A DNA stretch of 40,710 nucleotides from an uncultured Eubacterium sp. GTDB lineage: Bacteria > Bacillota > Clostridia > Peptostreptococcales > Anaerovoracaceae. The notes beneath the pieces are model-generated. The model did no database searches, had not been told where the DNA came from, and was given only the letters and a program-made list of their open reading frames with translations. Below, piece after piece: positions 1-40,710 of this stretch (positions are counted from its first letter, which is position 1; each line of letters starts with the position of its first letter). The stretch spans positions 1-40,710 of the forward strand of contig CAMNSS010000021.1 of the NCBI GenBank assembly GCA_946555345.1, written 5' to 3'. Position numbers and translations under genes: made by a program.

Positions 1-2
1 AG

Positions 3-206
3 AGCTTCGAGCGGGCAGGCATCACGGGCGAGCAGTACCTGACGGGGCAGTGCGGCTCGCTGTTCACGAAGATGTTCGTGAACGACGACTACACGCAGAC
101 GGGGCTGATCTCGTCCGACATGCTGACTTACGAGGAATGCGACAAGTACCTGGCATACGCGGCGAAGCTGGACATCACGCTGGAGACGAAGGTGACGGAG
201 CGGTAA
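3..206 (+). CDS. C-terminal fragment of an unrecognised protein (5' end outside the window)
   Basis: An open frame enters from the left edge (first full codon at 3) and ends at TAA 204-206, giving 67 residues ending LDITLETKVTER. It is soluble-looking, with no membrane segment, and contains two Cys residues. Codon use is very rich in ACG, GGG and CTG compared with the neighbours, and the frame is the only sensible one here. I do not recognise the family. An internal ATG in another frame at 50 is a shadow. The gene runs towards the terminator at 340-377, which probably serves it as well as the opposing MGMT-like gene. Confidence 0.6.
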   Translation, partial: SFERAGITGEQYLTGQCGSLFTKMFVNDDYTQTGLISSDMLTYEECDKYLAYAAKLDITLETKVTER

Positions 207-339
207 GCTCGGGCAGGGGCGAATGCGCCGCCAAGCATTAAGCCGGTGAGTGTAGATGTCATTCCGCCAAGCATTGAACTGCCGCCCGTTAGCCCGCAGG
301 GCAGCGACATTGGCTGTAACGATATTTTGCATATGATAA

Positions 340-377
340 AAAAGAATGCCGCAACGAGAGCGTTGCGGCATTCTTTT
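340..377. terminator. bidirectional intrinsic terminator
   Basis: A perfect 17-bp inverted repeat (left arm 340-356, loop AGAG 357-360, right arm 361-377) starts with AAAA and ends with TTTT, so it works in both directions. It lies between the plus-strand fragment ending at 206 and the minus-strand MGMT-like gene ending at 381. Confidence 0.9.
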
Positions 378-380
378 GAT

Positions 381-695
381 TCATGCGCCAGCATTCCACC
401 GGTGTTTTTTCATATCGACGCAGCCATTTTCCCGAAACGTTACGCCTTCATCGAGAAGGCGCTGTTTCTGTGCCGGAAAATGCGGCGCAAGCCGCCCGGC
501 GTGGTTTACGACGCGATGGCAGGGGTAGTCGCCGTAATATTCCGCCATGCTTAATGCCTTGCCCACAAGGCGCGCGTTTTTTTCCCTGCCGATCAGGCGG
601 GCGATCTGCCCGTAGGAAGCGACATTGCCTTCCGGGATTTCTTCGACGATGGATAGGATTTCATAAATCAAGGCTTCATTTAATGCTGTGGACAT
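381..695 (-). CDS. MGMT-family protein (O6-alkylguanine-DNA methyltransferase/alkyltransferase-like), short form
   Basis: The 104-residue product matches the DNA-binding/active-site domain of methylated-DNA cysteine methyltransferases. VASYGQIARLIG (about 25-36) is the helix-turn-helix region, and PCHRVV carries the acceptor Cys at residue 59 (PCH). The C-terminal VDMKKHRW is typical of the short clostridial group. The N-terminal Ada/Ogt RNase-H-like domain is missing, as is usual for this class of about 100 residues. The family removes or flags alkyl lesions on guanine O6; because the Cys is kept, a transferase role is plausible. The start was set at 695 because GGGAGAAG sits just upstream; the frame is open further upstream through repeats. 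It is a monocistronic minus-strand gene ending directly at the terminator. Confidence 0.85.
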   Translation of the reverse strand: MSTALNEALIYEILSIVEEIPEGNVASYGQIARLIGREKNARLVGKALSMAEYYGDYPCHRVVNHAGRLAPHFPAQKQRLLDEGVTFRENGCVDMKKHRWNAGA

Positions 696-1002
696 TATTT
701 CTTCTCCCTCTGTTTTTCTTGGAAACCAAGCTGGCTTTAACGATTCCATTTTAGCGGCGTGCCTTGCTTTAACGGCATATGTTTCTGGCTTTGTGGATTT
801 TGCAGGTTGTCCGGGGCAGTCCATAATCCAGCTATATCAAGCGGTGCAAGCCTTGCTGCGGATGCTTGCGGACCCTCCAGTTTTTGCTGGTTCTGCGGTT
901 TTGCTGGCCTTGCTGTCTCTGTGCGTTTTGCAAGCTGCCCGGGGCAGTCCGGCGCATCGCAACGGAGCAATCAAGGCAATATTCCCTGCATGATAAGAAA
1001 AG
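696..1002. other. non-coding spacer with two imperfect 25-bp direct repeats
   Basis: No convincing gene lies between the MGMT-like start and the spoVG terminator. Two near-identical 25-bp elements, 798-822 and 926-950 (22 of 25 identical), share the core CCGGGGCAGTCC and lie in the same orientation. Surrounding text is rich in TTGCTG/TTGCGG words. Short open frames on both strands here read as low-complexity Cys/Leu or Gln/Pro peptides and have no ribosome binding sites. Confidence 0.6.
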
Positions 1003-1023
1003 GCCACGCATATTCTGCGTGGC
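1003..1023 (-). terminator. spoVG terminator
   Basis: GCCACGCA (1003-1010), a 5-nt loop and TGCGTGGC (1016-1023) form an 8-bp stem. Read on the minus strand, the stem is followed by CTTTTCTT. It lies 28 bp past the spoVG stop codon. Confidence 0.8.
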
Positions 1024-1051
1024 GATAGGAATAAAAAGTATACCGTGTGTG

Positions 1052-1345
1052 TTAGTCAACGATAGCGTTGTCTGCATCGACTGATTTTTGTGCCAGAACC
1101 TTTTCGTATTCTGCAAAAATAGCGTCCCTGATCTTGTTCCTGGTTTCCGATACCAGCGGGTGGGCGATGTCGCGAAAATCGCCTTCTCCCATTTTTCTGC
1201 TCGGCATTGCGATGAAAAGCCCGTTCTGCCCTTCGATGATTTTAATATCGTGTACGACAAATTCGTCATCGAATGTGATCGAAACAACCGCCTTCATCTT
1301 GCCTTCATCGTTTACCTTTCGGATTCTTACGTCAGTAATGTTCAT
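1052..1345 (-). CDS. spoVG: SpoVG, RNA/DNA-binding septation and global regulator
   Basis: The 97-residue product starts [11 protein letters not shown], the canonical SpoVG N-terminus. It holds the conserved core [20 protein letters not shown] followed by SRK and RDIAHP, then a helical tail ([15 protein letters not shown]). SpoVG is a small dimeric nucleic-acid-binding regulator named for sporulation but also found in non-spore-formers, where it affects cell division, capsule and virulence genes. The start at 1345 was chosen over a GTG at 1369 because the family begins here and AAGGCGG lies 9 nt upstream. It follows purR, as in many Firmicutes, with its own promoter in the 80-bp gap. Confidence 0.96.
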
Positions 1346-1390
1346 CTGTGATACCGCCTTTCGTGCCACATTCTCTATAAGGTTTATTCC

Positions 1391-1419
1391 ATTATATAAT
1401 AGAATAAATAGATAAACAA
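1391..1419 (-). promoter_or_regulatory. sigma-A-type promoter of spoVG
   Basis: On the minus strand, TTGTTT (1419-1414), a 17-bp spacer and a perfect TATAAT (1396-1391) lie in the AT-rich gap between purR and spoVG. In Bacillus spoVG is sigma-H dependent; no clear sigma-H motif was seen here. Confidence 0.7.
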
Positions 1420-1426
1420 GTAAATT

Positions 1427-2236
1427 TTAAAAAATCTGAAAATTAGGGCTGGCATTCACGGATTTTTTGTTTTCATCGACGTCGCCGAGGTAGACGATGG
1501 GGACGTAATCACTGACTTTTTTCTGCTTAGGTTCGATGTTGGCGATGGCGACGCCAATGCCGACGGCCTGTATCTCCACTTCCGAAAGGATTTCGGCAAT
1601 TCCCTTGATGCTGCCGCCGCCGCGCATGAAGTCATCGATGATCAATGCGCTTGAGCCGGGGGCAGCGGCCCGCTTGGAAATGGACATTTTCTGCAGCCGT
1701 TCGGAAGAGCCTGGAAAGTAATTGATGCTTACGGTAGCGCCTTCCGATATTTTCGTTTCCCTGCGCACGACGATGACCGGGAGGTTGAGCAGGTGGGCTG
1801 TCATCAGGGCCAGGGGAATCCCTTTTGTTTCGATCGTAGCGATATAATCAGCTCCGGCTTTCCTGAATTTCCGGGCGAAGATCTGCGCCATTCCCTTTAC
1901 AGTGGCAGGGTTATACATGATATCGGAGGTATATAAAAATCCGCCGCCTAAAATGCGGCTTTTCTCTTTAAGCTGCTCGCAGAGGCTTTTCTGCACCGCT
2001 TTTGCCTTTTCCCGGGAAATGTGGGAAATGTACCTGACGCCGCCCAGCGCGCCGGGAATGGTTTCGATATAGCCGCTTTCCGATATCTGCACCGCCTCCT
2101 TGGCTGCGTTGATGTCCTCGCTGATGCTGGATTTGGCTGCGGAGAATTTTTCACAAAAGTAATTAAGGCTGAATATTTTTTCGGGTGCGTCCGTCAGGAT
2201 CTGGCAGATTGCGCCCACTCTGTGGCTTTTTTTCAT
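1427..2236 (-). CDS. purR: PurR, purine operon repressor (PRPP-responsive)
   Basis: The 269-residue length is normal for Bacillus-type PurR. The N-terminal winged-helix domain (about 1-75) contains FSLNYFCEKFSAAKSSISED, and the C-terminal phosphoribosyltransferase-like domain (about 80-269) contains the PRPP-binding loop ALIIDDFMRGGGS with D201-D202. In this family PRPP binding relieves repression of purine genes, and the domain has no enzyme activity. It is divergently transcribed from murC, and prs (PRPP synthase) lies in the divergent operon, linking effector and regulator. The start is supported by a recognisable promoter at 2293-2321. Only the regulatory role is inferred; no target operon lies in the window. 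Confidence 0.95.
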   Translation of the reverse strand: MKKSHRVGAICQILTDAPEKIFSLNYFCEKFSAAKSSISEDINAAKEAVQISESGYIETIPGALGGVRYISHISREKAKAVQKSLCEQLKEKSRILGGGFLYTSDIMYNPATVKGMAQIFARKFRKAGADYIATIETKGIPLALMTAHLLNLPVIVVRRETKISEGATVSINYFPGSSERLQKMSISKRAAAPGSSALIIDDFMRGGGSIKGIAEILSEVEIQAVGIGVAIANIEPKQKKVSDYVPIVYLGDVDENKKSVNASPNFQIF

Positions 2237-2292
2237 ACGTACCTCATATCGCAGACTGAAAAACAGTCGCCGTGCGGATCATTTACAGGAAC

Positions 2293-2321
2293 ATCATAAT
2301 ATTATCGGGGGTTCTTGTCAA
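2293..2321 (-). promoter_or_regulatory. purR promoter with a PurBox-like spacer
   Basis: A perfect -35 TTGACA (minus strand, 2321-2316), a 17-bp spacer and -10 TATGAT (2298-2293) point at purR. The spacer contains CCCCCGATAATAT, which loosely resembles the PurR operator core CCGAACAAT; self-regulation is therefore possible but weakly supported. Confidence 0.75.
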
Positions 2322-2356
2322 TCGTAATAGAGAGGGTAGATATTGATGGAAGAATA

Positions 2357-2365
2357 TGATATACT
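2357..2365 (+). promoter_or_regulatory. extended -10 promoter element for murC operon
   Basis: TGATATACT is an extended -10 (TG, one base, TATACT) 31 bp before the murC start. No good -35 is visible at 16-18 bp, which extended -10 promoters tolerate. Confidence 0.45.
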
Positions 2366-2395
2366 CAGTATATCTATGATTAGGGAGGCATATGG

Positions 2396-3784
2396 ATGGT
2401 AAATTTACCTGATTATAAGAGGATACATTGTATTGGAATCGGCGGGATTGGCCTATCAGCGATTGCGGAAATATTGATGTCGAGAGGCTACCAGGTTTCC
2501 GGTTCCGATATGAGGGAAAGCGAAATGACGGAAAAGCTCATGAAAGACGGGGCTGACATATTTTTAGGCCATAGGGCGAAAAACGTAGAAAATGCAGACC
2601 TGGTCGTCTATTCGGCGGCCGTGGGGCGCGATAATCCGGAACTTGCGCGGGCGGAGGAGCTTGGAATCCCTGCCATCACGAGGGCGCAGGCGCTGGGGGC
2701 GCTGATGGGCGAGTATGAAAACAGCATTGCGATTTCCGGCACGCACGGGAAGACGACTACGACCTCTATGGTTTCTTTAATTTTAAAGGATGCGGAAAAA
2801 GAGCCGACGATATTGGTGGGCGGCAATCTTTCGCAGATCAACGGGAACGTTTATGTCGGCGATAGCAGGTATTTTGTGACCGAGGCCTGTGAATACATGG
2901 ACAGCTTCCTCAGCCTGAAACCGAAGATCGAAATCATCCTCAACATCGATTCGGATCACCTGGATTACTTCAAGGACGTGGAGCATATCGCCAGCTCCTT
3001 CGATAAGTTCGCCAAATTGGTGCCGGAGGACGGGGCGGTCATCGCTTATGATGCCAATCCGTTCGTGAAAAGGGTTATCGAAAACCTTCCGAATGCGGTT
3101 ACGTTTGGGCTTTCCGAAAGCTGCGATTATTATGCGTCCGATATCGATTTTGATAATGAAGGCATGCCATCGTTTACGGTGAACCATGGCGGCAGGGCGC
3201 TTTGCGAGATCAAGCTTTCCGTACCGGGCGAGCATAATATCCTCAATGCGCTTTCCGCGTTTACCTGCTGTCATATCCTGGGCGTTGAGACAGGGAAAAT
3301 CGTCAGTACGCTGGAGCAGTATACCGGGACGCAGAGGCGGTTCGATGTGCTTGGCAGGACCATGAGCGGCATTAAGATCGTGGACGACTATGCGCACCAC
3401 CCGACGGAAATCAAGGCGACGCTTTCTGCGGTGCGGAACATGAAGCATAACGACCTATGGTGTTTGTTCCAGCCGCATACGTATACGAGGACGATGGCGC
3501 TTTTGGACGATTTTGCCACGGCGTTTGCGGATGCGGACAAGATCGTGCTGGCGGAAATCTATGCGGCGCGGGAAAAGAATATCTATAAGATCAGTTCCAA
3601 GACCTTGATGAACAAGATCAAGGAAGCAGATCCGTCCAAAGATGTGTATTTCTTCAAGGATTTCGAGGAGATCGCTAATTTCGTGTACCACAATGCGGAA
3701 GCGGGCGACCTGGTCATCACCATGGGCGCGGGCGATATTTACAAAGCCGGGGAAATGATGCTGGAAAAGGATCGAAGGTTTTAG
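2396..3784 (+). CDS. murC: UDP-N-acetylmuramate--L-alanine ligase (MurC)
   Basis: The 462-residue product is full length for MurC, the cytoplasmic ligase that adds L-Ala to UDP-MurNAc using ATP, the first amino-acid step of peptidoglycan synthesis. Domain 1 carries the Rossmann-like IHCIGIGGIGLSAIAEIL (about 10-27). The Mur ligase ATP loop is GTHGKTTTTSM (G115-M125). Downstream are the LNIDSDHLDYF central motif (about 180), RRFDVLGR and DDYAHHPTEIKATL (about 330-345), typical of MurC. AGGGAGG lies 7 bp before the ATG at 2396. It heads a plus-strand operon with glmU-like, prs, pth and mfd, 9 bp from the next gene. Confidence 0.97.
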   Translation: MVNLPDYKRIHCIGIGGIGLSAIAEILMSRGYQVSGSDMRESEMTEKLMKDGADIFLGHRAKNVENADLVVYSAAVGRDNPELARAEELGIPAITRAQALGALMGEYENSIAISGTHGKTTTTSMVSLILKDAEKEPTILVGGNLSQINGNVYVGDSRYFVTEACEYMDSFLSLKPKIEIILNIDSDHLDYFKDVEHIASSFDKFAKLVPEDGAVIAYDANPFVKRVIENLPNAVTFGLSESCDYYASDIDFDNEGMPSFTVNHGGRALCEIKLSVPGEHNILNALSAFTCCHILGVETGKIVSTLEQYTGTQRRFDVLGRTMSGIKIVDDYAHHPTEIKATLSAVRNMKHNDLWCLFQPHTYTRTMALLDDFATAFADADKIVLAEIYAAREKNIYKISSKTLMNKIKEADPSKDVYFFKDFEEIANFVYHNAEAGDLVITMGAGDIYKAGEMMLEKDRRF

Positions 3785-3793
3785 GAGGGCAGT

Positions 3794-4486
3794 ATGAATA
3801 TTCAGGAATACGAGGCATTGGAAAGAGCGAGGATCGAGCGGAATTTGGCTTACATGGAGCAGGGCGTCCGTTTTATCGACATCAAAATGGCTTATATCGA
3901 TGAAGGCGTGCGCATCGGCAGGGGAACGACCATCTATCCGTGCGTCGTCCTGGAAGGCGACGTGCGCATCGGCGAAAATTGCGTGATCGGGCAGAATACC
4001 AGGATTAAGGATTCAGCGGTCGGAAACGGTACCTCCATCCAAAGCTCGGTTATTTTGGAGAGCCAGGTGGGGGATGAAACGACGGTGGGTCCTTTCGCTT
4101 ACCTGCGGCCGGGCAGCAAGATCGGCAGCCATTGCAAGGTGGGGGATTTTGTGGAAATCAAAAATTCCAGCATGGGCGACGGCGCAAAGGCGTCGCACCT
4201 TACATACGTGGGCGATTCCGATGTGGGCGAACGGGTCAACCTGGGCTGCGGCGTCGTGTTCGTGAACTATGATGGAAGCAAGAAATACCGTTCGGTCGTT
4301 GAGGACGGGGCTTTTGTCGGCTGCAATGTCAATTTGATTTCGCCGGTACACGTGGGCAAGGACGCTTACGTAGCGGCGGGAAGCACGATCACGAGGGATG
4401 TACCTGACGGTGCCCTTTACGTGGCGAGAGCCAGGGGAAAATCCCTGGAAGGCTGGGTAGAGAAGAGAGGCATCTTAAAGAAATAA
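3794..4486 (+). CDS. Stand-alone GlmU C-terminal domain: glucosamine-1-phosphate N-acetyltransferase
   Basis: The 230-residue product equals only the C-terminal half of bifunctional GlmU (normally about 455 residues). A linker helix (about 1-30, RIERNLAYMEQGVRFID) matches the linker after the GlmU uridylyltransferase domain. Left-handed beta-helix hexapeptides run from about 34 to 205, and the acetyltransferase site is kept: AYLRPG (about 102-107), VGDFVEIKNSSMGDGAKASH with catalytic His135, and VFVNYDG (156-161). The N-terminal LxxGxGTRM nucleotidyltransferase domain is absent, and there is no remnant upstream because murC stops 9 bp before. It should acetylate GlcN-1-P with acetyl-CoA; UDP transfer must come from another gene. 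AGGAGG precedes the ATG. Confidence 0.88.
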   Translation: MNIQEYEALERARIERNLAYMEQGVRFIDIKMAYIDEGVRIGRGTTIYPCVVLEGDVRIGENCVIGQNTRIKDSAVGNGTSIQSSVILESQVGDETTVGPFAYLRPGSKIGSHCKVGDFVEIKNSSMGDGAKASHLTYVGDSDVGERVNLGCGVVFVNYDGSKKYRSVVEDGAFVGCNVNLISPVHVGKDAYVAAGSTITRDVPDGALYVARARGKSLEGWVEKRGILKK

Positions 4487-4526
4487 TAACCAAGCGAAGA
4501 GAGAAAGGAAGAGGTAGGAGAAACAA

Positions 4527-5477
4527 ATGAAAAACAGCGTATTTTCAGACTACAAGGTATTTGCGGGAAATTCCCACCTGGAGCTGGCGGAGGAAATTGC
4601 TTCCATCATGGGAAAACCATTAGGGCGGGCAACTGTAAATAAATTCAGCGATGGGGAAATTTCGGTGAACCTCTGGGAGACTGTAAGGGGCATCGATTGT
4701 TACATCGTCCAGTCAACGTGCAGCCCGGTCAACGATAACCTGATGGAACTGTTGATCATGATAGATGCGATGAAGAGAGCCTCAGCCGGAAGAATCAACG
4801 CCGTGATTCCTTATTATGGATATGCGAGGCAGGACCGCAAGGCTAAGGCAAGGGACCCGATTACGGCGAAGCTGGTCGCCGACCTTTTGGTTGCGGCAGG
4901 GGCGGACAGGGTTGTGACCATGGATCTCCACGCCGCGCAGATCCAAGGTTATTTCGACATCCCGGTTGATCATCTTGTAGGCATGCCGATCCTGTCGAGG
5001 TATTTTGCATCTGAAAGCCTTGATAATATCGTGGTCGTTTCTCCTGACCATGGCAGCGTGACGAGGGCGAGGAACATGGCGGAGTATTTGAATGCACCGA
5101 TCGCGATCGTGGACAAGAGAAGGCCGGAGCCGAACAAGAGCGAAATCATGAACATCATCGGGGATATCGAGGGCAAGAACTGCATCCTGATCGACGACAT
5201 GATCGATACGGCCGGGACGATCACCAATGCGGCCAATGCGCTAAAGGATTTGGGGGCAACGAGCGTAAAAGCTTGCTCCACGCACGGGGTGCTTTCCGGT
5301 CCTGCGATTGAGCGGATTCAAAATTCAGCGATCGAGGAATTGGTGCTGCTCAATACGCTGCCGATCCCAGCGGAAAAGAAGATCGATAAGATGAAGGTTC
5401 TCTCCGTAGCGCCGCTCTTTGCGGAAGCGATGACGCGGATTTTCACCAACGGCTCGATCAGCAAGCTGTTCGATTAA
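4527..5477 (+). CDS. prs: Ribose-phosphate pyrophosphokinase (PRPP synthase)
   Basis: The 316-residue product is full length for class I PRPP synthases, which make PRPP from ribose-5-phosphate and ATP for purine, pyrimidine, His and Trp synthesis. Visible motifs are FSDGEISVN near the N-terminus, [21 protein letters not shown] (flexible ATP/Mg loop, about 93-113), [31 protein letters not shown] and the PRPP loop [10 protein letters not shown] (D223, D224, D227). AGGAGA lies upstream of the ATG. It follows the glmU-like gene by 40 bp in the conserved glmU-prs-pth-mfd order. It supplies the effector sensed by PurR, encoded divergently nearby. Confidence 0.97.
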
Positions 5478-5547
5478 CGGTTTGCCGCCTTTGGCATGTG
5501 CAGGCTTTGGAACATGGCGGGGGCGGCTGGAAAGGCAATTTGCGGTT

Positions 5548-6153
5548 ATGTTTATCATTGCAGGGCTCGGCAACCCGGGGAAAAAATACGAGAACACCCG
5601 CCACAACATGGGATTTCTCGTGATCGACAGGCTTGCCGGCAAAAACGATATCAACGTAAATAAACTAAAACACAAGGCTTTGGTCGGGGATGGTTTCATC
5701 TCCGGCCAGAAAGTCCTTTTGGTCAAGCCGCAGACCTACATGAACCTGAGCGGGGAATCCCTGGGAGAAGTGATGCGCTATTACGGGGCAGAGCCGCAGG
5801 ATCTGATCGTCATATATGATGATTTCGATTTGGCGGCAGGAAACCTGCGCATCCGGAAAAAGGGCAGTGCAGGCAGCCATAATGGGATGAAATCCGTCAT
5901 CGGGCAGATCGGGTCGCAGGACTTTCCGCGGGTACGCATCGGCATTGGCAAAAGCGGCGGCCTCGACTGGAAGGATTTCGTGCTGGGCAAGGTCGCAAGC
6001 GGGGAGCGGCAGCTCATTTCCGAAACGGTGGAAAAAGCGGCTGACAGCATCATGTGCATTTTGGAAAAGGGCATCGACCGGGCGATGAATGAATACAATA
6101 AAAAGACGAAGCCCGCAGGAGAGGAGTCCAGTGAGCAGCAAGGGAATGATTAA
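5548..6153 (+). CDS. pth: Peptidyl-tRNA hydrolase
   Basis: The 201-residue enzyme recycles peptidyl-tRNA released from stalled ribosomes. It starts MFIIAGLGNPGKKYENTRHN, which contains the catalytic Asn and His20-equivalent of the family, followed by KPQTYMNLSGES and IYDDFDLAAGNLRIR then GSAGSHNGMKS. The frame is open to 5482, but the family always begins at this MxIIAGLGNPG sequence, so 5548 was chosen; GGAAAGG is some 13 nt upstream, a rather long spacing. The charged C-terminal tail (KKTKPAGEESSEQQGND) is not conserved. The 3' end overlaps the mfd start by 23 bp. Confidence 0.95.
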   Translation: MFIIAGLGNPGKKYENTRHNMGFLVIDRLAGKNDINVNKLKHKALVGDGFISGQKVLLVKPQTYMNLSGESLGEVMRYYGAEPQDLIVIYDDFDLAAGNLRIRKKGSAGSHNGMKSVIGQIGSQDFPRVRIGIGKSGGLDWKDFVLGKVASGERQLISETVEKAADSIMCILEKGIDRAMNEYNKKTKPAGEESSEQQGND

Positions 6154-9100
6154 CATTACAGGCGCTGCGGAAGGCCGCATCGCACCGATTATAGCCGAGC
6201 TTACCAAAGAGAAAAAGGGTCAGAGCCTGATTGTAGTTTCAACGTTTAACAGAGCGAAGCGATTGGCGTCAGACCTTTCTTTTTTTGGTGTCCAAAACCT
6301 CTATCTCCTGCCGCAGGATGAGGAATCGGTGATCCAATTTGAAGCCAGGAGCAACGATGACCTTTTGGAGCGGATGAAAATACTTAAGGCTGTGGCGAAG
6401 GGCGGGGATTGCACCGTGGTTGCGCCGGTGACGGGGGCGATCAGGAAGCTGCCGCCGAGAGCGGTATTCGCAGAAAATGTGTTGACGCTCGTGCGCGGCC
6501 ATGACATCGATTTTAGCGATGTGCAGGAACGCCTTTCCTTCATGGGTTATGAGCGCGTTTCCATGGTGGAAAACCGCGGCGAGTACAGCATCCGCGGCGG
6601 GCTGATCGATATCTTCACGCCTGATGCCGATCTTCCTTACCGGGTGGAACTGTTCGATACGGAAGTGGACTCGATCAGGACGTTCGACCTTGATACGCAG
6701 CGTTCCCATGAAGAACTGAAATCGATCACGGTCTGCCAGTGCGTGCAGCTCGTCAAGGATGAGGCGGTCTTTGAGAAGGCCAAGCGGAATATCAAAGAGG
6801 CGTACGATAAGCAGATCAGAAAGCTTGCCAAAAAAGAAGGAAGCGGCGAGATCGTGGAGAACCTGCGGCAGCGCCAAGCACAGCTTGCGGATTATGCGGA
6901 CAATATGATGAACCTCCAGTACCTGGAAAAGTTTTTAGGCTATTTTTATGACGAAACGGATTATCTCTGGGACTATATGGACAGCCCGCAGATTTTCATC
7001 GACGATCCGGCGCGGATTTTGGAAACGCTGCAAGGATATGAGAAGGAGCGGGCGGACGATATTGCGGCAATCCTCGAAGCGGGGAAGGGCATCGGGGCGG
7101 ATTTCGCTGCGATGTCCGGCCAGCGGGACTACTTCGCCCTTTACGAGCAGGAGGGATATCTCTTTACGCCGTTTGTCAGCACGATTAAAAATGCGCCGTT
7201 TTTATCACAGCTCATTACGGTGAATTGCAGGCAGACGCCCGCTTATAATGGCAAGATGGAGCTTTTGAAGGGCGATTTGCATAGTTATGTCCGCAGGGGC
7301 TTTGACGTGACCATCGTGTGCAGCGGACCGGAGCGGCTGAAAAATATGGAAGAATTTCTCATGCACGCAGATCTGGGCGGCAAGGTCAGTTTAAGGCAAG
7401 GCGTGCTGACTGCCGGAATGGAATTTACCGACCATAAGGTTTGCTACATATGGGAGGGCGATATTTTCAGCGGCAGCAGAAAGAGCCGCCGGAAGAAAAA
7501 GTCCGCCGGGGGGCAGAAGATCAAGAGCTTTGCCGATGTGCAGGCGGGCGATTACGTGGTTCATGAAAGCCACGGCATCGGAAAGTTTACGGGGATCGAA
7601 CAGCTTACCGTGCAGGGCGTGAAAAAGGATTACTTGAAGGTGAAGTATGCCGGGGCGGATTCCCTCTACATTCCGATCGACCAGTTGAACATTTTGCAGA
7701 AATACGTCGGCGGCGACGGCGTCACGCCGAAGCTCAACAAGCTTTCGGGAAGCGAGTGGAAGCAGACGAAAACCAAGGCTCGCGCCGCAATCAACGATAT
7801 GGCCGATGAGCTGATCCGGCTCTCCGCTGTCAGGATGCACACGAAGGGGTTCGCTTTTTCGGCGGATACCGTTTGGCAGAAGGAGTTTGAAGATAGCTTT
7901 CCTTATACGGAAACCGACGACCAGACGAGGTGCGCAGGGGAAATCAAGCGGGACATGGAGCGGGCTGTCCCGATGGACCGGCTTTTGTGCGGCGATGTGG
8001 GCTTTGGCAAGACGGAGGTGGCTGCCAGGGCGCTCTTCAAATGCGTCGCCGATGGCAAGCAGGCTGCCGTTTTAGTACCGACGACGCTGCTAGCGAACCA
8101 GCATTATTATACATTAAAGGATCGGTTTGAGAAATTCCCCTTCAAGGTGGAAATGCTGTCCCGTTTTCGCAGCGCAGGTCAGCAGAATCAGATCCTGGAA
8201 GGATTGAAAAAGGGCAGCGTCGATCTGATCATCGCTACGCACAGGTTGCTTTCCAAGGATATCGAATTTAAAGATTTAGGGCTTTTGGTGATCGATGAAG
8301 AACAGCGTTTCGGCGTCAAGCACAAGGAAAAACTGAAACAGTTGCGGGAAAATGTGGACGTACTCACTTTATCGGCGACCCCGATTCCCCGCACGCTGCA
8401 TATGTCCCTTTCGGGCATTAAGGACATGAGCCTCATCGAAGAGCCGCCGGAGGACCGTTACCCGGTGCAGACGTATGTGATGGAGCAGGACGATTTTATC
8501 ATCCGGGATGCGATCGAAAAAGAGCTGGGCCGGGGCGGGCAGGTGTACGTCCTCTATAACAGGGTCGAGTCGATCAACCGGGTGGCGAGCGAGATCATGC
8601 GCCTCGTGCCGGAGGCTTCGGTCGCGGTAGGGCATGGCAAGATGCGGGAAAGCCAGCTTGAAAACATGATTATGGATTTTTCCGAAGGGCTTTACAATGT
8701 GCTCGTCTCGACGACGATCATAGAATCGGGAATGGATATCCCCAATGTCAACACGATGATTATTTTAGATGCGGACCGTTTTGGCCTGGCGCAGCTCTAT
8801 CAGCTTCGCGGGCGCGTGGGGCGTTCTGGGCGGATGGCATATGCCTACCTCATGTACAGGCGGGATAAGATTCTCTCGGAGGTGGCGGAGAAGCGGCTGC
8901 GGGCGATCAAGGAATTTACCGAATTTGGCTCGGGCTTTAAGATTGCGATGAAGGACCTGGAGCTTCGGGGCGCAGGAAACCTCCTGGGAACGGAGCAGTC
9001 GGGCCATATGCTCAGCATCGGATATGAGCTTTACTGCAAGATGCTGGAGGAGGCGGTGCAGCAGGCACAGGGCATGGAACTTTTGCCGAAGGCGGAGGAA

Positions 9101-9544
9101 ACGACCTTTCACTTGCCGATTCCGGCGATCGTTTCAGGCAGGTATATTGAGAATGAAGTGTTGCGTTTGCAGATGTACAAGAAAATTGCGATGATCGAAA
9201 CCGATGAAGATGAAGCGGAGATCATCGATGAGCTTTTGGATCGGTTTGGCGACATCCCGCGCGATACGATGAACTTGATCAAGATATCGAAGATCCGGGC
9301 GATGGCGGGAAGGATTGGCATCAGCGAGATTTCGCAGCAAGGGTATAAGCTGATCTTTAAGCTGTGGGAGAATGCGAAGCTGACGGAAGGCATCATGGCG
9401 CGGCTCGTTTCAGCTTATGGGCAGAAGGTGATGTTCAATGGCGGCAAAGAGCCGTTCATTAGGCTGACCTGCGGTAAGGAAACGCCGCTGCAAGCGATCG
9501 AGAGATTCTTGCAGATCGCAGTGGAAGCATATAAGGTGAACTAA
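6131..9544 (+). CDS. mfd: Transcription-repair coupling factor Mfd
   Basis: About 1137 residues, full length. Mfd removes RNA polymerase stalled at DNA lesions and recruits UvrA. In order: UvrB-like N-terminal module (about 1-340), the RNA polymerase-interacting CarD-like domain (about 467-540, FADVQAGDYVVHESHGIGKF), and the RecG-like superfamily 2 translocase with Walker A GDVGFGKT (621-628) and DEEQ box (722-725). The TRG region and a C-terminal domain (EETTFHLPIPA onward) follow. GTG 6131 was chosen because GAGGAG lies directly upstream; ATG 6146 is possible, while ATG 6089 lies deep in pth without a ribosome binding site. It ends the murC operon. Confidence 0.96.
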   Translation: MSSKGMINITGAAEGRIAPIIAELTKEKKGQSLIVVSTFNRAKRLASDLSFFGVQNLYLLPQDEESVIQFEARSNDDLLERMKILKAVAKGGDCTVVAPVTGAIRKLPPRAVFAENVLTLVRGHDIDFSDVQERLSFMGYERVSMVENRGEYSIRGGLIDIFTPDADLPYRVELFDTEVDSIRTFDLDTQRSHEELKSITVCQCVQLVKDEAVFEKAKRNIKEAYDKQIRKLAKKEGSGEIVENLRQRQAQLADYADNMMNLQYLEKFLGYFYDETDYLWDYMDSPQIFIDDPARILETLQGYEKERADDIAAILEAGKGIGADFAAMSGQRDYFALYEQEGYLFTPFVSTIKNAPFLSQLITVNCRQTPAYNGKMELLKGDLHSYVRRGFDVTIVCSGPERLKNMEEFLMHADLGGKVSLRQGVLTAGMEFTDHKVCYIWEGDIFSGSRKSRRKKKSAGGQKIKSFADVQAGDYVVHESHGIGKFTGIEQLTVQGVKKDYLKVKYAGADSLYIPIDQLNILQKYVGGDGVTPKLNKLSGSEWKQTKTKARAAINDMADELIRLSAVRMHTKGFAFSADTVWQKEFEDSFPYTETDDQTRCAGEIKRDMERAVPMDRLLCGDVGFGKTEVAARALFKCVADGKQAAVLVPTTLLANQHYYTLKDRFEKFPFKVEMLSRFRSAGQQNQILEGLKKGSVDLIIATHRLLSKDIEFKDLGLLVIDEEQRFGVKHKEKLKQLRENVDVLTLSATPIPRTLHMSLSGIKDMSLIEEPPEDRYPVQTYVMEQDDFIIRDAIEKELGRGGQVYVLYNRVESINRVASEIMRLVPEASVAVGHGKMRESQLENMIMDFSEGLYNVLVSTTIIESGMDIPNVNTMIILDADRFGLAQLYQLRGRVGRSGRMAYAYLMYRRDKILSEVAEKRLRAIKEFTEFGSGFKIAMKDLELRGAGNLLGTEQSGHMLSIGYELYCKMLEEAVQQAQGMELLPKAEETTFHLPIPAIVSGRYIENEVLRLQMYKKIAMIETDEDEAEIIDELLDRFGDIPRDTMNLIKISKIRAMAGRIGISEISQQGYKLIFKLWENAKLTEGIMARLVSAYGQKVMFNGGKEPFIRLTCGKETPLQAIERFLQIAVEAYKVN

Positions 9545-9780
9545 AAGGAAACGAAAACGTATTCGAATCCTCCATCTGGGATGGACAGAATGAAAGCGGC
9601 GGCGCGCATTGCGGGCGGGGCGTATTGTGTGGGAGTTTCCCCAGCGGCGCAAGGGAAATCGAGCAGTGCGCACCACAAGCGAAAAGCACAGCGGCGTGCA
9701 TTAAGCAAATGAAAAGCAAATAAAAATAAGATAAACGGCGAAGAGCTGGAGAAACACTGGACAAGAAAAAGGAGGCTGTT
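9545..9780. other. intergenic spacer between mfd and dapB
   Basis: 236 bp with a GC-rich first part (GCGGCGGCGCGCATTGCGGG) and an A-rich second part. I see no clear terminator or sigma-A promoter. A strong AAAAAGGAGG ribosome binding site for dapB lies at the right end. Confidence 0.4.
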
Positions 9781-10536
9781 ATGGTAAAAATCGTAATTAC
9801 TGCGCCGAGGGGGCAGATGGACAGGCTGATCGTGGCGGCGGCGCATAAGCGGGACGATATCCAGATCGTGGGCGGCGTCGGTGCGCCTGAAAGGGATTAT
9901 ATCGGAAAAGATATCGGTCTTGTCGCAGGAATGGGCGAGGCGGCCGGTGCGCCTGTCTATGATGATATCGAGAAAATTATCGATGCTTGCGATCTGGTGG
10001 TGGATTTTTCGACGACAGAGCTTTCGATGAAAGTGCTGGCATCCTGTCTGGCGCACAAGAAGGCGCTGATCTGCGGGACGACTGGGTTTCGCCAGGAGCA
10101 GACAGAGGCGCTTCTTGCGGCAGGGGAAAAAATCCCGATGATGAAGGCGGCAAATACTTCCTATGTGGTAAACGTGATGCAGAAGCTGCTTGCGGAAGCG
10201 GCTTCCAAGCTGGGCAGCAAATGCAAGATCGAAATTATCGATATGCATAGCGAAACCAAGCTCGATGCACCGAGCGGGACGGCCATCGAATTGGCGGAGG
10301 CAATGGCGGAATCTGCGCCGGACAAGTGCATTGATGATATCGTATTTCATTCCGTGCGGGCAGGCAATCCGCCAAGTACCCACCGCATCATATTCGGCTG
10401 CATGGGTGAGAAAATGGAAATCTCCCATGACGCTTACGATTGGCGATGTTATGCAGAAGGCGCGTGCGATGCCGTAAGCTTTCTGGCGGGGAAAGGTCCG
10501 GGGCTTTATACGATGGAGGATGTGATCGAAGGATAG
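9781..10536 (+). CDS. dapB: Divergent dihydrodipicolinate (HTPA) reductase, DapB family
   Basis: The 251-residue product fits DapB, which uses NAD(P)H to make tetrahydrodipicolinate in lysine/diaminopimelate synthesis. Supporting motifs are DLVVDFSTTE (about 71-80), CGTTGF, ANTSYVVNVM and DAPSGTA (162-168), and a C-terminal THRIIFGCMGEKMEISHDA. Catalytic His156 and Lys160 are present, but the second His of the usual HH pair is Ser157, and the nucleotide loop GxxGRMG reads APRGQMD. It therefore belongs to a divergent branch. A strong AAAAAGGAGG precedes the ATG. No other lysine gene is adjacent, and downstream is the ileS T-box. Confidence 0.82.
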   Translation: MVKIVITAPRGQMDRLIVAAAHKRDDIQIVGGVGAPERDYIGKDIGLVAGMGEAAGAPVYDDIEKIIDACDLVVDFSTTELSMKVLASCLAHKKALICGTTGFRQEQTEALLAAGEKIPMMKAANTSYVVNVMQKLLAEAASKLGSKCKIEIIDMHSETKLDAPSGTAIELAEAMAESAPDKCIDDIVFHSVRAGNPPSTHRIIFGCMGEKMEISHDAYDWRCYAEGACDAVSFLAGKGPGLYTMEDVIEG

Positions 10537-10581
10537 ATGGTGCGGATGTGCCGTATCCTGGCGGCCTTCCGTCAAAAAAAC

Positions 10582-10610
10582 TTGACTTTTCAACGAGCAG
10601 AAGATAGAAT
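10582..10610 (+). promoter_or_regulatory. promoter of the ileS T-box leader
   Basis: TTGACT (10582-10587), a 17-bp spacer and TAGAAT (10605-10610) lie just upstream of the T-box leader, 46 bp after the dapB stop. Confidence 0.75.
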
Positions 10611-10616
10611 GACAGA

Positions 10617-10831
10617 GTACGGAAAATTTGATACGATGAACGATGAGGAAGACAGTAGCCCTGTGTAATACCCTTACAGAGAGACGCCCGCCTTGCTGAG
10701 AGGGCGCCGGTGAAACGGTGCGTGAAAATCACTTCTGAGTTCGACACTTTAAGAGAGACGGGATGATGGTCCCGTAATTAGGGTGGTACCGCGGTTTATA
10801 ATCGTCCCTAACATTTGTTAGGGGCTTTTTT
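10617..10831 (+). promoter_or_regulatory. T-box riboswitch (tRNA-Ile, AUC specifier) with terminator
   Basis: The leader has the hallmark T-box sequence AGGGTGGTACCGCGG (10780-10794), which pairs with the acceptor end of uncharged tRNA. The likely specifier is ATC at 10728-10730 in GTGAAAATCAC, an isoleucine codon that fits the downstream ileS. The GGAAGACAGTA segment (about 10649-10659) resembles the Stem I base. The terminator is CCCTAAC (10806-10812), loop ATTT and GTTAGGG (10817-10823), followed by C and a T run (10826-10831). The left arm follows the T-box sequence closely, so antiterminator and terminator are mutually exclusive. Expected effect: read-through when charged tRNA-Ile is scarce. 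Confidence 0.95.
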
Positions 10832-10879
10832 ATATCATCATTACAGCGCCGCAAAACACCAGAAAGGAAATCACATACA

Positions 10880-13800
10880 ATGATTAAAAATTTATCGGAA
10901 ACACCAATTTCGCAGCTGCAGACAGAGCAGGCAGAGCGATGGGAGAAGGAAGATCTGCTGGGCAAATGCGTCGCCACCAGGGAGGGAAAGCCTTCGTTTG
11001 TATTCTACGAAGGCCCGCCTACGGCCAACGGCAAGCCGGGCATCCACCACGTGATGGCGCGGACGCTGAAAGACTCCGTTTGCCGCTATAAGACGATGAA
11101 GGGCTATAAGGTGAACAGAAAAGCCGGCTGGGATACGCACGGGCTTCCTGTTGAAATCGAAGTGGAAAAGCAGCTCGGAATGTCCGGCAAGCAGGATATC
11201 GAAAAATACGGCATTAAAGAATTTAATGAAAAGTGCAAGGAGTCCGTTTTCACCTACAAGGATATGTGGGAGCGGATGAGCCAGCGCATGGGTTATATGG
11301 TGGATCTGGACGATCCGTATATCACGCTGAAAAACGATTATATTGAAACCTGCTGGTGGATCATCAATGAATTTTTCAAAAAAGGCATGATCTATGAGGG
11401 ACATAAGATCCTGCCCTACTGTCCAAGGTGCGGGACAGGCCTGGCGTCCCATGAGGTGGCGCAAGGCTACAAGGAAGTGAAGGTCAACACGATCACGGCG
11501 AAGTTCAAGCGGGCAGGCGCCGACGAATACTTCCTGGCATGGACGACGACGCCTTGGACGCTGGCTTCCAACGTGGCGCTGACCGTGGGTCCTGACATCG
11601 ATTACGTCAAAGTGAAAATGACGGATGGGGAAGAAGCGGGCAACGTATTTTACCTAGCGAAGGCCTTGGCGGACAAGATCTTAGGCGAAGGAACATACGA
11701 GGTTTTAGCTGAGATGAAGGGCAAGGATCTCGAATATATGGAATACGAACAGCTCATGCCGTTTGTCAAAGCCGATAAAAAAGCGTTTTTCGTGACCTGC
11801 ATGGACTATGTGTCGGTAGAGGACGGAACGGGCATCGTCCATACTGCGCCTGCTTTTGGTGAAGACGACTATCAGTGCGGCCGCAAATACGGCTTGCCGG
11901 TATTGCAGCCAGTGGATGAAAAGGGCTGCTATACGGATACGCCGTGGAAGGGCCGGTTCGTGATGGAAGATGGCTTGGATGTAGAAATCATCAAGTGGCT
12001 GGCCGCAGAGGATAAGATCTTAGCGAAAGCGAAGCTGGATCATAACTACCCGCATTGCTGGCGGTGCGGAACGCCTCTCGTTTATTATGCGAACCCGAGC
12101 TGGTATATCGAGATGAGCAAGCTGAAGGAAGAGCTGACCGCCAATAACAACGGCGTCAACTGGTTTCCTGATTTCGTCGGGGAAAAGCGTTTTGGCAACT
12201 GGCTGGAAGAGGTAAAGGACTGGGCAATTTCCAGAAGCAGGTATTGGGGAACGCCGATTCCGATCTGGAAATGCGGCTGCGGCCATTTGGAATGCGTCGG
12301 AAGCCGCAAAGAGCTGGCGGAAAAGGCGATCGAGGATATCGATGAGAGCATCGAGCTGCACAGGCCGTATGTGGACGATGTCCATATCAAGTGTCCTGTA
12401 TGCGGCAAGCCGATGAGCAGGATTCCGGAGGTCATGGACTGCTGGTTTGACAGCGGCGCAATGCCGTTTGCCCAGTGGCATTATCCGTTTGAAAATGCGG
12501 AGCGGTTTGATGAAGAGCTGTTCCCTGCCGATTTTATCTGCGAAGGAATCGACCAGACGAGAGGATGGTTTTATTCGCTGATGGCGATTTCGACTTTCAT
12601 CAAAGGCAAAGCGCCGTATAAGAACGTCCTCGTAAACGACTTGATCCTGGATAAAGAAGGAAAGAAGATGTCCAAGCACGTGGGCAATACGGTAGATCCG
12701 TTCCAGATGCTGGATCAGTACGGCGCAGATGCGACGAGATGGTATCTCCTGCACGTGTCGCCGGCCTGGTCGCCGACGAAGTTCGACGAGGAAGGCTTGA
12801 TCGAAATCGTGAGCAAATTCTTTGGCACGCTGAAGAACGTATACAACTTCTTTACGCTGTATTCCAATCAGGATCATTTGGATCCCGCTTCCCTTACGGT
12901 AGCGCATGAGGCAAGGCCGGAGCTTGACCGGTGGATCATTTCCCGCTATAACAGGCTGGTAAAGGACGTGACGGAGAGCATGGACCGGTATGACCATATG
13001 AAATCCGTAAGGGCGATTCAGGAGTTCGTTACGGAGGATCTCTCCAACTGGTATATCAGGAGGGCGAGAAGGCGGTTCTGGGGCGAAACGCTCAGCGATG
13101 ACAAGAAGTCCGTCTATGCGACGACTTATGAAGTGCTGGTGGGAATTGCCAGGATGATTGCGCCGTTTGCGCCGTTCCTGTCGGATGAGATCTACCAAAA
13201 CCTGACTGGGGAAGAATCCGTACACCTAGCTTATTTTCCGGAGGCAGACGAAAGCTTGATCGATGAAAGGGCAGAAGAGCGGATGGATCTGGTTCGTACG
13301 TTGGTGGCGCTGGGCAGAGGCACGAGGGAAAAGGAACGCATCAAGGTAAGGCAGCCTTTGAACGAAATTCTAGTGGACGGCAAATACGAATCCATTATCG
13401 GCGATTTGACGCCGCTGATCATGGAAGAGCTGAACATCAAAAAAGTGGTGTTTGAAAACAAACTGGATATGTTCATGAATTATTCCTTAAAGCCGAATTT
13501 CAAGGTTGCCGGGCCGGTTTTAGGAAAGAATATCAAGGCCTTTGGCGGCGCGCTGGCGCAGGCTGATCCGGGACAGACGGTCGGAAAGCTGGAAGCGGAC
13601 GGCAAGCTGATGATGGACATCGGCGGTGAAAGCATTGAAATCACCAGGGAAATGGTGGACGTGAAAATTACCGCCAAGGAAGGCTTTGCGGTTGCCATGG
13701 AAAACAACGTGTTTACGATTCTCGACACGAACCTGACGCCTGAACTTGCGGCAGAAGGGCTGGCAAGGGAGTTGATCTCCAAGGTTCAGCAGATGAGAAA

Positions 13801-13993
13801 GCAGAACGATTATGAGATGATGGACAACATCAAGATCTATGTGGATGCCGGCGAAGCGGTAAATGAAGCCATCGAGAGCCACAAGGATTATATCATGAAG
13901 GAAACACTAGCGACGGCGATCGAAAGCGGCGCTGGTTTGAAGCAGTTCGACCTGAACGGACACAAGACAGGGCTTGGCGTGGAACGCATATGA
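10880..13993 (+). CDS. ileS: Isoleucyl-tRNA synthetase, type 2 (IleS2), with GXHH signature
   Basis: The 1037-residue size and sequence fit the eukaryote-like type 2 IleRS. Class I features: EGPPTANGKPGIHHV holds the first signature at 54-57, where the usual HxGH is rearranged to G-I-H-H, and KMSK is at 596-599. The editing domain (about 200-390) includes TTPWTLASNVAL and EDGTGIVHTAPAFGEDD. Cys clusters CPRCG, CWRCG, CGCG and CPVCG look zinc-binding, and WFDSG and GIDQTRGWF are intact. Type 2 enzymes are known for mupirocin resistance, and the altered motif has been tied to stronger resistance. The upstream Ile T-box supports specificity; AAAGGA precedes the ATG. Its stop overlaps the rlmN start (ATGA). 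Confidence 0.96.
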   Translation: MIKNLSETPISQLQTEQAERWEKEDLLGKCVATREGKPSFVFYEGPPTANGKPGIHHVMARTLKDSVCRYKTMKGYKVNRKAGWDTHGLPVEIEVEKQLGMSGKQDIEKYGIKEFNEKCKESVFTYKDMWERMSQRMGYMVDLDDPYITLKNDYIETCWWIINEFFKKGMIYEGHKILPYCPRCGTGLASHEVAQGYKEVKVNTITAKFKRAGADEYFLAWTTTPWTLASNVALTVGPDIDYVKVKMTDGEEAGNVFYLAKALADKILGEGTYEVLAEMKGKDLEYMEYEQLMPFVKADKKAFFVTCMDYVSVEDGTGIVHTAPAFGEDDYQCGRKYGLPVLQPVDEKGCYTDTPWKGRFVMEDGLDVEIIKWLAAEDKILAKAKLDHNYPHCWRCGTPLVYYANPSWYIEMSKLKEELTANNNGVNWFPDFVGEKRFGNWLEEVKDWAISRSRYWGTPIPIWKCGCGHLECVGSRKELAEKAIEDIDESIELHRPYVDDVHIKCPVCGKPMSRIPEVMDCWFDSGAMPFAQWHYPFENAERFDEELFPADFICEGIDQTRGWFYSLMAISTFIKGKAPYKNVLVNDLILDKEGKKMSKHVGNTVDPFQMLDQYGADATRWYLLHVSPAWSPTKFDEEGLIEIVSKFFGTLKNVYNFFTLYSNQDHLDPASLTVAHEARPELDRWIISRYNRLVKDVTESMDRYDHMKSVRAIQEFVTEDLSNWYIRRARRRFWGETLSDDKKSVYATTYEVLVGIARMIAPFAPFLSDEIYQNLTGEESVHLAYFPEADESLIDERAEERMDLVRTLVALGRGTREKERIKVRQPLNEILVDGKYESIIGDLTPLIMEELNIKKVVFENKLDMFMNYSLKPNFKVAGPVLGKNIKAFGGALAQADPGQTVGKLEADGKLMMDIGGESIEITREMVDVKITAKEGFAVAMENNVFTILDTNLTPELAAEGLARELISKVQQMRKQNDYEMMDNIKIYVDAGEAVNEAIESHKDYIMKETLATAIESGAGLKQFDLNGHKTGLGVERI

Positions 13994-15024
13994 ACAAAAG
14001 AAACCTATTAGGATGCACAATGGAGGAATTGCAGGCGTTTGCCGCGGAGCTGGGTGAAAAACCCTTCCGCGGCAAGCAGCTTTTCCGGTGGATTCACCGC
14101 GGCATCAGGGATTTTAGCGAGATGACCGATTTTTCCAAGGCCTTGCGGGCGAAGCTTTCGGAATGCGCATACGTGGAGGGCGTTACGGTTTTAAAGGTGC
14201 AGCATGACAGGAAGGATGGGACGCGGAAGCTGCTCTTTGGCCTTGCGGACGGCAATGCGGTGGAAGGCGTGTTCATGCGCTACAAATACGGTAATTCCCT
14301 TTGTGTTTCCTCGCAGGTTGGCTGCAAAATGGGCTGCCGCTTCTGTGCGTCGGCTTTGGACGGTTTTGTGCGGGATTTGACGGCTGGCGAAATGCTGGAT
14401 CAGGTCTTTGCCGCAGAAAAGGAAAGCGGAGAGCCGATCAACCACATCGTGGTGATGGGAATGGGCGAGCCGTTTGATAACTACGAAAACGTGCGGCGGT
14501 TTTTGCAGCTCCTGCATCATCCTGACGGCAGGAATTTGAGCTATCGGAATATGACTGTGTCGACCAGCGGCATCATCCCTGCAATCCGGCAATTCGCCGA
14601 GGATTTTCCCCAGGCAAACCTTGCGGTTTCCCTGCACCGGCTCGATGATGCGGGCAGGAGCAGGCTGATGCCGGTAAACGATGCTTATCCGGTAGACGAG
14701 CTTCTTTTGGTTGCGAAGGAATATACGGAAAAGAGCGGGCGGCGGATCACCTTTGAGTATACCTTGATTCGCGGCGAAAACGATACTGCGCATGATATCG
14801 CACTGATGAAGCGGAAGCTTTCCGGTATGCTCTGCCATGTGAATTTGATTCCGTTGAACCGCGTCGATGAAACGGGCTTTGACGGCGGCAGCAGGAAGCG
14901 GGCGGAGGAAATCGCCAAGGCTCTTTGCGGGCAGGGAATCCCAGCTACCGTGCGCAGGGAACTGGGCGGCGGCATAGACGGCGCCTGCGGCCAGTTGCGG
15001 TTAAAAAATAAATCCATATATTGA
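13990..15024 (+). CDS. rlmN: 23S rRNA/tRNA (adenine-C2)-methyltransferase RlmN, radical SAM
   Basis: The 344-residue radical SAM enzyme methylates C2 of A2503 in 23S rRNA and A37 in some tRNAs. The cluster motif is C112-x3-C116-x2-C119 in GCKMGCRFCAS, preceded by SSQVG. GMGEPFDNYENV and VSTSGIIPAI are family motifs, and the C-terminal methyl-carrying Cys is C333 in DGACGQLR. The N-terminal accessory domain (EKPFRGKQLFRWIHRG) is present. The start overlaps the ileS stop by 4 bp, so it is translationally coupled to ileS and probably under the same T-box control. It could only be confused with Cfr, but the N-terminal and C-terminal motifs favour RlmN. Confidence 0.95.
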   Translation: MNKRNLLGCTMEELQAFAAELGEKPFRGKQLFRWIHRGIRDFSEMTDFSKALRAKLSECAYVEGVTVLKVQHDRKDGTRKLLFGLADGNAVEGVFMRYKYGNSLCVSSQVGCKMGCRFCASALDGFVRDLTAGEMLDQVFAAEKESGEPINHIVVMGMGEPFDNYENVRRFLQLLHHPDGRNLSYRNMTVSTSGIIPAIRQFAEDFPQANLAVSLHRLDDAGRSRLMPVNDAYPVDELLLVAKEYTEKSGRRITFEYTLIRGENDTAHDIALMKRKLSGMLCHVNLIPLNRVDETGFDGGSRKRAEEIAKALCGQGIPATVRRELGGGIDGACGQLRLKNKSIY

Positions 15025-15031
15025 TTTTTAG

Positions 15032-15060
15032 TTGCCCTGAACAACCATATCGTGTATAAT
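15032..15060 (+). promoter_or_regulatory. sigma-A promoter of the P-loop gene
   Basis: TTGCCC (15032-15037), a 17-bp spacer and a perfect TATAAT (15055-15060) lie 50 bp before the ATG at 15110. Confidence 0.75.
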
Positions 15061-15109
15061 GTATATCAATAAATTGCGCTTGTGGGAGCATATCGAGGAG
15101 GATAATTAT

Positions 15110-15532
15110 ATGGTCAAATTACTTATCGGACATAAAGGCAGTGGAAAAACCGGACAGATGGTACAGCTCGCAAATGAGAACGTTGAAACCAGCAATGGAA
15201 ATATCATCTTTATCAATAAAAACCATAGGCTCATGTATGAATTGAAACATAAGATCAGGGTAATCTGCATGGAAGACTATGAAGATATCACCAATATCGA
15301 TGAATATATCGGGTTTATTTACGGAATTATCAGCTCTGACCACGATATCGAAGCGATTTTCATCGACAGCATCATGAAGCATGCAGATGTATCATTGGGC
15401 GATTTACCGGAATTTATCGACCGCTTGAAAGGGATGTCAGACCGTTATGAATTGGACTTTGTCGTAAGCATAAGCGCAGAGAAGGAAGAAATGATAGGCG
15501 TTGATTTTGCAGGATGCGAGATCCTCAACTAA
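15110..15532 (+). CDS. Small P-loop ATP-binding protein of unknown function
   Basis: The 140-residue product opens with a Walker A motif right at the N-terminus (GHKGSGKT, residues 7-14). A probable Walker B-like strand follows (DIEAIFIDSIMKHA), where the hydrophobic strand ends in Asp. The rest is acidic with alternating strands and helices, as in a minimal RecA/kinase-like fold; no further domain is attached. I do not recognise a named family. GAGGAGGAT lies 7 bp before the ATG, favouring 15110 over the upstream in-frame ATG at 15059, which overlaps the promoter. The gene stands alone between its own promoter and a strong terminator, suggesting independent regulation. Confidence 0.8.
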   Translation: MVKLLIGHKGSGKTGQMVQLANENVETSNGNIIFINKNHRLMYELKHKIRVICMEDYEDITNIDEYIGFIYGIISSDHDIEAIFIDSIMKHADVSLGDLPEFIDRLKGMSDRYELDFVVSISAEKEEMIGVDFAGCEILN

Positions 15533-15548
15533 CAGGCAGGAAATAACG

Positions 15549-15576
15549 AAAGGCGGTGATCACCACCGCCTTTTTC
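15549..15576 (+). terminator. intrinsic terminator after the P-loop gene
   Basis: AAAGGCGGTG (15549-15558), a 5-nt loop and CACCGCCTTT (15564-15573) give a 10-bp stem that runs into TTTTTC. It lies 17 bp past the stop codon. Confidence 0.88.
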
Positions 15577-15751
15577 TGACGGGGAAATATCGCATAGGAG
15601 GCTTGAACAGGCGAAGCGGGGCAGGGCGGACACGGAGTGGATCGCATATTTCCGGCTGGATGGGATAAAATGCATGGGGCAGGCTTGCACGGACCTGCGG
15701 CTCTCGGCAGATTAAGCAGAATGAATTTGGACATAGGAGAGTGATGTGTGA

Positions 15752-16660
15752 GTGAAAAAGGCATATTATTTTGTCATATTGACAGCGTTGCTGTTTGGCA
15801 GCATGGAGGTGGCGTGCAAGGTTGCGGGAAATGCATTAGACCCGTTCCAGCTAACCTTCCTTCGTTTTGCGATCGGCGGATTGCTGCTGCTGCCGTTTGC
15901 GGCGCTGGAATTAAGGAAGAATAACATCCAGCTGGACGGCAAGGACTTTATCCGCTTGGCAGGAGTCGGCATCCTGGGAATCCCGGTCAGCATGGTCTTT
16001 TTTCAGCTGGGCATCGGCAGTTCCAATGCGGCGACGGCCTCGGTGCTGATTTCCATTAACCCGCTGTTTACCTTGATCTGCGCCCATTTTTTCACCGAGG
16101 AAAAGTTGAAAAAACATAAGCTGATCGTGCTGGGATTTGGCCTGATCGGCCTCGTCTTTATGATTAAGCCGTGGAATTTGCAAGAGGGAAATACCGTGAT
16201 CGGCATTGTGTATATGCTTCTGGCCGCCATTTTTTTCGGTGCGTATACCGTCGCTGGCAAGGTCAGCGTACAGAAGATGGGCATCATGGCGCAGACCAGC
16301 ATCAGCTTTTTGTTAGGCTCGCTCGTGCTGCTGGCCGTCATCCTGTTGATGGGAAGGCCTGTCGTCGCTGGCGTTTGGGAGAATTTCCCGCTCGTCTTAT
16401 ATACGGGAATCGCTGTAACGGGCCTGGGGTATTTTTCGTATTTTATGTCGATGAAGCTGGCGGACACGTCCACGGGCGCGCTTGCTTTTTTCCTAAAGCC
16501 TGCGATCGCCCCGGTCATGGCGGTAGTCTTCCTGCATGAGACGATTCTCTGGAATACATATGTGGGCATCGGCTTTATCCTGCTGGCGTCCTATATGAAT
16601 ATCAAATATCAGAGGAAGGATTATGAACTCGAAAAGCGATTTGAAAACCAAGGACATTGA
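15752..16660 (+). CDS. EamA/DMT-family transporter
   Basis: The 302-residue integral membrane protein has about ten hydrophobic segments in two repeated EamA halves (roughly 1-135 and 145-290). Motifs include FLRFAIGGLLLLP in the first half and a Lys-rich loop TEEKLKKHKL at the centre. The family holds drug/metabolite exporters, often for amino acids or nucleosides; the substrate cannot be told from sequence. Residues after about 290 are a charged cytoplasmic tail. It starts at GTG 15752 with AGGAGAG upstream. Its 3' end overlaps the Nudix gene by 38 bp, so the EamA, Nudix and amidase genes form an operon. Confidence 0.9.
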   Translation: MKKAYYFVILTALLFGSMEVACKVAGNALDPFQLTFLRFAIGGLLLLPFAALELRKNNIQLDGKDFIRLAGVGILGIPVSMVFFQLGIGSSNAATASVLISINPLFTLICAHFFTEEKLKKHKLIVLGFGLIGLVFMIKPWNLQEGNTVIGIVYMLLAAIFFGAYTVAGKVSVQKMGIMAQTSISFLLGSLVLLAVILLMGRPVVAGVWENFPLVLYTGIAVTGLGYFSYFMSMKLADTSTGALAFFLKPAIAPVMAVVFLHETILWNTYVGIGFILLASYMNIKYQRKDYELEKRFENQGH

Positions 16661-17369
16661 GGATATCTTTCAAAACCGGAAGCCCGGCGCTGAGGAATTT
16701 TTTAAATTTTTTTCTGTCCTCGTGCCAGTGGCTGAAAAGAATGGGAAGCTGCATCTTCTTTATGAAGTAAGGGCAAAACATATGGCAAGGCAGCCGGGCG
16801 AAATCTGCTTTCCTGGCGGCGAGCTGGAAGAGGGAGAAAGCCTGGAGGCGTGCGCTTTGCGTGAAACATGGGAGGAAATCGGGATTCCTGCGGAAAAGAT
16901 CCGCATCGTGAACCAACTGGACACCATCTTTACCTATAGCAATTTCGCCATGTATTGTTACCTGGGCATCGTCGATGAAAGCGCATTGGAGACGCTCCGT
17001 TTGAACCCGGACGAGGTGGCGGAGGTATTTTTGGTCGCGCTGGATGAACTTTTAGAAAACGATCCCGACGTTTACTGGACGAAGGTCATGCCGCAGCCGC
17101 CTGCGGATTTTCCGTATGATGATGTGACGGGAGGCGAGCCATACAATTGGCGTCAGGGAAAAGTGCCGGTGCCGGTTTACAAGGCGATGGATGGGAAGCG
17201 GATCTGGGGACTTACGGCGCGGATCACCAAGCGGTTTGCCGATGCTGTGCGGCAAGGCATGGAACGTGAGGATAGCGGCGCTGGTGGAAGCGTGGCGGCG
17301 GCCAGTGAAAGCGTTGGCGGTTGCTGTGATGTGAAGAATGCCGGTGATGGAGGGAAAAGCGATGTTTAA
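16623..17369 (+). CDS. Nudix hydrolase, CoA pyrophosphatase-like (NudL group)
   Basis: The 248-residue product has a complete Nudix box G66-x5-E72-x7-R80-E81-T82-x-E84-E85-x-G87-I88, preceded by LLYEVRAKHMARQPGEICFPGG, which resembles the CoA-pyrophosphatase signature. Such enzymes split CoA or its derivatives into 3',5'-ADP and 4'-phosphopantetheine. Here the usual LTxRS is YEVRA, so the substrate is not certain. After about residue 205 the sequence is a low-complexity Gly/Ala/Ser tail (GAGGSVAAASESVGG) that probably lies outside the fold. AGGAAGGA precedes the ATG. It overlaps the transporter upstream and the amidase downstream. Confidence 0.88.
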   Translation: MNSKSDLKTKDIEDIFQNRKPGAEEFFKFFSVLVPVAEKNGKLHLLYEVRAKHMARQPGEICFPGGELEEGESLEACALRETWEEIGIPAEKIRIVNQLDTIFTYSNFAMYCYLGIVDESALETLRLNPDEVAEVFLVALDELLENDPDVYWTKVMPQPPADFPYDDVTGGEPYNWRQGKVPVPVYKAMDGKRIWGLTARITKRFADAVRQGMEREDSGAGGSVAAASESVGGCCDVKNAGDGGKSDV

Positions 17370-18165
17370 AATTGGGTTATGCCAGATGAAAGGCTCTTTC
17401 GACAAACGGGAGAGCATGCGCACAGCGGAAAGATTTGTCCGGGAAGCGGCGGCGCACGGCGCACAGGTGGTTTCATTGCCGGAAATGTGGAACTGCCCTT
17501 ACGCCAACCAGTATTTCCGTGAATATGCGGAGACGGAGGGCGGCGATGCCGTAACGTTTTTATCCAAGCTGGCGGCGGATCTGAAAATCTATTTGATCGG
17601 CGGCTCGATCCCGGAGCTTTGCGGCGGAAACGTGTACAACACATCGTTTTCATTCGATCCGCGCGGCAACGTGATCGGAAAGCACCGCAAGGTGCATCTG
17701 TTCGATATCGATGTGAAGGACGGGATTCGTTTCATGGAGTCGGATACGCTGACGCCTGGCGAGGATATGACCATCTTGGAGACGGAATTTTGCAAAATCG
17801 GCGTGGCGATCTGCTACGATGTGCGATTCCCCGAATGGTTCCGGAAGATGGCGCTGGCAGGCGCGAAGCTGATCGTATTGCCTGCGGCATTTAACTTGAC
17901 GACCGGGCCAGCGCACTGGGATTTGACGATGCGGGCAAGGGCGCTGGATAACCAGGTCTATTTTGCCGCCAATTCGCCTGCCCGCGATGAAGCCGGTCCA
18001 TATCAGGCGTACGGCGGTTCTTGCATCGTAGACCCGTGGGGAAAATTTATTTCGCATACGGATGAGAAAGAGACAATCGTTTACGGCGATATCGATTTGG
18101 CTTATGTGGAATCCGTCAGGCAGCAGCTTCCGCTTTTGAAACACAGAAGGGAAAGCTTGTATTAG
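17362..18165 (+). CDS. Carbon-nitrogen hydrolase, omega-amidase (Nit2)-like
   Basis: The 267-residue nitrilase-superfamily enzyme has the complete Glu-Lys-Cys triad: E41 (SLPEMWNCPY), K110 (KHRKVHLFDID) and C151 (AICYDVRFPEW). The NCPY, HLFDID and DVRFPE contexts are those of omega-amidases such as Nit2, which hydrolyse alpha-ketoglutaramate or alpha-ketosuccinamate and so repair or salvage transamination products. ATG 17362 was preferred over 17338 because GGAGGG sits 9 bp upstream. It overlaps the Nudix stop by 8 bp and is the third gene of the EamA-Nudix-amidase operon, which looks like metabolite repair or export. Confidence 0.9.
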   Translation: MFKIGLCQMKGSFDKRESMRTAERFVREAAAHGAQVVSLPEMWNCPYANQYFREYAETEGGDAVTFLSKLAADLKIYLIGGSIPELCGGNVYNTSFSFDPRGNVIGKHRKVHLFDIDVKDGIRFMESDTLTPGEDMTILETEFCKIGVAICYDVRFPEWFRKMALAGAKLIVLPAAFNLTTGPAHWDLTMRARALDNQVYFAANSPARDEAGPYQAYGGSCIVDPWGKFISHTDEKETIVYGDIDLAYVESVRQQLPLLKHRRESLY

Positions 18166-18185
18166 ATAGGGGGAAAGGGAATATT

Positions 18186-19262
18186 ATGAGAAAATTGATC
18201 GTATGGCTGGCGAGCGTGTCGCTGGTGTTTGCCTTGGCAGGGTGCAGCGCGCCGGAGGAGGAGCAACCGGAGGACCAGGTGGAATATAAGATCGCCATGG
18301 TGACCGATTCCGGCCTAATCCTGGACGGCGGGTACAGCCAGGTAGCGTGGACGGCCATCAGCGATTTCGGTGCAGGAAAGGGCATTTCGCACAAATACTA
18401 TAAAGCGGCGGAGGCGACCGAGGAATCCTATCAGGCGACTATCGATAATGCAGTTGCAAAGGGTGCGGAGGTCATCGTCGCAGATGGGTGTTCGTTTGAG
18501 GATGTGGTTTATAATGCACAGAAGCAATACAGCGATGTGAAATTCGTGCTCATCGATGCAGAACCGGTGGATGCCGAATCGGGGGAAACCAAAATAGCGG
18601 ATAATACGATGGCGATCCTCTTTTCTTCCGAGCAGGCTGGATACCTGGCGGGCTATGCAGCGGTCAAGGACGGATATAGGGAGCTGGGTTTTATGGGCAG
18701 CGAAGAAATCCCGATGATCGTGGATTATGGGTATGGATTTTTGCAAGGCGCAGAGGCGGCTGCCGATGAGATGAAGGCAGAGGTCGATATCAAATATCAT
18801 TATTGCGTGGAAGATGAAGACCGCAATGCGGTTACCAGCAGGGCTTCCCGTTGGTATGAGGAAGGCACGGAAGCGATTTTTGCCTGTGGTTCTCAGGTGG
18901 ATATGCCGGTGATCGAAGCGGCGGAGCTTTTGGATAAAAAGGTGATTTGCTGTGAAACCGATAAGAGCCAGATGTCCGATACCGTGGTTACATCTGCCGT
19001 GAAGGACATCGGCGCAGCTTTGGAACGCGTGTTAAGCCAATATGACGGCGATGCATTTCCGGGCGGGGAAATCGTTTCTTATGATGTAGAAAATGAAGGC
19101 ATACGCCTGGAATTGGAAAATGGAAGGTTCACGAATTTTACCGAAGATGATTACTCCGCTGTCCGGGAAGAACTGGCGGCTGGGAATATTCAGGTAAAGA
19201 CATTGGCGGCTGGTGGGATCGGCGCATTAGGCCTCGCCCGTGTCCATGCGGCGGAAGAATAA
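18186..19262 (+). CDS. BMP-family substrate-binding lipoprotein
   Basis: The 358-residue product has a lipoprotein signal peptide with lipobox LAGC (cleavage before Cys20), then an acidic linker and a periplasmic-binding-protein fold of the Med/BMP (PnrA) group. Visible parts are YKIAMVTDSG, a mid domain AILFSSEQAGYLAGYAAV, and GSQVDMPVIEAAELLDKKVICCETDKS. Relatives bind nucleosides for ABC uptake. No permease or ATPase gene is next to it, so it is an orphan or shares a distant transporter. GGGGGAAAGGG precedes the ATG. It lies 20 bp after the amidase and may be cotranscribed. It would be lipidated through Lgt, whose gene is at 39738-40496. Confidence 0.9.
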   Translation: MRKLIVWLASVSLVFALAGCSAPEEEQPEDQVEYKIAMVTDSGLILDGGYSQVAWTAISDFGAGKGISHKYYKAAEATEESYQATIDNAVAKGAEVIVADGCSFEDVVYNAQKQYSDVKFVLIDAEPVDAESGETKIADNTMAILFSSEQAGYLAGYAAVKDGYRELGFMGSEEIPMIVDYGYGFLQGAEAAADEMKAEVDIKYHYCVEDEDRNAVTSRASRWYEEGTEAIFACGSQVDMPVIEAAELLDKKVICCETDKSQMSDTVVTSAVKDIGAALERVLSQYDGDAFPGGEIVSYDVENEGIRLELENGRFTNFTEDDYSAVREELAAGNIQVKTLAAGGIGALGLARVHAAEE

Positions 19263-19380
19263 GCGGGCGAAAGGAACGGGCGGCATAGGGAACAGAGCGG
19301 GACGAAAGCCTGGCGCAGCGCTTTATCCGCATTTTCCGGGATTGTTGGATTACCCGGCTATTCCAAGAAAGTTTATTTCA

Positions 19381-19413
19381 AAAGCCTATCGTTAAAAATT
19401 AACGATAGGCTTT
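19381..19413. terminator. bidirectional intrinsic terminator
   Basis: A perfect 15-bp inverted repeat (AAAGCCTATCGTTAA, loop AAA, TTAACGATAGGCTTT) lies between the convergent BMP lipoprotein gene and citrate synthase gene. Confidence 0.9.
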
Positions 19414-19425
19414 GTTGCCGAAAGA

Positions 19426-19452
19426 AAACCCCGCGTTCGATGCGGGGATGGT
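19426..19452 (-). terminator. citrate synthase terminator
   Basis: CCCCGC (19429-19434), a 7-nt loop and GCGGGG (19442-19447) form a hairpin. On the minus strand it is followed by TTTTCTTT. It lies immediately after the citrate synthase stop codon and before the second, bidirectional hairpin. Confidence 0.75.
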
Positions 19453-19453
19453 T

Positions 19454-20950
19454 TTATTTTGCCGACATTTTGCTGGTGGACATATTAATCTGCACTTTGC
19501 TGTTCCGCTTGCCCAATGGGATATAATCGAGATGCTCCTGCACCGAATTATAAGCGGGACGCATGAGCTTGCCGCCGGCAATCAGCTCTTCCAGCCTGTG
19601 CGCGCACCAGCCGGACAGCCTCGCTGTAGCGAAAAGCGGCGTGGCGATGGCGATTGGAATATTCAGGGCGTCGTATACGAAGCCGGAATACATATCCACG
19701 TTGGCTGGTATCGGCTTATCGATTCCAGTCACCTCAGCTTTCAGTACCGGAATGCGTTTTTCGATATAATCACACAGAAGAAAGTCGTCCTCAAGCCCTT
19801 TGCTTTCGGCTAGCTTCTGCGCCATGGATTTCAGCACTTTTGCACGCGGGTCTGAAATGGTATATATGGCATGTCCCATCCCGTAGATCAGGCCTGTCCC
19901 ATCGCCAGCTTCTTTTTTCAGGATCTTCACGAGATAATCGTCTAATTTGCCCCTGTTGTTAAAATCAGGAACGTTTTCTTTGATGTTCATCATCATGTTG
20001 ATGACAGCGATGTTTGCACCACCATGCTTCGGACCTTTCAGGGAGCCGATGGCAGCGGCGATTGCCGAATATGTATCGGTTCCGGTCGAGGATACCAAGT
20101 GCGTCGTAAAGGACGAGTTGTTTCCGCCGCCGTGTTCCGCATGGAGGATCATGGACAGATCCAGCACCTTCGCTTCGATTTCGGTGTATTCGCCGGTCGG
20201 GCGGATCATTCTGAGGATGTTTTCCGATGTGGAGAGTTCAGGAATCGGTTTGTGCAGGTGCAGGCTCATGTTATCGTAGCTCGAAGCCTTCGCCTGATAG
20301 GCGTATGCGATCAGGGCGGGGAAATAACCGATCAGGTCGATGGATTGCCGCAGCACGTTCGAGATGGAAATATCATCGGGATTTTCATCGTAGCAATACA
20401 GGGCAAGCACGCTCCTGGCCAGCTTGTTCATGATGTTGTTAGAAGGCGCCGTCAATATCATGTCCCGGGCAAACCCGTCAGGAAGCTCCCGTTTGGAGCT
20501 GAGGAGCTTATTGAAGGCGTTTAATTCCGATTTGCTCGGCAGATACCCAAATATGAGAAGGAAAGTGGTTTCTTCAAATCCGAAACGGTTTTCTTTGATA
20601 CAGTTGCTAACCAGGTCTTCGATGCTGTAGCCCCTGTAATACAGTTTCCCTTCAGCAGGGATCTTGTTGTTTTCAGAATCCATCTGATAGCCGATGATTT
20701 CACCGATTCTGGTAAGCCCTACGACCACGCCTGTGCCGTTGGAATTTCTGAGGCCTCTCTTTACATTGTTCTTCACAAACAGTTCATGCTCGATGTGGGT
20801 TTTATCGGTAATGATTTTAGCGCTGTTCTCCAGCAGGGCTTTTGTCGCGCTGCTTTTGAGATTGTTTTCCATTTCCCTTTTAAACGTGTCCCTGATGGTC
20901 TTCCTTCGTTCTTTCCTGTCACGGCGTTTATTTCTTAATTTCGTAAACAT
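19454..20950 (-). CDS. Citrate synthase (possibly citrate/2-methylcitrate synthase)
   Basis: The 498-residue product is longer than the usual 370-450. Residues 1-26 are strikingly basic (KLRNKRRDRKERRK), and about 27-100 form an extra N-terminal domain. The catalytic set is intact: His309 in GPKHGGAN, His360 in GMGHAIY and Asp419 in NVDMYSG. The family condenses oxaloacetate with acetyl-CoA. The residue after His360 is Ala where many relatives have Arg (GHRVY), so substrate preference is open. AAAGGAGG directly before the ATG at 20950 supports the basic N-terminus being translated. In an anaerobe it probably feeds glutamate synthesis. The gene is monocistronic. Confidence 0.93.
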   Translation of the reverse strand: MFTKLRNKRRDRKERRKTIRDTFKREMENNLKSSATKALLENSAKIITDKTHIEHELFVKNNVKRGLRNSNGTGVVVGLTRIGEIIGYQMDSENNKIPAEGKLYYRGYSIEDLVSNCIKENRFGFEETTFLLIFGYLPSKSELNAFNKLLSSKRELPDGFARDMILTAPSNNIMNKLARSVLALYCYDENPDDISISNVLRQSIDLIGYFPALIAYAYQAKASSYDNMSLHLHKPIPELSTSENILRMIRPTGEYTEIEAKVLDLSMILHAEHGGGNNSSFTTHLVSSTGTDTYSAIAAAIGSLKGPKHGGANIAVINMMMNIKENVPDFNNRGKLDDYLVKILKKEAGDGTGLIYGMGHAIYTISDPRAKVLKSMAQKLAESKGLEDDFLLCDYIEKRIPVLKAEVTGIDKPIPANVDMYSGFVYDALNIPIAIATPLFATARLSGWCAHRLEELIAGGKLMRPAYNSVQEHLDYIPLGKRNSKVQINMSTSKMSAK

Positions 20951-20998
20951 TTATGACCTCCTTTTTAATCTCTTTCCCAATCATATTTTTGCATAATT

Positions 20999-21014
20999 GT
21001 ATACATTAGTATAC
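20999..21014. promoter_or_regulatory. palindromic operator-like element over the citrate synthase promoter
   Basis: GTATAC, ATTA, GTATAC is an inverted repeat. On the minus strand its right arm is part of an extended -10, TGGTATACT, about 60 bp before the citrate synthase start. The repeat therefore covers the core promoter and could bind a repressor; this is inference. Confidence 0.45.
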
Positions 21015-21045
21015 CATATATGCAAAAGTAAGTACAGAAAAACTA

Positions 21046-21074
21046 TTTAAAGGATTGTGGCAGGATGATATAAT
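21046..21074 (+). promoter_or_regulatory. promoter of the 259-aa unknown gene
   Basis: TTTAAA (21046-21051), a 17-bp spacer and TATAAT (21069-21074) with an upstream TG (extended -10) lie 69 bp before the ATG at 21143, divergent from citrate synthase. Confidence 0.65.
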
Positions 21075-21142
21075 GAATGCGATAACGTGGTATGCTATAT
21101 ATGATAAACGCACATTGCGGATAAAAAGGAGATAGGAATATT

Positions 21143-21922
21143 ATGCGTATTGATTATGATGTTGCGATGGATATGCAGAAAATATGCACAGGCGAGCCGC
21201 GCACCTTATCGAGAGGGCAGATCGCCGGGCAGGTCATCGATATCGATCAGGTTACAAAGGATTTCAGCCGGGAGAAGGCGGATGCATGCGTAGCTTTTTA
21301 CAATAAGATGGCGCAGGATCAGGCGCAGAAGCTGTACGATGCGGATATGCTCGTTGCGGAAACGGCCTCCATTAAGGCGGAGTTTGGTGATTTTTTAGAA
21401 CGCTGCGTTGATGATGGATCTTTTCAGGATCTGTTTGACAGCATCAGCGGTTTTTTCATGACGCCGCCCTTTGAAGGCTTGGATCACATCGAGTACGGCG
21501 TCAATGAGGCTTGTGTCTTTTCCATTTTAGAATATTTTCGGTGGAAAACAGGCGCAGACAGCGACCATGCGAAAGTCCGCGCGCAGTACAGGGAAAGCAT
21601 TGCTTCCAGGACGTATGAAGAAGTAGCCGATCATTGGATCGGGGTATATGACGATCTGCAAAAGCGTTATGACAAGTTGGATGCGGCTTTTGGCGGTGCA
21701 GGCGACTTGCAGCAGAAGCTGGCAAGCTGCTGTATCCTTGCGATCGCCGCCATCCGGGATCAGGATGGGTTTGCGCTGGATATGGTGCAGTCCGGCGCTG
21801 CGGAAAAGGGAAAGGCGATCATGGACGCTTATCTTGGGGGAACGTATGAGGAAGGCGAAAGCGCTTTTACGGATAACGTGATCAAGCTTTATCAATTTGT
21901 ATATGGGCAGATAAACGGTTAG
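21143..21922 (+). CDS. Uncharacterised acidic helical protein (259 aa)
   Basis: I do not recognise this family. The product is acidic and predicted mostly helical, with no signal peptide or membrane segment. Visible blocks are REKADACVAFYNKMAQDQAQ, FLERCVDDGSFQDLF, a central MTPPFEGLDHIEYGVNEACV, and a C-terminal stretch rich in Ala/Leu helices (QQKLASCCILAIAAIRDQDG). AAGGAG precedes the ATG, and a good promoter stands 69 bp upstream, so it is clearly a real gene. It is followed after 183 bp, containing a repeated 24-bp element, by the Memo-AMMECR1 gene, and may or may not be cotranscribed with it. Confidence 0.8.
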   Translation: MRIDYDVAMDMQKICTGEPRTLSRGQIAGQVIDIDQVTKDFSREKADACVAFYNKMAQDQAQKLYDADMLVAETASIKAEFGDFLERCVDDGSFQDLFDSISGFFMTPPFEGLDHIEYGVNEACVFSILEYFRWKTGADSDHAKVRAQYRESIASRTYEEVADHWIGVYDDLQKRYDKLDAAFGGAGDLQQKLASCCILAIAAIRDQDGFALDMVQSGAAEKGKAIMDAYLGGTYEEGESAFTDNVIKLYQFVYGQING

Positions 21923-22021
21923 GGCGGAAAGCAGGCGGACCGTATGGAAATAAGCAGTTTGCTGGCGTTTGCTTGGGGAGCGGATGCTTGAAATACAGGC
22001 GGAAAGCAGGCGGACCGTATG
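21923..22021. repeat. two identical 24-bp direct repeats, 75 bp apart
   Basis: Positions 21923-21946 and 21998-22021 are identical. Each contains GAAAGCAGGCGG, a 12-mer that also occurs in the 127-bp-period repeat at the right end of the window (40545-40556 and 40672-40683). The repeats fill the spacer between the 259-aa gene and the Memo-AMMECR1 gene. Confidence 0.8.
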
Positions 22022-22105
22022 CAATGCGCAGCTTGCAGTTTGATGCGGCAGCAAACCGAAAACGGAGACGCAATTTGAAAATAGTGACTGATAAGGAGGT
22101 AACTG

Positions 22106-23512
22106 ATGTCCATTATAGCTGGGTTTATGGTCCCGCATCCCCCGCTCATCATTGCGGAGGTCGGGAAAGGCGAAGAGCGGAAGGTGGCGGAGACGGCAGA
22201 AGCTTATCACAAAGTCGGGCGTGAAATCGCAGCGCTTGCGCCGGAGACCATCGTGGTCATATCGCCGCATAATGTCATGTACCGCGACTATATCCACATC
22301 CGCCCCCAGAAGCGCTTGCGGGGAAGCTTCCGCCAGTTCGGCGCGAAGAAGCCTGTCATCGAGGCGGAAAGCGATTTGGAATTTATCGACGCGCTGTGCC
22401 GTTTGGCAGAGACGGATGGGAATGCGTCTTCCTGCTGGGGCGTGCTTGGCGGGGAAAGCGAGGAGCTGGATCACGGGACGCTGGTGCCGCTGTCCTTTGT
22501 GAACCGATATTATCGCTCCTACCGGTTAGTTTCGGCAGGGCTTGCGGGACTGCCGCTTGCCGTGCATTACAGGCTGGGGCAGGCGGTCAAGGAAACGGCG
22601 GAAAAGCTGGGGCGGAAGACGGTGGTGATTGCCAGCGGGGATTTATCCCACTATTTGAAGGAGGATGGTCCTTACGGCTATCGCGAGGAAGGCCCTGCGT
22701 ATGATCAAAGGATTATGGATGTCATGGCGGGGGCGCAATTCGGAAAGCTTTTGGAGTTTTCCGATGCATTTTGCAGCCAGGCAGGGGAATGCGGCCACCG
22801 GGCGTTCACGATCTTGGCCGGGGCATTGGATAAGACGGCGGTTCAGCCGGAACGCCTGTCTTACCAGGATACCTTTGGGGTGGGTTATGGGATCTGCACC
22901 TACCATGTGGCGGGGACAGACCCAAAGCGGAATTTCCTGGAACGCTATGGGGCGGAAGTGATGGAGCGCCATGCGACGGCTTCGGACGATGCGGATGGTT
23001 ATGTGGCGCTGGCCAGGAAATCCCTGGAACATTATGTGACGACGGGGCGACGCATGGATCTCCCGGACGCTTTGCCGGAAGAGATGACAGGGCGGAGCGC
23101 AGGCGTTTTCGTATCCGTGCACAAGAATGGAGATTTACGGGGGTGCATCGGCACGATTGCGCCGGTGCAGGATAATATCGCCTGTGAAATCGTGGAAAAC
23201 GCCATCAGTGCGGCGGCTTTTGATCTGCGCTTTTCCCCTATCACGCCGGATGAGCTGACGCAGCTTCAATACAGCGTAGATGTCCTGGGCGAGCCGGAAG
23301 CGGTTGCTTCCATGGATGCGCTGGACGCGAAGCGCTATGGGGTGATCGTAACGAAGGGAAACAGGCGGGGGCTTTTGCTGCCGGATCTTGACGGCGTCGA
23401 TACGCCGCAGCAGCAGGTGACGATTGCCAAGCAAAAGGCAGGTATCGGCGCTGATGAAAAGGGCGTTGCGCTTGCGCGTTTTGAGGTGGTAAGGCACGGA
23501 GAAAAGGGATGA
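22106..23512 (+). CDS. Memo-AMMECR1 fusion (AmmeMemoRadiSam system proteins B and A)
   Basis: The 468-residue product fuses two proteins that are often separate. Residues about 1-275 form a Memo/class III extradiol dioxygenase (LigB)-like domain with FMVPHPPLII, ISPHNVMYRDYI, ELDHGTLVPLSF and ASGDLSHYL, whose His residues are candidate metal ligands. Residues about 295-468 form an AMMECR1 domain with the invariant LRGCIG (344-349) and VDVLGEPE. AAGGAGG precedes the ATG. The stop overlaps the start of the radical SAM gene (ATGA), so all three parts of the AmmeMemoRadiSam set are encoded in two coupled genes. The system is widespread, but I know no settled biochemical reaction for it. Confidence 0.93.
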   Translation: MSIIAGFMVPHPPLIIAEVGKGEERKVAETAEAYHKVGREIAALAPETIVVISPHNVMYRDYIHIRPQKRLRGSFRQFGAKKPVIEAESDLEFIDALCRLAETDGNASSCWGVLGGESEELDHGTLVPLSFVNRYYRSYRLVSAGLAGLPLAVHYRLGQAVKETAEKLGRKTVVIASGDLSHYLKEDGPYGYREEGPAYDQRIMDVMAGAQFGKLLEFSDAFCSQAGECGHRAFTILAGALDKTAVQPERLSYQDTFGVGYGICTYHVAGTDPKRNFLERYGAEVMERHATASDDADGYVALARKSLEHYVTTGRRMDLPDALPEEMTGRSAGVFVSVHKNGDLRGCIGTIAPVQDNIACEIVENAISAAAFDLRFSPITPDELTQLQYSVDVLGEPEAVASMDALDAKRYGVIVTKGNRRGLLLPDLDGVDTPQQQVTIAKQKAGIGADEKGVALARFEVVRHGEKG

Positions 23513-24336
23513 AGGCGGAATGTAACGTATGCTTCCACCACTGCCAGATCGCAGAAGGCGCGGTGGGGCTTTGCAAAGCGAGAAAAAATGAAAACGGACG
23601 GATCGTGTGCGCAAGCTACGGACGCTTGACGGCGCTCGCACTTGACCCGATCGAAAAGAAACCGCTGCGGAGGTTTCACCCGGGCAGCTTAATCCTCTCG
23701 GCGGGCTCGTACGGATGTAACATGAAGTGCAGCTTTTGCCAGAATCATTCCATTTCCATGAATGGCGGGGATGATACCGCATGGCGTTTTGTCCCGCCCC
23801 GGGAGCTTGCAGAGCGGGCGGATTTTCTCAAGCAAAGCGGGAATATCGGGGTGGCATTTACGTATAACGAACCGTGCGTGGGGTTTGAATATGTTCGGGA
23901 TACCGCCAGGCTGGTGCATGAGGCGGGAATGAAGAATGTGCTGGTGACGAATGGCTGTGCGGAAGGCTGGGTTTTAGATGAGCTGCTTCCGCATATCGAT
24001 GCGATGAACATCGACCTGAAAGCATTCACGGAGGATTTTTACGAGCGGCACGGCGGAAGCCTCGGGATGGTGAAGGCATTTATTCAAAAAGCGGCCGCAA
24101 GCTGTCATGTGGAGCTGACGAGTTTGATCGTTCCGGGGGAAAACGATGATCTGCAAAAGCTCCAAGAAATGGTTTCGTGGATTGCGGGGATCAGCCCCGG
24201 GATTCCCCTTCATGTGAGCCGTTTTTTCCCGCAGTGGAAAATGGCGGGGCGGGAAGCGGCCGACGTTGGCATGATATACCGCATTGCGGAAATGGCGGCG
24301 GAGCAATTAAAATATGTATATACGGGGAATTGCTGA
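23509..24336 (+). CDS. amrS: AmmeMemoRadiSam system radical SAM enzyme
   Basis: The 275-residue product is a radical SAM protein of the AmmeMemoRadiSam group, related to pyruvate formate-lyase activating enzymes. The cluster motif is C70-x3-C74-x2-C77 in GCNMKCSFCQNHSIS. An extra N-terminal Cys set (C5, C8, C12 and C22 in CNVCFHHCQI...GLC) may hold a second metal site. DPIEKKPLRRFHPGS, TYNEPCVGFEYV and NIDLKAF are family markers. It is somewhat shorter than relatives of about 330 residues. It overlaps the Memo-AMMECR1 gene by 4 bp and almost certainly acts with it; the substrate is unknown to me. Confidence 0.93.
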   Translation: MKAECNVCFHHCQIAEGAVGLCKARKNENGRIVCASYGRLTALALDPIEKKPLRRFHPGSLILSAGSYGCNMKCSFCQNHSISMNGGDDTAWRFVPPRELAERADFLKQSGNIGVAFTYNEPCVGFEYVRDTARLVHEAGMKNVLVTNGCAEGWVLDELLPHIDAMNIDLKAFTEDFYERHGGSLGMVKAFIQKAAASCHVELTSLIVPGENDDLQKLQEMVSWIAGISPGIPLHVSRFFPQWKMAGREAADVGMIYRIAEMAAEQLKYVYTGNC

Positions 24337-24345
24337 CCTTTTTGT

Positions 24346-24375
24346 TTGCATGACGGATATTGTTGGTGGTATACT
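24346..24375 (+). promoter_or_regulatory. promoter of the PilZ gene
   Basis: TTGCAT (24346-24351), an 18-bp spacer and extended -10 TGGTATACT (TATACT 24370-24375) lie 30 bp before the ATG at 24406. Confidence 0.6.
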
Positions 24376-24405
24376 TAAGGGTAGATATAGCAGGAGGCAT
24401 TTGTG

Positions 24406-25056
24406 ATGAAGATTCTGAAACGTTGCAGAAAAGCGACGATATACGACGACGAAAAAAATTTACTCTGCCAGGCCAATGTTTTTCTGGACGAAGAAGAAAA
24501 TCTCAGGATATCCACGCCGGAGAAATTCGATGAACACATACAGGAAAACTTTGAAATTATTTTTTTCGATCCTGTGATGGGCCTGCTTCCCTGCCGCTGC
24601 GTCCTTTCAGAGCCGGAGACGCTGTCGAACCAGGTGATTTCATTTAAGTGCAGCGTGCTGGAACGGGGAGAGCAGATCCAAAGGCGGCTGGACATCAAAG
24701 TTCCGGTGGAGATCGATGTCCTGATGAGGACTGATGAGATCGCAGGCGGGACGATCGAGACGCGCGATGGCGGATATACTGCGAAATTGACGGATATCAG
24801 CGCAGGCGGGACATATCTCGTTTCTAAGATGTGGGTCAGCCAAGGGGCTTTGATTGAATTTCAGCTTACGGAAACGAAATCACCGATCGATTTGAAGGCG
24901 GAGGTATTGCGGGTCATGGAGCAGACCGATGAGGAAGGAAACGTTACATATGGACATGGCTGCCGTTTTGTGGAGCTTTCACACAATGCTGAGACGATGC
25001 TGCGGAATTTCGTTTACCAGCGGGAGCGGGAGCTTTACCGCAATGATATCTGGTAG
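24406..25056 (+). CDS. PilZ-domain protein, YcgR-like
   Basis: The 216-residue product has an N-terminal beta-rich domain (about 1-90) like the PilZN/YcgR-N domain and a C-terminal PilZ domain (about 92-205). The second binding motif is DISAGG within AKLTDISAGGTYLVS. The first, normally RxxxR after Q/RR, reads RRLDIKVPVEI, so the second Arg is Lys. PilZ proteins bind cyclic di-GMP and change motility, surface or exopolysaccharide functions; the Lys substitution could weaken or retune binding. AGGAGG stands 8 bp before ATG 24406, which is preferred over GTG 24403. The gene has its own promoter and is followed by the macrodomain gene 32 bp on. Confidence 0.82.
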   Translation: MKILKRCRKATIYDDEKNLLCQANVFLDEEENLRISTPEKFDEHIQENFEIIFFDPVMGLLPCRCVLSEPETLSNQVISFKCSVLERGEQIQRRLDIKVPVEIDVLMRTDEIAGGTIETRDGGYTAKLTDISAGGTYLVSKMWVSQGALIEFQLTETKSPIDLKAEVLRVMEQTDEEGNVTYGHGCRFVELSHNAETMLRNFVYQRERELYRNDIW

Positions 25057-25088
25057 GAAGATATCTGATAGAAGGGAAGGGATATGCT

Positions 25089-25547
25089 ATGTCATTTGAG
25101 ATCATCCGCGGTGATATTACCGAAATGAAAACAGATGCGATCGTAAATGCCGCCAACAGCCAGCTGATGAGGGGCGGCGGGGTTTGCGGCGCGATCTTTG
25201 CCGCCGCTTCTGCACCGGAATTGCAGGAGGAGTGCATGAGGCTTGCGCCGTGTCCGACGGGGCAGGCCGTGATTACGGGCGGCTACCATTTGCCCGCCAA
25301 GCACATCGTCCATACCGTAGGGCCTGTCTGGCATGGCGGCGGGCGGGGGGAGGCGCAGCTTTTGCATGATGCGTATGCCAATGCGTTAAAGGTAGCAGAG
25401 GCTGCCGGATGCCGCTCCATTTCATTTCCGCTGATTTCCTCCGGGATTTACGGGTATCCTGCCAGCGAAGCGAAGGAAGTGGCGGAGACAGCGATCCGTG
25501 ATTTTTTGCAGGATCACGATATGGAAGTGTACTTGGTGCTGTTTTAG
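25089..25547 (+). CDS. Macrodomain protein (ADP-ribose-binding / deacetylase family)
   Basis: The 152-residue single macrodomain starts IIRGDITEMKTDAIVNAANS and has the phosphate-binding loops LMRGGGVCGAI (26-36) and ISFPLISSGIYGYP. Macrodomains of the MacroD/YmdB type remove ADP-ribose or hydrolyse O-acetyl-ADP-ribose. In those, the loop reads GGGGVDGAIH with a catalytic Asp; here that residue is Cys33 and the His is Phe, so catalysis may differ or be lost. GGAAGGG precedes the ATG. It sits between the PilZ gene and a toxin-antitoxin pair with 33 bp to the latter, and may share its transcript. Confidence 0.9.
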   Translation: MSFEIIRGDITEMKTDAIVNAANSQLMRGGGVCGAIFAAASAPELQEECMRLAPCPTGQAVITGGYHLPAKHIVHTVGPVWHGGGRGEAQLLHDAYANALKVAEAAGCRSISFPLISSGIYGYPASEAKEVAETAIRDFLQDHDMEVYLVLF

Positions 25548-25580
25548 GGATGCGGATGCAAGTTGAAGGGATGTGTTTTT

Positions 25581-25811
25581 ATGATATATGATACGTTGGT
25601 TCAGGAAGCGAAAGATCTTCCCGAAGATATGATCGAGCAGGTGATTGACTTCATGAGATATTTGAAATACGCATCGGCAAATGAGCAGGCAAAGCCTTCG
25701 ATGGGAAATGATGCGTCCTTTCGCAGGTCGGTGAATCCATTAGCGGATGATTTTATTGCCATTGCAGAGGATTTTGACGAAACACCGGAATGCTTTAAGG
25801 AGTATTTATAA
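25581..25811 (+). CDS. Antitoxin, DUF2281-like, partner of the PIN toxin
   Basis: The 76-residue acidic protein resembles the DUF2281 antitoxin group: YDTLVQEAKDLPEDMIEQVI followed by DFMRYLKYA is the helical dimer/DNA-binding part, followed by a disordered acidic tail expected to cover the toxin. ATG 25581 was taken with GAAGGGAT upstream; TTG 25563 is an alternative. Its stop overlaps the toxin ATG by one base (TAATG), typical of translationally coupled toxin-antitoxin pairs. The function is inferred from family resemblance and arrangement. Confidence 0.82.
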   Translation: MIYDTLVQEAKDLPEDMIEQVIDFMRYLKYASANEQAKPSMGNDASFRRSVNPLADDFIAIAEDFDETPECFKEYL

Positions 25812-26191
25812 TGTATTTATTAGACACAAATGCTTTGCTATATTTTTTGTACGATAGCGAAAAGCTTTCCGAAAAAGCATCAGAAGTGATTTATCATGGT
25901 AATGAAAAAATTAGTGTAAGCATTGTTTCCATGTGGGAGATTGCGCTGAAAGCAAGCATCGGAAAACTAGAAATCAAAAGTTCGATTTCCAAGATTGTGG
26001 AAACCTGTGAGAAAGAGCAGTTTAGCATTCTTCCCATAAGGCCATTTCACCTCGACGAAATCGGAACGCTTCCTGCAATTCATGGAGACCCGTTTGACCG
26101 CTTAATCGTTTCACAGACCATTGCGGAAAATTTAGTTATTATCACCAAGGATAGGACGATGCCGTTGTATCCTGTCAGAGTGTTGTGGTAA
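25811..26191 (+). CDS. PIN-domain toxin (VapC-like ribonuclease)
   Basis: The 126-residue PIN-domain protein has the expected acidic metal site: D5 in LLDTNALL, E43 in SMWEIALKASIGKL, D93 and D96 in HGDPFDRLI, and D114 in ITKDRTM. The WEIALKxxIGKL block is characteristic of the type II toxin PIN subgroup. These cut RNA, often tRNA, when free of antitoxin. It is coupled to the upstream antitoxin. It has lower GC than its left neighbours, consistent with mobility. Its stop lies 6 bp from the end of the convergent trhA gene, with no terminator between. Confidence 0.93.
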   Translation: MYLLDTNALLYFLYDSEKLSEKASEVIYHGNEKISVSIVSMWEIALKASIGKLEIKSSISKIVETCEKEQFSILPIRPFHLDEIGTLPAIHGDPFDRLIVSQTIAENLVIITKDRTMPLYPVRVLW

Positions 26192-26197
26192 ACAAAG

Positions 26198-26845
26198 CTA
26201 GACGAAATACAGCAGCACCATCAGGTAGTGGCACAGGCTGCCGAGGATGACGAATATATGGAAAATTTCATGAAAGCCGAACATTTCGCTGATGTTCGGT
26301 TTTTTGATCGCGTAAATGACGCCGCCGACGGTGTAAAGAAGTCCGCCTGCGGCAAGCAGGAAGACTGCGCCGAATGGCAGGCTTCCAAGCGCCGGAAAGT
26401 CTATGGCGATGAACCAGCCCATCAGGATATACAAAGCGGCGCTCAGCTTTCTGGGCGCATTGATCCAGAGGAGTTTCATGACGATTCCCGCAAGTGCGAT
26501 GCTCCAGATCGCACAGACCAGCACGATGTTTTTCGGCGCGGGCAGGATGGCGTAAAGAAGCGGCGTATAAGAGCCTGCAATCAGGACGTAAATCATGGAA
26601 TGATCGAGCTTGCGCAGTTTTTTGATCACTGCGGGCGTTCCATTGGAAAAATGGTAGAGGCTGCTTGCTCCGTACAGTCCGGCTAAGGAGAGACAGAAAA
26701 CCAGCCCCATGATCTGTGCGTCGTGGAAATGGCCCATGAGGATTTTCACGACCATGATAATGGTACCCGCCATGGATAAAACGAGTCCGATGAAGTGGGT
26801 ATAGCTGCTGAGCGGGTCGCGTGCGTTTAAAAACAGTTTTGGCAT
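26198..26845 (-). CDS. trhA: TrhA / hemolysin III family membrane protein (PAQR superfamily)
   Basis: The 215-residue product has seven hydrophobic segments, the usual number. PAQR/hemolysin III hallmarks are ASSLYHF (about 60-66), LRKLDHSMIY, and FGFHEIFHIFVILGSLCHY near the C-terminus, whose His residues would bind zinc. The family is named for a haemolytic homologue but its members are linked to membrane-fluidity homeostasis. AAAGGA lies about 10 bp before the ATG, and a promoter is visible at 26938-26965. It is convergent with the PIN toxin gene. Confidence 0.93.
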   Translation of the reverse strand: MPKLFLNARDPLSSYTHFIGLVLSMAGTIIMVVKILMGHFHDAQIMGLVFCLSLAGLYGASSLYHFSNGTPAVIKKLRKLDHSMIYVLIAGSYTPLLYAILPAPKNIVLVCAIWSIALAGIVMKLLWINAPRKLSAALYILMGWFIAIDFPALGSLPFGAVFLLAAGGLLYTVGGVIYAIKKPNISEMFGFHEIFHIFVILGSLCHYLMVLLYFV

Positions 26846-26937
26846 TTTGTCAGTTCCTTTCTATTTGCACCTATCTTTGTCGAGATATAGGGATGGAAAA
26901 TACATAAAGTAGTATTTAAAACCATATTACAAATATA

Positions 26938-26965
26938 ATAATACCACATAAAACAATTTTATCAA
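26938..26965 (-). promoter_or_regulatory. trhA promoter
   Basis: On the minus strand TTGATA (26965-26960), a 16-bp spacer and TATTAT (26943-26938), with TGG before it (extended -10), precede trhA by about 90 bp. Confidence 0.6.
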
Positions 26966-27042
26966 CCCCATCTTGCAAAAAATATCTTTTTCTTGTAATA
27001 TAATATGAGCGAAAACATCTTATATCATACATGGAGGACACG

Positions 27043-27543
27043 ATGGCTACCTTGAAATCTCTTGTGAATACGAAGCTTTGGGATATACCGCTCGATCATG
27101 AAAAAATTCCGGAAATCGATCTTTACATGGATCAGATTTTGCGGTTGACGGAGGAAAAGGGCGTTACGAAGACCATGATCAACAATTACAGCAAGGAACG
27201 GCTGCTCAAACCCCTGAAAGGGAAAAAATACAGCAAAGAGCAGATCATACAGATCCTTTGCATCATGAACCTGAAACAGGTCTTGCAGCTCGGTCATATT
27301 AAAGATTTGATGCCGCAGGAGGAAGGAAAGGTGGATTTTCTGAAGGTGTACGATGCATGGGCTTCGGAAAACGATCGGATTGCGAAGGCTGCTGCTGCAT
27401 TTGTGGAGCAAGAAATTTCATGCCGGGAGGATATGTCGAAGGAAGAAGCTGCCCTTGCCACAGCGATGATGCTGTCTTCATGCTGTATCTACTTCACCAG
27501 GCTGTGCGAGGCGCTGGCGGAGGATGATGCGGGGCAGGAATGA
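27043..27543 (+). CDS. DUF1836 protein, MerR-like helix-turn-helix regulator
   Basis: The 166-residue product matches DUF1836 proteins of Firmicutes: PEIDLYMDQILRLTEEKG, then TMINNYSKERLLKPLKGKKY and SKEQIIQILCIMNLKQVLQL, a winged-helix arrangement like MerR. The C-terminal half is helical (about 85-160). No ligand-binding domain is obvious, and targets are unknown. ATG 27043 was chosen because GGAGG lies 5 bp upstream; the ATG at 27031 lacks a ribosome binding site. A TATAAT at 26999-27004 is a likely -10, with TTGCAA 20 bp before it (long spacing). The gene is monocistronic. Confidence 0.85.
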   Translation: MATLKSLVNTKLWDIPLDHEKIPEIDLYMDQILRLTEEKGVTKTMINNYSKERLLKPLKGKKYSKEQIIQILCIMNLKQVLQLGHIKDLMPQEEGKVDFLKVYDAWASENDRIAKAAAAFVEQEISCREDMSKEEAALATAMMLSSCCIYFTRLCEALAEDDAGQE

Positions 27544-27602
27544 TGGATTGGTTTTGGAACAAATGGAAATGCCGCAATGCCTTTTTCTTTCATACAATGT
27601 AA

Positions 27603-27656
27603 GAAGGGCGTCGCACTAACGCTTTTTATTCGTTAATACGACAGCCCCTTCCTTTT
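27603..27656. terminator. long imperfect hairpin, probably a bidirectional terminator
   Basis: GAAGGG, CGTCG and CTAACG on the left pair with CGTTA, CGAC and CCCCTTC on the right around an AT-rich loop CTTTTTATT. T-rich tracts flank it on both sides. It separates the DUF1836 gene from the convergent brnA gene. Confidence 0.65.
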
Positions 27657-27705
27657 GTGCCAAAGCTATTTACATAGATAAAAATACACGATCTATATCA
27701 TAAAA

Positions 27706-27894
27706 TCATGATATATTTATTTCCCGTTGTGTATTACGGTTTTTCGCCGCCAACCGAAATGCTTTTTCCATTGCAGGCGTAAGTTCTGGAGAGTCTTCAT
27801 CAAATACAATCTCCTTTTTTGCCGCTTCTTTGATCTGCTCAATCTGTTCCTTGGTGGGTTTTTGGTTTCTATCTAATGTAGCTGTTCGTATCAT
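27706..27894 (-). CDS. brnA: BrnA-like antitoxin
   Basis: The 62-residue product resembles the N-terminal part of BrnA antitoxins: KPTKEQIEQIKEAAKKEIVF then DEDSPELTPAMEKAF. It lacks the longer C-terminal ribbon-helix-helix found in many, ending shortly after KNRNTQREINIS, so it is a short form. AAAGGAG precedes the ATG and lies inside the toxin gene, which it overlaps by 26 bp. Toxin first, antitoxin second is the normal BrnT-BrnA order. An 8-bp inverted repeat (27694-27715) spans the stop codon. Confidence 0.88.
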   Translation of the reverse strand: MIRTATLDRNQKPTKEQIEQIKEAAKKEIVFDEDSPELTPAMEKAFRLAAKNRNTQREINIS

Positions 27895-28150
27895 AGTAAA
27901 TGCTCCTTTCTATTTTCGTTGCGAGCCTTGCCGATATCAGGCGTATATTCTCGTTGCGTTCCGTGTAAACAACAAATAAAACGTCTTGAACCATTCCAAT
28001 CGTACTGTAACGGTCTTCGTTAATACTATGTTCAATATCATAGATTTCAATGCGTTGCAAATCATTAAATACGAGCATCGCTGTTTCAAAATCAATTCCA
28101 TGTTTTTTCAAATTTAATTGGTTTTTTTCTTCATCCCATTCAAATTTCAA
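27869..28150 (-). CDS. brnT: BrnT ribonuclease toxin
   Basis: The 93-residue product is a clear BrnT: it begins MKFEWDEEKNQLNLKKHGIDF and ends with IRLISARLATKIERSIY, the conserved strand/Arg-rich end of this RelE-fold toxin. BrnT cuts mRNA and is blocked by BrnA. GAGGGA stands about 7 bp before the ATG. The gene is AT-richer than most neighbours. A promoter is visible at 28233-28262, and the BrnA-BrnT complex normally represses it. Confidence 0.95.
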   Translation of the reverse strand: MKFEWDEEKNQLNLKKHGIDFETAMLVFNDLQRIEIYDIEHSINEDRYSTIGMVQDVLFVVYTERNENIRLISARLATKIERSIYYDTNSYIR

Positions 28151-28232
28151 TGGACATCCCTCACCCGGTTTTCAGCCTTATATTTTTCGGAGATTTTGCC
28201 TTATTTCTTTCGGTTCTGATTTCGTTTATGAA

Positions 28233-28262
28233 ATTTTACCATAAATAAGCCGGGGTAATCAA
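28233..28262 (-). promoter_or_regulatory. brnTA promoter
   Basis: On the minus strand TTGATT (28262-28257), an 18-bp spacer and TAAAAT (28238-28233), preceded by TGG, lie about 83 bp upstream of brnT. The rest of 28151-28388 holds no gene. Confidence 0.6.
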
Positions 28263-28388
28263 CAGTATGCATGAAAAATGCCCAGTAAAATAAAAAATAG
28301 CATGAATCAACTGGTCGGTATATAGATGGATATGATATGTGCCGCTTTTTCATTGCCTTTTGAACTGTTGCCACAATAGGGGGCGTTC

Positions 28389-28417
28389 TTGAAAAATATA
28401 TCTGGGTCTGTTATCAT
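28389..28417 (+). promoter_or_regulatory. promoter of the LytTR/GHKL two-component operon
   Basis: TTGAAA (28389-28394), a 17-bp spacer and TATCAT (28412-28417) with TG upstream lie 56 bp before the ATG at 28473. Confidence 0.65.
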
Positions 28418-28472
28418 AAGTACAATATAGTTGCAAAAAGGAAGCGTTTTTGGGAAAGGAAACGGACTACAG

Positions 28473-29189
28473 ATGATTTCGATCGGGATTTGCGATGATG
28501 AAACATATATGCTGGATCTGCTGGCTGAAAAAACGGATGCGTTTTTTGCACATGAAAATATGGATGTGGAAATTTTGCGCTTTTCAAGCGGGCGGGAATT
28601 GCTGGATCATCCCGGGAAGCTGGACGTGCTGTTTCTCGATATCCGCATGGAAAGCCCGGACGGCTTTGAAACGGCGCGAAAGCTCAGGCGGCGGGGCTTT
28701 GACGGGTTTCTGATCTTCGTCACCGTGCTGGAGGACTACGTTTTCGATGCATTTGAGGTGGAAGCGTTCGGCTATCTGGTAAAGCCGCTTGCGGATCACC
28801 TGTTCCAGCGGACGATGAAGCGGCTGCTTTCTGCACTCAAAGCATCCCGGAAAGCCCTGCTCTTGGTGCAGAAGGGAAAGGAATGGAGCGTTATCCGCTT
28901 TGACGATATCATGTATTGCGAAGTGATCAACCGGAAGGTGTACTTGCATTTGCAGGATCATACCGTCCTCGATTACTATGATAAGATCGAAACGCTGGCG
29001 CGAAAGCTGGACGCCCGTTTTTTCCGGTGTCACAGGAGCTATCTGCTGAATTTGCAATACCTGAAAGCGTACAAGGGCGGGCAGGCCCATCTGCGAAACG
29101 ATGAGCGGATACCGATTTCCCGTTTGCGCCAAAACGAGTTTTCGTCCGCCCTCTTTCAATATATGAAGGAAGCGGGAGGCGGCATATGA
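28473..29189 (+). CDS. LytTR-family response regulator
   Basis: The 238-residue product has a receiver domain (1-120; acidic pocket D8-D9, phosphoacceptor D56 in LFLDIRM, conserved Lys in YLVKPL) and a LytTR DNA-binding domain (about 140-235; IMYCEVINRKVYLHLQ, CHRSYLLNLQYLKAYKG, ISRLRQNEF). This is the AgrA/VirR class, which binds pairs of direct repeats one helical face apart. ATG 28473 has GGAAAGGA upstream. Its stop overlaps the kinase start (ATGA). A pair of 10-bp direct repeats 21 bp apart after the kinase gene is a likely target. No autoinducer peptide gene was found. Confidence 0.95.
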   Translation: MISIGICDDETYMLDLLAEKTDAFFAHENMDVEILRFSSGRELLDHPGKLDVLFLDIRMESPDGFETARKLRRRGFDGFLIFVTVLEDYVFDAFEVEAFGYLVKPLADHLFQRTMKRLLSALKASRKALLLVQKGKEWSVIRFDDIMYCEVINRKVYLHLQDHTVLDYYDKIETLARKLDARFFRCHRSYLLNLQYLKAYKGGQAHLRNDERIPISRLRQNEFSSALFQYMKEAGGGI

Positions 29190-30568
29190 TCGAGGGAATT
29201 TATGCCTGCTGCACCGGCATATTGGAGGTAGCGATCCAGTTTTTGGCTTTCGGGAAGCTGGTCGGGAAAAAAGCTGCGCCGCTGAAGCTTCTTTGCTTCA
29301 TCGGTTTCGGCTGTATCGCAGTCGGGTTACCGATTTTCGCGACGCTGAAGGTGTTTTTCTTTCTGGTGGTACTGATTGCGGGCGGCGTTGTGGTCTGGGA
29401 AACGGATTATAAACGCGCGGTTTTGCATGGCGTGGTCACGGTGGCCATCATGCAGCTTTGCTTTGGCATCGTCAATTCCGTTTCGACCATGTTAGCGCCA
29501 TATCTCTATCCGCTTGCCCCTGCCCTTTCGGGACGGGTCTTGATGGTCGGCGGAACGGTGGCCGCCCTAGGGCTTTCCTGTCTTTGCTATGCGGCTGTCT
29601 GCAAATGCTTGGGGCAGGAAACAGCGGATGAAAAGCAATCCCTGTTGGCGGTTCTCGCGCCGCTTCTGATGGTTTTAATCGCCAGCGGCTATATTGACCA
29701 TGCGATTTATGGAAATGTGGTTACGGTCGATGACAATGCCCGCGCGGATTTCTTAGGCGACGGCAGCATCCTGTTGGTGCAGGCGGTCGGGATTATCAGC
29801 GTTTTATGCATGATGCATGCATACCGGAAGCTGGCCGCCGGAGCCTGCCTCGATGCAAGGCTTGCTATGCTGGCGCAGAAAGCGCATTTTCAGAAGCGGT
29901 ATGTCATGCAGGCAGAGGCACATTGCGATAGCACGAGGGCGCTGCGGCATGATATCAAAAATCACCTTTCGGTGGTGAGGGGCTTGTTAAAGAAAGGCGA
30001 CGTTGGAAGGGCGGAGTCCTATCTGGGAAAGATGGATGAGGCGGCCGCGCACATGGCTTTCCCGTTTCAGACAGGCAGCCCGGCGCTGGACGCTTTGCTC
30101 GAAGACAAGTCTGCGCTGGCCGGGCGCAGAGGAATCGTTTTCGAAGGAGCTTTGAAGTTGCCAAGCCCTTGCTTTGTGGATGAGATGGATCTCGTCACTA
30201 TTTTGGCGAATGCCTTGGACAATGCGATCGACGCCTGCGGGAAGCTGCCTGCGGGTGCGGAGCGGGTAGTACGCCTTTCAAGCCGTGTGCAAGGGGAGCT
30301 TTTATGGCTGGAAGTGGAGAACAGCTGGCCGGAAGTAGAAAACAGCATTTGCCAGGAAGGCAATGAGTGGAGCGAATGGCAGGCGTGCGGCGAAAGCGAT
30401 GAACGAGGAAAGCGGCATGGACGCTGCATTCGGCAGGGGACAGGTCTTTCGAACATAAAAGCGGCTGCCGGAAGGTATGGCGGCAGGGTGGAAATCCGGG
30501 TGACGGATCGTGTATTTTGCCTGAACGTGCTGCTATTCATTCCACGCCAGCGTTCATCCACTTCATAG
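29186..30568 (+). CDS. GHKL (AgrC-like) sensor histidine kinase
   Basis: The 460-residue membrane kinase has six or so hydrophobic segments in residues 1-215, a coiled stretch, then the phosphoacceptor His255 in LRHDIKNHL. The ATPase domain contains LANALDNAIDA (N box) and GTGLSNI (G box). This is the peptide-sensing AgrC type. The loop between the N and G boxes is enlarged (about 375-415) and contains a 7-residue tandem duplication (EVENSWP/EVENSIC). The start overlaps the LytTR regulator stop, so they are a pair. The N-terminal sensor could detect a peptide or membrane stress; the signal is unknown. Confidence 0.92.
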   Translation: MIEGIYACCTGILEVAIQFLAFGKLVGKKAAPLKLLCFIGFGCIAVGLPIFATLKVFFFLVVLIAGGVVVWETDYKRAVLHGVVTVAIMQLCFGIVNSVSTMLAPYLYPLAPALSGRVLMVGGTVAALGLSCLCYAAVCKCLGQETADEKQSLLAVLAPLLMVLIASGYIDHAIYGNVVTVDDNARADFLGDGSILLVQAVGIISVLCMMHAYRKLAAGACLDARLAMLAQKAHFQKRYVMQAEAHCDSTRALRHDIKNHLSVVRGLLKKGDVGRAESYLGKMDEAAAHMAFPFQTGSPALDALLEDKSALAGRRGIVFEGALKLPSPCFVDEMDLVTILANALDNAIDACGKLPAGAERVVRLSSRVQGELLWLEVENSWPEVENSICQEGNEWSEWQACGESDERGKRHGRCIRQGTGLSNIKAAAGRYGGRVEIRVTDRVFCLNVLLFIPRQRSSTS

Positions 30569-30581
30569 CGGAACCGCTGCC

Positions 30582-30612
30582 TTTCACAGCAATCTGCGCA
30601 CATTTCACAGCA
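30582..30612 (+). promoter_or_regulatory. LytTR-type operator: two identical 10-bp direct repeats
   Basis: TTTCACAGCA occurs at 30582-30591 and 30603-30612, exactly 21 bp apart. This is the geometry of LytTR regulator sites (about 9-bp repeats with 12-13 bp between). The second copy ends 6 bp before a -35 element, the position of an activator site. The LytTR regulator is encoded in the operon immediately upstream. Confidence 0.65.
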
Positions 30613-30618
30613 GTTTCA

Positions 30619-30646
30619 TTGAAGCTTTGGGAAAAAGCGTTAGAAT
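30619..30646 (+). promoter_or_regulatory. promoter downstream of the LytTR-type repeats
   Basis: TTGAAG (30619-30624), a 16-bp spacer and TAGAAT (30641-30646) lie 36 bp before the ATG at 30682. Confidence 0.6.
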
Positions 30647-30681
30647 GAGTGTAAACGATGTGAAAGGGAGGTTCATGAAAA

Positions 30682-31128
30682 ATGAGTATGCAAGGAATTG
30701 GAAACGAGGCAATTTACCAGTCGCCGCAGACCGGGCAGGAAAAGGCGGAACGAGCGACAAAGGCAGAACCAGCAGGAACGGGACAAGCGCCGAATGCTGC
30801 TGCGGGAAGGGCGTCTGCCCAAGAGCTGGCGGCGGCGCAAGGGGCAAGTCCAGCGGCGCAAGAGCCGAAGCTGGCGCAGCGGCCGAGATACGACCGCTAT
30901 GAGCCGGAGCGCAAGGAGGAAATTTGCACGACGGACACCGGTAAAGTGGATCGCGAAATTGAAAAGCTGCGGGAGAAAAAGACACGGCTTTCCAGGCAGA
31001 TCCAAATGACGGATGATCCGCAGAAAAAAGAGGAATTGAAAAGACAACTGGCGAAGGCAGAGCAGGAGCTGAAACAAAAGGATAACGATACGTACCGCCG
31101 CCAGAATGCGGAGGTGACGGGCGCATAA
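30682..31128 (+). CDS. Small Ala/Gln-rich protein with C-terminal coiled coil (148 aa), unknown function
   Basis: I do not recognise the family. Residues about 1-75 are low complexity, rich in Ala, Gln, Gly and Pro (AERATKAEPAGTGQAPNAAA). Residues about 88-135 form a highly charged coiled coil (REIEKLREKKTRLSRQIQ, KKEELKRQLAKAEQELKQK). No signal peptide or membrane segment is seen. GGGAGG lies 11 bp before the ATG. The overlapping plus-frame peptide at 30627-30902 lacks this context. It is the first gene after the LytTR-type operator and lies 39 bp before the OmpR-type regulator, so it probably belongs to one signalling/ABC transcription unit. Confidence 0.75.
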   Translation: MSMQGIGNEAIYQSPQTGQEKAERATKAEPAGTGQAPNAAAGRASAQELAAAQGASPAAQEPKLAQRPRYDRYEPERKEEICTTDTGKVDREIEKLREKKTRLSRQIQMTDDPQKKEELKRQLAKAEQELKQKDNDTYRRQNAEVTGA

Positions 31129-31167
31129 ACAGGAACAATAGGATATAGCGGGGGATTTTCGGAACAG

Positions 31168-31842
31168 ATGAAAAAGCTTTTGATTGTTGAGGACGACCTG
31201 GATTTGCAGGAGGGACTTGCATTTTCCATGAAAAATGAGGGATACCAGATTCTATGCGCACAGGGTAAGGCGGAGGGCTTGCAGATGATGGAACGGGAGC
31301 GGTGCGACTGCGTCTTGCTTGACTGCAACCTGCCGGACGGCAGCGGCTTTGACTTTTGCATGGAGGCGAAAAAACGGCACGAAACGCCGATTCTCATGTT
31401 GACCGCCAGGGACACGGAGATCGATGAGGTGAAAGCGTTGGAGCTGGGCATGGACGATTTTATGACAAAACCGTTTTCCCTCGCCGTGTTAAAGCTTCGG
31501 ATCAGGAAATTGATGCAAAGGGGAAGCGAGGAAAGCCAGCTCATATCCTCCGGCGGCATTGCAGTGGATAAAAACAGCTGCAAGGTCTTTAAGGGAGAGA
31601 CGGAAATCCCGTGCAGCAAAATCGAGTACCAGCTGCTGCTCTATTTTTTGGAAAACCGAAACCGGGTGCTGTCCAAGGAGCAGATTTTAGCGTCCGTCTG
31701 GGACAGCCAGGGCAAGTACGTCGATGAAAATACGGTTTCCGTCAACATCAAGCGCCTGCGCGGCAAGATCGAGGACGATCCGAAAACGCCCCGGCGGATC
31801 AAGACGGTTTACGGCATGGGATACATTTGGAGGGAAGATTAG
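31168..31842 (+). CDS. OmpR/PhoB-family response regulator
   Basis: The 224-residue product has a receiver domain (acidic pocket E8-D9-D10, phosphoacceptor D52 in LLDCNLPDG, K101 in TKPF) and a C-terminal winged helix (about 130-222) with SKIEYQLLLYFLENRNRVLS and RIKTVYGMGYIW. It is paired with the kinase starting 3 bp after its stop. This size and arrangement (regulator, short kinase, ABC ATPase, permease) is typical of antimicrobial-peptide or envelope-stress detoxification modules. A likely target site lies at 32743-32756. Confidence 0.95.
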   Translation: MKKLLIVEDDLDLQEGLAFSMKNEGYQILCAQGKAEGLQMMERERCDCVLLDCNLPDGSGFDFCMEAKKRHETPILMLTARDTEIDEVKALELGMDDFMTKPFSLAVLKLRIRKLMQRGSEESQLISSGGIAVDKNSCKVFKGETEIPCSKIEYQLLLYFLENRNRVLSKEQILASVWDSQGKYVDENTVSVNIKRLRGKIEDDPKTPRRIKTVYGMGYIWRED

Positions 31843-31845
31843 GCA

Positions 31846-32763
31846 ATGGCGCAGATATTGGGAATTGCACTTGCCGCCGCCGTGATAGCAGCGGTGGTGG
31901 CCATCGCCGTGATGCGGCGTCAAAACAAGAGGATGTACCGGGAAATCGATCGGATGCTGGATGCGCTGCTTGCGGGAAAGCCCGTTTCGTTTTCGGAAAC
32001 CCAAGAGGGCAGGCTGTCTTCGCTTGCGCATAAGGTGATGCGGATCGCGGAAAAAACGGAGCGCGAGGTTTATGGGGCGCAGGCGGAAAAGGAACAAGTC
32101 AAGCGCCTGATCTCCCATATGTCCCATCAGCTGAAAACGCCGCTGGCGAACACCTGCATGTACCGCGAGCTTTTGGAGGAAGAGACAGACCTTAAAAAGC
32201 AGAAGGAATTCCATCAAAAGATGAAGAAGCAGCTCGAAAAGATCGACTGGATTTTAGGCTCGCTGTTTAAGATGGTCAGGCTGGAGCAGGATGCTATCGC
32301 ATTTGAGATCGAGGAAGCGCCCCTGCGCCAGACGCTTTTGCGGGCGGTGAACACCGTTTATGCGAAGGCGGAAAAGAAGGAGATTGCCATTACCTGCGAG
32401 CCGTTTTCGGATTTTTGCGTGTATCATAACAGCCGGTGGACCGCTGAGGCATTCGCCAACCTGTTGGAAAATGCGGTCAAGTATACAGGCCGCGGCGGGC
32501 AGATCCGTATCGCGGTAAACAGGATGCCGATGTACACCGAAATCCGTTTTGAAGATAACGGGATTGGAATCCGCCAGGAGGAGCTGGCGGATATTTTTAA
32601 GCGGTTTTACCGCAGCAAGGATGTGGAAAGCGAGGAAGGGTCGGGAATCGGGCTGTACCTGTCCCGCCTGATCGTGGAACGGGAAAAGGGCTATCTGGCC
32701 GTCAAGTCGGAATACGGCTCCGGCGCTTGCTTTTCGGTATTCTTACAAAACTGTCAAAATTGA
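31846..32763 (+). CDS. Sensor histidine kinase with minimal membrane sensor
   Basis: The 305-residue kinase has a single N-terminal membrane helix (about 4-23) and almost no extracellular part, followed by a short linker, the H box SHMSHQLKTPL with His94, the N box NLLENAVKY, and the G boxes DNGIGI and GSGIGLYLS. Kinases this short generally take their signal from a partner, often the ABC exporter encoded next to them. The related Bce-type kinases have two membrane helices; only one is seen here. The ATG lies 3 bp after the regulator stop, with GGAGGG upstream. Confidence 0.94.
   Translation: MAQILGIALAAAVIAAVVAIAVMRRQNKRMYREIDRMLDALLAGKPVSFSETQEGRLSSLAHKVMRIAEKTEREVYGAQAEKEQVKRLISHMSHQLKTPLANTCMYRELLEEETDLKKQKEFHQKMKKQLEKIDWILGSLFKMVRLEQDAIAFEIEEAPLRQTLLRAVNTVYAKAEKKEIAITCEPFSDFCVYHNSRWTAEAFANLLENAVKYTGRGGQIRIAVNRMPMYTEIRFEDNGIGIRQEELADIFKRFYRSKDVESEEGSGIGLYLSRLIVEREKGYLAVKSEYGSGACFSVFLQNCQN
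32743..32756 (+). promoter_or_regulatory. Candidate response-regulator box before the ABC operon
   Basis: TTACA, four bases, TGTCA resembles the TNACA-N4-TGTAA box recognised by BceR-type regulators (one mismatch). It overlaps the 3' end of the kinase gene and stands about 45 bp before a TATATT -10-like element at 32801-32806 that lacks a good -35, as expected for an activated promoter. Confidence 0.4.
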
Positions 32764-32835
32764 GGCGCGGATTTGTTATGGGAACGAAAGAATTGCCTGC
32801 TATATTAGACGCATAAAGGAGAAAGGAGAAAAGCG

Positions 32836-33531
32836 ATGGAAATATTGCAGGTAAAAGCCATAGACAAGGTGTATGGCAAAGAGGAAACCTTGGTCCATGC
32901 GCTGAGAAATGTCACTTTTTCAGTCAGGCAGGGTGAATTTATCGCGATCGTCGGTTCTTCCGGTTCGGGCAAAAGCACGCTTTTGAATTTGATCGGCGGG
33001 CTGGATATTCCCACAAACGGAGAAATCGTGATCCGGGGGAAGAACATCGCCGCTTTGCGGAAAAAGGAGCTGACGATATTCCGGCGCAGGAATATCGGGT
33101 TCGTGTTTCAAAACTACAGCCTGATGCCCGTGCTGAACGTATATGACAACGTGGCGCTTCCGGTTACGTTCGACCGGGGAAAGCACGTGGATCATGCCTA
33201 TATCCGGGCGCTTTTGCAGGAGCTGGGCTTATGGGAAAAACAGAGAAGTTATCCGGGCGAGCTTTCCGGCGGGCAGCAGCAGCGGGTGGCGCTGGCGAGG
33301 GCATTGGCGAATAAGCCTGCGATCATCTTAGCGGATGAACCGACGGGCAATCTGGATTCCCGCACGTCTGTAGAGGTGGTGGGGCTTTTGAAAAATAGCT
33401 GCCAGAAATTCCAACAGACGATTTTGATGGTAACGCATAATGAGGCGCAGGCGCAGAGCTGTGACCGAATCCTGCACATCGAGGACGGCGGCCTGGTTTC
33501 GGAGCAGGCATGGAAAAAGGCAGGTGTGTGA
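32836..33531 (+). CDS. ABC transporter ATPase (MacB/LolD/BceA-like)
   Basis: The 231-residue product has Walker A GSSGSGKST (40-48), a Q-loop, signature LSGGQQQRVALARAL, Walker B IILADEPTGNLD and an H-loop in VTHNEAQA. The NLDSRT following Walker B is typical of the type VII (MacB/Lol/FtsE/Bce) mechanotransmission group. Two AAGGAG repeats precede the ATG. The permease start follows its stop by 1 bp. It energises the FtsX-fold permease and is probably induced by the upstream two-component system. Confidence 0.95.
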   Translation: MEILQVKAIDKVYGKEETLVHALRNVTFSVRQGEFIAIVGSSGSGKSTLLNLIGGLDIPTNGEIVIRGKNIAALRKKELTIFRRRNIGFVFQNYSLMPVLNVYDNVALPVTFDRGKHVDHAYIRALLQELGLWEKQRSYPGELSGGQQQRVALARALANKPAIILADEPTGNLDSRTSVEVVGLLKNSCQKFQQTILMVTHNEAQAQSCDRILHIEDGGLVSEQAWKKAGV

Positions 33532-33532
33532 G

Positions 33533-36226
33533 ATGATGCATCGTATGGGAACCATGCTCCGCTTGGCGGTAGCTTATATGCGGTATTACAAAAAACAGGC
33601 GGCGGCGCTTTTCCTCGGTATTGCCGTATCTGCGGCGCTCCTTATAGGGATCGGATCGCTCTTGGAGAGCGGGCGGAATGCTGCGCTGGAAAACGCCAGG
33701 GCGGAATACGGCGACTGGCACTACAGCATGAGGGGCGATGCTCCCTGGGCGGCGGATTTTTTCGAAGACCCGCAGGGGGACGGATATCAACTGGAGTGCT
33801 TTGGCGTGGAAACGGTGCGCAAAATGATCGAAGAACCGTATGCAATCCAGTTTGTCTATGCGGATCAAGGATATCTGGACATGATGGGCAGGAAGCTGCT
33901 GGCGGGGAAGTACCCGCAGCAAGAAAATGAAATCGCGATGGATGCACACACCTTGCAGAACCTGGGCGCGGAAGCGGAGCTTGGAAGCGAGGTGCGCCTC
34001 GACGGCGAGACGTTTGTGCTTTGCGGGATTTTGACGGAAATGCCGGAGGAGATGCCGGGCCTTTTGAAAACGGATATGCAGGTCTTCGTAAACGATACGC
34101 TGGATTACGGGATGAACGGCACGTTCCTCTATCTGAAATTCAAGGAAAACGGCCATGTCTACCAGCAGGAGAAGGCGTTTTTGGATCGCTTTGGCATCGA
34201 TGGCGGTGACCTTCACAGGAATAATGGCATTGCCGAATATGTCGGATCTGAGATGCCCGCCGGTAAGCTGGAAATCATCAAGACGGGGCTTGCGAACAAA
34301 GGCGCGGGGATTCCTTACATTTGGGGGCAGCTCAATGAAGGCGGCGGTTTGACCCAGCGGGCGGTTTTGCTGGCGTTAGGGCTGTTTGGCGTCTTCATCA
34401 TTTACAGCCTGTTTCAGATTTCGGTGAGCAGGCGGATCGCCCAGTACAGCGTGATGCAGACGGTGGGCATGACGGATTCGCTTGTCTTCGGCGTGCTGCT
34501 CTCCGAGCTGGGGCTTACCTTTCTTGCCGCTTATCCTGCCGGATGCCTTTTGGGAAATGGGGTCGCGGCGCTGCTCTACCGAAGGAGCGGACAGATTTTT
34601 ATCACGCAGAGCCAGGTGGTGCATACGGGAGTTTCCGGGCAGGAGGATTTGGGCGTGGCGGGACTTCCCGACGCGGGCAGTTTTTCCGCCAGCTGGGATG
34701 TGATGCTTTTCGGTGCAGTCTTCGTGTTCTGCATGCTGGTTCTGATTTGCGCAAGGCTCGTGCGGCGGATGAAGCAGCGATCGATTCGGCAGATGATGGA
34801 AAAGGACACGGAAAAGTATGCCAAAAACAGAAAGATATATAGCGTGAAGCGGGAAAACATGGCGGGGGTTTTAACGAAAAAGTTCATGTTTTCCAGGAAG
34901 AGCATCTTGTTTGGAATTTTGCTTTCGATGTCCGTGGGGAGCATTATTTTCCTCAGCGCCGCTTATGTGACGGAAAATACGCAGAGAAATAATGAACTGA
35001 CCTTTAAGGCGGATGACGGGCTTGGCTCTGATATTCAGGTGTATGAGGAGGCAGACGATCTGGCTGATGTGATCCCGGAGCGGGCGGTGGCGCAGATGGG
35101 GCAGGTCTCCGGGGTCGGGGCGATGCATCCGGTTCGTTATCTTCCGGGGGAAATTTCCTTCGCGGATGGGACGTTCCATTGGCTGGAGTATTATCCGGAG
35201 CTGGGGTATTCGACGGAAGAGCCGAATCCGGAGCTAATAGAAAAGTACAACGGCATTGCCGTCCAGACCGGGGATGACGACTTCGCGCTGAAGGTCAATC
35301 TCTATGGGTACGATGATGAAATGCTGGCAGACTTAAACGATTATGTGCTGGAAGGAGAGGTTGATCCGGAGAAAATGCGGCGGGAAAACAGCGTCGTGTT
35401 TAAGACGCTGATGGACGGGCAGGGCAATTACGATGCGTTTGACGTTCATCCAAACGATGCGATCCGCCTGAAAACGGTAAGCAGCACGGAAGTCCCTGCG
35501 GAGGCGCTGCGCTTTCAGGGGGAAGCTGCGTGGTATCAGGAGCAGGATTTGCAGGTGGCGGCAATCTCATCCCGTCCGCTGGCGAGGGTGGACAATTTCT
35601 TCCAAGGCTCATATGACATGGTGGTCGATATCATCATGACGAATGAGCAGATGGAGGAAAATTTCGGGATATCCGGCTATCGGACGATCAGCATTTCGGT
35701 CAGCGAGGATGGCGATGCGGCTATCGTGGCGAAAGAGCTGGCGAAGATAACGGCGGGGATTGACCGCTGCGTTGTCAAGGATTACAACGGGCAGATCGCA
35801 GCCCAGAATCTGTACCTGAAACAGAAAATGCTCTTCTTTTACGGGATCGCGGCGGTGCTTTTGGCAATCAGCATCCTGCATATCATGAACAGCATGCAGT
35901 ACCTGGTGGCAGAGCGGCGGCATGAGTTCGGTATCCTGCGGGCGATGGGCATCACGGATGCGGGGTTTGGCAAGATGCTGATGAAGGAAGGCCTGCGGTA
36001 CGGGATTTATTCAAGCCTTACGATAACGCTTCTGTTTTTCTTCGTGCAAAAAATCCTCTATTTCTTCATGCTGCACGTGTACCTGTATTTGCAGCCGGCG
36101 GCGTTTATTTCGTGGATTCCGTTTGTGGCTGTGCTCGGGCTGAATCTTGTGATCTGCGTGGTTGTGATCCTCGCATCCGGCAGATCGGTGTTAAAGCAGC
36201 AGATCGTTGCGGTAATACGGGAATAG
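33533..36226 (+). CDS. ABC transporter permease, two FtsX domains
   Basis: The 897-residue permease has eight predicted membrane helices: one near the N-terminus (QAAALFLGIAVSAALLIGIG), an extracellular domain of about 210 residues, three helices around residues 285-415, a fifth after a basic loop (SILFGILLSMSVGSIIFL), a second extracellular domain of about 250 residues, and three C-terminal helices (LHIMNSMQYLVAERRHEFGI is a coupling motif of FtsX domains). Two ectodomains and eight helices fit duplicated FtsX/MacB permeases, not the ten-helix BceB. ATG 33533 or 33536 follows the ATPase stop; the longer open frame back to 33440 overlaps the ATPase. The likely role is peptide or lipid export or resistance; the substrate is unknown. 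Confidence 0.93.
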   Translation: MMHRMGTMLRLAVAYMRYYKKQAAALFLGIAVSAALLIGIGSLLESGRNAALENARAEYGDWHYSMRGDAPWAADFFEDPQGDGYQLECFGVETVRKMIEEPYAIQFVYADQGYLDMMGRKLLAGKYPQQENEIAMDAHTLQNLGAEAELGSEVRLDGETFVLCGILTEMPEEMPGLLKTDMQVFVNDTLDYGMNGTFLYLKFKENGHVYQQEKAFLDRFGIDGGDLHRNNGIAEYVGSEMPAGKLEIIKTGLANKGAGIPYIWGQLNEGGGLTQRAVLLALGLFGVFIIYSLFQISVSRRIAQYSVMQTVGMTDSLVFGVLLSELGLTFLAAYPAGCLLGNGVAALLYRRSGQIFITQSQVVHTGVSGQEDLGVAGLPDAGSFSASWDVMLFGAVFVFCMLVLICARLVRRMKQRSIRQMMEKDTEKYAKNRKIYSVKRENMAGVLTKKFMFSRKSILFGILLSMSVGSIIFLSAAYVTENTQRNNELTFKADDGLGSDIQVYEEADDLADVIPERAVAQMGQVSGVGAMHPVRYLPGEISFADGTFHWLEYYPELGYSTEEPNPELIEKYNGIAVQTGDDDFALKVNLYGYDDEMLADLNDYVLEGEVDPEKMRRENSVVFKTLMDGQGNYDAFDVHPNDAIRLKTVSSTEVPAEALRFQGEAAWYQEQDLQVAAISSRPLARVDNFFQGSYDMVVDIIMTNEQMEENFGISGYRTISISVSEDGDAAIVAKELAKITAGIDRCVVKDYNGQIAAQNLYLKQKMLFFYGIAAVLLAISILHIMNSMQYLVAERRHEFGILRAMGITDAGFGKMLMKEGLRYGIYSSLTITLLFFFVQKILYFFMLHVYLYLQPAAFISWIPFVAVLGLNLVICVVVILASGRSVLKQQIVAVIRE

Positions 36227-36237
36227 GAATTAGCAAA

Positions 36238-36954
36238 TCAGAGGAAATGCAGTGTATCGCTTTTCAGCAGCGCCGGGATCAGGCTTTCCTGCACCTTGTA
36301 TTTATCGACAGGGTTGCGTTTTCCTGGCACGCGTTCCGTTCTGTCGTGTTTAGCGATGCCGATGAGATAAAAATGGTCATTGTTTTGGTCATAAATACAG
36401 GTGATCCTATGAATCCCATCGCTTCCCTTGATGCCGAGCGTGCTGGTGTCGGAGTGTACGGTGTTGTGGTAGAATACGCCGGGGCTGAGATCTCCCCGCA
36501 ATCTGCTGGCGGATATCCCGCTTGCGTTCGCACAGGCCGCTGCATCGGGTGCAGTAAATCCGAAACGGGCAGTGAGGGCCGCTTGGGAGGCTGCACTGCC
36601 ATCTGCCAGGATCGCACCGTCAGCCCTTACAGCGGGCAAGGCGGCAGGGGGAGGTGGCGGGATGGCGGGAACGCGTATGCCGACAATCAGGTTTTGCAGA
36701 TAGCCGCCGATCAAATCGGAATTTTCCCGCATATTCGGTACGGTGAGGAGGCTGATGGCAGTGGCAAGGATGCTGTTTGGCGCAGCGGGGGCGGGCAGGT
36801 TCAGGATAAAGGCATCGATCATCGTGATGAATTTACCGGTATCAGGTAATCGGTAATGGCTGTTGGCAAAGCGTCGTATTTCTTCTTTGAGCTGGGACGA
36901 ATATCTTGCAAAGAACGAAGCGACTGCCGTTTTGTCCCTTCCCCTGAAGATCAT
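36238..36954 (-). CDS. Uncharacterised modular protein with proline linker (238 aa), last gene of the DUF2589 operon
   Basis: I do not recognise this protein. Residues 1-90 look helical, starting RGRDKTAVASFFARYSSQL. A proline-rich hinge VPAIPPPPPAALPAV (about 94-108) and an Ala-rich region follow. The C-terminal 75 residues (GIHRITCIYDQNNDHFYLIGIAKHD, and YKVQESLIPALL) form an alpha/beta unit whose His/Arg-rich strands recall small RNase toxins of RelE type, but this is only impression. GAGGG is 6 bp before the ATG, which overlaps the DUF2589 stop by 4 bp. The modular build (helical head, Pro hinge, compact tail) would suit a delivered or tethered effector; this is inference. Confidence 0.75.
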   Translation of the reverse strand: MIFRGRDKTAVASFFARYSSQLKEEIRRFANSHYRLPDTGKFITMIDAFILNLPAPAAPNSILATAISLLTVPNMRENSDLIGGYLQNLIVGIRVPAIPPPPPAALPAVRADGAILADGSAASQAALTARFGFTAPDAAACANASGISASRLRGDLSPGVFYHNTVHSDTSTLGIKGSDGIHRITCIYDQNNDHFYLIGIAKHDRTERVPGKRNPVDKYKVQESLIPALLKSDTLHFL

Positions 36955-37523
36955 CCTTTGCCCTCGATCGGTTCAATGGCGGCCGCCAGTATGGTTGTGA
37001 GCTTTGCCATGCCTTCTGCTGGAGGCTGCTGCGCCGCCCTGGCAAAGATGTCGTACTTTGCACTTTTATCGGTTGTCCTGGTGTGCTCGCGCGTCGTCGT
37101 GACAGAGCCGGAAATGTTGGCGGTAAAGCCCCAGCCTTTATAGCCGAGCGAGCTTTTGCCTTCTTCCGTCGTGCTGCTTTTATCGACGTCCTGTGTTTTG
37201 ACCTCCATGGAAAAGTTTACGGTCGCCTCCTCCATGGTAAATGCGGGAACGGGAACGAGCGATAGAATTGGCGCTTCCACGTCCACCGTTACGGTATCGG
37301 TCGTTCCGTCGCTGTTGACAATCGGCCGGTTTAATTTGAATTTAATGGTTCTCGTCTTGTATTCATCCGTTTGTTTGTCGTATTCAAACGCAAGCTCAAA
37401 TAAGGTGTTGAGATATACGTCGCACAGTGCGGCTTGGCCTTTGGCGACCTCTAAAATGGGCTGGCTTACAAGAAGGCCGAGCGGAAGGCCGGTAAATTCG
37501 TTGCTCAGGTTTGTATCAGGCAT
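36951..37523 (-). CDS. DUF2589 domain protein
   Basis: The 190-residue product fits DUF2589: FTGLPLGLLVSQPILEVAKG and QAALCDVYLNTLFELA at the N-terminus, beta strands with VEAPILSLVPVPAFTMEEAT and VNFSMEVK in the middle, a Ser/Thr-rich region (SGSVTTTREHTRTTDKSAKY), and ARAAQQPPAEGMAKLTTILA at the end. No enzyme motif, signal peptide or membrane helix is seen. The family is uncharacterised as far as I know. The second in-frame ATG (37523) was chosen as start because AAAGGAG is 9 bp upstream of it and only 3 bp from 37529. It is the third gene of a four-gene minus-strand operon. Confidence 0.85.
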   Translation of the reverse strand: MPDTNLSNEFTGLPLGLLVSQPILEVAKGQAALCDVYLNTLFELAFEYDKQTDEYKTRTIKFKLNRPIVNSDGTTDTVTVDVEAPILSLVPVPAFTMEEATVNFSMEVKTQDVDKSSTTEEGKSSLGYKGWGFTANISGSVTTTREHTRTTDKSAKYDIFARAAQQPPAEGMAKLTTILAAAIEPIEGKG

Positions 37524-37543
37524 GGCCATGTTCTCCTTTCTAA

Positions 37544-37990
37544 TTAAAAATCAATGTGATCTAACATTTTTTGCGTTGCCCGTGCCTGCCCTTCGGACTG
37601 CGGGGCGCTTTCAAAAATTAATTCAATCGTTCCGTTTCGAATATCTGTACTTTCGGGTTGTGATGATTCGACGTTCATCAGGACTTTTTTTGTTTTTGCG
37701 TCCTCGTATACGTTTCCGCTGATGGTTACTTTGACTTGTTTAAGCCCGATTGTTTCGTGGGATGTCATTGCGGCGAGGGGAACGTCGATGTACTTGTCTT
37801 TCTCTTTGGATTTGAGGGAAAAGCGGATTGCCTTGGGGGAAAGCGCAGTGTTGCTTTCGTTTGGCAGTACCGAGTCGGAATCCTTTTTCTTAAAATACCG
37901 CATATACCGTTCGACATCTTGCAGGGAGAGGATTTCCTGCGCTTGTTGGATCGATAAACCGATGGCGGTGAAAAGCTTGCCGATTTCCAT
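37544..37990 (-). CDS. DUF2589-like partner protein (about 148 aa)
   Basis: The product has a helical N-terminus (IGKLFTAIGLSIQQAQEIL), then beta strands. DVPLAAMTSHETIGLKQVKV and TIELIFESAPQSEGQARATQ line up loosely with the DUF2589 pattern of its neighbour (central PL...P...I..V strand pair and a final ESA/RAAQ-P/S-EG helix), so the two may be paralogous subunits. It has no known catalytic residues. AAAGGAGG is about 10 bp before ATG 37990; ATG 37999, overlapping the upstream gene by 4 bp, is possible but too close to the ribosome binding site. It is separated from the DUF2589 gene by 14-20 bp. Confidence 0.75.
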   Translation of the reverse strand: MEIGKLFTAIGLSIQQAQEILSLQDVERYMRYFKKKDSDSVLPNESNTALSPKAIRFSLKSKEKDKYIDVPLAAMTSHETIGLKQVKVTISGNVYEDAKTKKVLMNVESSQPESTDIRNGTIELIFESAPQSEGQARATQKMLDHIDF

Positions 37991-37995
37991 TTGTG

Positions 37996-38232
37996 TCATC
38001 CCTCCTTTTGTTGCAGATGGTAGATCATTGCGTTATCGATATTATATTTTTGCTGTAGCTTCGCGCAGTCTGTGCCAACCTCGACGATGCGGTGATTGTC
38101 AGCGCCCGCAATGGGCGACCATACGGCATATCGTCCCATCGTAACGGACCTGCCGCCTATTTCTTTCGTTTGCTCGCTCCCCAAGTCAGTGATGAAGCAC
38201 TTCCCTTTGTTTCGCATTGCCCAATCCTCCAT
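37996..38232 (-). CDS. Small protein (78 aa), first gene of the DUF2589 operon
   Basis: I do not recognise the family. The 78 residues start MEDWAMRNKGKCFITDLGSE and include GRSVTMGRYAVWSPIAGADN, with two Cys residues (K-C-F and T-D-C-A) and a short C-terminal helix. There is no signal peptide. AAAGGAG lies 8 bp before the ATG. It immediately precedes the DUF2589-like gene and would be cotranscribed with the next three genes. I found no convincing sigma-A promoter in the 250 bp upstream. Confidence 0.7.
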   Translation of the reverse strand: MEDWAMRNKGKCFITDLGSEQTKEIGGRSVTMGRYAVWSPIAGADNHRIVEVGTDCAKLQQKYNIDNAMIYHLQQKEG

Positions 38233-38475
38233 GGCTTTCTCCTTTCGTAAAATCGTTTGTGCTGTGGGTTTGATGATGTATTACAATGTATGTCCTTTTT
38301 TATTGGAATAGAACAAGTCGGGGAGGATTTTTCCGAAAGGGCAGAGCGCCAAAGGAAAAGGGCGGATCACGCTAGCGGACTGGCACGGGGCAGGGATGCC
38401 TTAAAGTAAATTTCCAAAGTGAATTCCAGTAATGGAGGAAGCTGGGGATAAAACTGAAAAAATTTGATTTGATGA
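38233..38475. other. intergenic region upstream of the DUF2589 operon
   Basis: 243 bp without a supported gene. The left part contains the ribosome binding site of the 78-aa gene, the centre is GC-richer (38340-38400), and the right part is very AT-rich, leading into the promoter of the candidate small RNA. Confidence 0.5.
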
Positions 38476-38504
38476 TTGAAAAAATAAATTATCTGTGGTA
38501 TTAT
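38476..38504 (+). promoter_or_regulatory. strong promoter without a downstream coding gene
   Basis: TTGAAA (38476-38481), a 17-bp spacer and TATTAT (38499-38504) with an extended TGG give one of the best promoters in the window, yet only a non-coding stretch and a terminator follow on this strand. Confidence 0.7.
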
Positions 38505-38510
38505 CATTGA

Positions 38511-38597
38511 ATAGAAGAGCTGATACGACTGGCTCTCATAAGTTTAAGTAAATAACAATAAACCCACTCAGAGTTGCCGCTCAAGAGTGGGTTTTTC
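38511..38597 (+). ncRNA. candidate small RNA (about 87 nt)
   Basis: The start is predicted 7 bp after the -10 at 38499-38504, and the end at the T run after the hairpin at 38560-38594. The transcript has a small 5' stem (AGAGC at 38516-38520 with GCTCT around 38532), a single-stranded A/T-rich middle (TAAGTTTAAGTAAATAACAA) and a terminator hairpin with a 15-nt loop. It has no ATG, and all frames hit stops quickly. It runs towards the 3' end of ychF. It could be a regulatory RNA, or a promoter left over from a lost gene. Confidence 0.5.
38560..38597. terminator. terminator shared by the candidate small RNA and ychF
   Basis: AAACCCACTC (38560-38569) pairs with GAGTGGGTTT (38585-38594), a 10-bp stem with a 15-nt loop, followed by TTTTTCC on the plus strand and by a T-rich tract on the minus strand. 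It lies 12 bp after the ychF stop. Confidence 0.85.
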
Positions 38598-38608
38598 CTT
38601 GCGATTTC

Positions 38609-39700
38609 TTACAAATTGAAAAGGAAGTGCATCACGTCCCCGTCCTTGACGACGTATTCCTTGCCTTCGGAGCGGACCAGCCCCTTTTCCTTGGCGGTGA
38701 CGAGATTCCCGCCGCATTCGATGAGCTTGTCGTAAGCGATGGTTTCCGCCCGGATGAAGCCCTTTTCGAAATCGGTATGGATTTTCCCGGCAGCCTGCGG
38801 CGCTTTCATGCCGCGCTTGATCGTCCATGCCCTTACTTCTGGTTCTCCTGCCGTCAGGAAGGATATCAAATCGAGCAGCCTGTAGGATGCCTTGACCAGC
38901 TTGTCGAGTCCCGATTCGGATATCCCCAGCTCTTCTAAAAACATCTCCTTTTCATCGTCATCGAGTTCTGCGATTTCAGCCTCTATGCTGGCGCAGACCA
39001 CGACCACGTCAGAGCCTTCCGTTTCTGCAAATTCGCGGACTTGCCCGATGAACGCATTGTCTTCCGCAGCGGCGTCGTCCTCTGAAACGTTGGCGGCATA
39101 TATGACAGGCTTGTAAGAAAGCAGGTCGAGGCTCTTTACAAATTCTGCTTCATCGTCCGTAAGCTCCATGGCGCGCGCGGACTTTCCTTCTCCCAGAAAA
39201 TCATTGATGCGCTTCAGCAGATCCAGCTCCTTTTGCAAGCCCTTATCGCCCTTCAAATTTTTGGTCGTTTTCTGTATCCTCCGCTCCAGCACCTCCATAT
39301 CCGAGAGAATCAGCTCCGTGTTGATCGTTTCGATATCGGAAAGCGGGTCGATTTTGCCGTCTACATGGACGACGTTGGGGTCTTCGAAGCACCTGACGAC
39401 ATGTACGATCGCGGATACCTCGCGGATATGCCCGAGAAATTTGTTCCCCAGGCCCTCTCCCTTGGATGCGCCCTTTACAAGCCCTGCGATATCATAGAAT
39501 TCTATGGTCGTATAGATGGTTTTTTTCGAATGGTACATTTCGTGGAGGACCTTGAGCCGCTCGTCCGGCACGGTTACTACGCCGACATTTGGTTCGATGG
39601 TGCAAAATGGATAGTTGGCAGCTTCCGCGCCGGCTTTGGTGATTGCGTTGAAGAGCGTGCTTTTGCCCACGTTTGGCAGGCCTACGATTCCTAATTTCAT
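38609..39700 (-). CDS. ychF: Ribosome-binding ATPase/GTPase YchF (OLA1 family)
   Basis: The 363-residue product is full length. It has Walker A GLPNVGKST (7-15), FYDIAGLVKGASKGEGLGN (G3 and switch region, about 69-87), a coiled-coil hairpin insertion (about 130-200) and a C-terminal TGS domain (about 280-363). The G4 position reads YAANVSED rather than NKxD, which in this family shifts preference to ATP. YchF binds ribosomes and is linked to stress responses. GGGAGATC precedes the ATG. It follows lgt by 37 bp on the same strand, probably as an operon, and ends at the shared terminator. Confidence 0.97.
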   Translation of the reverse strand: MKLGIVGLPNVGKSTLFNAITKAGAEAANYPFCTIEPNVGVVTVPDERLKVLHEMYHSKKTIYTTIEFYDIAGLVKGASKGEGLGNKFLGHIREVSAIVHVVRCFEDPNVVHVDGKIDPLSDIETINTELILSDMEVLERRIQKTTKNLKGDKGLQKELDLLKRINDFLGEGKSARAMELTDDEAEFVKSLDLLSYKPVIYAANVSEDDAAAEDNAFIGQVREFAETEGSDVVVVCASIEAEIAELDDDEKEMFLEELGISESGLDKLVKASYRLLDLISFLTAGEPEVRAWTIKRGMKAPQAAGKIHTDFEKGFIRAETIAYDKLIECGGNLVTAKEKGLVRSEGKEYVVKDGDVMHFLFNL

Positions 39701-39737
39701 TTTTGATCTCCCAGTTTATTACAGTTTATTATTTTCT

Positions 39738-40496
39738 CTATTTATTATCATGCTGCGTGGAGCGATAACGTCTGTATAAAACCGCATAAGCGGCGAGGCA
39801 TATGGCGATGACGGCAAGGCTCAATACCTGTGCTTGCTTGAAAGGTCCGAGCATCAGGCTGTCGGTCCGCAAGGCTTCCACGAAAAACCGCTCCACGGAA
39901 TACAGCATGCCGTACAGCAGAAAAACCTGCCCCTCGAATTTGCGCCTGTTGTCGATGCAGGTGAGAACGAAAAACAACAGCAGGCACCAGATGGACTCGT
40001 ACAGGAATGTCGGGTGGACCGATTGCCCGTTTACCATGATTGCCCATGGCAGGTCGGTCAGCCCGCCGTGCGCTTCCGCATTAAAAAAGTTTCCCCATCT
40101 GCCGATCGACTGTGCCAGTGCAACGGTAGGCGCTACGAGGTCGAGCAGGTTGAGCGGCCGCACTTTCCATAGAAAGCAGAGGATCACCGCTGCGCCGAAG
40201 CCGAAGATGAGCGAACCGTGGATGGCAAGCCCGCCTTCGCGGATATTGATGATTTTGAAGAAGTCACCGGCATATTGCGCCCAGTTAAAGATCACGTAGT
40301 ACAGGCGCGCGCCGATGATTCCCATGGGAATGCAGATGATGACGAAATTCAGTATTTGGTCGGCGGCCAGGCCGTGTTTTGGCGCTCGCTTGCATGAAAT
40401 CAGCACAGCGACGACCATGCCGGTGGTCAGCAGTATGGCGTACCACATGATATCGATATGAAAAATGGTAAAAGCTACCGGATCGGGTGCAGACAT
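39738..40496 (-). CDS. lgt: Phosphatidylglycerol--prolipoprotein diacylglyceryl transferase Lgt
   Basis: The 252-residue membrane enzyme has seven hydrophobic segments. It moves diacylglycerol from phosphatidylglycerol to the lipobox Cys of prolipoproteins, the first lipoprotein maturation step. The Lgt signature GRWGNFFNAEAHGG is at 132-145, and EGGLAIHGSL holds the conserved His93. ATG 40496 was chosen because GAAGGAG stands 8-10 bp upstream and the family N-terminus follows; the frame stays open to 40592 through the repeat region, giving a peptide unlike Lgt. Downstream is ychF. The BMP lipoprotein at 18186 is one likely client. Confidence 0.96.
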   Translation of the reverse strand: MSAPDPVAFTIFHIDIMWYAILLTTGMVVAVLISCKRAPKHGLAADQILNFVIICIPMGIIGARLYYVIFNWAQYAGDFFKIINIREGGLAIHGSLIFGFGAAVILCFLWKVRPLNLLDLVAPTVALAQSIGRWGNFFNAEAHGGLTDLPWAIMVNGQSVHPTFLYESIWCLLLFFVLTCIDNRRKFEGQVFLLYGMLYSVERFFVEALRTDSLMLGPFKQAQVLSLAVIAICLAAYAVLYRRYRSTQHDNK

Positions 40497-40528
40497 TTGT
40501 ATTCTCCTTCGTGTTGATAAAGGTGTCG

Positions 40529-40710
40529 TGCGGAGCGCCGCCCTGAAAGCAGGCGGCATCCGTGCAAAGGAATCCCAGGTTCCGTCTTGCACACTTTTTT
40601 TATAGCATAGGGAATATCGGGGGAGATATTCCCGTATGCTTCAAAGAAAGCACAATGCGGAGCGCCGCCCTGAAAGCAGGCGGCATCCGTGCAAAGGAAT
40701 CCCAGGTTCC
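40529..40710. repeat. 127-bp-period direct repeat upstream of lgt, running out of the window
   Basis: Positions 40529-40583 and 40656-40710 are identical over all 55 bases, and the second copy is cut by the window end. Each copy holds an imperfect hairpin (GCCGC/GCGGC arms around CTGAAAGCAG) and the 12-mer GAAAGCAGGCGG also found twice near 21923-22021. The repeat lies just upstream of the lgt ribosome binding site. Confidence 0.85.
40610..40633. promoter_or_regulatory. 9-bp inverted repeat near the lgt promoter
   Basis: GGGAATATC (40610-40618), six bases, GATATTCCC (40625-40633) is a perfect inverted repeat. On the minus strand it lies directly before TATGCTATAAA, a probable lgt -10 region, so it may be an operator; it lies inside the 127-bp repeat unit. 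Confidence 0.5.

Follow-up and report, generated by a model that had tools for sequence, protein, structure and literature searches.

In type VI secretion, adaptors and chaperones (DUF4123, DUF1795/Eag and DUF2169) are conserved small proteins encoded beside changing effector genes. Holin–endolysin release (type 10 secretion; TcdE-type) groups wall hydrolases and toxin-like genes round one small module and concerns enzymes with no evident signal. In polymorphic toxins a single part is conserved and the toxin-like parts joined to it change, nuclease types among them. The four-gene operon analysed here (P1, D1, D2 and P4) is like each of these in those respects, yet it lacks a defining feature of each, and we file it as a new kind. 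No system described in the open-access literature fits P1-D1-D2 with an exchangeable enzyme. In that literature DUF2589 is almost absent and PF11655 is absent (subscription papers and preprints lay outside the scope); one paper records a run of DUF2589-related genes, AF0414–AF0417, in Archaeoglobus fulgidus (PMC3949148). The description of the DUF2589 family (PF11655), of which D2 is a clear member, gives no function and mentions neither P1, D1 nor exchangeable partners. This family without known function emerges as the constant half of an arrangement that recurs, in which a DUF2589 pair is accompanied by a small third protein and one exchangeable enzyme. Since the neighbouring genes reveal the partner, the family becomes directly testable.

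The operon lies in a window of 40,710 nucleotides, the whole stretch of DNA analysed (Table 1). Four tightly packed minus-strand reading frames had been predicted there, and all four sit where expected. Of two 4-bp overlaps originally claimed, that between D2 and P4 is present (4 bp, ATGA), while that between P1 and D1 varies with the D1 start: the simple gene caller from which our gene starts come places it at 37990, leaving a 5-bp gap to P1, as in the relative L029. Just one overlap is thus certain. D1 and D2 are spaced by 14 bp.

Table 1. The four packed genes at 36238–38232 on the minus strand of the window, and two protein regions discussed in the text.
Feature	Position	Strand	Description
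P1	37996..38232	-	78 aa; first gene; small conserved protein; ORF
D1	37544..37990	-	148 aa; DUF2589-like; 151 aa if the start is 37999
D2	36951..37529	-	192 aa; DUF2589 protein, Pfam PF11655
D2 residues 17-47	37389..37481	-	Long helix in the AlphaFold2 model; residues 25-47 amphipathic across the family
P4	36238..36954	-	238 aa; exchangeable partner; proposed toxin-like cargo
P4 C-terminal domain, residues 108-238	36241..36633	-	Antiparallel sheet preceded by two helices; proposed to be RNase-like

The G+C content of the operon (0.515) is close to that of the window (0.516). A YchF-type GTPase is encoded upstream on the same strand, and genes for an ABC ATPase and an FtsX-type permease lie downstream on the opposite strand; in these flanks no phage genes were seen and no defence genes were recognised by eye or by Pfam search. 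The prediction that the four genes form one unit is supported. The operon is more than a chance arrangement, because P1, D1 and D2 recur together in nine loci and because non-synonymous divergence from L029 is well below synonymous divergence for D1 (pN 0.214, pS 0.749), D2 (0.039, 0.764) and P4 (0.278, 0.823). Elsewhere in the window, an exact 55-bp direct repeat (40529–40583 and 40656–40710, 127 bp apart) lies upstream of lgt, its second copy at the window end.

Relatives were drawn from genome contigs (best 80 of 136), viral contigs (best 80 of 190), plasmids (4 records) and class genomes (10 stretches). The 80 viral loci were cut to 18 representatives, 62 being redundant at 90%, giving a survey of 112 loci, of which 94 are bacterial (the window among them) and 18 viral. 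Loci L001–L018 (short copies of loci fetched longer) and L193–L221 were dropped throughout. The sorting into long-type, Treponema-type, P1-type and other loci is our own, and the neighbour-family scans took the top 25 families each, with members not named.

A second DUF2589-type gene stands beside D2 in 104 of the 112 loci and on the same strand in 102, a count made without L044 (same contig as L021) and with L022, close to L021, retained. No second DUF2589-type gene was detected in L056 and L024, in which D2 is near a contig end, or in L027 and L028, which carry a truncated DUF2589. Our models found no D1 in L065, L039, L023 and L026, though these lie away from contig ends, and in L023 and L026 a neighbouring gene can be aligned with D1. 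The truncated genes of L027 (6662–6883) and L028 (6118–6339) encode 73-aa proteins with, by eye, a double-glycine-type leader followed only by the DUF2589 N-terminal helix region; they have the same neighbours in two genomes of one genus. Six Treponema loci (L040, L041, L042, L043, L045 and L046) have D1 with two D2 genes, and all six also have a DUF261 gene and a gene for a roughly 313-aa protein, which by eye resembles a pentameric ion channel and has no Pfam match. On the Vibrio plasmid pVDT1 (L111/L220), D1-D2-S9 adjoins genes for a C39-peptidase ABC transporter and HlyD, and a gene annotated as a TcdA/TcdB-type glycosyltransferase is nearby. Downstream of another Vibrio D2, at L065:2816–3265, is a protein assigned by eye to the SUKH type (immunity-like).

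The original prediction had recognised a DUF2589 protein and noted that the adjacent protein resembles it; both points are borne out. D2 matches Pfam DUF2589 (PF11655) at 91.9 bits (E = 6.9e-26), well over the cut-off of 23, which places it in the family, and D1 reaches 17.3 bits (E = 0.0064), which leaves it below that cut-off and outside formal membership. Aligned with hhalign, the D1 and D2 families nevertheless match at 98.3% probability (E = 1.4e-14, 152 columns). By this alignment, D1 and D2 are distant homologues, and we read them as diverged paralogues. The AlphaFold2 model of D2 has a mean pLDDT of 71.4 and a pTM of 0.49, and gave no significant fold match.

A third small gene accompanies the pair, and it differs by setting: P1 in 9 of the 112 loci, S9 in 62 and a zinc-ribbon-like gene in 18/18 viral representatives, as detected by D1, P1, S9 and zinc-ribbon models built from these same loci. 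P1 has no significant match in Pfam, NCBIfam or PHROGs and none in 381 other class genomes. Related ORFs occur in nine of the surveyed loci only, every time beside D1-D2, and their alignment has 15 invariant columns over six rows. In L029 (7300–7535), an in-frame stop and a change of frame interrupt P1; D1, D2 and P4 stay open.

If the four genes were a system, their homologues should be neighbours in other genomes. P1, D1 and D2 do stay together, and the association is conserved in distant taxa and viral contigs, but P4 accompanies them in 3/9 P1 loci. The fourth position is P4-like in the window, L029 and L030; an HNH protein in L031 and L032 (PF01844, E = 5e-6 and 8.8e-5); a protein with a GDHQPP motif and cysteine pairs in L035 and L036, and in pieces in L034 (E = 4.2e-37 and 1.1e-6); and a 140-aa orphan in L033. 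A tree of the nine D2 proteins has three supported groups (window with L029, L031 with L032, and L034–L036), and L030 and L033 are unsettled in it. As each supported group has one partner type, partners are exchanged between clades and not within them. The fourth gene is an exchanged one, with no fixed member.

Partners vary beyond the P1 loci as well: an Exo_endo_phos protein in L019, a GIY-YIG-like protein (below cut-off) in L021, a cytidine-deaminase-type protein in L042, and HNH with amidase in L092, with homologues in L101. The gene for the GIY-YIG-like partner is intact in L021, and in the near relative L022 (8791–9385) it is broken up into two short frames. We found no docking part shared by the partners, and the N-termini of P4 and the HNH proteins are unlike by eye. 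The partners are not uniformly signal-less, because a nuclease neighbouring the viral pair in L141/L145 begins with a signal-like stretch (by eye) and the L021 partner has a borderline hydrophobic stretch (1.63).

P4 itself has no significant match in Pfam, NCBIfam or PHROGs and no significant fold match. The proline stretch behind the hinge ascribed to it is present, at about residues 94–107. Our best reading is that P4 is a putative toxin-like cargo; its fold suggests, weakly, that it is perhaps an RNase, the candidate fold being of the Barnase/RelE-like (BECR) kind, and any activity, perhaps RNase-type, would probably reside in the C-terminal half. Its homologues are those of L029 and L030, with none in plasmids, phages or viral contigs. 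Among 391 class genomes, 17 besides its own match at E 0.1 (best E = 0.0034). Two candidates raised by the C-terminal model alone were rejected: L196 (E = 0.00016), where the match is a pair of weak fragments within a single very long frame, and L199 (E = 0.0034).

With one fixed pair and exchangeable enzymes, a scaffold or carrier is the simplest reading. We propose, at a probability of roughly 0.4, that P1-D1-D2 forms the conserved core of a module that handles cargo, with P4 as its present cargo. Several results weigh against this reading: the loci that have D2 and no detected D1, the partners with signal-like or hydrophobic stretches, the failure to find a shared docking part, the absence of a significant fold match for D2 and P4, and the P1-type and Treponema-type loci, described below, in which no hydrolase was found. 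This arrangement departs from polymorphic toxins, in which a toxin is fused to a conserved trafficking domain: here the conserved part consists of separate genes and not of a fused domain, P4 has no family match, and no cognate immunity gene was recognised by eye in the P1 loci. It departs likewise from type II toxin–antitoxin systems, in which the antitoxin changes with the toxin, because the P1-D1-D2 families are unchanged beside at least three unrelated partner types.

The same exchange could mean that P1-D1-D2 restrain a toxin-like enzyme in the producer until phage infection or damage sets it free, which would make them a generic inhibitor or an abortive infection device. HNH, P4-like and deaminase-type partners would suit suicide effectors, the P1 loci contain no cognate immunity gene visible by eye, and the D2 stop overlaps the P4 start, an overlap of stop and start being seen in many toxin–antitoxin operons. 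We nonetheless consider this explanation unlikely, given that P1, D1, D2 and P4 have zero matches in PADLOC-DB 2.0 at E 0.01, that no defence neighbours are recognised by eye beside the window operon, and that the wall hydrolases found beside other pairs are ill-suited to a cytoplasmic suicide device. Beyond these four proteins, PADLOC gave only weak matches, for L031 (PtuB, 1.2e-4) and L037.

These hydrolases are concentrated in the long-type loci, mostly from Lachnospiraceae. In 39 of 51 such loci a match to a peptidoglycan hydrolase occurs no more than 1.5 kb from the pair, and among those with 1.5 kb of flank available on both sides the figure is 34/39; these, like all our hydrolase frequencies, are raw counts with no matched random loci as baseline, made without L022, L044, L027 and L028, and part of the long-type matches are weak (E 1e-5 to 1e-7). 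Other bacterial loci have one in 5/24 within 1.5 kb (7 within 5 kb) and viral representatives in 5/18 (7 within 5 kb). The ten hydrolase queries were taken from the loci being counted, so several matches in the small groups are the queries themselves: L092, L077, L110, L112 and L026 among the seven positives of other bacteria, L121, L176, L179 and L113 among the seven viral ones, and one (L067) of the 39 long-type positives. Pfam or PHROG supports the viral hydrolases of L113, L121, L176 and L179, and that of L192 matches L113's. None was found near the pair in seven Treponema-type loci, or in nine P1-type loci even within 5 kb (flanks are short in some).

Proximity to hydrolases raises the question of lysis. 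Were D1 and D2 membrane-active, with a holin or spanin role, the toxins and wall enzymes would be passengers freed by lysis. Besides the hydrolases of long-type and viral loci, this draws on small membrane or coiled-coil proteins that look by eye like holins or spanins near some viral modules, and on D2 itself, whose helix 25–47 has a hydrophobic moment above shuffles (z>1) in 52/52 family rows and whose region 125–149 has an alternating pattern in 48/50. Many soluble proteins have amphipathic helices and strands, however, and hydropathy detected no membrane segment in P1, D1, D2 and P4 of the window (highest 19-residue mean 1.34), hence no transmembrane holin of the kind that defines holin–endolysin release. 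Together with the P1-type loci, which have no hydrolase, and with D1 and D2 of viral locus L130, which match no known lysis families, this makes a lysis factor rather unlikely. Carriage, restraint and release by lysis are all compatible with these data.

Viral contigs supply relatives 37–42% identical to window D2 (best 80 of 190), and a major head protein gene (phrog_138, E = 1e-72) immediately precedes the module in L130. The arrangement is apparently the same in L143, judged by likeness and from two Gp23 members in the neighbour-family scans. D1 and D2 might accordingly have begun as virion proteins of uncultivated tailed phages that bacteria took over, the enzymes being passengers. That origin is improbable: the neighbours in the other viral representatives are by eye not capsid genes, 50,697 phage records hold no match to window D2, L130 D2 or L130 D1, and no phage genes were seen alongside the window operon. 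In L145 (8663–9412), the viral D1 contains an insertion with matches to endolysin families, which is likely a domain for peptidoglycan binding.

Contractile injection was considered as a delivery route and rejected for this genome on two markers. The window's genome, 96% complete, matches neither the contractile sheath (PF04984; present in 5/11 DUF2589 genomes) nor the eCIS core (PF13699; 4/11), which makes a contractile machine unlikely here and, with no sequence link, separates the operon from type VI adaptors. The relative L026 lies among eCIS-type genes by eye, and the eCIS core was found on its contig.

Under the cargo-handling reading, D1 and D2 would probably assemble into a hetero-oligomer that includes a third, small protein, namely P1 here, S9 in many bacteria and the zinc-ribbon-like protein in viruses. 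This oligomer would bind the product of the single enzyme gene next to it, which in Lachnospiraceae and some viral contigs is often a peptidoglycan hydrolase and in the window's clade a toxin-like protein, and may keep it soluble or inactive in the producer. The enzyme would then be brought to or through the envelope, or released on lysis. A broader version, possible though doubtful, is that paired DUF2589 proteins are an undescribed cargo module of bacteria and uncultivated phages: a phage-type enzyme carrier that gut bacteria such as this one would have turned into a toxin delivery or release device with no contractile machine, and that handles wall hydrolases or toxins according to setting. 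If carriage is correct, this would be a new way of handling hydrolases and toxins; if restraint is correct, a new generic inhibitor. In either case the module may represent a means, so far undescribed, of carrying harmful enzymes or keeping them in check.

Use of the module may be regulated in the long-type loci, as suggested by STAS homologues in 34/51 and SpoIIE/HATPase homologues in 33/51 (domains named for L067); nothing similar was seen beside the window operon. In L067 (9387–13419) and relatives, the long-type operon continues with STAS, GNAT and dCache-HAMP-SpoIIE-HATPase genes, a set resembling partner-switching regulators.

The nearest relative, L029 (Erysipelotrichales), is 66% identical in D1, 94% in D2 and 54% in P4. 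Recent transfer between L029 and the window's genome was rejected despite the D2 value, as synonymous sites have reached saturation (pS 0.76) and the two loci differ in G+C (0.516 vs 0.413). For a MutY-type protein of L029 (so named by eye), the best counterpart in the window's genome shares 49% identity. The likeness in D2 may reflect old transfer or strong constraint. D2 matches occur in 0/36 other genomes of the genus, and with the window's own genome counted, DUF2589 is found in 11/391 class genomes and the D2 profile in 2/398 phylum genomes; the distribution of the operon is sporadic.
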